Assembly (NCBI RefSeq): GCF_026151205.1
Contig: NC_087083.1
Coordinates: 3,114,536 to 3,178,535 of the forward strand
Length of the DNA stretch: 64,000 nucleotides
Direction of reading: 5' to 3'
Source: Bolinopsis microptera
Taxonomy: Eukaryota > Ctenophora > Tentaculata > Lobata > Bolinopsidae
Shown here: in pieces, positions 1 to 64,000 of the stretch
Position numbering within the stretch: position 1 is the stretch's first letter
Layout of the letters: every line of letters begins with the position of its first letter
The notes under the pieces: generated by a model
Databases searched by the model: none
Told to the model about the DNA's origin: nothing
Seen by the model: only the letters and a program-made list of their open reading frames with translations
Made by a program: the position numbers and the translations under genes

Positions 1-373
1 TAAGACTTTCAGAAGCGGAGATACAAATTTGATGAAATTTGTGCCTACGCCTGAACTTAAAATTAGTTTTTTGCAGATATCTCGGAAACAAACAATTTTA
101 GACCATATATTGATTAGTAAGTTGTATATAAATGTGGCCATTGCGGTGATTTTAAGCTAAAAGTTAAGTCTCTATGACCTTCAGGAGCCGAAATACGAAA
201 ATCCCGTATACGCGACTGAGGGTAATTTAGAAAATTTGCCCTGTAGGGTTGTCTCTAGCGAAACAAATTGTCCACCTAAACGATTTTGGTTTAGAACGAC
301 CTAACAAACAACCCTGTGTTGTCAGAAATAGTACACATCGAAGTGCACACTCAACTACACCCTGCTACTAGAG
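1..373. mobile_element. Terminal part of a foldback-type element (family of 48193-51226)
   Basis: The last 60 bases match the right end of the 3-kb palindromic element at 48193-51226: both read acatcgaagtgcacactcaa and finish with ccctgctact followed by (a/g)gagta. Interior phrases such as tataaatgtggcca and gaccttcaggagc also occur in its arms. The left part lies outside the window. The element end joins the satellite directly at 373/374. No coding region is seen. This is an old, diverged copy. Confidence 0.7.
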
Positions 374-3300
374 TATGGACACTGTATCAGTTTGTTATTT
401 TGACATTACTTTTTATAATGAGCTAAACTCTCCAGAATATACCGGTGGGGAGTATGTATCAGTTTGTTATTTTAACATTACTTTTTATAATGACCTGAAC
501 TCTCCAGAATATACCGGTGGGGAGTATGTATTAGTTTGTTATTTTAACATTACTTTTTATAATGACCTGAACTCTCCAGAATATACCGGTGGGGGGTATG
601 GACACTGTATCAGTTTGTTATTTTGACATTACTTTTTATAATGACCTGAACTCTCCAGAATATACCGGTGGGGGGTATGGACACTGTATCAGTTTGTTAT
701 TTTGACATTACTTTTTATAATGACCTAAACTCTCCAGAATATACCGGTGGGGAGTACACTGTATTAGTTTGTTATTTTAACATTGCTTTTTATAATGACC
801 TGAACTCTCCAGAATATACCGGTGGGGGGTATGGACACTGTATCAGTTTGTTATTTTAACATTACTTTTTATAATGACCTAAACTCTCCAGAATATACCG
901 GTGGGGAGTACACTGTATTAGTTTGTTATTTTAACATTACTTTTTATAATGACCTAAACTCTCCAGAATATACCGGTGGGGAGTATGTATTAGTTTGTTA
1001 TTTTGACATTACTTTTTATAATGACCTGAACTCTCCAGAATATACCGGTGGGGGGTATGGACACTGTATCAGTTTGTTATTTTGACATTACTTTTTATAA
1101 TGACCTGAACTCTCCAGAATATACCGGTGGGGGGTATGGACACTGTATCAGTTTGTTATTTTAACATTACTTTTTATAATGAGCTAAACTCTCCAGAATA
1201 TACCGGTGGGGAGTACACTGTATTAGTTTGTTATTTTAACATTACTTTTTATAATGACCTGAACTCTCCAGAATATACCGGTGGGGGGTATGGACACTGT
1301 ATCAGTTTGTTATTTTGACATTACTTTTTATAATGACCTGAACTCTCCAGAATATACCGGTGGGGGGTATGGACACTGTATCAGTTTGTTATTTTAACAT
1401 TAGTTTTTATAATGACCTAAACTCTCCAGAATATACCGGTGGGGAGTACACTGTATTAGTTTGTTATTTTAACATTACTTTTTATGATGACCTAAACTCT
1501 CCAGAATATACCGGTGGGGGGTATGTATCAGTTTGTTATTTTAACATTACTTTTTATAATGACCTAAACTCTCCAGAATATACCGGTGGGGAGTATGTAT
1601 TAGTTTGTTATTTTGACATTACTTTTTATAATGACCTAAACTCTCCAGAATATACCGGTGGGGAGTTTGTTATTTTAACATTACTTTTTATAATGACCTA
1701 AACTCTCCAGAATATACCGGTGGGGAGTACACTGTATCAGTTTGTTATTTTAACATTACTTTTTATAATGACCTAAATCTCCAGAATATACCGGTGGGGG
1801 GTATGTATCAGTTTGTTATTTTAACATTACTTTTTATAATGACCTAAACTCTCCAGAATATACCGGTGGGGAGTACACTGTATTAGTTTGTTATTTTAAC
1901 ATTACTTTTTATAATGACCTAAACTCTCCAGAATATACCGGTGGGGGGTATGTATCAGTTTGTTATTTTAACATTACTTTTTATAATGACCTAAACTCTC
2001 CAGAATATACCGGTGGGGGGTATGTATTAGTTTGTTATTTTGACATTACTTTTTATAATGACCTAAACTCTCCAGAATATACCGGTGGGGAGTTTGTTAT
2101 TTTAACATTACTTTTTATAATGACCTAAATCTCCAGAATATACCGGTGGGGGGTATGTATCAGTTTGTTATTTTAACATTACTTTTTATAATGACCTAAA
2201 CTCTCCAGAATATACCGGTGGGGAGTATGTATTAGTTTGTTATTTTGACATTACTTTTTATAATGACCTAAACTCTCCAGAATATACCGGTGGGGAGTTT
2301 GTTATTTTAACATTACTTTTTATAATGACCTAAATCTCCAGAATATACCGGTGGGGGGTATGTATCAGTTTGTTATTTTAACATTACTTTTTATAATGAC
2401 CTAAACTCTCCAGAATATACCGGTGGGGGGTATGGACACTGTATCAGTTTGTTATTTTAACATTACTTTTTATAATGAGCTAAACTCTCCAGAATATACC
2501 GGTGGGGAGTACACTGTATTAGTTTGTTATTTTGACATTACTTTTTATAATGACCTGAACTCTCCAGAATATACCGGTGGGGGGTATGGACACTGTATCA
2601 GTTTGTTATTTTGACATTACTTTTTATAATGACCTGAACTCTCCAGAATATACCGGTGGGGGGTATGGACACTGTATCAGTTTGTTATTTTAACATTACT
2701 TTTTATAATGACCTAAACTCTCCAGAATATACCGGTGGGGAGTATGTATTAGTTTGTTATTTTGACATTACTTTTTATAATGACCTAAACTCTCCAGAAT
2801 ATACCGGTGGGGAGTTTGTTATTTTAACATTACTTTTTATAATGACCTAAACTCTCCAGAATATACCGGTGGGGAGTACACTGTATCAGTTTGTTATTTT
2901 AACATTACTTTTTATAATGACCTAAATCTCCAGAATATACCGGTGGGGGGTATGTATCAGTTTGTTATTTTAACATTACTTTTTATAATGACCTAAACTC
3001 TCCAGAATATACCGGTGGGGAGTACACTGTATTAGTTTGTTATTTTAACATTACTTTTTATAATGACCTAAACTCTCCAGAATATACCGGTGGGGGGTAT
3101 GGACACTGTATTAGTTTGTTATTTTAACATTACTTTTTATAATGACCTAAACTCTCCAGAATATACCGGTGGGGAGTACACTGTATCAGTTTGTTATTTT
3201 AACATTACTTTTTATAATGACCTAAACTCTCCAGAATATACCGGTGGGGAGTACACTGTATCAGTTTGTTATTTTAACATTACTTTTTATAATGACCTAA

Positions 3301-6300
3301 ACTCTCCAGAATATACCGGTGGGGGGTACACTGTATCAGTTTGTTATTTTAACATTACTTTTTATAATGACCTAAACTCTCCAGAATATACCGGTGGGGA
3401 GTACACTGTATTAGTTTGTTATTTTAACATTACTTTTTATAATGACCTAAACTCTCCAGAATATACCGGTGGGGAGTACACTGTATCAGTTTGTTATTTT
3501 AACATTACTTTTTATAATGACCTAAACTCTCCAGAATATACCGGTGGGGAGTACACTGTATCAGTTTGTTATTTTAACATTACTTTTTATAATGACCTAA
3601 ACTCTCCAGAATATACCGGTGGGGAGTACACTGTATTAGTTTGTTATTTTAACATTACTTTTTATAATAACCTAAACTCTCCAGAATATACCGGTGGGGA
3701 GTATGTATTAGTTTGTTATTTTAACATTACTTTTTATAATGACCTAAACTCTCCAGAATATACCGGTGGGGAGTACACTGTATCAGTTTGTTATTTTAAC
3801 ATTAGTTTTTATAATGACCTAAACTCTCCAGAATATACCGGTGGGGGGTACACTGTATCAGTTTGTTATTTTAACATTACTTTTTATAATGACCTAAACT
3901 CTCCAGAATATACCGGTGGGGGGTACACTGTATCAGTTTGTTATTTTAACATTACTTTTTATAATGACCTAAACTCTCCAGAATATACCGGTGGGGGGTA
4001 CACTGTATCAGTTTGTTATTTTAACATTACTTTTTATAATGACCTAAACTCTCCAGAATATACCGGTGGGGAGTACACTGTATTAGTTTGTTATTTTAAC
4101 ATTACTTTTTATAATGACCTAAACTCTCCAGAATATACCGGTGGGGAGTACACTGTATCAGTTTGTTATTTTAACATTACTTTTTATAATGACCTAAACT
4201 CTCCAGAATATACCGGTGGGGAGTACACTGTATCAGTTTGTTATTTTAACATTACTTTTTATAATGACCTAAACTCTCCAGAATATACCGGTGGGGAGTA
4301 TACTGTATCAGTTTGTTATTTTAACATTACTTTTTATAATGACCTAAACTCTCCAGAATATACCGGTGGGGAGTACACTGTATCAGTTTGTTATTTTAAC
4401 ATTACTTTTTATAATGACCTAAACTCTCCAGAATATACCGGTGGGGAGTATGTATTAGTTTGTTATTTTAACATTACTTTTTATAATGAGCTAAACTCTC
4501 CAGAATATACCGGTGGGGAGTACACTGTATCAGTTTGTTATTTTAACATTACTTTTTATAATGAGCTAAACTCTCCAGAATATACCGGTGGGGAGTACAC
4601 TGTATTAGTTTGTTATTTTAACATTACTTTTTATAATGACCTAAACTCTCCAGAATATACCGGTGGGGAGTACACTGTATTAGTTTGTTATTTTAACATT
4701 ACTTTTTATAATGACCTAAACTCTCCAGAATATACCGGTGGGGAGTATGTATTAGTTTGTTATTTTAACATTACTTTTTATAATGACCTAAACTCTCCAG
4801 AATATACCGGTGGGGAGTACACTGTATCAGTTTGTTATTTTAACATTACTTTTTATAATGACCTAAACTCTCCAGAATATACCGGTGGGGAGTACACTGT
4901 ATCAGTTTGTTATTTTAACATTACTTTTTATAATGACCTAAACTCTCCAGAATATACCGGTGGGGAGTATGTATTAGTTTGTTATTTTAACATTACTTTT
5001 TATAATGACCTGAACTCTCCAGAATATACCGGTGGGGAGTACACTGTATCAGTTTGTTATTTTAACATTACTTTTTATAATGACCTAAACTCTCCAGAAT
5101 ATACCGGTGGGGAGTACACTGTATTAGTTTGTTATTTTAACATTACTTTTTATAATGACCTAAACTCTCCAGAATATACCGGTGGGGAGTACACTGTATC
5201 AGTTTGTTATTTTAACATTACTTTTTATAATGACCTAAACTCTCCAGAATATACCGGTGGGGAGTACACTGTATTAGTTTGTTATTTTAACATTACTTTT
5301 TATAATGACCTAAACTCTCCAGAATATACCGGTGGGGAGTATGTATTAGTTTGTTATTTTAACATTACTTTTTATAATGACCTAAACTCTCCAGAATATA
5401 CCGGTGGGGAGTACACTGTATCAGTTTGTTATTTTAACATTACTTTTTATAATGACCTAAACTCTCCAGAATATACCGGTGGGGAGTACACTGTATCAGT
5501 TTGTTATTTTAACATTACTTTTTATAATGACCTAAACTCTCCAGAATATACCGGTGGGGAGTACACTGTATCAGATTGTTATTTTAACATTACTTTTTAT
5601 AATGACCTAAACTCTCCAGAATATACCGGTGGGGAGTACACTGTATCAGTTTGTTATTTTAACATTACTTTTTATAATGACCTAAACTCTCCAGAATATA
5701 CCGGTGGGGGGTACACTGTATTAGTTTGTTATTTTAACATTACTTTTTATAATGACCTAAACTCTCCAGAATATACCGGTGGGGAGTACACTGTATCAGT
5801 TTGTTATTTTAACATTACTTTTTATAATGACCTGAACTCTCCAGAATATACCGGTGGGGAGTATGGACACTGTATCAGATTGTTATTTTAACATTACTTT
5901 TTATAATGACCTAAACTTTCCAGAATATACCGGTGGGGAGTACACTGTATTAGTTTGTTATTTTAACATTACTTTTTATAATGACCTAAACTCTCCAGAA
6001 TATACCGGTGGGGAGTACACTGTATTAGTTTGTTATTTTAACATTACTTTTTATAATGACCTAAACTCTCCAGAATATACCGGTGGGGAGTACACTGTAT
6101 CAGTTTGTTATTTTAACATTACTTTTTATAATGACCTAAACTCTCCAGAATATACCGGTGGGGAGTACACTGTATTAGTTTGTTATTTTAACATTACTTT
6201 TTATAATGACCTAAACTCTCCAGAATATACCGGTGCGGAGTACACTGTATCAGTTTGTTATTTTAACATTACTTTTTATAATGACCTAAACTCTCCAGAA

Positions 6301-9300
6301 TATACCGGTGGGGAATACACTGTATTAGTTTGTTATTTTAACATTACTTTTTATAATGACCTAAACTCTCCAGAATATACCGGTGGGGAGTATGTATTAG
6401 TTTGTTATTTTAACATTACTTTTTATAATGACCTAAACTCTCCAGAATATACCGGTGGGGAGTACACTGTATCAGTTTGTTATTTTAACATTACTTTTTA
6501 TAATGACCTAAACTCTCCAGAATATACCGGTGGGGAGTATGTATCAGTTTGTTATTTTAACATTGCTTTTTATAATGACCTAAACTCTCCAGAATATACC
6601 GGTGGGGAGTACACTGTATCAGTTTGTTATTTTAACATTGCTTTTTATAATGACCTAAACTCTCCAGAATATACCGGTGGGGAGTACACTGTATCAGTTT
6701 GTTATTTTAACATTGCTTTTTATAATGACCTAAACTCTCCAGAATATACCGGTGGGGAGTACACTGTATCAGTTTGTTATTTTAACATTACTTTTTATAA
6801 TGACCTGAACTCTCCAGAATATACCGGTGGGGAGTACACTGTATCAGTTTGTTATTTTAACATTACTTTTTATAATGACCTGAACTCTCCAGAATATACC
6901 AGTGGGGAGTACACTGTATCAGTTTGTTATTTTAACATTACTTTTTATAATGACCTAAACTCTCCAGAATATACCGGTGGGGAGTACACTGTATCAGTTT
7001 GTTATTTTAACATTACTTTTTATAATGACCTGAACTCTCCAGAATATACCGGTGGGGAGTACACTGTATCAGTTTGTTATTTTAACATTACTTTTTATAA
7101 TGACCTAAACTCTCCAGAATATACCGGTGGGGAGTACACTGTATCAGTTTGTTATTTTAACATTACTTTTTATAATGACCTAAACTCTCCAGAATATACC
7201 GGTGGGGAGTACACTGTATTAGTTTGTTATTTTAACATTACTTTATATAATGACCTAAACTCTCCAGAATATACCGGTGGGGAGTACACTGTATTAGTTT
7301 GTTATTTTAACATTACTTTTTATAATGACCTAAACTCTCCAGAATATACCGGTGGGGAGTACACTGTATTAGTTTGTTATTTTAACATTACTTTTTATAA
7401 TGACCTAAACTCTCCAGAATATACCGGTGGGGGGTATGTATTAGTTTGTTATTTTAACATTACTTTTTATAATGACCTAAACTCTCCAGAATATACCGGT
7501 GGGGAGTACACTGTATCAGATTGTTATTTTAACATTACTTTTTATAATGACCTAAACTCTCCAGAATATACCGGTGGGGGGTATGTATTAGTTTGTTATT
7601 TTAACATTACTTTTTATAATGACCTAAACTCTCCAGAATATACCGGTGGGGAGTACACTGTATTAGTTTGTTATTTTAACATTACTTTTTATAATGACCT
7701 AAACTCTCCAGAATATACCGGTGGGGAGTACACTGTATCAGTTTGTTATTTTAACATTACTTTTTATAATGAGCTAAACTCTCCAGAATATACCGGTGGG
7801 GAGTACACTGTATTAGTTTGTTATTTTAACATTACTTTTTATAATGACCTAAACTCTCCAGAATATACCGGTGGGGAGTATGGACACTGTATCAGTTTGT
7901 TATTTTAACATTACTTTTTATAATGACCTAAACTCTCCAGAATATACCGGTGGGGAGTACACTGTATCAGTTTGTTATTTTAACATTACTTTTTATAATG
8001 ACCTAAACTCTCCAGAATATACCGGTGGGGAGTATTAGTTTGTTATTTTAACATTACTTTTTATAATGACCTAAACTCTCCAGAATATACCGGTGGGGAG
8101 TACACTGTATTAGTTTGTTATTTTAACATTACTTTTTATAATGACCTAAACTCTCCAGAATATACCGGTGGGGAGTACACTGTATCAGTTTGTTATTTTA
8201 ACATTACTTTTTATAATGACCTAAACTCTCCAGAATATACCGGTGGGGAGTATGGACACTGTATTAGATTGTTATTTTAACATTACTTTTTATAATGACC
8301 TAAACTCTCCAGAATATACCGGTGGGGAGTACACTGTATCAGTTTGTTATTTTAACATTACTTTTTATAATGACCTAAACTCTCCAGAATATACCGGTGG
8401 GGAGTACACTGTATTAGTTTGTTATTTTAACATTACTTTTTATAATGACCTAAACTCTCCAGAATATACCGGTGGGGAGTACACTGTATTAGTTTGTTAT
8501 TTTAACATTACTTTTTATAATGACCTAAACTCTCCAGAATATACCGGTGGGGAGTACACTGTATCAGTTTGTTATTTTAACATTACTTTTTATAATGAGC
8601 TAAACTCTCCAGAATATACCGGTGGGGAGTACACTGTATCAGTTTGTTATTTTAACATTACTTTTTATAATGACCTACACTCTCCAGAATATACCGGTGG
8701 GGAGTATGGACACTGTATCAGTTTGTTATTTTAACATTACTTTTTATAATGACCTAAACTCTCCAGAATATACCGGTGGGGAGTATGTATTAGTTTGTTA
8801 TTTTAACATTACTTTTTATAATGACCTAAACTCTCCAGAATATACCGGTGGGGAGTATGTATTAGTTTGTTATTTTAACATTACTTTTTATAATGACCTA
8901 AACTCTCCAGAATATACCGGTGGGGAGTACACTGTATTAGTTTGTTATTTTAACATTACTTTTTATAATGACCTAAACTCTCCAGAATATACCGGTGGGG
9001 AGTACATTGTATCAGTTTGTTATTTTAACCTTACTTTTTATAATGATCTAAACTCTCCAGAATATACCGGTGGGGAGTACACTGTATCAGTTTGTTATTT
9101 TAACATTACTTTTTATAATGAGCTAAACTCTCCAGAATATACCGGTGGGGAGTACACTGTATTAGTTTGTTATTTTAACATTACTTTTTATAATGACCTG
9201 AATCTCCAGAATATACCGGTGGGGAGTACACTGTATCAGATTGTTATTTTAACATTACTTTTTATAATGACCTAAACTCTCCAGAATATACCGGTGGGGA

Positions 9301-9459
9301 GTACACTGTATCAGATTGTTATTTTAACATTACTTTTTATAATGACCTAAACTCTCCAGAATATACCGGTGGGGAGTACACTGTATCAGATTGTTATTTT
9401 AACATTACTTTTTATAATGACCTAAACTCTCCAGAATATACCGGTGGGGAGTATGGACC
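374..9459. repeat. Satellite array, 72/75/79-bp units, about 120 copies
   Basis: Head-to-tail repeats with the core ccagaatataccggtgggga and tttgttattttaacattac. Three length classes differ only in a short spacer after the ggggag: gtatgtat (72 bp), gtacactgtat (75 bp) and gtatggacactgtat (79 bp). The first part (to about 3.1 kb) mixes all classes and has small deletions; 3.1-9.4 kb is mostly 75 and 72. Since 72 and 75 are multiples of three, frames of 933 and 684 codons stay open by accident; the 79-bp class or a 1-nt deletion closes them. Unit differences include many that change the residue (S/L, T/A, D/E), so there is no sign of selection on a protein. Noncoding satellite is the best call. 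Confidence 0.95.
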
Positions 9460-9462
9460 CCC

Positions 9463-9645
9463 ATGATCCCCTCGGCTGCAATCCTCCTCGCATGTGTGAC
9501 TGTGATCTACAACTGGTACTGGGGAGGCATCATCTCTGCGGTGACCCTACTGGTCACCGCTAACATATTCGCTTTTGATAAGGTATCGGGGAGATTCTGC
9601 TGCGCTAGTGCCCCACAAACTGCAGACGATGTTTCACAAAACTAA
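9463..9645 (+). CDS. Hypothetical small membrane-protein exon next to the satellite
   Basis: A 60-codon open frame starts 4 bases after the last satellite unit. Its composition is clearly richer in G+C than the flanks. It predicts two hydrophobic stretches (residues 3-17 and 21-38) separated by an aromatic NWYWGG turn, then a polar tail with a CC pair ending in SQN. A possible donor (aag/gtatcgg) lies inside it, so it could be an internal or a last exon. AT-rich sequence with an aataaa signal near 9991 follows, as in a 3' UTR. I do not recognise the family and see no upstream exon because the satellite begins there. It may also be chance. Confidence 0.35.
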   Translation: MIPSAAILLACVTVIYNWYWGGIISAVTLLVTANIFAFDKVSGRFCCASAPQTADDVSQN

Positions 9646-10430
9646 AGTGTTGAAAATTTTAACAGATTTTTAAAATGTTATTAGTTCCATAATGATATAC
9701 AGGCTTGTGTTTATACAAAAGCAATTATATTTATTGGATCCACCCGCTCGGAACAAATGGACCAAGTTTTACTTGCGCTACGTAGGTTATGTGTGTTACC
9801 GGCGCTATCTGTCTTGTATCAATTTCGGTTTTCCTTTTATCTGTAGCTTTTTAGTTTTTGAACTATCAGAGTATCAGTATCATTTTAGTTTTTTTTGGCA
9901 TGGCAAAAAATTTAAGATTTAATTTTGTAAGCTTCAATTTTCATAGTTTTTAGTTGCATTATGGGTTTTATTTCAGATTCTTTATAAATTGAAATAAAAA
10001 GTTATTTTTCTTTAAAAATTTTAAAACTTTATTTTTGATGATATTGTTGTACAAAAAAAAAGAAACTAAAATTTATGCTCATCGACATTTCATTAAAATA
10101 TACATATGTATTTGAATTTCTGGGCGTTGTTTTTGTAACCATGCTTCATGCATGTAATGTGTACGTTAAATTATCAAATATCTTGTTCAATAAATATATT
10201 TATTCTCGACCTGTCGACCAATTTAATTTGAATTTACAAATCTTCAGTAGGTATTGATTATCATTAAGTGTGCATTGTTATGTATACTACTATAATAGTG
10301 TCATTTGATGATTTTTCTAGAAAATGTTTAGATTTTTAATAGTCATAAATTTAGCATATTGTCATACTCATAACTATTCTGCATTCAGACAAAAATAGAT
10401 GTTAATACAGGAAAACATCAATATAGTATA
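9646..10430. other. AT-rich noncoding stretch
   Basis: Nothing recognisable apart from a polyadenylation-like aataaa near 9991 and short A or T runs. The small open frames here have no family signal. Confidence 0.5.
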
Positions 10431-10433
10431 GCA

Positions 10434-10690
10434 TATTGAAATAAGCATTACTCAGCAACCTCAAAAGATGTTATAATCAGAAAAATAGCAATGTATTATA
10501 GTGTGTATCATATTGAATTAAGCATTACTCAGCAACCTCAAAAGATGTTATAATCAGAAAAATAGCAATGTATTATAGTGTGTATAGTGTATAGTGTGTA
10601 TCATATTGAAATAAGCATTACAGTAAGTTGTTATCTCAGGTTCAGTCAGCAACTTCAAAAGACAAAAAGTACAATAGAATAATATGATAT
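10434..10690. repeat. Roughly 76-bp tandem duplication in the 3' flank of the tail exon
   Basis: The phrases agcattactcagcaacctc and aatagcaatgtattatagtg occur twice in tandem, and a diverged third unit follows. The segment ends with aaaagacaaaaagtacaata, which also occurs at 54890-54910 downstream of the paralogous tail exon at 55420-55834. It therefore looks like 3' UTR or flank shared by the two receptor loci, expanded here. Confidence 0.6.
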
Positions 10691-10893
10691 AGTGCTAATC
10701 GAGCCGTGTTTTATAACATTTTGAGAAGACAATATTAGTCCTGATTGCTCATATCTACTCTATATTATATATAGTAAGCGCTAAACATATCACAAATAAC
10801 CAACGTGCATATATAGAAGGTAGGAGACGCGTAAAAGTTGTTACTATAGTCATCATGATTTGGGCGAGTGATTTAGCTATTTAGCAAGAGCCC

Positions 10894-11226
10894 TCAGACC
10901 ACGGCCGCAGGATAACCCATCAAAACTTCATAATTTGGAACATATTGCTTATTATTCACAACAACATTAGACAGAGTTGGATTTAGAGACAACGGCTCCT
11001 CTCGCACATTTATAGCTTGCTGCAGTTGCACTGGAACAAGAATTGGTGGGGGTGAATTGGTCATGATGGGACATTCTGTGGGTTGTTCCATCTCATGCTG
11101 TCTTGATCCTTTTTTACAAAGACAAACAAGCAGAGTGACGACTGACGAGAGTGACGAATAATAGAGCCGCTATTACAATGCCAACGGTCGTCAAAGCAGT
11201 CTGTGTCTTAGCTGAGCTATCAGTAT
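10894..11226 (-). pseudogene. Transmembrane plus cytoplasmic-tail exon of the modular receptor (locus 1), frameshifted
   Basis: An acceptor (ttttttgcag) lies at 11227-11236 and the exon starts in phase 1, as the other exons of this family do. It encodes a Ser/Thr-rich stalk (AKTQTALTT), a hydrophobic helix (VGIVIAALLFV), a basic stop-transfer stretch (CKKGSRQH), and a tail containing PVQLQQAINVREEPLS and NYEVLMGY, ending at 10894. The tail is about 55% identical to the tail at 55420-55834. A 16-nt tandem duplication (agagtgacga at 11132 and 11148) shifts the frame inside the membrane segment, so the stalk and the tail are in different frames. YEVL fits a YxxPhi sorting motif or a loose ITIM-like motif. 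The role as a receptor tail is inferred; the family is not recognised. Confidence 0.6.
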
Positions 11227-11870
11227 CTGCAAAAAAAGACCAGTTAGTATTTAAACCGCGTAACCTTCTACAATTTGTAAAAAAACATAATATGATAGAG
11301 GAAGTTTATAAACAAAATCTTCCAGGCTATCCCCAAGTTCAATAATTAGTCTCCGTACATGCTGTATTAATATATTTTTCGCTTGGCCCAGTTCCCTTCA
11401 CATATACAAGAACTTCGAAAAATAGTAGCGAGCCTAGTAAATGGTGAACTTAAACGCACAGGCAAAATAATTATATACGATACCAAGGCAAAAATTCTGA
11501 AAAAAAACATGTGGCTAAAAGTAAAAGTACCTTTTTTGGCCTAAATTTTATTAAGATAAAAAATGTTTTTTAACACAATGGCAATATAGTCATTGCACAA
11601 TTACAAGGTAAAAATTGTGCTATAAACAATTATTTACAATTAATTGTTTATAAAGCGTTTGGAATTGGCGGAAATAACTTTTTTAAAGCACAAGTACTTA
11701 TCCTTAATAAACAAATAAGTTTGGCTTAAAGAATTCAGAATTTCCAAAATGGTCTTTGCTTTCAGCAAATTTGTCAAAAAACAACAGTGCTCGCACACTT
11801 GCACATGACAGTGGCCGCGCCATGAAATGCTTAATCAATAATCAGTTTATCATAATGCGCCTGTCGTGTA
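11227..11870. other. Intron or intergenic DNA
   Basis: AT-rich and without convincing codons. An AT hairpin (tataaacaatta / taattgtttata) sits near 11621-11653. If the tail exon belongs to locus 1, this is the 3' part of its last intron. Confidence 0.4.
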
Positions 11871-12060
11871 TGGCGGCCGAGATGGCTCACCAAAATTTTC
11901 ACTGAAAATTTTGAATTAAAAAATTAATCATACAATTAATCGCAAAATAAAAACGATTTTGAATTTGTTTTGTAAAATGATTTTAAAATTTAAATAAAAA
12001 ACGATTTTCATATTGAAATTGAAAACGATTCTCATTTTTAAAACGATTTTTTTTTGTTTT
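11871..12060 (+). repeat. Inverted copy of the AT-rich repeat at 18520-18722
   Basis: It starts with tggcggccgagatggctcac, followed by blocks of aaaacgatttt. It is the near-exact reverse complement of 18722 down to about 18520. The two copies flank LINE-A in opposite orientations. The same head sequence occurs a third time at 18307-18327. It is probably a SINE-like or foldback unit. Confidence 0.65.
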
Positions 12061-12419
12061 ATTGAAAATCTTTTCAAAATAGTACATACATCAATGTAAT
12101 TGCATGAAAATAACACGGTCAAAAAGTGATTTCTATGTACTATAATGACGGGAAACCAGAACGTAGTTCGTGCAAAAATTACACCTACAAAATATGGTCC
12201 CTGACAAAACATTTCATACAATCAACACATATAAATGTAAGATATATAGTAATAGAGATGATTGTGCATTAATAAAATACAGCGTGCATAAAATATCATA
12301 ATGTTAATAATTTGTTAACTTTTTAATGAAATAGATTATATCATACAATACTTTTAAAAACCCAACCCACAACCCAACCCACCCCTAACCCCTTAAATAG
12401 TTTGGATCGGTTATTTTAG
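12061..12419. other. AT-rich stretch ending in the G/T-rich tail of LINE-A
   Basis: No gene is seen. On the minus strand 12362-12400 reads as G-rich pentamer-like repeats (ggggttaggggtgggttggg and further), immediately after the LINE-A 3' UTR. It may be the element's 3' tail or the target. Confidence 0.45.
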
Positions 12420-12576
12420 ATTAGAGAATTGGCATTGGGAGAAATGAGATGCATCTAATCATTATCAGACAGGTAGAATTCAGCGTGACTATCGTTTGGA
12501 TCTGTGGGTAGCATTTCCGACCATAGGTGATCCTTAAGTTTGGCCTTGAAGATATCAGGACAGCTATGGTCTCTTA

Positions 12577-15500
12577 TTAACTTATTTCGAGAGGAAGTTT
12601 ATTCCAGAGCAGATGTGTCCGATAAAAGAATGATTTCTTAAGGAGACTGCTATTACACTGTGTTTGAACAAGAGTCGTTACATAACTTAGGCTGTCATGG
12701 TGACATGATCTTAAGCGTGTGCTTCCTTTGTATAGTTGTAAGTAATTAGGAAGCTCTTGTGTGCATACACCATTGACTATTTTGTGAAACAAGGTCAGGT
12801 CATTCAATTCAAACCTCTTGCTGAGAGGAAGGATTTTCAATTGATGACATTTGTAAGTATAGTTTTCAAAGGACTGATAGCTTGTGAATTCCTCATCAAA
12901 AATCCACTTAATACACCTTTTTTGAAAAGCATCCATCTTATCTAGTTGTGTTTTATTAAATGGACGCCAGATTTGGGAACAGTGTTCAAATTGACTTCTA
13001 ACAAGTGCAAGGTATAAATTTCTTCTTCGTCTCTCATCTTGGACAAATGAGCAAGTGCGTTTCAGCAGCCCAAATTTTTGGTTAGCTTTGGACAATATTT
13101 TAGTTATGTGTTCTTCAAAACGAAAGCCCTGATTTATAACGACTCCAAGATCTGTTTCCGTACTGGTGTAATCTAAGGGAGTATTACCGAGCAAATATTG
13201 AAATCTGATAAATGGAATAGGTAATATCCTACTGCTGAATTTCTTTCCAGGAATAGAGAGGACTTTACACTTTGATGGATGGAATCGCATTTTATTTTCT
13301 ATGCTCCAAGAATTAAGTTCATTTATGTTATTCTGAAGTGTGCAATAATCGTTGTATGATTTAATAGGACTCCATATTTTCGTGTCATCAGCATAAAGTA
13401 CCAAATTTGTGCCTGAACTTAATCTCATGGGAAGATCGTTTATGAATAAGACAAATAGAATGGGACCTAGGACGGAGCCTTGAGGAACTCCAGACAAAAC
13501 AGGTTTGATCTCTGAATGTCTACCATCAACTAAAACACATTGTTCCCGTTCACTAAGATAGTTGGTTAGGAATTTGAGTAGCCTTCCTTCAATATTAAAG
13601 ACGAGTTTAAGTTTCTTAAGAATAAGATCATGATTTACAGAATCAAAGGCTTTAGCAAAATCAAAGCAAATGATGTCTACACTTATAGTCGAACAGTCAT
13701 TGAGGGATAGCGTGACACTGTCAATAAAGTTAATCATATTTGTGGTACAAGATCTGTCTCCAAGAAATCCATGCTGTCTATCATCAAGAAGATGCATTGT
13801 TTTATTCAAGAGTTCCTGTTTAATAAGGCGTTCAAATGTTTTCATTATAAGACTAGTTAGGGAAATCGGCCGATAATTCTCAATGTCCTCCTTACTACCC
13901 TTCTTGTGAACCGGAACTACGTGAGCCAGCTTCCATTCAGTTGGAATAATACCGGAGTTATATGATATCTCAAATAAAATTGAAAGTGGGCAAGCGAGAC
14001 TACCAGCACAGTTCTTCAGTATCTTACCATGGATACCGTCAGGGCCGCAAGCTTTGTTAGAATTAATGTTCCTTAAGAGATGTTTTATATTCTCTGCACA
14101 GAAAGTTAAGTCGAATTCAGTATCACTTCTCCAATCAATATCAATATCATACTTAGATTCGTCAGAAAATTGTTCTGAGAAATACTGATTGAACATATTT
14201 GCTTTGTCTAATGGAGATTCTCTGTATGTTTCTCTAAGGTACATCCTATCCGGTATTCTTGAATTCTTTGAAGAGGATTTTACATGCGACCAGAATTTCT
14301 TTGAGATCAATGCAGGGTCATCATCGTTATATAGATTATCGTTCATCTTCTGATCAGATAGATTTTTGAACTGTGTTCTTAGTGAGCAAAACTTAAAATA
14401 ATCCTTTTGTTGGCCGGTTAGTTTCCACTTTTCATGAGCTCTTTTTTTCTTCAAGTATGCCTCATGGGCCTCTGAGTCAAACCAGGGATTTCTATATGCT
14501 AACTTTAAAGTAATAGTTGGGATATGCTTTGAGATACTTTTCGATATTACAGACTTTAAGGCAAGCCAACAATATTCAGGATCTCCTAGCTTTAAAAACA
14601 TAGCATTCCAGTCAATAGAATTCAAGTCTTCGTTAATGGCCGTCCAGTTTGCCTTCTTAAAGTTGAGAATCTTTCTTTTAGGACATTTAGAATAAGTGAT
14701 TTTTGTAGCAACTTTAAAAGCTATTGGATAATGGTCAGATTTGCAAGCACCGTGACCCTTCAATACCGTAAGATCTCTTACTAAATTTTTACAATTACTC
14801 AAAAGAAGGTCTAGTATGTTACCCTTAACATGTGTAGGACTACTTATACATTGATCTAGATCAAAGTTATGGAATGTTGTAATGAAGTCCTCTTCAATTA
14901 AACTAGAAGGTGTAACAATTCCGTCCTCAGAAAACCAATCTACTCCATTGAGATTAAAATCACCAACGATGAAAAGTTTTTTAGGGCGTTTGCTTGAGTA
15001 GAAAGACTTGATTGTACTGGCAATACTTTCATGGTTTACTGTTCCTAAAGTTCCGACTCTGTAAACCACACAAAAAATGTATTTACTTTCACCTATGTTT
15101 ATTTCAATAGCGGCCATTTCGGACCCCTTACGTACAGACAGTCTTTTGATTTCAGCTTGAATATCAGATCTGATTGCTATCAAGACTCCTCCACCATTTT
15201 TCCTATATTTTTTCGGATTGTTATCATCAGGTGGATGTGATACTTTTGAGCGATCATTTCTAAATACTTCATAGTTAGAGCTTTGAATGACCTCTCTATC
15301 CATTACAGAGTTTTTAAGCCAAGTCTCTGTAAGCAGAATAACGTCAGGATGTGAATCTTCAATATGTGCATTAAGTTCATATATTTTGGATTTATCAAGA
15401 TGAGGTTGCTTACTGTTAAGTTGAGAAAACGGTATCAAGCCTTGAACATTCTGATAATAGACTGATATGTGATTAGGGCCGGGATTAAGCATACTAGGGT

Positions 15501-16038
15501 TTGATATTGCAATAAGCAAGAAGTTTAAGGTCAATAGAAGTAAAATCGACATACACAGAACTTGCCTAGATGTGCTAGTTACTGCACCAAACACTATATT
15601 AGTGGCAGTCAGCCTTTCAACTCGGTATCTCCGACTGAGTCTTTGGTACTGAGTAAAGATGAAGTTCTTAATTGCAAAACCAAAGATATACAGGTATGCA
15701 CAATTAATATGAGACACAAGTGGGAAGGCCTTACTGGTATTAAAGTAGAATCTACTGGGATGAATAAACCTATCAATCTCATTGGACTCTTTCGAGCTTG
15801 TTAAAATCATTCCAATTAGACAAAACATGATGAACAAGTGCAGAACATAGATACCAATGTTAGATGGTCTAGAATTGAAGATAAGTGCATCTTCAAATAT
15901 CCTAGTCCTGATATCCGATCCAAACCTAACCCCCCTACCCCAAGCAGAACTATCCACTTGACAGGAATTCTTTGGTGCTCTAGAATTACAAAAGCAGCCG
16001 ATTCGCATCCTGTAAAGTGTTAGATCGATCATTGTCAA
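12577..16038 (-). CDS. LINE-A ORF2: endonuclease and reverse transcriptase
   Basis: 1153 residues. Residues 1-180 form an unusual N-terminal extension with three hydrophobic stretches (about 63-80, 112-128, 158-178). A PSMLNPGP stretch (181-188) then marks the start of the enzyme part. The APE-type endonuclease covers about 190-445: QNVQG (196-200), TETW (237-240), VVYR (324-327), GDFN (359-362) and SDH (434-436). The reverse transcriptase covers about 690-960: NYRPISL, FDFAKAFDSVNH (from 792), GVPQGSVLGP (850-859) and LYADD (881-885). The C-terminal part is Cys- and basic-rich, typical of CR1/L2-like elements. It nicks target DNA and copies the element RNA by target-primed reverse transcription. 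All catalytic motifs I can check are present. The start could be internal; the first ATG is used because the frame is continuous. Confidence 0.93.
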   Translation of the reverse strand: MTMIDLTLYRMRIGCFCNSRAPKNSCQVDSSAWGRGVRFGSDIRTRIFEDALIFNSRPSNIGIYVLHLFIMFCLIGMILTSSKESNEIDRFIHPSRFYFNTSKAFPLVSHINCAYLYIFGFAIKNFIFTQYQRLSRRYRVERLTATNIVFGAVTSTSRQVLCMSILLLLTLNFLLIAISNPSMLNPGPNHISVYYQNVQGLIPFSQLNSKQPHLDKSKIYELNAHIEDSHPDVILLTETWLKNSVMDREVIQSSNYEVFRNDRSKVSHPPDDNNPKKYRKNGGGVLIAIRSDIQAEIKRLSVRKGSEMAAIEINIGESKYIFCVVYRVGTLGTVNHESIASTIKSFYSSKRPKKLFIVGDFNLNGVDWFSEDGIVTPSSLIEEDFITTFHNFDLDQCISSPTHVKGNILDLLLSNCKNLVRDLTVLKGHGACKSDHYPIAFKVATKITYSKCPKRKILNFKKANWTAINEDLNSIDWNAMFLKLGDPEYCWLALKSVISKSISKHIPTITLKLAYRNPWFDSEAHEAYLKKKRAHEKWKLTGQQKDYFKFCSLRTQFKNLSDQKMNDNLYNDDDPALISKKFWSHVKSSSKNSRIPDRMYLRETYRESPLDKANMFNQYFSEQFSDESKYDIDIDWRSDTEFDLTFCAENIKHLLRNINSNKACGPDGIHGKILKNCAGSLACPLSILFEISYNSGIIPTEWKLAHVVPVHKKGSKEDIENYRPISLTSLIMKTFERLIKQELLNKTMHLLDDRQHGFLGDRSCTTNMINFIDSVTLSLNDCSTISVDIICFDFAKAFDSVNHDLILKKLKLVFNIEGRLLKFLTNYLSEREQCVLVDGRHSEIKPVLSGVPQGSVLGPILFVLFINDLPMRLSSGTNLVLYADDTKIWSPIKSYNDYCTLQNNINELNSWSIENKMRFHPSKCKVLSIPGKKFSSRILPIPFIRFQYLLGNTPLDYTSTETDLGVVINQGFRFEEHITKILSKANQKFGLLKRTCSFVQDERRRRNLYLALVRSQFEHCSQIWRPFNKTQLDKMDAFQKRCIKWIFDEEFTSYQSFENYTYKCHQLKILPLSKRFELNDLTLFHKIVNGVCTQELPNYLQLYKGSTRLRSCHHDSLSYVTTLVQTQCNSSLLKKSFFYRTHLLWNKLPLEIS
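15475..15510 (-). other. 2A-like NPGP remnant inside ORF2
   Basis: Codons for PSMLNPGP follow a leucine-rich hydrophobic run just before the endonuclease domain. This is where APE-type LINEs of several animals carry a D(V/I)ExNPGP ribosome-skipping 2A peptide. NPGP is kept, but the upstream D-x-E is replaced by P-S-M, so skipping is probably weak or lost. Confidence 0.55.
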
Positions 16039-16217
16039 AAATTTAATTCAAATGTAATTTAAAATATGCATACAGCCTACCAGTGTGAACCATTGGGTTG
16101 CACCCTGGCAATTAAAAATCATTTGTGTTAATGAAAACATATTTCAAAATTGTTCAACCCTGAATTGACTCCATTACCGCAGCACAGTAGGTATCAAATT
16201 TTTAATAGAATTGCGGT

Positions 16218-17555
16218 TTAGAAACCAAGAGGATTGAACCATTTTGAATGAATAATAAATATGTAGAATCTTGCAAGAACACCCATGCCTTTATTATTTG
16301 GGTGAATATCAAAACGCTGTTTCTTAGTGTCAAAATGCGGGAAAAGTCTCGTGTTGATGCAGCCCCTAGCATCCAAGAAAGCAGGAAAGATATCTAAGAA
16401 ATAATGCCTATACCGGGAGCACATATTGTAAATCAGATTATTCATTCGAATAACATTTCTCTCAGTAAATTTACAACCATTAGGATTAATTGGAGGAACA
16501 GATTGAAACCATACTTTTGCAGTTGGAAGTATCAACTTTATGGAACTCATTAAACTAGATACCGCACTTTTAAGATGTGCTATTCCATTATCACAGTACC
16601 GTATATCATTAGTACCAACAGACACAAATAATTTAACAACTTCTAAATTAGGGTTATCTTTCACGAATTTCTCGATATCTCTCTTGACCTTATCAAGTTT
16701 ACTGCCTCCAACGGCGATGTTCTTAACTACTTGCTTATTCTTTCCTAACAATTTTTCATCTAATCTAGCAGCAAAAGAGTCCCCAGCAACAAGAACAATC
16801 TTCTGCTTTTTCGTGACTTGTTCATTGACTTGGGATAAATCCACTTGATCCTCTTCAGGAGGTTTAATCTTACGGAACGAGAGACTAAAACGTACTTGTT
16901 CATTTTCACCGACTTTACCAGAATAAACTGCATGTCTCATTTTAGATTGAGCACCAGGTTTCATAATGTTCATGGTTTTATCAGTGGCTGGTAGCACATG
17001 ATCAGGACTATCGCTGTTTTTATTACTATCAAGAACGATTGAAAGTTCTCGTGGTGCACCTAGTGAAACAGTACAAATTGAGCTAGTCTGAGATATGAGT
17101 GGCTCGTTATCACGATGGAGTCGGAGAGTAGACTTGCTCGATGCATAACGAGTTATCAGGCAGGAGTCCATATCACCAGATGTTGAAGGGTGATTGTTAA
17201 CCACTTCCATGAGCTTGCAAAAATTGGGGTAATCGTTTATAGGAATTGGTTTGTTCATAACATGACCATAGTTATAAGAATGAGTGGTCGGACTAAGCCA
17301 CTGAGTAGTGACTGGACGACCCCTCTGTTTTAAGTTAAGAGAGTCAAGCTCTTTTCGGAGGTCATCACAAAGGGTTTTGTCCAAGTTAAGGTCGTTAACA
17401 TGTTCAACAAGGGATACAATGTCATCAGACGAGGCAGTAGATTCTGCAGCAGATTCAGAAGCAACGTCGAGGGTTAGGGCTTCCAACATTGCACGTTTTT
17501 CAGCTAGAGTGGCTGTTTTGAGAAGATCGACGAACACTTTGGGTAATTCTTGCAT
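16218..17555 (-). CDS. LINE-A ORF1: AlkB-like 2OG-Fe(II) dioxygenase domain fused to an SGNH esterase-like domain
   Basis: 445 residues. 1-80: acidic/helical N-terminus. About 85-232: AlkB-like 2-oxoglutarate/Fe(II) fold, with SCLITRYASSK, the iron ligands H147-x-D149 (LHRDNEP) and H208 (MRHAV), and the 2OG-binding pair R222/R228 in RFSLSFR, the same spacing of six as in classic AlkB proteins. About 250-445: SGNH hydrolase pattern, with block I VLVAGDS (nucleophile S260), block II glycine in AVGGS, block III VGTND (314-317) and block V FDIHPNNKG, where Asp and His are one residue closer than the usual DxxH. Esterase-type ORF1 proteins are known in CR1/L2 LINEs; the dioxygenase in front is not usual to my knowledge. 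It could repair alkylated or methylated element RNA or cDNA; that is inference. The frame is intact. Confidence 0.88.
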   Translation of the reverse strand: MQELPKVFVDLLKTATLAEKRAMLEALTLDVASESAAESTASSDDIVSLVEHVNDLNLDKTLCDDLRKELDSLNLKQRGRPVTTQWLSPTTHSYNYGHVMNKPIPINDYPNFCKLMEVVNNHPSTSGDMDSCLITRYASSKSTLRLHRDNEPLISQTSSICTVSLGAPRELSIVLDSNKNSDSPDHVLPATDKTMNIMKPGAQSKMRHAVYSGKVGENEQVRFSLSFRKIKPPEEDQVDLSQVNEQVTKKQKIVLVAGDSFAARLDEKLLGKNKQVVKNIAVGGSKLDKVKRDIEKFVKDNPNLEVVKLFVSVGTNDIRYCDNGIAHLKSAVSSLMSSIKLILPTAKVWFQSVPPINPNGCKFTERNVIRMNNLIYNMCSRYRHYFLDIFPAFLDARGCINTRLFPHFDTKKQRFDIHPNNKGMGVLARFYIFIIHSKWFNPLGF

Positions 17556-17969
17556 TGTTTGTCGAAGTAGGACGCCAGGTGATCAAGGGGCAGATCAGGA
17601 GTACAGCAGTGTCGGCAGGACAACTATCAGTGATCAAAGACCTGGGAAATAAAAGGGCCGAGCAGATCATGTAAATAAAAGGATCAATGACAAAAGAATG
17701 AGAGTGAAGGGAGATCTATGTAGAGTAATAGTTAGTAATGAAAACTATCAATCAAAATGTAAGTGAGCTAGAAAATTGGAAATTGAATAAATGAAGTTAG
17801 AAAACTGACCTTGTTAAGATTTCAGAGATGTCCCAGCCAAGCTGGGACAGAGAATAAAAGACTGCCGTACACCGCTACACTGCCTCACTACCCCCGTCTC
17901 AACCCGGGACACCGGCTGACTTTACTCCAGCGACATTCTGTCCACGAGTGGACCCATCGTCTTAGCCAT

Positions 17970-18330
17970 AATCAATTGAAATCTCAAATTATTTGTTATA
18001 TAGTAGTGTTGAAAGTATTAAAACTTTTGAGTTTGATTTTGAAAACGATATTGATTTTGATTTTGATTTTGATAACGATATTGGTTTTGATTTTAAAAAC
18101 GATATTGATTTTGATTTTAAAAACACCCATCCCAAAATAGCTGAAATCCAGATAGTTAGATGGGCGTGGCCCCTGTGAGTAGCCTGAGTGGGTTGGGAGG
18201 TCGAAACTTGATTTTTCTGATGGTTTGGGACAGGTACTAACTATTTAAACCACTAAACTTGTTCCAAATACCCCGGAACATAAATCCCATACGGCTAATT
18301 AGCTAGCTGAGCCATCTCGGCCGCCACCAA
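17970..18330 (-). repeat. SINE-like unit with tRNA-like head
   Basis: On the minus strand from about 18327 it begins tggcggccgagatggctcag. It then has a possible pol III A box (tggctcagctagc) and, about 35 nt on, a B-box-like tgttccggggta. An unrelated body and an AT-rich tail of roughly 24-bp repeats follow (18004-18133). Boundaries and class are tentative. Confidence 0.35.
18004..18133. repeat. Roughly 24-bp AT tandem repeat, inverted partner at 18354-18560
   Basis: Units of the form gatattgattttgattttga on the plus strand. The reverse complement (aatcaaaatcaatatcgttt) is tandemly repeated at 18354-18560. The two blocks can fold back on each other around the SINE-like unit. Confidence 0.8.
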
Positions 18331-18353
18331 AAAAAAAAAATTTCAAAATCAAA

Positions 18354-18722
18354 ATGGTTTTCAAAATCAAAATCAATATCGTTTTCGAAATCAAAATCAA
18401 TATCGTTTTCGAAATCAAAATCAATATCGTTTTTAAAATCAAAATCAATATCGTTTTTAAAATCAAAATCAATATCGTTTTAAAAATCAAAACCAATATC
18501 GTTATCAAAATCAAAATCAAAATCGTTTTCAAAATCAAACTCAAAATCGTTTTAAAAATGAGAATCGTTTTCAATTTCAATATGAAAATCGTTTTTTATT
18601 TAAATTTTAAAATCATTTTACAAATCAAATTCAAAATCGTTTTTATTTTGCGATTAATTGTATGATTAATTTTTTAATTCAAAATTTTCAGTGAAAATTT
18701 TGGTGAGCCATCTCGGCCGCCA
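18354..18722. repeat. AT tandem block plus AT-rich repeat, reverse complement of 11871-12060
   Basis: Starts after an A12 run. It contains seven or more aatcaaaatcaatatcgttt units, then a nonrepetitive AT part, and ends at 18722 with tgagccatctcggccgcca. Open frames on both strands here are translations of the repeat and are not genes. Confidence 0.75.
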
Positions 18723-18844
18723 TAGTCGTGGTCCAAATGCATGCCTTACCTAGCTGGCACTCCAATCCTTGTGTGCGGCGCTCTTTTAAGCTTCCTGCAC
18801 GTACGTGAGAGTAGCAAACAATAAACTAGCAAACTAGGTAAATA

Positions 18845-19309
18845 CAGGGTGTACCACATAAAGTGTGACTTTTTTCCACTTCAATAGTATTTGTATCACG
18901 TGGTGACCCCCACGGTCGCTTCACTACACCACTACGCTACAGGGGGAGCCGCGCACTTCGTGCGCGGCGGGTCATACAACGTATGACAAAATAGTATTTG
19001 ACAAAATTAAAATTCACTGTTAATTTTAACTAAATTTTGTCAGAAATATAGTTAAATTGATAAAAATAATAAAAAATATGATTAATAGTTAAGCATCTTC
19101 TCAAAAAAAGCCACCCTTCCCAAAAATTAAATATTTTAGTCTGAAATTGACCTTATTTATGGCTGAGGTCCAAGATTTTCAAAATCGAATAAAAACGTTT
19201 TAAAGGCCTTCCTCAAAATTCACAATGTGACGAAGAGTTTTTAGCAACTGCTCCTTCATAATATTTTGTATCATTTCACAAAAAGTTACACTTTTTGTGG
19301 TACACCCTG
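18845..19309. mobile_element. Tc1/mariner-type MITE, 465 bp, TA target
   Basis: Terminal inverted repeats begin cagggtgtaccaca at 18845 and end in tgtggtacaccctg at 19309, with further match to about 30 bp. TA dinucleotides flank both ends (18843-18844, 19310-19311). No transposase frame. Two hairpins lie inside (18950-18988). Confidence 0.85.
18950..18988. other. Two adjacent perfect hairpins inside the MITE
   Basis: gccgcgcac-ttc-gtgcgcggc (9-bp stem) is followed by gtcatac-aac-gtatgac (7-bp stem). The G+C-rich first hairpin contrasts with the AT-rich element around it. Confidence 0.85.
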
Positions 19310-19695
19310 TACATGCCCAAAAGTCAAAACCATGAAGCTTAATGTTCATGTTAATTATTTCATTTCATATGTACCTTTGCAAGTCAAAATAACTTTTTCC
19401 CTCTGTACACAATTATAAACTTATAAATAAATAAACTTATAGTTATATATAATAATAAAATAATAAAACTCGACTTTTGACTTATTTGACGAGCTATATT
19501 TCCCATAATCGCACCGATTTTTTTTGGTTATTTTCCAGGGTTTGCGATTACAAAACTAATCGCTCTGACTTTCTGAAAGATACCGTGATATATTAATTAT
19601 TAATACAAGTTCCAGTTTATCTTATAACCGTTTCATTTGTTTGCGAGTAATATATTCTACGCGGCGTTGTTTTATCTTAGAAATTACAGAAGTAC
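19310..19695. other. AT-rich spacer with one GCGATTA hairpin
   Basis: No gene. gcgatta-caaaac-taatcgc (19544-19563) forms a 7-bp stem of the type also found three times at 29604-29862. Bases 19640-19695 match 32905-32955, a paralogous flank. Confidence 0.6.
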
Positions 19696-19701
19696 TATTA
19701 C
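19696..19701. repeat. Left target-site duplication TATTAC
   Basis: Identical to 29130-29135 across the foldback element. Confidence 0.85.
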
Positions 19702-19939
19702 AGCCCCCTCCCGGGTTGCAACATTGCCATGTTACGCAAATAATTGCCGCGCTAACGAAATATTTGCCATCTTAGCAAAATATGCGCCGTGTTATGATGT
19801 ATTTGCCAGGCTGCGCGTGATGATGCAAATATTTCATAAGGAGGCGAATTTTACGTTAGGAAAATGCGCATTCTTAGCAAAATATTTGCCAAACGGTCTG
19901 ACGCGCGCTGCACGCTCCTTTTTAGTTTGTTTACGCGAG

Positions 19940-20275
19940 AATGAAATCTTTGCATTCTTAGCAAAATATTCGCCTCCTTATAATTTATTTGCGCGAGAGT
20001 TAAATCTACGCTTTCTTAGCAAAATATTCGCCACCTTATAATTTATTTGCGCGAGAGTTAAATCTACGCTTTCTTAGCAAAATATTCGCCACCTTATAAT
20101 TTATTTGCGCGAGAGTTAAATCTACGCTTTCTTAGCAAAATATTCGCCACCTTATAATTTATTTGCGGGAGAGTTAAATCTACGCTTTCTTAGCATAATA
20201 TTTGCCGCCTTATAATTTATTTGCGGGAGAGTTAAATCTAGCTACGCTTTCTTAGAAAAATCTTTGCCACCTTAT
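19940..20275. repeat. Subterminal roughly 63-bp tandem repeats, left arm
   Basis: Five units built on cttagcaaaatattcgccac and gagttaaatctacgctt. The same array is mirrored at 28670-28890. Subterminal tandem repeats inside long inverted arms are typical of foldback elements. Confidence 0.85.
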
Positions 20276-21790
20276 ATTTTACATAACTTCATTTGTGATA
20301 GGAATTAGGATCATATGCTGCTTACGACTCTGCAGTGGATCACATACTGTATACGTGGATTGAACTGACCCGAAGGGATTATGATCAGTGGATCGAAATA
20401 CATAACGTGACCGACGAATCGCGTCCACAAGATCACTTCGAAATAAGTAACGTGAACCGGCCTGACGAATCACTTGATGAGTTTATAATCCAAAAGAAGG
20501 ATAGGATCTGACCTGAACTTGGAAATAAGATAGGATATTGTGTCGCACTGAATATAATAGAGTTCGCTACCTGGATTGTAGTGCGACACATACTGTAGTC
20601 AGTGTAGTGCGAAAGATTACTTTTATAGTGTTAGCAGTTAAAAATCTAAACTTCATCAAATATCAAACCACAGTACGAATTATTGCACTAATGCCGGTTA
20701 TAATGAGGTCTAAAACACACGCTCAAAGTTAAAGTGTGTTTATATTTACCAATTAAACTTTAGTTGATGTTAACTTGTTAATTATAACTGTGTACGAGTA
20801 CGACTACCTACCTAACAGTAACCGCTTCGATTTGTTTAACAAAACATCATTTTCCGAACTAGAGTGCGGTACCTATGACAGATGACTTAGACTTTACTCC
20901 GCTAGAAACAACAAAATTTAAACAATTGGACAGTAGCGAATCTACCTAGCGAACTTTAGTGTTAGAACTTAGCGGTGACCGACAACTAGGAACCTCTCAT
21001 TCCGGCCTCCCACAGCTAGGTATCACATGACATGGCCCAATCAGTGACGTATCATTTGTGATGTGATCCATATTATTCACATGACAGTTTAGTAAGTAGT
21101 TGTGTTTGAGAAGTGTTTGAGCTCTCGGCATGTGTTCACATAACGGACGTGAGCCAGGTCCAAAAGGGGCTGGTTCTCGTATCCAAGGATGTGAGCCGAG
21201 CATGCACTGAAGCGGAAAGCTGCTGAACAGCCCAAGGCAGTAGAGCCAAGGCGTCCGGATCTGCACAGCACTCTGAAGCGAAGACCTCAGAAGAATTCCT
21301 CCTTCCTTCTACATGCACCTCCACGAGACGGGACGAGCCCTTTGTTATCTTCGGCGGGAAGACAGATCGGAATGTACGAGTCGTTGCCTTCTCTACAGCC
21401 CGGAACCTTGCTACGCTGGCATGGTAGCAACTGGATTGCAGACGGCACGTTTTACGTCGCCCCGAATATATTCACCCAGAGCTATACGATTCATGCTGTT
21501 ATTGACCAGAAATTTTTGCTGTGAAATCAGTGGATACCTGAAGATTGAGAGATGGACGCCTCGAGATTGTTCTACAAGGGCCCCCGACTGTTTAAACCAA
21601 CTTCAATCGATGTATTTTCGAACGCTGATTCCGAATAACCCCTCATGACATCGATCACGTGATATGACCGTAAGTTGACCCAAACTAAAGTCAACTACCT
21701 TCAGATCACGCACTGAAGTCCACCAGGGAAATATATTGAAAAATCTATTTTGTCAAATTCGAAGAAAACTTTTTGTGAATTACCTAAGTT

Positions 21791-22387
21791 TAGGGGGTGC
21801 ACCATAAAAATAAACATGCTCGGATTTTAAAAATTTTTGTACTATTGTTTTCTAGAGACTGTGAGGATTGTCACAATACCAAATTTGTCATACCTTTTTG
21901 GAAAGATCAGTGAGTTTCGCCTAGGTGCCATATTTGATGGTGCGCGGCTTTTGGAGCAAAATTAGCTGTAAAAGTCGCGTAATTTGACCAAATTTGACCA
22001 AATTCGTTGATTTTTGTCGTATTATTTGGATATATCTTCAGTTCCTTAAATGAGATCGTTCTGAAAATTGGCGACGACCTTCCAATAGGGCTTTCACAAC
22101 TGTCCGAAAAATTTGGTGGATATCGGAGTTGATATAGTGATCAAAATGGGGCAAAATACGCTGCTTTTAGCTGTAACATAATGTCTGACGATTGGATATG
22201 CTTTAAACTTTTCGGACACCTTCCTTGTAAGTCTGTGAGTATGCTTACCAATTTTTGTTGCAATCGGACGTCGGGAAGGATACTAAATATCTATTTGTGT
22301 GAAGAAAATTGTGCTGGCCGAAATTAACGCTAAAAAACCATCCTACAGTCGGCACGCGCGGCTTACTGTCGAAGGCGCACTACCGAC
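21791..22387. mobile_element. 597-bp insertion present in one foldback arm only
   Basis: The right arm reads continuously through gaattacctaagttatgttt, while the left arm is split after ctaagtt. ctaagtt is repeated at the far side (22387-22393), a 6-7 bp target duplication. The insert begins tagggggtgcacc and ends gcgcactaccga. It has only weak inverted similarity at the ends and no coding frame. Class unknown. Confidence 0.75.
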
Positions 22388-23219
22388 TAAGTTATGTTTG
22401 TAAACAGTAAAATAACTAATTCGTCAATCATGGATATGCAGATGATCCAGTTTCTCTCTAAACTTAAACTCCGTAATATTTTAAATCGATTTACTCGCGC
22501 ATTCTTGGAAAAATAATTGCCAAACAGTTTGACGCGCGTTGCACGCCCCTGTTTGGTTTGTTTACGCGAGAATGCAATCTTCGCATTATTAGCAAAATAT
22601 TCGCATCCTTATAATTATTTGCGCGACGCAAATAAATTTTCGCTTCCTTAGGGAAATATTCGCCACCTTATAATTTATTTGCGAGAGGATTCAATTTGTG
22701 TTTTTTATGTTCGTGCAGTTCTTAGCAAAATATTTATCTGAACAAAAGCTCAAAATTTACCGAGAAATTGACCGTCTAATTAATCTATTTTGATGACTGT
22801 TTCTGACCTAAAATTGCACAAAAAATCGATTTAACTAGGTTTCAGAACCTATAAACAAATCCTTATTCCTCAAAATTTATGTTTTATAGGTAGTTAATAC
22901 GAGCAACAAACAACGCCAACATGTAGGTACCTATATTGTATTGATCCTTCGGTTCTACAGCTCTTGACCTAGGGCTGAAACCGTAAGATCGAGGCAATCC
23001 TCACCTCAACTGATCGAACTTGATCGGAGAGCAGAGTACGACAAAACACAGCAGGTAAGCAATTCATTTTTGTGACTGTTCCTCACCTGTACAACGTTGC
23101 ACGAGAAATCGATTTAAATTGGTTTTACAGCCCTAATCATGACCTACGGAGTTGAACTTAAGCTGAGACCGAAAGATCGAGGCAATCCTCACCTTCAATG
23201 ATCGAACAGGTACTACTAA

Positions 23220-23920
23220 CATCGATCACGTGATATGACCGTAAGTTGACCCGAACTAAAGTCAACTACCTTCTGAACACGCACTGAAGTCCACCAGGGA
23301 AATATATTGAAAAATATATTTTGTCAAACTCGAAGAAAACTTCTTGTGAATTACCTAAGTTATGTTTGTAAACAGTAAAATAACTAATTCGTCAATCATG
23401 GATATGCAGATGATCCAGTTTCTCTCTAAACTTAAAACTTCGTGATATTTCAATCGATTTTACTCGAATTCTTTAAAAAATATTTGCCTAATAACGGTCT
23501 GACGCGCGTTGCACGCTCCTTTTTAGTTTGTTTACACGAGAATGAAATCTTTGCATTGTTAGCAAAATATTCGCCTCCTTATAATTTATTTGCGCGAGAG
23601 TTAAATCTACGCTTTCTTAGCAAAATATTCGCCTCCTTATGATTTATTCGCGCGAGGATTGAATATGCGCGTTTTTAAGTTCTTACTTCTTAGTAAAATA
23701 TTTATTTGAACGAAAACTCAAAATTTACCGAGAAATCGACCTTTTTATTAGCTCATTTTGATGACTGTTTCTGATCAGAAATTGCACGAAAAATCGATTT
23801 AACTAGGTTTCAGAACCTATAAACAATTCTTTATCCGTCAAAATTGATTTTTTATAGTTAATACGAGCAACAAGCAACATATATTTTGATCCTATTATAT
23901 GGTTCTACTCATGGTATGAC
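23220..23920. repeat. Direct duplication within the left foldback arm
   Basis: Repeats 21655-21790 plus 22394-22960 in the same orientation: both contain atcgatcacgtgatatgacc, the aacagtaaaataactaattc block and the atcgatttaactaggtttca block. The right arm holds only one copy of most of it. Confidence 0.8.
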
Positions 23921-24171
23921 CTAGGGAGTTTAGCTGAAACCGAAAGATCGAGGCGATCGAACAAGTAGGTACTAACACAATTTTCAGATAGAAATGTTCG
24001 TTGCAATATTATTTTTATTGCAGCTTTGCAACTTGAGCGAAGTAAAGAGCAAAGTACGAAAAAACACAGCAGGCAAGCAACTCATTTTGGTGACTATTCC
24101 TCATTTAACTGCTAACGTTGCACGAGAAATCGATTTTAGTTGGTTTTAAAGCCCAATAACGCTTTTACGCT

Positions 24172-25940
<1,769 letters not shown>

Positions 25941-28669
25941 AATAAGAAAGCGTAAAAGCGTTATTGGGCTGTAAAACCAACTATAATCGATATCTCGTGC
26001 AACGTTAGCAGTTAAATGAGGAATAGTCACCAAAATGAGTTGCTTGCCTGCTGTGTTTTTTCGTACTTTGCTCTTTACGCTCAAGTTGCATAGCTGCAAT
26101 AAACATAATATTGCAACGAACATTTCTATCTGAAAATTGTGTTAGTACCTACTTGTTCGATTGCCTCGATCTTTCGGTTTCAGCTTAACTCCCTAGGTCA
26201 TATCATGAGTAGAACCATAGGATCAAAATATATGTTGCTTGTTGCTCGTATTAACTATAAAATATCAATTTTGAGGGATAAGGAATTGTTTATATGTTCT
26301 GAAACCTAGTTAAATCGATTTTTCGTGCAATTTCTGATCAGAAACAGTCATCAAAATGAGTTAATAAAAAGGTCGATTTCTCGGTAAATTTTGAGTTTTC
26401 GTTCAAATAAATATTTTGCTAAGAAGTAAGAACTTAAAAACGCGCATATTCAATCCTCGCGCGAATAAATCATAAGGAGGCGAATATATTGCTAAGAAAG
26501 CGTAGATTTAACTCTCGCGCAAATAAATTATTATTTGATCAAGTTCGATCAGTTGAGGTGAGGATTGCCTCGATCTTACGGTTTCAGCCCTAGGTCAAGA
26601 GCTGTACTTGTAGAACCGAAGGATCAATACAATATACCTACATGTTGGCGTTGCTTGTTGCTCGTATTAACTATAAAACATAAATTTTGAGGAATAAGGA
26701 TTTGTTTATAGGTTCTGAAACCTAGTTAAATCGATTTTTTGTGCAATTTTAGGTCAGAAACAGTCATCAAAATAGATTAATTAGACGGTCAATTTCTCGG
26801 TAAATTTTGAGCTTTCGTTCAGATAAATATTTTGCTAAGAACTGCACGAACATAAAAAACACAAATTGAATCCTCTCGCAAATAAATTATAAGGTGGCGA
26901 ATATTTCCCTAAGGAAGCGAAGATTTATTTGCGTCGCGCAAATAATTATAAGGATGCGAATATTTTGCTAATAATGCGAAGATTGCATTCTCGCGTAAAC
27001 AAACCAAACAGGGGCGTGCAACGCGCGTCAAACTGTTTGGCAATTATTTTTCCAAGAATGCGCGAGTAAATCGATTTAAAATATTACGGAGTTTAAGTTT
27101 AGAGAGAAACTGGATCATCTGCATATCCATGATTGACGAATTAGTTATTTTACTGTTTACAAACATAACTTAGGTAATTCACAAAAAGTTTTCTTCGAAT
27201 TTGACAAAATAGATTTTTCAATATATTTCCCTGGTGGACTTCAGTGCGTGATCTGAAGGTAGTTGACTTTAGTTCGGGTCAACTTACGGTCATATCACGT
27301 GATCGATGTCATGAGGGGTTATTCGGAATCAGCGTTCGAAAATACACCGATTGAAGTTGGTTTAAACAGTCGGGGGCCCTTGTAGAACAATCTCGAGGCG
27401 TCCATCTCTCAATCTTCAGGTATCCACTGATTTCACAGCAAAAATTTCTGGTCAATAACAGCATGAATCGTATAGCTCTGGGTGAATATATTCGGGGCGA
27501 CGTAAAACGTGCCGTCTGCAATCCAGTTGCTACCATGCCAGCGTAGCAAGGTTCCGGGCTGTAGAGAAGGCAACGACTCGTACATTCCGATCTGTCTTCC
27601 CGCCGAAGATAACAAAGGGCTCGTCCCGTCTCGTGGAGGTGCATGTAGAAGGAAGGAGGAATTCTTCTGAGGTCTTCGCTTCAGAGTGCTGTGCAGATCC
27701 GGACGCCTTGGCTCTACTGCCTTGGGCTGTTCAGCAGCTTTCCGCTTCAGTGCATGCTCGGCTCACATCCTTGGATACGAGAACCAGCCCCTTTTGGACC
27801 TGGCTCACGTCCGTTATGTGAACACATGCCGAGAGCTCAAACACTTCTCAAACACAACTACTTACTAAACTGTCATGTGAATAATATGGATCACATCACA
27901 AATGATACGTCACTGATTGGGCCATGTCATGTGACCTAGCTGTGGGAGGCCGGAATGAGAGGTTCCTAGTTGTCGGTCACCGCTAAGTTCTAACACTAAA
28001 GTTCGCTAGGTAGATTCGCTACTGTCCAATTGTTTAAATTTTGTTGTTTCTAGCGGAGTAAAGTATAAGTCATCTGTCATAGGTACCGCACTCTAGTTCG
28101 GAAAATGATGTTTTGTTAAACAAATCGAAGCGGTTACTGTTAGGTAGGTAGTCGTACTCGTACACAGTTATAATTAACAAGTTAACATCAACTAAAGTTT
28201 AATTGGTAAATATAAACACACTTTAACTTTGAGCGTGTGTTTTAGACCTCATTATAACCGGCATTAGTGCAATAATTCGTACTGTGGTTTGATATTTGAT
28301 GAAGTTTAGATTTTTAACTGCTAACACTATAAAAGTAATCTTTCGCACTACACTGACTACAGTATGTGTCGCACTACAATCCAGGTAGCGAACTCTATTA
28401 TATTCAGTGCGACACAATATCCTATCTTATTTCCAAGTTCAGGTCAGATCCTATCCTTCTTTTGGATTATAAACTCATCAAGTGATTCGTCAGGCCGGTT
28501 CACGTTACTTATTTCGAAGTGATCTTGTGGACGCGATTCGTCGGTCACGTTATGTATTTCGATCCACTGATCATAATTCGGGTCAGTTCAATCCACGTAT
28601 ACAGTATGTGATCCACTGCAGAGTCGTAAGCAGCATATGATCCTAATTCCTATCACAAATGAAGTTATG

Positions 28670-28890
28670 TAAAATATAAGGTGGCAAAGATTTTTCTAAG
28701 AAAGCGTAGATTTAACTCTCCCGCAAATAAATTATAAGGTGGCGAATATTTTGCTAAGAAAGCGTAGATTTAACTCTCGCGCAAATAAATTATAAGGTGG
28801 CGAATATTTTGCTAAGAAAGCGTAGATTTAACTCTCGCGCAAATAAATTATAAGGAGGCGAATATTTTGCTAAGAATGCGAAGATTTCAT
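28670..28890. repeat. Subterminal roughly 63-bp tandem repeats, right arm
   Basis: Reverse complement of the array at 19940-20275, with at least one unit fewer, so the arms have diverged by repeat number. Confidence 0.85.
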
Positions 28891-29129
28891 TCTCGTGTAA
28901 ACAAACTAAAAAGGAGCGTGCAGCGCGCGTCAGACCGTTTGGCAAATATTTTGCTAAGAATGCGCATTTTCCTAACGTAAAATTCGCCTCCTTATGAAAT
29001 ATTTGCATCATCACGCGCAGCCTGGCAAATACATCATAACACGGCGCATATTTTGCTAAGATGGCAAATATTTCGTTAGCGCGGCAATTATTTGCGTAAT
29101 ATGGCAATGTTGCAACCCGGGAGGGGGCT

Positions 29130-29135
29130 TATTAC
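29130..29135. repeat. Right target-site duplication TATTAC
   Basis: Identical to 19696-19701. Confidence 0.85.
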
Positions 29136-29603
29136 TCAATTAGTAATATAGTATGTGTATAGCTCTCATCTATTGATGTGAAACGCTCAGTCGTCCATTA
29201 TCAATATCAGGTTGATTTGCATGTTGCTTCTTTGGACGATATGTCCACGCAACTGTCAAATCTGTAAATTATATACCACTACCACAACTTGGCAACAAAC
29301 AATCAACTTCCATATCGGGCTCGTAACAAAATAAAAACAGCAGCTGGTCACACTAAACCTCATAAGGTCTCAGAGCAGAGCAGTGAATACGTTGGTACGT
29401 GATCTGCACAGCTGTCAAGATGATTTGTCACACGAACCTAACATTTCGACGGATAACGGTTATGAGGGCAGCCGGGATGACAGTTATCTGAAACTGAAAG
29501 TGGAATAATTGTCACCCCGCCCACGTTATTTAGATATATATACTTATATAGCGTGTGGCTCCTTATTGCGGAACACGATATTATAGTACCTTTCAGATAA
29601 TCA

Positions 29604-29627
29604 ATGCGATTAGTTTTTTAATCGCAT
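29604..29627. other. GCGATTA hairpin 1
   Basis: atgcgatta-gttttt-taatcgcat, a 9-bp perfect stem with a 6-nt loop. Confidence 0.85.
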
Positions 29628-29656
29628 CGACTATGTTTTTGGTTGCTCTCAAAACA

Positions 29657-29680
29657 GTGCGATTAGTTTCGTAATCGCAC
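29657..29680. other. GCGATTA hairpin 2
   Basis: gtgcgatta-gtttcg-taatcgcac, a 9-bp perfect stem with the same loop length as hairpin 1. Confidence 0.85.
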
Positions 29681-29838
29681 TCCCTGTCCGGTCACAAGTT
29701 TCATTTAACTTGGAGGAGGAAAAACGGACCAAAAATCGTGAATGTATAAAATACGATTACACCAGTTTACCAGTTATTGCACATGGCTGCGCCTCGTGAA
29801 ATATCCGCAATAATCAAACTCAGCTGCACCTCCTGCAA

Positions 29839-29862
29839 ATGCAATTAATAATGTAATCGCAT
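29839..29862. other. GCGATTA hairpin 3
   Basis: atgcaatta-ataatg-taatcgcat, same geometry with one mismatch. Confidence 0.75.
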
Positions 29863-30352
29863 TATACGCAGTTAGATTAGAGTAATAGTATACAATTAAA
29901 ACTATCCTTTTCGTACGTGCAGCTCAACCAAGTATTGGCCTCATATTTTACATCTTTCATTTAAAATTACAAGTATAGTTAAACTGGATCTTACATTTGT
30001 ATCTTAAGGTCCATGCTGTTTTACTATTTGTGTTATACCCCGAGCAATGCAAAAATATTTTGGTCAAAGTTGACATCGCAAACTGTGCCTCCTTTGTAAA
30101 GGAGTAATCCAGAACTACCACTATTTGGCCCCCCGAAAACCTCGCCGAACCTCCACGCGGTGTGGTGTGGGTGGCTCATACGGGAGGTGCATGGGTTTAA
30201 CTTAAAACCGTCTATACAACAAAGAAAAGAATATAATAGCCTTCACAGACACTAACTTAGAACCGCAGCATAACCGCTCTTTCCCACAGGTAAATAACTA
30301 ACATGACCCATCATTAATATTGCATACTCATAGTCAAACGATTTGCAAATAA

Positions 30353-31979
30353 TTTGAATTGTAGTTGACGAAGTGAGAGTCTCCACTCAGTGTGTTAAAA
30401 CATAATTCTTTGTCGACGTTTCGGCTACATGCCTTTGTCATAGACAGGACGTATTGATAACTTACATAGCTGCAAAGTTACAATGTTAAAATAATCTATT
30501 AATATTACGAAATATTACAACAACAAATACCATCTTGAAACCCATACAATTAACAAGTGACAACGCGAATCAACCACGTACTCATCACATAAAACCACAT
30601 ACCCCAAATACAATCGGAAAAAATCGCGAAACAACGATCACAGAGGTTAGATTTTTCCTTATTTGTTAAACCAACCAGCCAGGACATATTCCTAAATTAT
30701 GCCTCTGCTCACCCTCGTAGAACGATTCTGAACTCAGCCAAAAATGATATCAGAAGGGCTATCAATAATAGCTCCACACCTGAACTACAAGATCTCAGTA
30801 TCAACAGAATAGCAGATATGCTAAAGAAGAATAGTTTCCCTCCTAATATTGTCAAGAAACTTATTCAAGAAACACAGAATTCACTGGATAAACAAGATAC
30901 GCCTAAAAAGAACTCAAAAATAGCTTACTTATCATTACCTTATATAAATGAACAGACGTGTCGAAAAGTCTACTATACTCTAAGGAATCAAAACCTCTTG
31001 GATTCCACCAGGGTAACATTCACATCAGGACAACGTCTCATGGAAGCATTAACAAGATCTAGCCTACAGCAAACAAAATATAAAAAACAAAGTGACAGCA
31101 AATGCTACCAGTGCGATAAATCCTGCATGATCAAAAATATTTGCTACCAATTAATATGCCAGATATGTAATAAGTCCTACATTGGGGAAACTCGTAGGTT
31201 TAAAAGAAGTAGAGCCTGGGAACATTACAAATCAGTAAGGGATGGCAACAAATCTACGGCCATGGGAAAGCACTACCTAGAGGAGCATGCAGACATTTCA
31301 TTGCCAAACATACCGTTTCGGTTTATAGTTCGCAAAAGATGCAAAGATTATGTGGACCGTCAATTGTGGCAGTCGGTTCTAATAAAACGTGAAAACCCAG
31401 AAATAAACACTCATTTGTCTGAGTCCGTAAATGAAGGTGATTGGACAAAATATACTTGGAAGTTAATGTAATATTGAACTTATTAACCTAAATAATTTTT
31501 GATTACTCAGTTTTATGAAGTCCGAGCTATCTTGGTAAAATGTTTGTAGTACTATGAGGTTGTTCACGGCTTGATGCGGTGTGGATTCTTTTAGCCGTTA
31601 TATAATGTTTCTTTTGAAAAAAAACAAAAAAAAACAAAAAACAAATTTGTGATCGTTTGTTTCGCGATTTTTTCCGATTGTATTTGGGTATGTGGTTTTA
31701 TGTGATGAGTACGTGGTTGATTCGCGTTGTCACTTGTTAATTGTATGGGATTCAAGATGTTATTTGTTGTTGTAATATTTCGTAATATTAATAGATTATT
31801 TTAACATTGTAACTTTGCAGCTATGTAAGTTATCAATACGTCCTGTCTATGACAAAGGCATGTAGCCGAAAAGTCGACAAAGAATTATGTTTTAACACAC
31901 TGAGTGGAGACTCTCACTTCGTCAACTACAATTCAAATTAAATGATTGACCCACTCATAAGAGCAAAAAAAGATTACCA
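30353..31979 (+). mobile_element. Penelope-like element copy 1, 5'-truncated, 13-bp target duplication
   Basis: gatttgcaaataa flanks both ends (30340-30352 and 31980-31992). Inverted terminal repeats of about 290 bp (30353-30644 and roughly 31650-31950) enclose the 3' part of the coding region with the GIY-YIG nuclease. Penelope-like elements commonly end in direct or inverted pseudo-LTRs and are often truncated. The repeats contain atgacaaaggcatgtagccg, the region where such elements often hold a hammerhead ribozyme. Confidence 0.88.
30647..31471 (+). CDS. Penelope-like protein, C-terminal part with GIY-YIG endonuclease (partial)
   Basis: The frame is open from the junction with the inverted repeat at about 30647. 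It begins within the RT thumb region (LDFSLFVKPTSQD, ASAHPRRT) and runs to a stop at 31471. The nuclease part shows a Cys-rich knuckle (CYQCDKSC), then CYQLICQICNKSYIGETRR, with YQL and YIG standing for the GIY and YIG motifs. The arginine of RAWEH and a downstream glutamate in LIKREN complete the catalytic set. It would cut target DNA for priming. It lacks the RT fingers and palm, so this copy is dead alone. It is about 95% identical to 37254-38228. Confidence 0.9.
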   Translation, partial: LDFSLFVKPTSQDIFLNYASAHPRRTILNSAKNDIRRAINNSSTPELQDLSINRIADMLKKNSFPPNIVKKLIQETQNSLDKQDTPKKNSKIAYLSLPYINEQTCRKVYYTLRNQNLLDSTRVTFTSGQRLMEALTRSSLQQTKYKKQSDSKCYQCDKSCMIKNICYQLICQICNKSYIGETRRFKRSRAWEHYKSVRDGNKSTAMGKHYLEEHADISLPNIPFRFIVRKRCKDYVDRQLWQSVLIKRENPEINTHLSESVNEGDWTKYTWKLM

Positions 31980-31992
31980 GATTTGCAAATAA

Positions 31993-32083
31993 GCAAATAC
32001 TAGTAGGCCACGACCGCTCCTGGAAATCCCTGTCTCTCCGTCCTTAACCGATGGAGTTGCACCAGGTGCGGTGGTAACACTAA
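31993..32083. other. Highly conserved 90-bp block, copy 1
   Basis: Contains ccacgaccgctcctggaaat, ccctgtctctccgtccttaa and ccgatggagttgcaccaggt. It is repeated at 55930-56029 with only one or two differences, while the flanks diverge. It is G+C-richer than its surroundings. On the minus strand an acceptor-like ctgttag precedes an open stretch in phase 1, so it could be an exon; a structural RNA or SINE fragment is the alternative. Confidence 0.6.
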
Positions 32084-32153
32084 CAGAGCTTCAAGACTCC
32101 TCATGGAGTCTGTTGCCGATATCTATCGTGACTAATATGAATATGGTATTTAC

Positions 32154-32219
32154 CTTGGGAGTCTTTCTCCACAGCAGCACGAGTTGGAGAAGTTAGAGGG
32201 ACGCGCTGAGAAGCAGGTC
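32154..32219 (-). CDS. Spacer exon (Ser/Thr/Pro-rich), receptor locus 1
   Basis: Bounded by an acceptor (ttcaaaatgcag) and a donor (caag/gtaaat). Phase 1 at both ends, 21 codons: PASQRVPLTSPTRAAVEKDSQ without its split first residue. The upstream intron (aataagtatt-type pyrimidine tract on the minus strand) is nearly the same as before the other spacer exons. Likely a flexible extracellular linker. Confidence 0.6.
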
Positions 32220-32438
32220 CTGCATTTTGAAAAATAAGTATTGTTTAAAAGTAGTTGAGTTATAAAACTAAAAGTAATAAATTCAGAAAACTTTCTTTGT
32301 GGGAGTAGTTGATCATCATTTGTTGAAAGTCATAACACTATAAAATTTTCGCGACAATTATAAAGTTGTTAGCTATCATACAAAATATTTAGATATGATT
32401 TGATAGAAACTTTACAAATAAGTTTGTAGACACTCAAC

Positions 32439-32573
32439 CTGACACTGGGCAGTTTGTTTCATCTGATCCATCGATACAACTCGTATAACCATCACATCGC
32501 CAGCTATCCTTAATACATTGCACGCCGTTCGAGCACCCCCAATATCCATATCTGCACTCTGATCCGTCTATAG
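32439..32573 (-). CDS. LDLa exon 1 of locus 1
   Basis: Acceptor ttcccacag, donor gtgtcag/gttgag, phase 1-1. It encodes one LDL-receptor class A module with six cysteines: [15 protein letters not shown], then [19 protein letters not shown]. The acidic DGSDE calcium cluster is complete. These modules bind ligands on the cell surface and depend on calcium. It sits next to a near twin at 32713-32844, with an intron of about 140 bp. Confidence 0.85.
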
Positions 32574-32712
32574 CTGTGGGAATAGTTGATCATCATTTGT
32601 TGAAAATCATAACACTATAACATTTTCGCGACAATTATAAAGTTATAAGCTATCATAAAAATTTAAATATGATTTGATAGAAACTTTACAAATAAGTTTG
32701 TAGACACTCAAC

Positions 32713-32844
32713 CTGGCTCTGGGCAGTTTGTTTCATCTGATCCATCGTAACAATGGGTATAAACATCACATCTCCAGCTATCCTTAATACATTGCCAACC
32801 GTTCGAGCACTTCCAATATCCTTTTGGGCAGTACACTGATCCAT
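32713..32844 (-). CDS. LDLa exon 2 of locus 1
   Basis: Acceptor cccacag, donor ccag/gttgag, phase 1-1. YCPKGYWKCSNGWQC and [18 protein letters not shown] give six cysteines and the DGSDE cluster. Duplicated together with its intron from or to 32439-32573. Confidence 0.85.
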
Positions 32845-32934
32845 CTGTGGGAGTAGTTGATCATCATTCATTGAAAGGCATAACACTATAACATTTTTTT
32901 TGCGAGTAATATACTCCTCGCAGCGTTATTTTAT

Positions 32935-33950
32935 CTTAGAAATTACAGAAGAACTATTAGTATTTAGTATGTAATAGCTCTCATTAATTGGTGTGAAACG
33001 CTCAGTCGTCCATTATCAATATCAGGTTGATTTGCATGTTGATTCTTGGGACGATTTGTCCACGCAACTGTTAAATCTTTAAATGTACCACTACCACAAC
33101 TTGGCAACAAACAATGAACTTCCATATCGGGCCCGTAACAAAATAAAAACAGCGACTGGTCACACTAAGGCTAGACATAGGGTCTCAGCTCAGAGCAGTG
33201 AACACTAAAAAGGGAATACGTTGGTACGTGATCTGTGTCTGTCAAGATGATTCTTTCTTGTGATTTGCTCGCGGTGCAATCACTCGAACCTAACATTTTG
33301 ACGGATAACGGGTACGAGGGCGGTTATCCGAGATAATTGTCACCCCGCCCCCGTAGCCCTAGCGTGTGTCTACTTTATATTGACACTATAAGACTATATT
33401 ATTGAGCTATATCATTACACTGATCTTGCAACTAAATCGCATTATGCGCAGTTAGATTAGCGTATAGAACTATCCTTTTCGTACGCGTGCAGTTCGGCCA
33501 AGGTTTGCCCTCACATTTTACATTTTTCATTTTGATAATGTAGTTAGTCTTAATCTGTTATTAGCTTATTTGTATCCTGAGGTCCATGCTGTTTTACTAT
33601 CTGTATACACGAGCAATGCACAAATAGCGTCCGCAGCATTTTTCTTCATATTTGTCATCGCAAACTCATGTGCCTCCTTGGCTCCTTTGTAAAGGAGTCG
33701 AGTAATCGGAATCCAGAACTACCACTATAAAGTCCATTTTCGCCACCCCGAACCTCCACGCGGTGTGGGGTGGGTGGCTCAAACGGGAGGTGCATGGGTT
33801 TAACTTAACCGTCTATACAACAAAGAAAAGAATCTAATAGACACTAACTTAGAACCGCAGCATAACCTCTCTTTCCCACAGGTAAATAACTAGCACCCAC
33901 CCGGAACATTGCATGTACTCATACCAGTTGCAAATAGCAAGATATAATAG
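32935..33950. repeat. Duplicated block B (paralogue of 29136-30339)
   Basis: Same order of phrases as block A, in direct orientation 3.8 kb away. Its left flank (gcgagtaatatactcc, aaattacagaagaactatta) equals the left flank of the foldback element (19640-19700). It therefore shows the site before the foldback inserted. Confidence 0.75.
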
Positions 33951-33954
33951 ATAT

Positions 33955-34312
33955 AACAGATATATATATATATATATATACTAGTGTAACCCGGCCTACG
34001 GCCGGGATTTCACTGCCGCAGTTAAAAAGAGTAGGAGTAATTACCCGCTGAGTCAAAACCCGCATTAGGTGACCCAATAATTTCTTAAACAATAATCTCA
34101 TAATCAGTTATTTCTTGTGGATAATTAAGTCATTATTAGCCATGAGGCACCACACTCCATGATCATAAGGTCTGAACACCGAGTATTACACCTCATCACT
34201 CCCGTCTTGAACCGCTTTCTATTTTTATTTAAATCGTTATAGAAATTAACCCTTGTTAACTCCGCACCACACCCGCATATTATATTTGAAAACACGCATA
34301 ACATTGTCGTAT

Positions 34313-34348
<36 letters not shown>

Positions 34349-34862
34349 GTCCAAACAGACCCCAAACACTAACAGTCCCCCCTCCCCTAATAAGCTTAAG
34401 GTATAACATTACAGCGAATCTTCCGGGCTAATCCAATTATGACGCTACTTAAATGCAGCTATAACATATTACACAGTAATGAGAGAGAGAGAGAGCAAGC
34501 CCCGTAACTCTTGCCGTTCTGCTCAAGCAATTTTATGTAACATTTGTGGTACAAAACCATCAATTGAACCACTTACCACCGGCCGATTTAAAAAAAATTT
34601 CTTATGGGCTTCATCAGAGTTTTGTCGACACTATACCGAAAAAATCAGTCCCGTAACTCTTACCGTTTTTTTTGTATAACCGACCGGAAATTACACACGG
34701 ACAGACAGACAGACAGACAGACACACAGACACACACACATTCTGGTGTTATTAAGGTGATATATATATCAGAAGAGACAACTGTTATATCTGTTATATCT
34801 GTTATTTCTGTTATATCTGTTATATCTGTTATAACAGATATAATAATATGGTATATAGTATA
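33955..34862. repeat. Inserted repeat with (TA)n, (TC)n and (GACA)n tracts
   Basis: Begins with (TA)n and the palindrome cccggcctacggccggg (33992-34008). It contains (TC)n at 34315-34344, (GA)n at 34480-34494, cccgtaactctt repeated at 34500 and 34649, (GACA)n/(CA)n at 34699-34738, and ends with ctgttatatctgttatat repeats at 34780-34845. It splits receptor intron sequence. Class not recognised; no gene. Confidence 0.5.
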
Positions 34863-34865
34863 TAC

Positions 34866-34955
34866 CTCGGGAGTAACTCTCACTAGAATAAGTTATTGAC
34901 CATGTCGTATAACTCGGAGAAGTTGTCGTCAAATAAGGTAAAGTAACACCCGGAT
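34866..34955 (-). CDS. Spacer exon (Ser/Thr-rich), receptor locus 1
   Basis: The acceptor tttttcag follows the conserved pyrimidine tract; donor cgag/gtatat. Phase 1-1, 29 codons rich in Ser, Thr and Tyr (PGVTLPYLTTTSPSYTTW...). It starts with the same PG(F/V)T as the spacers at 45527 and 56189. Confidence 0.6.
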
Positions 34956-35468
34956 CTGAAAAATAAGTATTATTTTAAAAGTAGTTAAGTTATAAAAGTA
35001 ATAAATTTAGAACACTTTCTCTGTGGGAGCAGTTGATCACCATTAATTGAAAATCATAACACTATAAAATTTTGGCGACGATTATAAGTTATCATAAAAA
35101 TACGATTTGATAGAAAATTTACAAATAAGTTTGTAGAACTTGTTTAATTCAAATTATCGTGCAAAATAACTTTGCGCAGGTATGAACGTGGGCGATAACA
35201 GTGCGCTCGCTCGCAGGCACGACGGTTGCAAAACTACCATATATACAACAACAAAAAACCTCGTTTGCTAACCATTTTCCTTGACTCTTTTGTGCCTTCT
35301 GCACTTTGAGTCATGGATCGGGAAAAAATGTAAATATGATTTGATAGAAAATTTACAAATAAGTTTGTAGACACTCAACCTGCAGCGTGTGTCAAGGTAA
35401 CAGAGCTCTAAGACTCCAGAAGTCTGTTGCCGATATCTATGATTAATATGAATATATATGGTATTTAC

Positions 35469-35528
35469 CTTGGGGGTCGTCCAAGAAAGAGGTCGTCCAA
35501 GAAGGAGAAAAAGGGAAAGAAGATGATC
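35469..35528 (-). CDS. Spacer exon (Ser/Pro-rich), receptor locus 1
   Basis: Acceptor aaaatgcag, donor caag/gtaaat, phase 1-1, 19 codons (SSSFPFSPSWTTSFLDDPQ). Same intron surroundings as 32154-32219. Confidence 0.55.
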
Positions 35529-35729
35529 CTGCATTTTGAAAAATAAGTATTATTATAAAAGTAGTTGAGTTGTAAAAGTAATAAATTCAGGAAACTTTCT
35601 TTGTGGGAGTAGTTGATCATCATTTGTTGAAAATCGACATTTTCGCGACAATTATAAAGCTATAAGCTATTATACAAATTGTAATACGATTTGATAGCAA
35701 ATTTACAAATAAGTTTGTAGACACTCAAC

Positions 35730-35858
35730 CTAGCTCTGAGCAGTTTGTTTCATCTGATCCATCGTAACAATCCGTATCACCATCACATCTGCCATCCACA
35801 TGTATACATTGCTCACCGTCCGCGCACTTCTCCGTATCATTTCCTTGGCATTCTCTCT
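35730..35858 (-). CDS. LDLa exon 3 of locus 1
   Basis: Acceptor ctgacacag, donor ctag/gttgag, phase 1-1. ECQGNDTEKCADGEQC and [18 protein letters not shown] give six cysteines and an intact DGSDE. It differs in its first half from the 32-kb exons and forms a subgroup with exons 4-7. Confidence 0.85.
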   Translation of the reverse strand, partial: RENAKEMIRRSARTVSNVYMWMADVMVIRIVTMDQMKQTAQS

Positions 35859-35986
35859 CTGTGTCAGTAGTTGATAATTATTCGTTGAATAAAGGCATAA
35901 CACTATAGAATTTTTGTAACAATAATATGTTATTATAAAAATACAATTTCATAGAAAATTCACAAATATGATTGTAAATACTCAAC

Positions 35987-36109
35987 CTGAGCAGTTTGTT
36001 TGATCTGACCCATCGTTACATTTTGTATCTCCAGAACATACAAAGGAGGCGTGGAAACATTGCTCACCGTCCGCGCACTTCTCCATGCCATTTCCTTGGC
36101 ATTCTCTCT
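35987..36109 (-). CDS. LDLa exon 4 of locus 1
   Basis: Acceptor actcacacag, donor tcag/gttgag, phase 1-1. ECQGNGMEKCADGEQC then VCSGDTKCNDGSDQTNC. Six cysteines, but the last calcium ligand is Gln instead of Glu. Almost identical to exon 5 (38510-38635); the Penelope-like copy 2 lies between them. Confidence 0.82.
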
Positions 36110-36440
36110 CTGTGTGAGTAGTTGATAATTATTCGTTGAATAAAGGCATAACACTATAGAATTTTTGTAACAATAATAAGTTATAATAAAAATACAATTT
36201 GGTAATCTTGTTTTGCTCTTATGAGTGGGTCAATCATTTATTTTAAATTGTAGTTGACGAAATGAGAGTCTCCACTCAGTGTGTTAAAACATAATTCTTT
36301 GTCAACGTTTCGGCTACATGCCTTTGTCATAAACAGGACGTACTGAAAACTTACATAGCTGCAAAAATACAATGTTAAAATAATCTATTAATACTACGAA
36401 ATATAACAACAACAAATAACATTTTAAAACACAACAACGA

Positions 36441-37240
36441 TCACATTTCTGGGTTTTCACGTTTTATTAGAACCGACTGCCACAATTGACGGTCCACATA
36501 GTCTTTACATCTTTTTCGAACTATAAACCGAAACGGTATGTTTGGCATTGAAATGTCTGCATGCTCCTCTAGGTAGTGCTTCCCCATGGCCGTAGATTTG
36601 TTGCCATCCCTTACTGATTTGTAGTGTTCCCAGGCTCTACTTCTTTTAAACCTACCAGTTTCCCCAATGTAGGACTTATTATATATTTGGCATATTAATT
36701 GGTAGCAAATGTTTTTGATCATGCAGGATTTATCGCACTGATAGCATTTGCTGTCACTTTGTTTATTGCATTTTGTTTGCTGTAGGCTAGATCTTGTTAA
36801 AGCTTCCATGAGACGTTGTCCTGATGTGAATGTTACCCTGGTGGAATCCAAGAGGTTTTGATTTCTTAGGGTATAGTAGACTTTTCGACACGTCTGTTCA
36901 TTTATATAAGGTAATGACTAATGATAAGTAAGCTATTTTTGAGTTCTTTTTAGGCGCATTTTGTTTTTCCAGTGTATTCTGTGTTTCTCGAATAAGTTTC
37001 TTGACAATATTAGGAGGGAAACTATTCTTCTTTAGCATATCTGCTATTCTGTTGATACTGAGATCTTGTAGTTCAGGTGTGGAGCTGTTATTGATAGCCC
37101 TTCTGATCTCATTTTTGGCTGAGTTCAGAATCGTTCTACGAGGGTGAGCAGAGGCATAATTTAGGAATATGTCCTGGCTGGTTGGTTTAACAAATTATAA
37201 GGAAAAATCTAACCTCTTGTCCACTGTATTCATAAAGATG
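36441..37240 (-). pseudogene. Penelope-like GIY-YIG region, inverted and frameshifted
   Basis: Codes on the minus strand for the same thumb-to-nuclease segment as 37404-38150. It includes YQLICQIYNKSYIGETGR, where a Cys of the knuckle is Tyr, and RAWEH. A 7-nt insertion near 36912 (taatgactaatga) breaks the frame, and the C-terminal end is cut at 36441. Confidence 0.85.
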
Positions 37241-37253
37241 TTCAGGTCCAAAA

Positions 37254-38228
37254 ATGCAACACAAGGGAGATGAAGACACAGTACTATTGCTGTTTAACTA
37301 CATTAACTCGTTGAACAGGGATATACAGTTCACATATGAGTGCTCCAAAGATTGTGTTGCATTTTTGGACCTGAACATCTTTATGAATACAGTGGACAAG
37401 AGGTTAGATTTTTCCTTATTTGTTAAACCAACCAGCCAGGACATATTCCTAAATTATGCCTCTGCTCACCCTCGTAGAACGATTCTGAACTCAGCCAAAA
37501 ATGAGATCAGAAGGGCTATCAATAACAGCTCCACACCTGAACTACAAGATCTCAGTATCAACAGAATAGCAGATATGCTAAAGAAGAATAGTTTCCCTCC
37601 TAATATTGTCAAGAAACTTATTCGAGAAACACAGAATACACTGGAAAAACAAAATGCGCCTAAAAAGAACTCAAAAATAGCTTACTTATCATTACCTTAT
37701 ATAAATGAACAGACGTGTCGAAAAGTCTACTATACCCTAAGAAATCAAAACCTCTTGGATTCCACCAGGGTAACATTCACATCAGGACAACGTCTCATGG
37801 AAGCTTTAACAAGATCTAGCCTACAGCAAACAAAATGCAATAAACAAAGTGACAGCAAATGCTATCAGTGCGATAAATCCTGCATGATCAAAAACATTTG
37901 CTACCAATTAATATGCCAAATATGTAATAAGTCCTACATTGGGGAAACTGGTAGGTTTAAAAGAAGTAGAGCCTGGGAACACTACAAATCAGTAAGGGAT
38001 GGCAACAAATCTACGGCCATGGGGAAGCACTACCTAGAGGATTATGCAGACATTTCAATGCCAAACATACCGTTTCGGTTTATAGTTCGAAAAAGATGTA
38101 AAGACTATGTGGACCGTCAATTGTGGCAGTCGGTTCTAATAAAACGTGAAAACCCAGAAATAAATACTCAATTGTCTGAGCCCGTAAATGAAGGTGATTG
38201 GATAAAATATACTTGGAAGTTAATGTAA
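37254..38228 (+). CDS. Penelope-like protein, RT thumb plus GIY-YIG endonuclease (5'-truncated)
   Basis: 324 codons from a Met that falls by chance in the end of the inverted arm. Residues 10-75 match the end of a Penelope-type RT (FNYINSL, FLDLNIF, VKPTSQD, SAHPRRT). 100-195 is a linker. 203-243 holds a CxxC-type knuckle (CYQCDKSC) followed by YQLICQICNKSYIGETGR and RAWEH. 270-300 holds the end of the nuclease with LIKREN. The catalytic residues of the GIY-YIG fold are visible. The RT active site is missing, so this copy cannot move alone. Stop at 38226-38228, then the pseudo-LTR. Confidence 0.9.
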   Translation: MQHKGDEDTVLLLFNYINSLNRDIQFTYECSKDCVAFLDLNIFMNTVDKRLDFSLFVKPTSQDIFLNYASAHPRRTILNSAKNEIRRAINNSSTPELQDLSINRIADMLKKNSFPPNIVKKLIRETQNTLEKQNAPKKNSKIAYLSLPYINEQTCRKVYYTLRNQNLLDSTRVTFTSGQRLMEALTRSSLQQTKCNKQSDSKCYQCDKSCMIKNICYQLICQICNKSYIGETGRFKRSRAWEHYKSVRDGNKSTAMGKHYLEDYADISMPNIPFRFIVRKRCKDYVDRQLWQSVLIKRENPEINTQLSEPVNEGDWIKYTWKLM

Positions 38229-38509
38229 TATTGAACTTATAAACCTAGAAAAATTTGTGATCGTTGTTGTGTTTTAAAATGTTATTTGTTGTTGTTATAT
38301 TTCGTAGTATTAATAGATTATTTTAACATTGTATTTTTGCAGCTATGTAAGTTTTCAGTACGTCCTGTTTATGACAAAGGCATGTAGCCGAAACGTCGAC
38401 AAAGAATTATGTTTTAACACACTGAGTGGAGACTCTCATTTCGTCAACTACAATCTTAAAAAAATACAATTTCATAGAAAATTCACAAATATGATTGTAA
38501 ATACTCAAC

Positions 38510-38635
38510 CTGATCAGCAGTCTGTTTGAGCTGACCCATCGTTACATTGCGTATCTCCAGAACATACAAAGGAGGCGTGGAAACATTGCTCACCGTCCGC
38601 GCACTTCTCCATGTCATTTCCTTGGCATTCTCTCT
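38510..38635 (-). pseudogene. LDLa exon 5 of locus 1 with in-frame TGA
   Basis: Same structure as exon 4, with six cysteines, but an extra tga codon follows the last Cys codon (gac tgc tga tca g) and the calcium Asp of DGSD is Ala. Splice sites are intact. Since both borders are phase 1, skipping it would keep the frame. Confidence 0.8.
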
Positions 38636-38763
38636 CTGTGTCAGTAGTTGATAATTATTTGTTGAATAAAGGCATAACACTATAGAATTTTTGTAACAAT
38701 AATAAGTTATTATAAAAATACAATTTGATAGAAAATTCACAAATATGATTGTAGATACTCAAC

Positions 38764-38883
38764 CTGAGCAGTCTGTTTGATCTGACCTATCGTTACAGCG
38801 CGTAAATCCAGTACATACCCAGGAAGGGTGGAAACATTGCTCACCGTCCGAGCACTTCTCACTATCTTCATGGCATTCTCTTT
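38764..38883 (-). CDS. LDLa exon 6 of locus 1
   Basis: Acceptor ctcacacag, donor tcag/gttgag, phase 1-1. ECHEDSEKCSDGEQC and WVCTGFTRCNDRSDQTDC. Six cysteines; the Gly of DGSD is Arg and the Glu is Gln, so calcium binding may be weak. Confidence 0.8.
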
Positions 38884-39139
38884 CTGTGTGAGTAGTTGAT
38901 AATTATTTGTTGAATAAAGGCATAACACTATAGAATTAGAATTTTTGTAACAATAATAAGTTATTATTATAAGTATCATATAATATCTTTATCATACAAA
39001 CCATACTTCATAAAATGCTAAGTTCTCATGTACATGTTCATGAGTCGCTTTAGATGGCTTAAACTGAATCTTTGGATTTTGAGTTCTTTTTGGCTATAAA
39101 TGATAAAGCGATGTATAAATTTTTAGTTATTATTATTAT

Positions 39140-39372
39140 AAAGGGTCTCAATAAGAGGTCTCGACTGCCTAGGCGTCAAACCTTGGCAGTCGGTAGTTTT
39201 CCTCTGGCCCGGGATCAGCTGACCCTAGGGACCAGAGGGTAAAGGTGTAGAGACTATGTGTATCTACAAATCTTTCGAGGTTGTTTTTACAAGAGACAGG
39301 GCTTGCTACGCAAGAGAAGAAAACCGGGAGAAACAATCACAAATTATACAAATAAATTATTATTATTATTAT
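39140..39372 (+). repeat. Short G+C-richer insert ending in (ATT)n, probably a LINE 3' end
   Basis: A segment of different composition (ggcccgggatcagctgaccc and others) ends tacaaataaa then (tta)n at 39357-39377. That is the usual look of a 5'-truncated LINE 3' UTR with its microsatellite tail. No protein remnant is visible. Confidence 0.45.
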
Positions 39373-39433
39373 TATTTTTATTCAAAAATACAACTTGATA
39401 GAAAATTCACAAATATGATTGTAGATACTCAAC

Positions 39434-39556
39434 CTGAGCAGTCTGTTTGATCTGACCCATCGTAACATTGTGTAAATCCAGTACATACCCAGCCAGCATC
39501 TATACATTGCTCACCGTCCGCGCACTTCTCCATTTGATTTCCTTGGCATTCTCTCT
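39434..39556 (-). CDS. LDLa exon 7 of locus 1
   Basis: Acceptor ctgacacag, donor tcag/gttgag, phase 1-1. ECQGNQMEKCADGEQC and GWVCTGFTQCYDGSDQTDC. Six cysteines, Gln at the last calcium position. The intron upstream of it (minus strand) was invaded by repeat X and LINE-B. Confidence 0.83.
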
Positions 39557-39699
39557 CTGTGTCAGTAGTTGATAATTATTCGTTGAATAAAGACATAACA
39601 CTATAGAATTTTTGTAACAATAATAAGTTATTATAAAAATAAAACTTGATAGAAAATCACAATGCTGGCAAGCATGACCGTGCCTCTTATATTAACAAT

Positions 39700-39830
39700 A
39701 CTATTTACCCCCTTTACTATTTACCCCCTTTACTATTTACCCCTTTTACTATTTAACCCCTTTACTATTTACCCCCTTCACTATTTACCCCCTTGACTTT
39801 TATACCCCCTTTACTATTATAATACCCCTT
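39700..39830 (+). repeat. Tandem 16-17 bp pyrimidine-rich repeats in X
   Basis: About seven units of actatttacccccttt with small changes. Confidence 0.9.
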
Positions 39831-40346
39831 TATTGTTTTTCAGGCATTAAGACTCATCGAAAGTAGTTCAGCAGGTATATTTATGTTCAAAACATTCTAA
39901 TTTAATGTTAAATATGACAGGAATAAGAAATAGTTATGTGAAGGTTTTTAAGAAATTTGCGCAAAATACGCGCCAGCATGTTGTACGAAATTCGGTAAAA
40001 AACCCAAAATCGCCATATTCAGGTGCCTTAAAAACCGTGTTAAAATTGTGTTAGAGATCTGAAAATTTGCAGGGCGTCTAGACGTTGACCAAATCGACTG
40101 CAAAAAATGTTTCAAGTTTCAGGAGCATCGGGAAATGGGTTTTCTAGAACCCCTGTTTTACGACAGATTGTCGGGACATATACAGATATACAGATATACA
40201 TATATATTCAGGGATAGACGCTTTGCCAGTAAATTATAGGCTATATTCAGGTGTCAGTAGATTCAGAAGCTTTAAAGATACAGCCATCTCGGACCACAGG
40301 TCTTGAAGATAATTGTTTAGAATTTAGTTTACATTATATTAAAAAG

Positions 40347-43300
40347 CCCAAAATCAAGATGGGATCAACACTGTGTGCTGTGCTATTTGTTTTCGCTGTT
40401 TGTTCTTGGAATGTTAGGGGCTTGGGTAGTCCAGACACTGCGGTTAATGATAAAACTCGGTCTGAACGACTTTTGAAGAGGGAGTTACTGGGTAATGACT
40501 GCAAAAGGTACGGTATGGACATTGTGGGACTACAAGAAACTAAGTGCACTAATCAGGTTGATATCATACTTCACAACAACTACAGACTGTTAATTTTTGA
40601 TCAGAAAGAACAATGTCATGGGGGTATTGGATTTGTTATTAGCCCTAAACTGCAACCTTTCATCACAACTTTCAAACAGATCTCTGATAGAGTTGGGTAT
40701 ATTGATTTTTGTTTTACTCTCAAGGGTGGTAGTAATAAGAATTTCAGAATCATCAACAGTTATGGTCTCACATCTCTTCGTGCTCAACAACACCCTGACA
40801 AACTGTCTCAGTTCTATAGAGATTTACACAATGTATCCTCTACTCCATCAAAATGGGAAATGTTCCACTGCGGAGATTTCAACTCAAAGCTGGGTAAACG
40901 AACTAGGGTTGATGAACAATTAGGTCTGGAAGGTTTGATAGGTAGACATGGTATTGGGACTAGAAATGAAAATGGGGAGCATTTGCTTGAATTTATGGTT
41001 AAAGAAGACCTAACAGCATGCAATACTTTGTTTGATCATCCAAGTAGGCACAAACTAACTTGGACTGGTGAACACAGGACTAAGAGAAATACTCCTATAT
41101 ACGCTCAACTTGACTATGTGCTTTGCAGGAGGAGGTCTACGGTTTTAATAAAGGACAGCAGATCATACGGAGGCGCTGAGTTACGATCTGATCACAAACC
41201 TGTTGTAACTCGATTAACGCTGAAAAATCATGTTCTCATTCACAAAACCAAAAAATCAGATAGCACTCAGTTTGACTGTTCAACTCTCTACAGTGATAAA
41301 GAACTCAGACAGAAATATCAAAGTGCGATTGCTGAAAGATTATCGGGTAAAACTTATCCAGATGACCCAAATGAGAAAATGAATGAACTTTTTAGTGACA
41401 TACGTGCGTGTGCTGAAGAAACTATACCACTGAAAGGGAAATCCTCTAAACAAAATTTCTCCAGTGATCTAACAGTAGCTTCATTAGTTGCTAAAAAGCG
41501 TGATCAGACTCTGAAGATCAAATCAGCCCCAAATGGTAGTGATGTTAGTGGAGATAGGAGAGAAGTTAGAAAGATTCAGAATAGCATTTCTAAGAGACTT
41601 GTGCAAATAAATAACATGAAGGCTGACGCTCTAGCGGAAGAAATAAATAACACTGACGATGCTAGAAAGATGTTTGAAGCTTCAAGATCTTTAGCTGGAA
41701 TAAGAAAGTCGGGTAACATAGTGGTCAATGATATCAACAACAACCCTATTGGTACTGATTTAGGGAAAGCAAACACAGCGAAATCTTTCTTCGAAAAACA
41801 ACTAACAGAAGGAGTTGAAGCTGGCCTGCAACCTTTTACCTGCGATCCAAAACCACTTGATAACCCCATCACACCAGTTGAAGTTAAACTTGCTGCAAGT
41901 AAACTCAAATCAAACCGTGCCAGTGGTCCAGATAATCTCCAGAATGAGCTGATAAAGTACGCCCATCCAATCACTTTTGAGAAGTATGCTGAGGCAATTA
42001 ACGAGTCATTTAGTGGGAACAAATACATAAGTTCGAAAGGACAAGGTATTGTGACTCCTCTACAGAAGCCCGGTAAACCTAAGGGTCCCCTCACAAGCCT
42101 TAGACCACTTACACTGTTAAACGGATCGAGGAAGATGCTCACTCAAATTGCCTTAAAACGGGTTGAGAGTAGAATTGACAACTACACCATGCCATGGCAG
42201 AGTGCTTACAAGAGAGGTAGGAGCTGCTCTGACATTGTGTGGGCTCAGAGAATGCTCATATCTGTTGTAATGAGGAAGAAATGGACATTTAGCAAAATGG
42301 GTATTGATATGAGTAGAGCTTTTGATACCGTGAAAAGGGACACTATCATCAATGTTTTGAAAGATGCTGGTTGTTCGGAGGACGACATTCGTTTAGTTCA
42401 ATACCTTCTATCGAATACTCTCCTTAGAGTTCGTGTTAACTCCTCACTGTCGGAAGAGTTTGAAAGTTTACTCGGAGCCTTTCAAGGTGACAGTTTATCT
42501 GGAAAGCTATTCACACTTATTCTTGCAGCAGCCTTACACCACCTCAGAGCTGTATCTGGGAGACCAAACCCACCAGTATCAGAACTAGGTTTTCCAACTG
42601 AGTGGGAATATTCAGACGATTGTGACTTTGCTGACGAGGACATCGAGAAACTGAGAATTTTCCTTCCTACAGTGAAGGAGATTCTCAAAGACTGGAACCT
42701 CCAAGTAAATGAAAGTAAAACTGAATTCAGTACCTTCTACCTAGCGACAAAATCTGATAAAGATACAAACGGTCAGCCATTAGCTAATAACGAACCATGG
42801 AGAAGTAACAAGTCACTAGGTTCCTTACTGTGTACTGAGAAGGACATTCAAAGAAGAAGAATCCTAGCTGAGATTGCTTTTAAGAACTTTGAAAAAGTTT
42901 GGCTGTCTGGTAAGAAAATATCCCTTGAAAGAAAGCTGAGGTTATACGATGCTCAAGTTGTATCTGTATTGATTTACAACTCAAATAGTTGGAGTCCTAA
43001 GAAAGCAACCATGGAGAAAATGGACACACTCCATCGTAGACACCTCAGGTCCATTTTAAACATCAAATGGCCTAAAGGTATGATAAGCAACAAAGCATTG
43101 TATGAAAGGTGCAAAGTTGAAAAGTTATCCAAGCGTATTGAACACCAGCGGTGGAAAATGTTTGGACACATTCTCAGGAGTATGGAGAACACCCCAGCCC
43201 AAACGGCTCTCTCATTTGCTATTGAATCAGATAATTTATTCATTGGAAGATTGGGGAGACCTAGAATGAACTTGTTATCGGTTTTAAGAAGTGATTTAAA

Positions 43301-43470
43301 TAGTAGAAGTTTGCAAATGGACAACTTGTATGAATTGAACGAAATTAAAGATATAGCTGCATGCAACAGATGTTGGGAAAATCTTTTTCAAGGGTACAGT
43401 TTACCGCATTAAGGTATTTTTAAGAATCATTTTTGTCGGTAAGATCCTGTTTTATAATAATAATAATAAT
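40347..43470 (+). mobile_element. LINE-B: RTE-like non-LTR retrotransposon, 11-bp target duplication
   Basis: atattaaaaag occurs at 40336-40346 and 43471-43481. Between them lie a 12-nt leader, one long ORF and a short 3' UTR ending in (TAA)n. The X copy at 57421-59325 is continuous across this point (tttacattgtgtaaaaaaat), so it shows the empty site. The intact frame implies recent insertion. Confidence 0.9.
40359..43412 (+). CDS. LINE-B endonuclease/reverse transcriptase
   Basis: 1017 residues from the ATG 12 nt inside the element. An upstream in-frame ATG at 40251 lies in repeat X and is ignored. A short hydrophobic start is followed by the APE endonuclease: CSWNVRG (15-20), LQET (58-61), NSYGLTS (133-139), CGDFN (171-175), AQLDYVLC (249-256) and RSDHKP (276-281). 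RT: RASGPDNLQNELIKYA, GIDMSRAFD, GAFQGDSLSGKLF (706-718) and the catalytic EYSDDCDF with S in place of A (Y751-D754). The C-terminal end holds RRHLRSIL, HQRWKMFGHILR and GRLGRPRM, as in RTE-related proteins. It carries no separate ORF1. The clade is inferred from gross similarity. Confidence 0.92.
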   Translation: MGSTLCAVLFVFAVCSWNVRGLGSPDTAVNDKTRSERLLKRELLGNDCKRYGMDIVGLQETKCTNQVDIILHNNYRLLIFDQKEQCHGGIGFVISPKLQPFITTFKQISDRVGYIDFCFTLKGGSNKNFRIINSYGLTSLRAQQHPDKLSQFYRDLHNVSSTPSKWEMFHCGDFNSKLGKRTRVDEQLGLEGLIGRHGIGTRNENGEHLLEFMVKEDLTACNTLFDHPSRHKLTWTGEHRTKRNTPIYAQLDYVLCRRRSTVLIKDSRSYGGAELRSDHKPVVTRLTLKNHVLIHKTKKSDSTQFDCSTLYSDKELRQKYQSAIAERLSGKTYPDDPNEKMNELFSDIRACAEETIPLKGKSSKQNFSSDLTVASLVAKKRDQTLKIKSAPNGSDVSGDRREVRKIQNSISKRLVQINNMKADALAEEINNTDDARKMFEASRSLAGIRKSGNIVVNDINNNPIGTDLGKANTAKSFFEKQLTEGVEAGLQPFTCDPKPLDNPITPVEVKLAASKLKSNRASGPDNLQNELIKYAHPITFEKYAEAINESFSGNKYISSKGQGIVTPLQKPGKPKGPLTSLRPLTLLNGSRKMLTQIALKRVESRIDNYTMPWQSAYKRGRSCSDIVWAQRMLISVVMRKKWTFSKMGIDMSRAFDTVKRDTIINVLKDAGCSEDDIRLVQYLLSNTLLRVRVNSSLSEEFESLLGAFQGDSLSGKLFTLILAAALHHLRAVSGRPNPPVSELGFPTEWEYSDDCDFADEDIEKLRIFLPTVKEILKDWNLQVNESKTEFSTFYLATKSDKDTNGQPLANNEPWRSNKSLGSLLCTEKDIQRRRILAEIAFKNFEKVWLSGKKISLERKLRLYDAQVVSVLIYNSNSWSPKKATMEKMDTLHRRHLRSILNIKWPKGMISNKALYERCKVEKLSKRIEHQRWKMFGHILRSMENTPAQTALSFAIESDNLFIGRLGRPRMNLLSVLRSDLNSRSLQMDNLYELNEIKDIAACNRCWENLFQGYSLPH

Positions 43471-44363
43471 ATATTAAAAAGTAATTTAACGTCATCATTA
43501 CCACTTGATGACGTCATCAAGTTAACCATTTAAAAAACCTGTTTTTTTACAAAGTAATCACTTTTAAAATCGATTTTACGCCATTAAAGAGTAATTTTAT
43601 TCAAAATTTGAGGGCACATTAAAGTTAGATAATTGTTTAAGCATTCTGAAAATCTACCGGAAAGTTTCCCTACCTTGCTCCTTCATAAAGATATTTGCCA
43701 TTGAAGTTAGTGCTTTTTTGAAGAATTATTTTATAAAAACTTCAATTTTGCGATTTAGTATTCTCTGGTGTTGGGCTATCCCTTGGGTTTTGGAGCTCAG
43801 TTCTGCTTTTTACAGGTATAAATTGTGCATTAGGCTAGGTTTGAAGTTAAAAATCGAAAAGATGCACACGTGGGGACACGCCCAAATTGATTAAAAATTA
43901 CTAAAATCACTAAAAATTGCTGTTTTTACCATTTTCTGTAAACTTTGGTGTGCCGTGGTGATTACAGTTCTTCTTGAAATACTTTGAAACTTTGCATGCT
44001 TATCAAACTATATATAAAACACCAACACGCAAAAACTTACGGCGATTCAATATTGGATGCGCACGCAACGTCCGCTCATAGTTTGCACGTGCGAAAGGTG
44101 ATAATTTTGCTCATTCGTGATTTCGAACAAATTCTGCTTTACCACGACAGTTCAATGTCATTATATATAAATTTAATGCCAACTTGAATGAGTATAAAGT
44201 GGCAAATTCAGTCAGTGATCGACCGATATGCTTACCCAAACACAAGGAAATGTTTTCAAAGGAAAAATTTCGAAATCGTTGAAACTTCCTCCTTATTAAT
44301 GAAGATATCAGTTTATATTTCGACTTTATAAAGTACCCTGACATTAATAAAAAAGAGATGATA

Positions 44364-44879
44364 TTTGACGAAAACCCATAATCATGGGTAGAGTGGACCG
44401 CTGCCAGTGTCTCTCTTTCCCAAACAAAAGGAAATGATATTAATTTGATTGACCGTTTTCAAATGCAAAATGATACCGAGAATGAAATCGGTCGCTCGCT
44501 TTTCCCATTCATTTACAATTACAAATGTAATAGATTAAGAAGAACTACCATACCCGAAGACAGCTGTACTTGGCAATAAAGATTCAATAAACTTCAGCTA
44601 ATTCACTAACTACCACCCTTATCCCGAAATACTAGGTATCGACCCGAACGCAACCCAAAGAGATTATTACAGCATACAGTGATCGATGTAATTTATCGAA
44701 ACCTATTACAATTCGTATAACTATAAGCCGTGAATGAATGGGAAAAGCGAGCGACCGATTTCATTCTCGGTATCATTTTGCATTTGAAAACGGTCAATCA
44801 AATTAATATCATTTCCTTTTGTTTGGGAAAGAGAGACACTGGCAGCGGTCCACTCTACCCATGATTATGGGTTTTGGTC
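44364..44879. repeat. Palindromic end of repeat X, about 145-bp inverted arms
   Basis: cccataatcatgggtagagt at 44374 is matched by its reverse complement near 44870. The arms contain gaaatcggtcgctcgctttt and tctctctttcccaaacaaaa. The loop (44510-44735) is unique. The same unit is at 57421-57946, in opposite orientation. Confidence 0.88.
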
Positions 44880-44910
44880 AAATTCACAAATATGATTGTA
44901 GATACTCAAC

Positions 44911-45036
44911 CTGAGCAGTCTGTTTGATCTGACCCATCGTAACATTTTGTAACTCCAGAACATACAAAGCGCTCATCAATACACTTCTCACCGTCCGAGC
45001 ACTTCCACTATCCTTCTTCGCATGCAGTTCCGATAT
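44911..45036 (-). pseudogene. LDLa exon 8 of locus 1 with in-frame TAG
   Basis: Acceptor cccacag, donor tcag/gttgag, phase 1-1. The module has six cysteines, but the aromatic codon between the first two (tat in exon 2) is tag here (gaa gga tag tgg aag tgc). An LDLa exon with a premature stop; exon skipping would restore the frame. Confidence 0.8.
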
Positions 45037-45073
45037 CTGTGGGAATAGTTGATAATTATTCATTGAAAGGTAT

Positions 45074-45500
45074 CACAGTACTGGCAAGCACGACGGACGA
45101 CCGTCAGCCAATATACCCCTTTTACTATTATACCCACGTACGTACATGACTATTTTTTCGTTCACTTAGACTCATCAGATGTCATTCAGCAGGTTTATGG
45201 TGTAGTTTTAGTTCAAAATACTCTAATTCAATCTTAAAGATGACAATAAATATAATAAAGAATAGCTATATAATTTGGCAAAACCCCAAATGCCAAAATT
45301 GCCATATCCAGGGGCATTAATACATTTGAGTTGGTTCGTTATAATTTTAATGTTTTACAATTTCATAATCGATATCGTTTTGCATTTGAGGACGGTATAA
45401 TTATTCAATTTGATATCATTTCGTTTTGTTTGGGAAGGGAGACACTGGCAACAGTCCACTCTACCCAATAGTATTAATGGGTTTTTGGTAAAATTATTAA
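45074..45500 (+). repeat. Repeat X copy 3, internally deleted
   Basis: Starts cacagtactggcaagcacga and keeps accccttttactatta and agactcatcagatgtcattc (both from the X 5' part). It then jumps to the palindromic end (gtttgggaagggagacactg, cagtccactctacccaat) and ends near gggtttttggtaaaa. More diverged than copies 1 and 2. Confidence 0.75.
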
Positions 45501-45526
45501 TATGAATATGGTAAGATGGTATATAC

Positions 45527-45631
45527 CTTGATATCGCTTTACAGCAGCAGGAGGTGGAGGCTTACTCTTAGGAACGCGCTGTGGAAGCCGCCGTTCAAGT
45601 CCATTTTTGTTGCGTAAAGTAAAACCTGGAT
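45527..45631 (-). CDS. Spacer exon (basic/Pro-rich), receptor locus 1
   Basis: Acceptor atttttcag, donor caag/gtatat, phase 1-1, 34 codons starting PGFTLRNKNG and containing KSKPPPPAAVKRYQ. It follows the PAN module and precedes LDLa exon 8. Confidence 0.6.
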
Positions 45632-46067
45632 CTGAAAAATAAATATGATTTTAAAAGTAGTTAAGTTATAAAAGTAATAAATCCAGAAAACTTTAATTAT
45701 GGAATTAAGAATATACGTCTGCACGGCGCATGGTAACAAAAGTAATTTTGATATTTTGTACCATATATCCTAGAAACCCTACCACCTACGAACTGAGAGT
45801 TTTATTAGTTAAAGTGGTAATTTCTTCACAGCGAGTTTAAATTCCCGCGCGTCAAAGTACTGACTCATTGCACGCGTGATACATATAAATAATTCCTGTC
45901 CACTAATTGGTTGAAATAAACAGTGCAGCGTCATAGATTTTTGGAACTTTCCAAAGTTAAATTTCTGCGAAATTGTAATCGGCAGAAATTTATTATCCCT
46001 ATATTGTTTTCTTATATCATATATGTTAGAGCAGAGCAAGTTTATTTATTATTAAATATTTCATTAC

Positions 46068-46231
46068 TATGATCAGGGGTAGTAGCTGTATTAGTAGCTG
46101 TATTGGTTTCCAAGCATCGTCTTTCTGCAGTGTACCAAGCATAGGCATTATCATCGGACAGAGTGTACTCACCAATAACATAACAAATTGCCACATCCAA
46201 ATGCTTTGGACTAATAACCGCCGCCATACAG
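46068..46231 (-). CDS. PAN/apple-like module, second exon (locus 1)
   Basis: Acceptor ttctccag, donor cata/gtaatg, 54 codons plus split ones. SCMAAVISPKHLDVAICYV, IGEYTLSDDNAYAW and AERRC continue the cysteine pattern of the first exon. The frame would run to a stop at 46042 if unspliced. The proposed donor keeps phase 1 and is at the same place in the paralogue (56731). Confidence 0.65.
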
Positions 46232-46510
46232 CTGGAGAAATTAATACTGATTGTTAGGTTTTTATAGCAGTTTTATAATCAGTTTTATAAGCACTCCTGT
46301 GGTACTACTGCATGTGAGTCTTCTACATGTAACGCTCGTTGCACGTGTGTAATATGGCTCAAAAATGGTCAAGTCACCATTGTCAACCTGCAACAAAAAG
46401 GCAAGGCTTGGTTATAAGTGGCACTATGCCACTAATGATGAAAAAGAAGTCAAAGAGTAACAAATCATATACTTTGATGTTATAAAGTACTTAAAATTAT
46501 CAAAACTTAC

Positions 46511-46625
46511 CTCGATGTAGCGATACAGATATTCATACATGCTTTATCTGAAGAGTATTCAACTTCTTTTAAGACAGGTCCAAATGCCCTTAAGTCGGCT
46601 TTAAAGCAGCTCGGGTCAAGCCTCG
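46511..46625 (-). CDS. PAN/apple-like module, first exon (locus 1)
   Basis: Acceptor cattttacag, donor cgag/gtaagt. It encodes ARLDPSCFKADLRAFG, then YSSDKACMNICIATS. With the next exon it gives six cysteines spaced as in PAN/apple domains, which bind proteins or sugars outside the cell. Same length (115 bp) as the paralogue at 57060-57174. Confidence 0.7.
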
Positions 46626-46656
46626 CTGTAAAATGTTGATAGATATAGAAGAACTA

Positions 46657-47556
46657 CCTTATCGGACCTTATTTGGACGGACATTACATGAACGGACATA
46701 ATTATGAACGGACATTAATATGAACGCTCGAAGGCATTCAAAACCATCAAAAATCCGAATTTTTCAATTTTGTTGACGTTTTTTAAATTTCAGCAAATGA
46801 TTTTTAAATCCATTTTTTATACAGTAAGTAAGAAAAGCAGTCATTGAGCAGTAAAAATGTTAAAATATGTGTACTTGATCAGTGTCTAATATCACATATC
46901 ATCTTCATCAAATGAGTTTTCGTGCATGAAATAGTCCATGTTTAAAGCATCAGTGATTTCCAGCTTTAAGTTTATGGAAACCTTTTTTATCAAACTACCC
47001 CGGTCCTGCATTTCAGTGTTAACTTTTACAAGCCATTCGGCGTGAAGTGGTTTTATCTTAGACAACTTAAGGTTAACCTTAACATCACGTGGAGCTTTCC
47101 TAGCACTGTTTCATTAACGCCCCCGAGTAATATGAACTATAACAACGTCGGGCAATGTCCTTGGAAACATGATTTACCGTAATACTAATATCTAGAGGCT
47201 GGAACAAGTTTGTCATGTTGGCGGGGACTAGTTCATGAACTATGTTGTTGAGTGCCATAATTTCGTTGACTTTTTTCCGCCAAGAGACCCTTGAAAATAT
47301 CATATACTAGCAGAGTTTTCTGTGCCTCCGGCAGACCAAAGAGAACCTTTCCATCGTTAACTTACGGCACAATAAAGTTCTCAAAGTTGTCATATTCTGG
47401 ACAAAAAGTTCGAAATGAAAAAATTTTTGAAAAAATTTCAACGGACTTTAACTTGGACGGACATTAATTGAACGGACTTTATTTGAACGGACATTAAGAT
47501 GAACGCTAGGGCCTCCAGCGTTCAAGTAATGTCCGTCCAAATAAGGTCCGATAAGG
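46657..47556. mobile_element. 900-bp pogo-like DNA transposon relic, TA target
   Basis: Inverted ends ccttatcggaccttatttgg (46657) and its reverse complement at 47556, each flanked by TA. The paralogous intron near 59405-59420 reads agaagaactagatatcacg without the insert, proving the ends. The repeated gaacggacatta phrase is subterminal. Internally it holds a broken transposase segment. Confidence 0.9.
47100..47400 (-). pseudogene. Fragment of a pogo/Tigger-like DDE transposase
   Basis: LFGLPEAQKTLLVYDIFKG carries the aspartate region of the DDE domain. After a frameshift, HELVPANMTNLFQPLDIS follows, the strongly conserved stretch of pogo-like transposases. Both the N-terminus and the last acidic residue region are missing, so it is inactive. 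Confidence 0.75.
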
Positions 47557-47754
47557 TAGATATCACGTTTCAGAAGGTTGAATATTTATTATGTCTTGCT
47601 AAGTTTAATCTAAGTCATTGAATGTGGCATATGATATGAAAAGACTATGTCATCTACTATTTTGTTAATCTTGTGCAATCTATGTGGAATATCTTATAGT
47701 TATTCATCATGTCATCATTAACCTGCAAAAATTTATTGATTCACTCTGACTCAC

Positions 47755-47800
47755 CTTCAAAAGTATCTGGGCAGAGAAGAAGTATCGTCAATCCTATCAT
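47755..47800 (-). CDS. Signal-peptide exon, receptor locus 1
   Basis: An ATG is followed by MIGLTILLLCPDTFE with the donor gaag/gtgagt, phase 1. Short hydrophobic leader. The twin at 59611-59656 differs by one residue. The exon precedes the PAN exons in the order expected for a secreted or membrane protein. Confidence 0.65.
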
Positions 47801-48192
47801 CTTGTTATGTAATATTGTTCGCCGTTCCATTTACACGAAGCTAGATAACGGATTGATTATAAAACAAGGGTCAAAATAAAATTATAAAAATGTGTTGTTA
47901 TCACCTCGTTCAACAATTTTGTATTTTTCTTGATTCATTACCACCATGCTCCCATCCCCATCAACCCCATAACGGAATAACCATGCAACCCATCAAATAA
48001 AAAATTGACAGTATTAATTTGAACAAGCATAATCATATATTTATAAATTCAGTCAAAATTTATATAAGTATAATTATATTTTAAAAAGCGTGGGTCAGTA
48101 ATGCAAGCACAAAAGACAACTTTCAAAACAAAAGTTTTATGATGGCCGCACAAAGTCACAATAACATCATTTCCACCTAGGAATAAAATAAC
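47801..48192. other. 5' flank of receptor locus 1
   Basis: It resembles 59657-59850 as far as about 47995, so it belongs to the duplicated locus. It probably includes the promoter and 5' UTR. No clear TATA box or other signal. Confidence 0.4.
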
Positions 48193-51100
48193 TACTCCAG
48201 TAGCAGGGAGGAGTTGAGTGTGCACTTCGATGTATAGAGTTTTTTGCTGCTGAATCGGGTTAAATAGGTCATTGGTAACTCAAAAAATCGAGGGCCGCAT
48301 GTTGTGTCGCTAGTCCCAACCCTGTGGAGCCACGCCCATATTTCATATCAGGTGCGTATATGGGAAATATGTATCTCAGCTTCTGAAGGTCTTAGAGACT
48401 CAAACTTGAGTTTAAAATGACCGCAATGCACATGTTTATATTGGTACTATGAAGGTCATGAAAGCCCAAAATGCTTATTTTTGGAAAAAATTCAGAAAAA
48501 CCAATTTTCACTTGGGCGCGAGTAAAAAAATCTACACTAGAAATTGAGTGAAAATCGAGTAAGCAGTTCAGTGTCTACAACATTTCTAAACACAGGGTCC
48601 TCTGTTAGGTCATTCTAAATCAGAATTGATAAAGTAATCAAATTCTATTAGTAGTTTTAACCCTGTGGAGCCACGCCCATATTTCATGTTATGTGCGAAT
48701 ATGGGAAATTTGTATCTCAGCTTCTGAAGGTCTTAGAGACTCAAAGGTGGGCTTAAAATGACAGCAATGTACATGTTTATATTGGCACTATGAGGGTCAT
48801 GAAGGCCCAGAATGCTTATTTTTTGAAAAAATTCAGTAAAACCGATTTTCACTTGGGCGTGAGTAAAAATCGACTCTTAGAAGTTAAGTGAAATCGAGTA
48901 TGAAGTTCAGTGTCTGCAACGTTTCTAAACACAGGATCCTTTGTAAGATAATTCTGAATCAGAATTGATAAGGTACGCAAATTCTATTAGTAGTTTCAAC
49001 TCGGCTTCTGAAGTTCTGAACGTTGTAGGGGCCTCTTTTTGAGCTCAAACTAACTACGATGGCCACATTTATATACCAACTGTAAAGAACCGTAGGGTCT
49101 ATACTCTATAGTGCTTAGTTTTTAAAAACTCATTAAAAACTGTTTTAACCTTCATGCATCATAAAGTAGTAACATCAAACATGTAATTAATTATGGTATC
49201 TCGGGCTAAAAAAGTCTTATAGACATTTGCAGCACAGTAAAACGTTCAACATGAACACATTCGGATAACATTTATGGAGCAGCACATACCACCTAACTCT
49301 AATTTTGGTATAACTGCGAAAATAATCAGTTTCAGAAGCTCCTTCCAGCTATCTTAGGCTGCCTTCAGCTCCCTCTCTGGGGCTCTCTCCAGTACTGCTT
49401 GGCTATTATGACTAATCAACTTGAATCCAACCTCATGTAGCAGAATCTACTTCTAGCTACCTTCTGCTAACTCCATGTCAACTCTACCCAGCTACCACCA
49501 CCAGTACGTTATAATTTTCGATCTTTCTAGCAACCTCTGATATGAGTGCTTTCTCTGCTGCATCCAACAATTTCCAGCTCATTAAGGAAGAGGAAATTTG
49601 CTGTTTCTAGCAACCTCTAAACGCCAGAATAAAATGTACTGATGGTTGCTAGACAGGGCAAGAAGTAGCCCACTAGCTTAAGCTAAGGTTGCTAGAAATA
49701 GCAGAAGTTGGAGGAACCTTGGTGGTAGCTAAATAGAGGTAGCCGAAGTAGGTGAAAACAGCTGGAATTGGTGGTTTCTGCCATCTGGTGGTATAGTAGC
49801 TGGATAGAGGAAGAGGTAGCACTCATATCAGAGGTTGCTAGAAAGATCTAAAATTATAACGTACTGGTGGTGGTAGCTGGGTAGAGTTGACATGGAGTTA
49901 GCAGAAGGTAGCTAGAAGTAGATTCTGCTACATGAGGTTCGATTCAAGTTGATTAGCCATAATAGCCAAGCAGTACTGGAGAGAACCCCAGAGAGGGAGC
50001 TGAAGGCAGCCTAAGATAGCTGGAAGGAGCTTCTGAAACTGATTATTTTCGCAGTTATACCAAAATTAGAGTTAGGTGGTATGTGCTGCTCCATAAATGT
50101 TATCCGAATGTGTTCATGTTGAACGTTTTACTGTGCTGCAAATGTCTATAAGACTTTTTTAGCCCGAGATACCATAATTAAGTACATGTTTGATGTTACG
50201 ACTTTATGATGCATGAAGGTTAAAACAGTTTTTAATGAGTTTTTAAAAACTAAGCACTATAAAGTATAGACCCTATGTTGCTTTACAGTTGGTATATAAA
50301 TGTGGCCATCGTAGTTAGTTTGAGTTCAAAGAGAGGCCCCTACAACGTTCAGAAGCCGAGATAGAAAAGTCATTATATATTTGCGCCTGGGGGTAATTTA
50401 GGAGTTTTGCACCCTAGGGTTGAAACTAGTAATAGAATTTGATTACTTTATCAATTCTGATTTAGAATGACCTAACAGAGGACCCTGTGTTTAGAAACGT
50501 TGCAGACACTGAACTTCATACTCGATTTCACTTAACTTCTAAGAGTCGATTTTTACTCACGCCCAAGTGAAAATCGGTTTTACTGAATTTTTCCAAAAAA
50601 TAAGCATTCTGGGCCTTCATGACCCTCATAGTGCCAATATAAACATGTACATTGCGGTCATTTTAAGCCCACCTTTGAGTCTCTAAGACCTTCAGAAGCT
50701 GAGATACAAATTTCCCATATTCGCACATAACATGAAATATGGGCGTGGCTCCACAGGGTTAAAACTACTAATAGAATTTGATTACTTTATCAATTCTGAT
50801 TTAGAATGACCTAACAGAGGACCCTGTGTTTAGAAATGTTGTAGACACTGAACTGCTTACTCGATTTTCACTCAATTTCTAGTGTAGATTTTTTTACTCG
50901 CGCCCAAGTGAAAATTGGTTTTTCTGAATTTTCTCCAAAAATGAGCATTTTGGGCTTTCATGACCTTCATAGTACCAATATAAACATGTGCATTGCGGTC
51001 ATTTTAAACTCAAGTTTGAGTCTCTAAGACCTTCAGAAGCTGAGATACATATTTCCCATATACGCACCTGATATGAAATATGGGCGTGGCTCCACAGGGT

Positions 51101-51226
51101 TGGGACTAGCGACACAACATGCGGCCCTCGATTTTTTGAGTTACCAATGACCTATTTAACCCGATTAAGCAGCAAAAAACTCTATACATCGAAGTGCACA
51201 CTCAACTCCTCCCTGCTACTGGAGTA
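48193..51226. mobile_element. Palindromic foldback element, 3.03 kb
   Basis: Ends tactccagtagcagggagga at 48193 and its reverse complement at 51226. The arms run to about 49553 and from about 49808, near-identical, with a loop of about 250 bp. Each arm holds two direct subrepeats of about 340 bp (ccctgtggagccacgcccat at 48319 and 48662). The target could be TA, or an aac shared by both flanks. No coding frame. 1-373 is an older relative. Confidence 0.9.
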
Positions 51227-51647
51227 AACGAATTGTGACAAGTGTGAAAACAATCGAAATGTATTGAATGTAGATATGAGTGTCTTTAAAATACAGATAA
51301 CGTCAGAAAACGTCCTAAGATACTTACATATGCAACAAGACAACCGCCATCTTATAGCTTAGGACGCGAGGAAATTGAGGACTCTTACGAATAAATAATA
51401 AAACATTTTACAACAAATTACTGAACAAAAACAAATATCAAAACAACGAGAAATCATTTAAAATATCATGAAAGCACAAATGACTATAAATTAGAACAAA
51501 TATCAACATAAAATTCAGCCCTCCTCTTCTTCAGGTCAGTAACCCGATGCTTCCTTGAATCCTTGCTGCACACTCTTCGTTTGATTTATCAGGATCATAT
51601 CCGTACATCTTTGTGAATTTCAACTAGCCTCAGTCCCCCTTTTTTCA
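51227..51647. other. AT-rich stretch, paralogous to 59880-60010
   Basis: aaaacaacgagaaatcat and ttagaacaaatatcaacata occur in both places. Bases 51510-51600 resemble 60610-60690 (cctcttcttcaggtcagt, gatgcttcctt). On the minus strand this part reads YGYDPDKSNEECAARIQ, a possible decayed coding fragment of unknown family. Confidence 0.4.
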
Positions 51648-51858
51648 TCACAATCTGACGAACTGCTGTTCAGCTGGGACGGTGATCTTGACTGGTTGGA
51701 TAGCCGTACCTGGCCTCTTCCAGCGGATTCTTGTCGCTTCGAAATAAAGTTTCATCCCGATCTCTTCCAAAACTGCGGTTTCCAGAGCTGGAAGCTGTTC
51801 TTCCTCTTCTTCTTTTAACCCAAACACAATCAGGTTTCTGCTACTGTCCTCCTCTGCA
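51648..51858 (-). pseudogene. LINE ORF1-type RRM fragment
   Basis: The frame encodes EEDSSRNLIVFGLKEEEEE, LEEIGMKLYFEATRIRW, GTAIQPVKITVPAEQQ and FVRL before two stops. The RNxIVFGLKE start and the RPVKV-like strand are typical of the RNA-binding domain in ORF1 of non-LTR elements. No further element parts were found nearby. Confidence 0.6.
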
Positions 51859-52424
51859 GTCGTTTGTTACGTTTTACTATTGCAGATCATACCATAGTTG
51901 GTTCATGCGTTACTTTTCCAGGAAGAGTGCAATTAGTTCGTGAAGATTTGTTCGTGCGTTTAACTTTAAGTGCGGTTTTTTCGGAAACAATTAAAAATCT
52001 TTTATGACTGTTAATTAATGTCAGTTATCACATAGTCACATTGTCGGCAGTTGCAATAAATTCGTAGTTGCAGTATAGAGACATCTTGCTTTGTCCTGTT
52101 GATTCCCTTTCCCTTTCTGAACAATAATAACAGCATTCCACTCCTTTCCTTTGGTGGCATGCATTATAGCAGAAAGACGAGCAGGTAACGAGAGATCAAA
52201 CGCAAACGCAGGAGCTCGCCAGACAGTGCGTAAAAAAGAAACAGTCAAAGAGAAGTGATCAGCTCAACACGATCCATTGTTATCGCCACGTTCAAAGTAT
52301 ACCTGCGCAAAGTTATTTTGCGCGATCATCTGAATTAAACAATTTTCGGCGCGCGGTGCTGAACAGGAACTGACCAAGTACATTGTTAATTTCACCATGT
52401 TGATGTATTGTACGTATCCCACTA
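51859..52424. other. Unassigned noncoding stretch
   Basis: 52270-52345 is a reverse-complement match to 35140-35200 (gcgcaaaataactttgcgca type hairpin with 7-bp stem). Otherwise nothing is recognised. Confidence 0.4.
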
Positions 52425-52929
52425 CCTTACAAGACATATTTATGGCGGCCTAATTTGCGACGACCGAAATTTTGGCGGTCTGAAAATATGGCGAAATTGA
52501 ACAAAAACCGTCAAATTTCGGACGTCACCGAAAATAAGGGTATTTTTCATCATTTTTTGTGACAATAAGCAGTAAGGAAATTTCTGAAATTCGGTAAAAT
52601 CATGTTCAAACTTAGTCTGTATTAAGACTGTAAGACTTTCATGTTAGCACATACATGTATTTTAATGCAAATTTAAACTGTATTGCTTGACATTCAATTC
52701 GTCATTGGTGTGGTGATATTTGTCCCAAGATGCCAGAATTTATTTATTTATTTTACTTGATATTACTTTTTAGAAACAAAATAAAGCAGTGAAGGCACAG
52801 TCATTGAAATAAGCTAAAAGATAATGCGACGGATTCTATTACGACGACCGAAATTTTGGCGGTCCGAAAATATGGCGAAATCTTCGGAAAACCGCCACAT
52901 TTCGTACGTTATAAATATGTCTTGTAAGG
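52425..52929. mobile_element. 505-bp MITE with TA target
   Basis: Ends ccttacaagacatatttat (52425) and its reverse complement (52929), with TA on both sides. cgacgaccgaaattttggcg and gaaaatatggcgaaat occur as direct repeats near both ends. No transposase. The ccttA start resembles the 46657 element, so a pogo-like relation is possible. Confidence 0.85.
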
Positions 52930-53767
52930 TAGGCACTAATTGATAGCATCTCTACTATAATTTTGAGTTAGTATTACTATTTTGCACAGATCCGTGTCAG
53001 GTAGCATAAACAATAAACATATGGTTACATAGATGATAGAAATATACACGATTTTCAAATTCAATATGGAATTATATATTAACTGGGCGGCGCTCGGCCT
53101 GTCACTCCGCCATATCTGCATGCTGTGATGCTGCGTTTATAAACAGTAAAGACTGGGGTCCCAAGCTGTTGTATGGAATATAATAAAAAACGCCATCGCG
53201 GATCGGGAAATTGAGCGGCCATCCACAAAGGATCAGTGTTCGTGAGTAATTAAGTGTGTTCGGTTTTAAAATTGCATTTAGTGCGCACGAACCAACTATG
53301 GATCATATTACTTGCATTGTTTTTTTGTACACCTGCACTGAAGCTGTGAATTCTTGACTCTATAACCGCTGTTTCAGTTTGCACTGTCCCCTCAACCGTA
53401 ATCTTATGCAAAACCAGCAGCAGTCCTTTTGCCTTGTCTATTAGCGCTTCCGTCTTGAAGCTCTCAATTGTCTCCATCATGATGCTCATTTCATGCGTCC
53501 TAGTCTGCTGTCAGACGAAGTCTACCGCTGAGTCTGTTTATTTTATTACCATATTAACCATTATATTTTCATGGATAGAGAAATGTATGTCCCGGTCGTC
53601 CATATTCAGTCCTTTTCTCAAATTAATGCACCATCTAGCAACACAGCCCTCCACATCTTCTTGGTCATAATAATCGAAATCCTGAATTTTTTATAGCAAT
53701 TGACCGATAAACTAGGACCAGTGACCGAACTTTAGAGGGGGTCCCGGACCCCAACCGCCAAACATTG
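52930..53767. other. Mostly noncoding; one minus-strand open frame of unknown nature
   Basis: 53250-53489 (minus) is open for 79 codons with a mixed composition (METIESFKTEALIDKAKG) and no recognised motif. It might be an exon or chance. 53097-53116 matches 62440-62459, the seed of the minisatellite there. Confidence 0.3.
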
Positions 53768-54192
53768 CCTGCGGGGCAGCCACGCCTATATTTGGTCCAA
53801 TGCCCGGCCGCCAATTTTTTTGTTCTTTTTTGTGGTATTTTTGCCTTAGTATTCACATTTGAACAGATATTAAGCTAAAACTTACAGAGAATATGCAGTT
53901 TAGGCTTACCTTTCATATAAAGTAAGTCTCATTCAAAAATATTGATATTTGACCAATTTATGGGACGAATTCTACCAAATTTGGTGCGTATGCCCAAATA
54001 TGGGCATATGGTTTTTGGCTCATAACTCAGTCATTTTTGTCCAATCTTGATGAAATTTCATATATACGAGTTCAATTAAGAGACCATTAGCTACACGTAG
54101 AGCACCATAAACCTGGGGTTTGGGTATGTTCAGGGTATTTGGCTAAATCGGGCCTAATTTGGACCAAATATGGGCGTGGCTGCCCTGCGCGC
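53768..54192. mobile_element. MITE-like inverted-repeat element
   Basis: ggcagccacgcctatatttg near 53777 and its reverse complement (caaatatgggcgtggctgcc) near 54184 form inverted ends of about 30 bp. The exact limits and target are unclear. The agccacgcccatatttc phrase is shared with the 48193-51226 arms, hinting at a common ancestor. Confidence 0.6.
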
Positions 54193-55419
54193 ACCGTTAT
54201 CTCGAAATCAAGTTTCACAAAACAATACCTAAGCTGTAAAACTAAAAGCTTATTTTAATTTATATTGCTATTTTATAAAATTATAGTTTTTCCATAGCAT
54301 ATTGATACATTTACAATTACAATCCAGGCTTTCGGAGTTGACAAATGTGGATATAACTGTAGCTGTTCTGTGTTCGATCATCAAAACGGGATAAGTTGTC
54401 AATGAATTCTCGGGGGGAGAAACGAACGGACTTTGCGGCTTCGCTTAACTTTCAAAGCGTGCGAGGGAAAAATTAAATTAAATTCACAGAAAGGAAACCA
54501 AATTGTGGGTTTTAATTCGAGAATGGCACATAATTTGGTTTCCTTCCGGCGAATTTGATAAAACTTTGGCCATTTTAGTTCGACTTTTATTTTATTTTAT
54601 TGCTTGACTTATTATTTGATTAATTTGTTTCTTTCTTACAAAGTACGTTATTTTTATTTGAATCCGATATAATTATAATAAAGAGAACTAAACGAGAATT
54701 ACATAACTTGATTGACTGTTTTACGTAATATAAAACTCATGATGTGTGCTAAATCTGATCTGTTAATTGTGGTCAATAACATGAACTGGTTAGTGGTTAC
54801 ACTGTTATAGATGATAATATTGTAATCACAAAAATAGCAATGCATAGTGAATAAATAAGCATTATAGCAAGTTATTATCTCGGCAACCTCAAAAGACAAA
54901 AAGTACAATAGAATATGATATTGTCGAGTTTTATAATATTCCTACGAGGGAGTTAATTACCGGCAAGAAATTAAATGAACACACGACTTACTTTAAGTAA
55001 TTGTTACATGCTATCAACATAATAATATAGAAAAATGTAATACTCTGTTCTTCAATAAACAATAATTATAAAGAAGTACTGACTACTGCTGCTAAAACAT
55101 TAAAATTATAACGAACCATGATACTGATCAATAAAATTTCGATATTCAGACTTATCAAGTAGACAAATCGACCTTTTCATAATCCAAAATGGCAATCTGG
55201 TCCACTAGAACTCTAGAAGCCTCCAATGTTGTGTTCTCTGCGGGTGCGAAATTTTTTGACTATGGAATATTAGCCCTAATTGCTCACATCCAATCTATTT
55301 GGTCGGCGCTAGAAATATCAGAAATAACTAACGCGTATTTTGATTTAAGAAAATGCAAAAGTTTGTACTGTAGGCATGATTCGGGCGAGCGATTTAACGA
55401 GAGCCGGCTGGATAACCCA
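54193..55419. other. 3' flank of receptor locus 2
   Basis: 54830-54910 matches the flank at 10490-10690 downstream of the locus 1 tail exon. A hairpin (ggaaaccaaatt / aatttggtttcc) lies at 54496-54543. 55189-55485 is open on the plus strand but overlaps the tail exon antisense. Confidence 0.5.
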
Positions 55420-55834
55420 TTACTTCTCATAACTTGGAACGTATTGATCATTATCCACAGCAACATCAGACAAAGTTGGATCTGAAGACAGCGGCTCCTC
55501 TCGCACATTTATAGCTGGCTGCAGTTGTACTGGAATAACAATTGGTGGGCCCACCGGATAACCCATTAATTCTTCATAACTTGGAACGTATTGATCATTA
55601 TCCACAGCAACATTAGGCAGAGTTGGATCTGAAGACAGCGGCTCCTCTCGCATATTATAGCTGGCTGCAGTTGCACTGGAACAACAATTGGTAGGTTGGT
55701 GGGACGTACTGTGTGTTGTTCCATCACATGCCGTCTTGATACTTTTTTACAAATACACAAAACCACGGCGACTAATAATATAGCCGCTATTAGTATTACA
55801 ATGCCAACGATCGTCGAAGAAGTATGTGTCTTAT
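55420..55834 (-). pseudogene. Transmembrane plus duplicated tail exon (locus 2), frameshifted
   Basis: Acceptor ctcttttgcag, phase 1. DKTHTSSTIVGIVILIAA and ILLVAVVLCICKKVSRRH give a stalk, a membrane helix and a basic stop-transfer. The tail carries the same unit twice: PVQLQPAI, REEPLSSDPTL and DNDQYVPSYEELMGYP. A one-base deletion near 55655 (cgcatattatag against cgcacatttatag in the second unit) throws the second half out of frame. The second unit ends early (SYEK, stop). YEEL fits YxxPhi or ITIM-like motifs. Expressed as annotated, the protein would stop at 55566. Confidence 0.65.
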
Positions 55835-55929
55835 CTGCAAAAGAGTAACAGTCAAATATTTAAACCGCAAAACCTTCTACAATCACTCTCAATGAATATT
55901 ATATACTCATAGTCATATGAGTTGCAAAT

Positions 55930-56031
55930 AAGCAAATATCAGTAGGCCACGACCGCTCCTGGAAATCCCTGTCTCTCCGTCCTTAACCGATGGAGTTGCA
56001 CCAGGTGCGGTGGTAACAGTTGCTACACGTT
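55930..56031. other. Highly conserved 90-bp block, copy 2
   Basis: Near-identical to 31993-32083 (ccacgaccgctcctggaaat to caccaggtgcggtggtaac). It lies in the same relative place, between the spacer exon and the tail exon, as copy 1 lies next to the 32154 spacer. Confidence 0.6.
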
Positions 56032-56048
56032 GTATACCTCTTTCGTGC

Positions 56049-56068
56049 ACGCGAAGCGTGCACTCAGG
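56049..56068. other. G+C-rich hairpin
   Basis: gtgcacgc-gaa-gcgtgcac, an 8-bp perfect stem, directly beside the conserved block. Confidence 0.8.
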
Positions 56069-56188
56069 CCAGCCAGCCGCCACGCGCGATCAAAAGGGGT
56101 TGCAGCGTACGTGTCAAGGTAACAGAGCTCTAAGACTCCAGAAGTCTGTTGTCGATATCTATGATTAATATGAATATGTAGTATTTAC

Positions 56189-56336
56189 CTTGGGAGTCTC
56201 CCCCCCCATATTGATATAACTGCAGGAGCTGCAGTTGTACTCGAACAATACCAACAATAATAGGAAGTAGAAGAAGGAGAAGTAAGTTCAGCTCCATGAT
56301 CACCTCCGTAAGGTAAAGTGCTAGTAAAACCTGGAT
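56189..56336 (-). pseudogene. Spacer exon of locus 2 with a G-run frameshift
   Basis: Acceptor atttttcag, donor caag/gtaaat. It starts PGFTSTLPYGGDHG like the other spacers. The exon is 148 bp, one more than a phase 1-1 exon allows; removing one base of the G8 run at 56200-56207 restores the common end (DSQ and phase 1). Either a true indel or an assembly error in the homopolymer. Confidence 0.6.
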
Positions 56337-56730
56337 CTGAAAAATAAGTATTATTTTAAAAGTAGTTGAGTTGTAAAAGTAATAAATTCAGAAAAATTTC
56401 TTTATGGGAGTCTATGGGAGTTTAACTAGTTGATCATCATTCATTTTTTCATCAAGAAACTTATTTTACTTCGGTTTTTTCCAACAGCCACATTGTTACA
56501 CAAGTGCAACCAGCATTCTTATGTATTTCTCTAGAACATTGACTACGTCGTATTTTGAGCCGAGTTTTTGACGTACGCGTATTTAACAACGATGTTTTAT
56601 AGTGCCGAAACCTTTTTGGCTGGGTCGAATGTTTTTATTGCCTTTCGACCAGTATGACGAAATACAAGTGGTGCCAAAGCTTTTTCACAAAAGAGTTAGA
56701 GCAGAGTAAGTTTATCAAATATTTCATTAC

Positions 56731-56894
56731 TAGGATCAGGAGTATAAGAAGGATCGAAGCATAGTCTCTCAGCACTGTACCAACTGGAAGAGGAACTAGC
56801 GTAATCTATATTTACGTCGATCAAATCGTACTCTCCAATAGCGTAAACAACTTGTCACAGCCAATACTTTGGATCAGTAACCGCCGCCATACAG
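56731..56894 (-). pseudogene. PAN/apple-like module, second exon (locus 2), nonsense
   Basis: Same length and splice sites as 46068-46231. DCMAAVTDPKYWL is followed by tga, and the Cys of AICYV is replaced (QVVYAIG). The rest of the frame (GEYDLIDVN, AERLC) is open. Confidence 0.7.
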
Positions 56895-57059
56895 CTGGAG
56901 AAATTAATACTTATTGTTAGGTTTTTGAAAGACTACTGTCAGTTTCATGAGCATGTGAGTCTTTGGCAAAAATTGGTAAGTGGCACTAATGATGAAAAAG
57001 AAGTCATACGTACTTTGATTTTATAGTATAAGAATATATGTAAAATTATCAAAACATAC

Positions 57060-57174
57060 TCCGGTGTAGCGATGCAGGTATTCAAACATGCCTCATCTGA
57101 AGAGTATCCAACTCCTTTTAAAACAGGTCCAATTGCTCTTTTGTCGGCTCTGAAGCAGCTCACGTCAAGCGTCG
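57060..57174 (-). CDS. PAN/apple-like module, first exon (locus 2)
   Basis: Acceptor tttcacag, donor ccgga/gtatgt. ATLDVSCFRADKRAIG and YSSDEACLNTCIATP; intact and 115 bp like its paralogue at 46511-46625. Part of a locus that is broken further downstream. Confidence 0.65.
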
Positions 57175-57420
57175 CTGTGAAAGTTTATATGGCGATAGGT
57201 ATAGAAGAACTATATTTCACTTGCTACACGTTGTATACCAGCTCTCGTCATGCACGCCGGCCGCGCTCGATCAAAAGGGGTTGCAGCGTGTGTCAAGATT
57301 TTACGTTTTACTGATTTAGAAGGTTGAATATTTAGAACGTCATGCTGAGTTTTCCTCATGTCATTGAATGTGGCATATGATACGAAAAAACTATGTCATC
57401 TATTATTTTGTTTATATATA

Positions 57421-59325
57421 TTTTACCAAAACCCATAATCATGGGTAGAGTGGACCGCTGTCAGTGTCTCTCTTTCCCAAACAAAAGGAAATGATATTAA
57501 TTTGATTGACCGTTCTCAAATGCAAAATGATACCGAGAATGAAATCGGTCGCTCGCTTTTCCCATTCATTCACGGCTTACGAATTGTATAATTAAGTTTC
57601 GATTGATTACATCAATCAGATGCTGTAAAAATCTCTTTGGGTTGCGTTCGGGTCGATACCTAGTATTTCGGGGTAAGGGACAAGGGTGGTAGTTATTACT
57701 TATTGAACAAGCTGAAGTTTATTGAATCTTCATTGCCGAGTACAGCTGTCTTTGGATAGTTCTTCTTAATCTATTACAATTGTAAATGAATGGGAAAAGC
57801 GAGCGACCGATTTCATTCTCGGTATCATTTTGCATTTGAGAACGGTCAATCAAATTAATATCATTTCCTTTTGTTTGGGAAAGAGAGACACTGACAGCGG
57901 TCCACTCTACCCATGATTATGGGTTTTGGTAAAATATCATCTCTTTTTGATTATAATGTCAGGGTACTTTATAAAGTCAAAATATAAACTGATATCTTCA
58001 TTAATAAGGAGGAAGTTTCAACGATTTCGAAATTTTTCCTTTAAAAACATTTCCTTGTGTTTAGGGAAGCATATCGGTCGATCACTGACTGAATATGCCA
58101 CTTAATACTCATTCAAGTAGGCATTAAATTCATATATAATGACATTAAACTGTCGTGGCAAAGCAGAATTTGTTGGAAATCACGAATGAGCAAAATTCTC
58201 ACCTTTCGCACGTGCAAACTTTGAGCGGACGTTGCGTGCGCATCCAATATTGAATCGCCGTAAATTTTTGCATGTAATTGTTTTATATATAGCCTAATAA
58301 GCATGTAAAGTTTCAAAGTATTTCAAGAAGAACTGTAATCACAACGGCACTCTAAAGTTGACAGAAAATGACGAAAACAGCAATTTTCAGTGATTTTAGC
58401 GATTTTCTATCAATTTGGGCGTGTCCCCACGTGTGCAACTTTTCGATTTTCAACTTTAAAACTAGCCTAATACACAATTTATACCTATAGGAAGCAGAAC
58501 TGAGCTCCACAACCCAAGGCATGGCCCAACACCAGAGAATACTAAATCGCAAAATTGACGTTTTTATAAAATAATTTTTCAAAAAAGCACAAACTTCAAT
58601 GACGAATATCTTTATGAAGGAGCAAGCTAGAAAAACTTTCCGGTAGATTTTCAGAATGCTTGAACAATTATCTAAGGTAAAAATTTCCTCAGATTTTGAA
58701 TAAAATTACTCCTTAATGGTTTAAAATTAATTTTAAAAGTTAATACTTTGTCAAAAATCAAGTTTTAAAAACGGTTAACTTGATGACGTCATCAAGGGGT
58801 GTTTATGACGTCAAATAATTTTTTTACACAATGTAAACTAAAGTATAAACAATTATTTGCAAGACCTGTGGTCGGAAATGGCTGTATCTTTTATACTTTT
58901 GAATCTATGGACACTTAAATACAGACTACAATTGACTGGCAAAGCGTCTATCCCTGAATATATCACGACAATCTATCGTAAAACAGGGGTTCTAGAAAAC
59001 CCATTTCCCGATGCTCCTGAAACCTGAAACTTTTTTTGCAGTCGATTTGGTCAACGTTTAGACGCCCTGAAAAATTTCAGATCTCTAACTCAATTTTAAC
59101 ATGGTTTTTAAGGCACCTGAATATGGCGATTTTGGGTTTTTTACCGAATTTCGTATAACAGTGCTGGTGAGTATTTTATGCAAATTTAAAATTTCTTAAA
59201 AATCTCAACATAACTATTTTTTATTCCTGTCATCTTTGACATCAAATTAGAATGTTTTGAACTAAAAATAAATCTGCTGAACGACTTCCGATGAGTCTTA
59301 ATGCCTGAAAAACTCCTGCCGGAGG
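57421..59325 (-). mobile_element. Repeat X copy 2, inverted, without LINE-B
   Basis: Runs from the palindromic end (57421-57946, ccaaaacccataatcatggg) through the middle part to tttttcaggcattaagactc at about 59300-59320. It lacks the first 180 bp of copy 1. It is continuous where copy 1 holds LINE-B (near 58832). Its insertion cut the first PAN exon at 59331. Confidence 0.85.
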
Positions 59326-59330
59326 ACCTG

Positions 59331-59391
59331 TCTTTTAAGACAGGTCCAATTGCCCTTAAGTCGGCTTTGAAGCAGCTCGGGTCAAGCCTCG
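59331..59391 (-). pseudogene. Truncated PAN first exon
   Basis: Acceptor attttacag, then ARLDPSCFKADLRAIGPVLK, cut by repeat X. It is nearer to the 46511 exon than to the 57060 exon, so locus 2 contains a second, broken PAN copy. Confidence 0.75.
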
Positions 59392-59610
59392 CTGTAAAAT
59401 GATGATAGATAGAAGAACTAGATATCACGTTTTAGAATGTTGAATGTTTATTATGTCATGCTAAGTTTTACTTAGGTCATTAAATGTGGCATATGATACA
59501 AAAAGACTGTGTCATCTACTATTTCATTTATCTTGTGCAATCTATGTGGAATATTTTATTCATCATGTCATCATTAACCTGCGAAAATTTATTGATTCAC
59601 TCTGACTCAC

Positions 59611-59656
59611 CTTCAAAAGTATCTGGGCAGAGAAGAAGTATCGCCAATCCTATCAT
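59611..59656 (-). CDS. Signal-peptide exon, receptor locus 2
   Basis: MIGLAILLLCPDTFE with donor gaag/gtgagt, phase 1. Twin of 47755-47800, including about 400 bp of flanking sequence. Confidence 0.65.
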
Positions 59657-60138
59657 CTTGTTATGTAATATATTGTTGTTATCGCCGTTCCATTTACACA
59701 AAACTAGATAACGGATTGATTATAAAACAAGGGTCAAAATAAAAACATAAAAATGTGTTGTTATCACCTCGTTCAACAATTTCGTATTTTTCTTATTCAT
59801 CACCACCATGCTCCCAACCCCATAACGGAATAACCATGTAACCCATCAAATAAAAAATGTACAACAAATATGTAACGGATAAATAATAAAACATTGTACA
59901 AAAAATTACTGTACACCAAAAAATATCAAAACAACGAGAAATCATCTAAAATATCATAAAAGCACAAATGATAATAAATTAGAACAAATATCAACATAAT
60001 ATTACATAATAACAAAATAACAACAAAATAACAACAAAATATACGATATTTCAAGGGATGAATCAAAATCGTAAAATATCAAATTTGCTCCTTCATCAAA
60101 ATAAATTTTCAAACATTGTAATTTACAGAAAAAGGCGA
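59657..60138. other. 5' flank of locus 2 and AT-rich DNA
   Basis: Homologous to 47801-47995 as far as about 59850. Then AT-rich sequence shared with 51380-51500. No gene is seen. Confidence 0.4.
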
Positions 60139-60530
60139 TTAAATGAAAATAGAAGGTGTTAAAACCTCGTAAAACTTATAAGTACACGGATGTTTAGCTT
60201 TTATAAATTTTTTAACGTATTTACGCAACCGATTAATATTCAAATTCCGATACAATAATTTACTCTTAAGAGATTTCACATCTCTAATAAATCTTTTAAA
60301 TTTGGTATTTGCATTACCAGTCTAAATTATTGCGAATAACGTAGTCTAAATGATTGCAATCTTCTAGTTCTATCAGGGGATTTCAAATTAGGCATGCTAA
60401 TATCTTTAAACTGAAAGTTATAAGCATGCATATTGTCTAATTTGTACTGAAAGTGAATTCATTATTTTCAATAAAAATATCCAAATCCAAAAATGCTCCA
60501 AGTTTATTACTTTCATTAATTTTTCCTAAT
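60139..60530 (-). pseudogene. Relic of a reverse-transcriptase C-terminal region
   Basis: Pieces in successive frames on the minus strand: KLGAFLDLDIFIENNEFTFS, then YNFQFKDISMPNLKSP, then NTKFKRFIRDVKSLKSKLL, NRLRKYVKKFIKAKHP and a stop at 60139. FLDLDI, the following strand and the basic helices recall the end of Penelope-type (Naiad/Coprina-like) RTs. At least two frame breaks and a stop. Confidence 0.5.
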
Positions 60531-60539
60531 ATTAAACAA

Positions 60540-60720
60540 GCTGGATATGTTGATCAGTGTCATAGAGACAAGAATTACGTCATGGTATCTCCTTATCACG
60601 GCTGCACTCGCCTCTTGTTCAGTCCTCTTCTTCTTCAGGTCAGTGACCCGATGCTTCCTTGCTGAACGCTCTTCATTCGGTTTATCAGGATGGATCCTTA
60701 CATCTTTGTGGGTGAGGACA
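60540..60720 (-). pseudogene. Decayed coding fragment of unknown family
   Basis: The minus strand is open through VRIHPDKPNEERSARKHR, VTDLKKKRTEQEASAAVI and a stop near 60533. Related sequence at 51510-51610 reads YGYDPDKSNEECAARIQ. Possibly part of the same RT relic or of the ORF before it. Not recognised. Confidence 0.3.
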
Positions 60721-60937
60721 CCTTATTATAGTGAAAGCTGGGATGTTAAATAGAGGGATAAACACTTTGTCCCCGGAATTCGATAAGAAAGGTATAATCA
60801 ATTGACATAATACTAGTAGTCTGCCCATGAAAACCCCATGTTGACTGTTAATCGAAAAACAATTGAGTTTATTTCTTAATGTAAATTTACAAAATTTGAC
60901 AATAACTGTTACCTCTAAATTTCTAAATTCACATAAC

Positions 60938-61210
60938 TACTACTACTACTACTATGTCGGAACTAAGTCCGATCTACGCCAGATAACCCCTCCATATATC
61001 CCTGTCCCGCATCAGGGTTCACAGTTCCTCTTTAGAGTTTGTCCCAACTTCCTCCAGTAACATAGACAAGTAGCTTTGTCTTGGTCGGCCTTGCTGTGCT
61101 CTACCATGCATAGGTTCCCATAAGACTAAATCACTGGCAAGTAGCTCAGGATGTCTGATGCAGTGTCCACTGTCCCGCCAATACACATAAAACTCCAGCC
61201 TTTTTGATTT
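60938..61210 (-). pseudogene. LINE ORF2 C-terminal relic with (TAG)n tail
   Basis: The minus frame gives GHCIRHPELLASDLVLWEP, GRAQQGRPRQSYLSMLLEE, NSKEEL, a stop, then LMRDRDIWRG. The GxxRGRPR...YLxxLxxD and MxDRxxWR pattern is usual for the end of LINE endonuclease/RT proteins. The (act)n at 60940-60956 would be its 3' microsatellite. 5'-truncated and dead. Confidence 0.75.
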
Positions 61211-61979
61211 GTATCATTAGTTCTGGACCTGGCAAAACCTTCTAGACCACATAACTAAAAATACAAAATTAATAGCATAAAACGCAGTGCCTGGTTTCCA
61301 AGTAAATAATAGTGGTCCATTTCCTATATCCATAATCTCTGCAGCGCTCACGCGTGACCAATTTCCATGGTAACGTGTTAAGTATCCATGGTCACGTGTT
61401 AAGTATCCGCCAATATGAATCAAGAGTTAAACCCGGAAAATAAGGTCAGTGCTGGAAAAACTAAAACTAAAAGAAGATCTCAGAACTCTCGGTACTGCCA
61501 CTGGCTTACTGAGCACTTGGATATAAGTGTATTTAATTTCAGTAATAAGGTAATACTACAACGTGTGCATACTTTCTATCATTAATTTGTTGGCTTGAAA
61601 CCTTTCCAACTGAACGAGCCTGGCGTTAACATTCTTAATATCAGTCACAACACAGCCTACGTGTAATTCTGTTAATAGATTGTATAATGTATATATGTTT
61701 TTTTATTTTAAGAGATAACTGTCCTCCCATGTGCAAATTAAAGAATTAAGTAAAGACTAAGAAGTTGCATAGCAACGGAGTTGGAATTGCGCACGTGCGC
61801 ACGTGCACCACACTTCTTGCCAACCCATCGTCTTTTAGTATGCAAAAGTTTTGCAAATTACTGTGGCTTGGTGTAATTAAAATGTCCATTCTGGCATTAT
61901 ATTAGAGTATTAGAGTATTAGTTAGGTTTGGGATAAAATCATTAAGCGCGATGTTTATGTTTCTTAACTGCCGGATAAC
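61211..61979. other. Noncoding stretch
   Basis: Direct short repeat ccatggtaacgtgttaagta / ccatggtcacgtgttaagta at 61365-61405 (20-bp units). gcgcacgtgcgcacgtgca at 61787-61805 is palindromic. No gene signal. Confidence 0.45.
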
Positions 61980-62225
61980 CTAGTTTATCCACATTTCTTC
62001 TAGTTCGGTTGGTTTTAATGATTTTCTCGTAATTAATTCGCTAATTACACTATTGTTTTTGATAGCACTAAGTATAAATAATGACAGAGAATTCAGAAAA
62101 ATTTGTAAAACAAGATATGCAGTAACTACAATAACAATGATTACACCTATAAAAGCGTGAAATATTAACTTATTAATAAAAAAGAAAAGAAAGTCCCTGG
62201 GTAAAGAAAAAAGTAAAAGTCTCAA
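61980..62225 (-). CDS. Possible membrane-protein fragment
   Basis: 81 codons with two strong hydrophobic stretches (about 25-40 and 42-57) and a polar end (TRKSLKPTELEEMWIN). AT-rich DNA often gives chance hydrophobic frames, so this is weak. No splice pattern was established. Confidence 0.2.
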   Translation of the reverse strand: MRLLLFSLPRDFLFFFINKLIFHAFIGVIIVIVVTAYLVLQIFLNSLSLFILSAIKNNSVISELITRKSLKPTELEEMWIN

Positions 62226-62309
62226 TATAGTAATATGACAGACAATATAAATATTACTTATAGATGTGGATTCTGGTGGGGAGGTGAGGCATATTTTGTT
62301 GACAGCAAC

Positions 62310-62343
62310 TACCTTATCATAGGACGTTATTTGAAGACAATTA
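62310..62343. repeat. Possible solo terminal repeat of the pogo-like family
   Basis: taccttatcataggacgtta and onwards resembles taccttatcggaccttattt at 46655, with a 3-nt insertion and several changes. No second end was found. Confidence 0.3.
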
Positions 62344-62451
62344 AAACCCTAGCCAGACCTAACAAAGCTCATCTAACCACCAGGATCCGTATCTATTTAC
62401 CTGCGGGGACCTCAGGCTTAAGTGTTATAAACGATCCAAGATATGGCGGAG

Positions 62452-63056
62452 TGACAGGCAGAGTACCGCCTAGTGACAGGCAGAGTACCGCCTAGTGACA
62501 GGCAGAGTACCGCCTAGTGACAGGCAGAGTACCGACTAGTGACAGGCAGAGTACCGCCAAGTGACAGGCAGAGTACCGCCTAGTGACAGGCAGAGTGCCG
62601 CCAAGTGACAGGCAGAGTACCGCCTAGTGACAGGCAGAGTACCGCCTAGTGACAGGCAGAGTGCCGCCTAGTGACAGGCAGAGTGCCGCCTAGTGACAGG
62701 CAGAGTACCGCCTAGTGACAGGCAGAGTACCGCCTAGTGACAGGCAGAGTACCGCCTAGTGACAGGCAGAGTACCGCCTAGTGACAGGCAGAGTACCGCC
62801 TAGTGACAGGCAGAGTACCGCCTAGTAACAGGCAGAGTGCCGCCTAGTGACAGGCAGAGTGCCGCCTAGTGACAGGCAGAGTGCCGCCTAGTGACAGGCA
62901 GAGTGCCGCCTAGTGACAGGCAGAGTGCCGCCTAGTGACAGGCAGAGTGCCGCCTAGTGACAGGCAGAGTGCCGCCTAGTGACAGGCAGAGTGCCGCCTA
63001 GTGACAGGCAGAGTGCCGCCTAGTGACAGGCAGAGTGCCGCCTAGTGACAGGCAGA
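62452..63056. repeat. 22-bp minisatellite, about 27 copies
   Basis: Unit gtgacaggcagagtaccgcc plus ta; variants gtgcc for gtacc and caag for ctag. The gtacc type dominates the first half and gtgcc the second half. It follows gatatggcgga at 62440, sequence also present once at 53097-53116 (reverse strand). Confidence 0.95.
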
Positions 63057-63204
63057 ACTTATAAGTTTAACCAAAAGCGCTAAACTGTCTTGGCATCTAA
63101 TAGCTTAATAGTAATATACAACATATATAAAACACATAATAACAAATGATTTACAGCTCCTGTTTGAGCTCCTTCAATTGTTCCTTTTTCAGCTTCTTCT
63201 CCTT

Positions 63205-63320
63205 TTACAGCTCCTCTTTCATTTCTTCATGCTGAAATGCGTGATCAAGAGGAGCAGGTTTGTTCTCGTAGCTGCTCTTCAGGTAGGTCAGCACACTGTG
63301 TAGGTCCTTCTCGGAGTGGC
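63205..63320 (-). CDS. Probable terminal exon of an unknown gene
   Basis: Acceptor aaactgtttccag, then 37 codons with clear protein-like composition: HSEKDLHSVLTYLKSSYEN, KPAPLDHAFQHEEMKEEL, stop at 63205. It is G+C-richer than its surroundings. After the stop the frame stays open for KEKKLKKEQLKELKQEL and a second stop, a charged helix, suggesting that the first stop is new or that readthrough existed. Upstream exons would lie beyond 64000. Family not recognised. Confidence 0.55.
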
Positions 63321-64000
63321 CTGGAAACAGTTTGGTAATTCATGCGTCTTGCATTAATTATTAATAAATAAATAAAATTATTTATTAATTAATTGCGTCT
63401 TGAACGAAAAGGAAGATTGAATTTATAAGTTAAAGTCTGTTAAAAAAGCATGTAGTTTGAGCAAAATTTAGTAAAACTATAAGTTTGATTTCTTGATCTT
63501 GTCAAAATCATATAATGAGCAAACTTAATCTGAGCAACCACATATTAGCTGCGTGATTTTGCAAGTTTGCAATACTACTAATAAGTGCTATAGTTAGGCC
63601 TGTGAAAATGTTCAGGTTTTCAGACACTGATTGGCTTGATAAGGTTTCGTACGTCATCTCGAGATCAGGTAACAGCATGCAAGGCGGGTGATCGAATAAC
63701 ACTTGCAGTTTCTGGCTACCAAACTGCATTATTTGCTCACTTTAAAATTGCAGAATAGTTTTATATCGATCTTGTAATATACGATATGAGCAGACGAAAG
63801 GAAAAGTTTAATGGCTTGATTTGACGTTTAATGATTGACTCGCAAAAATCATTTAGCCACGGAGAAAGCACCCAATTTCATTCGCAAATCTGTCGAATTA
63901 ATTATTATTAGTTAATTAATAATAATTAATCATTATAATGTGCTTCAGCTGTAGGAGTCGAATTAATCATGTGCTAATTAATGTGCTAATTAATGTGCTA
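63321..64000. other. AT-rich stretch with a hairpin
   Basis: ttaattattatta-gttaat-taataataattaa (63898-63929) forms a 13-bp AT stem. gtgctaattaat repeats at the window end. The minus-strand frame at 63508-63729 shows no family signal. Confidence 0.45.

Follow-up and report, generated by a model that had tools for sequence, protein, structure and literature searches.

An AlkB-fold domain joined to an SGNH domain in the ORF1 protein of a LINE from Bolinopsis microptera

The window, a stretch of 64,000 nucleotides from Bolinopsis microptera (NC_087083.1), contains a LINE whose ORF1 protein joins a domain of the AlkB fold, complete in its Fe(II) and 2-oxoglutarate (2OG) ligands, to an SGNH domain. 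This fusion had been proposed in a sequence-only reading, and its interpretation of ORF1 was supported. The 445-aa ORF was present as claimed, and the motifs named for AlkB (HRDNE at residues 147–151, H208, and RFSLSFR at 222–228) and for SGNH hydrolases (GDS at 258–260 with Ser 260, GTND at 314–317, and DIHPN at 416–420) were found in their places. The identification as a LINE ORF1 was borne out by an ORF2 with endonuclease (EN) and reverse transcriptase (RT) domains that follows on the same strand. AlkB domains have been reported from some plant RNA viruses and an orchid LTR family, and certain LINEs are known to have an esterase ORF1; here the two domains are fused, under selection, in young LINEs, and AlkB recurs in several element classes of one genome. 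No AlkB-bearing LINE or Helitron was found among the open-access literature matches listed. The features are listed in Table 1.

Table 1. Features of the window LINE and arrangement of AlkB-bearing elements elsewhere in the genome
Feature	Position in window	Strand	Basis or remark
Full-length LINE, ~5.97 kb	12052..18026	-	Ends approximate by a few bases
5' untranslated region	17556..18026	-	Shared ends of copies
ORF1, 445 aa, AlkB + SGNH	16218..17555	-	ATG start
Helical ORF1 N-terminus, residues 1–40	17436..17555	-	Predicted helices 6–14 and 17–36
AlkB-type 2OG-Fe(II) dioxygenase domain, ~residues 41–234	16854..17435	-	Profile and fold matches, ligand alignment
SGNH/GDSL hydrolase domain, residues 250–438	16242..16808	-	Pfam, profile, and fold matches, alignment
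ORF2, EN-RT, 1153 aa as listed	12577..16038	-	
ORF2 endonuclease region	14719..15375	-	Exo_endo_phos, Exo_endo_phos_2 (7.4e-10)
ORF2 reverse transcriptase	13255..13905	-	YADD; RVT_1 (1.3e-30)
3' flank, part of the repeat that took the LINE insertion	11869..12050	.	
Group B (L033, L035, L037)			AlkB, SGNH-like, EN-RT; EN only in the L037 stretch
Group C (L036, L040)			AlkB, long Ser-rich and coiled-coil middle, weak SGNH
Group D (L038, L039)			AlkB, SGNH-like, EN-RT
L044			AlkB, then end of the retrieved stretch

A profile search of the PDB matched the AlkB half of ORF1 to ALKBH3 (5.1e-13) and ALKBH2 (2.1e-9) and the SGNH half to the ZfL2-1 ORF1p esterase (4c1b; 2.2e-9). Pfam returned Lipase_GDSL_2 for the window ORF1 (2.7e-12; 48 bits against a cut-off of 32.9) and, for this copy alone, no AlkB match at E ≤ 1. 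PF13532 was matched at E ≤ 1 by six of 12 family members (best 4.4e-17), with L020, L023, and L024 exceeding the curated cut-off (56.8–63.4 bits versus 31.2) and L018, L026, and L027 giving no match to it. The predicted fold contained a double-stranded beta-helix of the AlkB type and matched AlkB structures. H147, D149, and H208 are its predicted Fe ligands, and R222 and R228 are the predicted 2OG arginines. Confidence in the model was low at residues 1–3 and 32–41; a model built on one sequence alone was of low quality (pLDDT 38.1) and was set aside. The failure of the window copy alone to match the Pfam AlkB model would suit an artefact, either a chance motif match or a one-off insertion of a host gene. 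We give this practically no credence, as a chance match was ruled out by the PDB profile matches and the predicted fold, single host-gene capture was ruled out by the number of matches in the genome (at least 103), and both ORFs are open in several subfamilies.

In the SGNH half, the four block residues (S260, G284, N316, and H418) were invariant in alignment A1. The catalytic Asp of the DxxH motif is common in SGNH hydrolases and is not one of the four block letters. This Asp, three positions before the His, was absent in 11 of the 12 family members and present only in L026, and DIHPN of the window copy has an Asp at −2 of the His. As the DxxH Asp is missing, we credit this half with the SGNH fold and its four block residues and make no assumption of hydrolase activity. 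Type IV (esterase) ORF1s of CR1/L2 LINEs, such as ZfL2-1 ORF1p, likewise carry SGNH in ORF1 upstream of EN-RT. AlkB is mentioned nowhere in PMC3905857 and PMC4120745, and the N-terminus of these ORF1s is described as a coiled coil or a zinc finger/leucine zipper.

The ORF1 protein had at least 103 matches in the genome (264.65 Mb, 232 contigs), which fall in subfamilies of approximately 100, 52, 48, 44, 38, and 33% identity to it; the 44% subfamily carries stops. COX1 was not found in this assembly, although its control was positive in 8 of 14, and a mitochondrial contig therefore seems to be absent from it. Among the part of these matches retrieved and examined, ORF1 and a long ORF2 were both open in L011, L018, L020, L021, L023, L025, and L026, and Pfam identified EN and RT in the six of these seven examined (all but L021). 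The ligand set (H, D, E, H, R, and R) was intact in 24 of the 25 distinct loci covering all positions, the exception being L015 with W in place of R222; L007, L008, and L028, where the positions were not covered in one piece, stood outside this count. Comparing L020 with L022 and L023, dN/dS was 0.17 and 0.16 for AlkB, 0.10 and 0.10 for SGNH, and 0.50 and 0.50 for the linker, and AlkB dN/dS was 0.14–0.34 in eight closer pairs (dS 0.04–0.11 overall). Both domains are under purifying selection. The ORF1 and ORF2 trees disagreed on the placement of L018, L013, and L027 beside the window element; some of the supports were low, and exchange of ORF1 between elements was thus not claimed.

Esterase-type ORF1ps are described in the accessible part of PMC3905857 as having no known structural RNA-binding domain, and the AlkB fold might accordingly be a nucleic-acid-binding module only, replacing an RRM without catalysis. 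We consider this very unlikely, because the Fe and 2OG ligands were invariant in alignment A1 while overall identity dropped to 28%, besides being intact in nearly all loci counted. Instead, we lean slightly towards a dealkylase borne by ORF1p that would clear RT-blocking methyl groups from element RNA or cDNA, the chemistry being inferred. ORF1p would be a two-enzyme RNP protein that associates in cis with the mRNA from which it was translated. Contact with membranes or lipids would fall to the esterase half, as has been suggested for ZfL2-1 ORF1p, and the AlkB half would oxidatively strip Watson–Crick-face methyls (m1A, m3C, and perhaps m1G) from element RNA or cDNA. Target-primed reverse transcription could then run through the demethylated template, with ORF2 supplying EN and RT. 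The AlkB half may also provide the nucleic-acid binding otherwise missing from esterase-type ORF1ps, as these had no known RNA-binding domain. In the accessible part of PMC8053708, AlkB is reported to remove m1A and m3C, and its D135S variant m1G. The recurrence of similar pairs in other mobile elements of the genome suggests that elements of this kind may bring along a means of clearing methyl marks from their nucleic acid. Whether mobile elements have an eraser of their own, be it to leave RNA or cDNA copyable or to hide it from host marks, becomes a testable question.

A rival reading is epitranscriptomic counter-defence, in which AlkB erases m6A from element RNA in the manner of FTO or ALKBH5 and blocks silencing or sequestration by host readers. 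This appears unlikely: neither FTO nor ALKBH5 was among the PDB matches at E ≤ 1, HxD[DNG]E is nearer to ALKBH3, and m6A was reported to favour human L1 (PMC7873242, accessible part). Ty3/Gypsy elements of Phalaenopsis have likewise acquired and retained an AlkB-type domain, for which m6A demethylase activity was shown in vitro; that domain differs in being a separate, ALKBH5-like ORF of an LTR element, with no SGNH partner mentioned in the accessible part of the source (PMC9289625).

The RT of the window ORF2 matched R2-type, retron-type, and group II intron RTs and another reverse transcriptase-like protein in the PDB. ORF2 begins with an N-terminal extension of approximately 180 aa containing a hydrophobic stretch and NPGP. 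An extension of approximately 160–185 aa, with the hydrophobic stretch followed by NPGP, was kept in nine of nine aligned ORF2s (the window and eight related copies, including two pairs of near-copies), and this part looks like a degenerate 2A site or a membrane anchor. Counted from a shared MIDL start, the window ORF2 has 38 codons fewer than the L011 one, and the window ORF1 is one residue shorter than those of L002–L004. The ORF2s of L016 (1515–4976), L039 (1–2265), and L038 (1–2670) carry a PHD/C1-like zinc finger at their start, ahead of EN-RT, which was seen as weak Pfam matches below cut-offs in L016 and L039 and by eye in L038.

The PF13532 search of the genome gave at least 151 matches (150 of 587 candidates scored), from which a few loci per frame-length class were sampled. 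In the retrieved examples, AlkB was found in at least four LINE groups and a Helitron. RT core identity between the window family (group A) and the others was 33–37% for group B, 25–26% for group C, and 28–31% for group D (L039), in a table without A_L020, A_L025, D_L038, and X_L016 (start motif not matched) and with a B_L035 slice starting at an earlier chance motif match. As the cores were 25–37% identical, groups A–D are different LINE groups. Over these four groups and the Helitron, the assignment of an SGNH partner to AlkB is firm in three cases, supported in one, and weak in one. Group B matched group A by profile (probability 97.5, E 7e-12), the group C assignment is weak (0.0079 in L036, where RT was also seen; L040 is cut), and group D scored 2.2e-5 in L038, with no Pfam SGNH match in L039. 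None of the SGNH scores in the examples of groups B–D and in L032 reached the Pfam cut-off; other D-type frames (676 aa) and Helitron-type frames (3226 aa and others) passed it in the genome search. AlkB dN/dS was 0.051 in group C, 0.119 in group B (dS 1.9, near saturation), and 0.121 and 0.183 in the Helitron. L034, L041, and L042 were termed host-like from sequence alone, with 1.0–1.6 kb around each examined.

A PF13532 match lay on the same strand within 2.5 kb of at least 12 of 150 SGNH matches (eight SGNH-first and four AlkB-first). With the window LINE family added, at least 68 of the 150 have an AlkB partner; this is a floor, because the frames of 478–479 aa agree in length with that of L026, whose AlkB gave no PF13532 match, and the remaining 82 include classes left unread. 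The 426-aa SGNH frames (e.g., C8:7962741) form a class without a listed AlkB match nearby.

The Helitron (L032 and L053) has an open frame of 3388 aa with SGNH (6.7e-6), AlkB (3.7e-21), DUF6570, Helitron_like_N (5.6e-23), and PIF1 (4e-22), in the order SGNH–AlkB as opposed to AlkB–SGNH in the LINEs. In L032, a small ORF (3735–4235) directly upstream of this ORF contains a canonical-looking 2A motif, GDVETNPGP. Both LINEs and Helitrons pass through a single-stranded DNA stage. This shared stage, the presence of AlkB in one frame with Helitron_like_N and PIF1, and the ALKBH2/3 structures in the fold-match list, which are DNA complexes, all favour repair on the DNA side, with AlkB removing 1meA/3meC or 6mA from single-stranded DNA (cDNA, the target site, or the Helitron single strand). 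ORF1ps are, however, thought to bind RNA, and we judge a DNA-side role rather improbable. For the dealkylase that would clear RNA or cDNA for RT, the Helitron implies that AlkB must have some use besides assisting RT, because a domain of this kind is also present in a DNA element that is not known to have an RT step; AlkB may act on single-stranded DNA too.

In a tree of 24 AlkB domains, one branch (support 91/91, not starred) split 18 element rows from six cellular rows; human, viral, and most eukaryotic AlkBs were outside this tree, and phage_L050 was left out (motif not matched). RxSx[ST]xR was found in 18 of the 18 element AlkBs and RxNLTFR in all six cellular ones. These results fit one element AlkB lineage, a reading weakened by near-copies and long branches and by a Ser that could be convergent. 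A single group of LINE AlkBs and L044 that leaves out the Helitrons was not rejected by an AU test (p 0.126). Human ALKBH3 and ALKBH2 share the fold and the Fe/2OG ligands with the ORF1 AlkB, and ALKBH3 has RxN where element AlkBs have RxSx[ST]xR. An ALKBH2/ALKBH3 orthologue was rejected, as RFSLSFR replaces RxNxTxR and the element AlkBs are separate from the six cellular ones. Since the cellular ALKBH2/3-like RxNLTFR became RFSLSFR, the substrate class may differ, and the element AlkBs offer a natural set of RxS-type domains for assay. The occurrence in several LINE groups and Helitrons of one genome, in either order and with an element-specific RxS signature, suggests that AlkB and SGNH might form a transferable two-enzyme cassette traded between retrotransposons and rolling-circle transposons, to which we give slightly less than an even chance. 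If true, the dealkylation module would be general to both classes.

By tblastn, no relatives were found in viral_contigs (queries P0001 and A1) or genome_contigs (query A1). Plasmids gave 39 records, each of which lay within the AlkB half, and phages gave 10 (eight in the AlkB half and two in the SGNH half); no plasmid or phage record had 80% of the query in one place. By Foldseek, named RNA-virus proteins matched at 3.6e-13 and weaker. Plant RNA viruses are likewise genetic parasites with an AlkB domain; the viral Foldseek rows differ in being named polyproteins or replicases, mostly 15–22% identical. A fungal TET/JBP dioxygenase is likewise shared among 11 transposon lineages, including Helitrons, but belongs to another dioxygenase family and, per the accessible part of PMC12730594, was found in no retrotransposons.

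The window element has an EN-RT ORF2 after ORF1, multiple copies, and an A-rich 3' end (AATAAAA(n)), as expected of a LINE, and is recent and multi-copy. In the copy alignment, both of its ends were common to L009 and L011, and the 3' end also to L010, which is without approximately 164 bases of the 5' region; identity to these three copies was 99.18–99.32% over the aligned parts. Two inverted pairs were found around it, I1 (11869–12050 with 18543–18724, 99%) and I2 (18029–18124 with 18453–18548, 90%). As I1 and I2 abut at 18543–18548, an uninterrupted copy of the inverted repeat is placed at approximately 18453–18724, and the flanking sequence indicates that the LINE is inserted inside one copy of this repeat. 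In a check for a target-site duplication, the flank matches overlapped by at most 6 bp, in A-rich sequence. A 24-bp periodic AAAATC-type stretch adjoins the inverted repeats at 11869–12050 and 18543–18724. Elsewhere in the window, 379–9453 is a long satellite array of approximately 75-bp units, with pieces of approximately 450 bp being 88–98% alike, and 24001–26000 shows very strong strand asymmetry (GC skew 0.391, AT skew 0.592), probably a purine-rich simple repeat.
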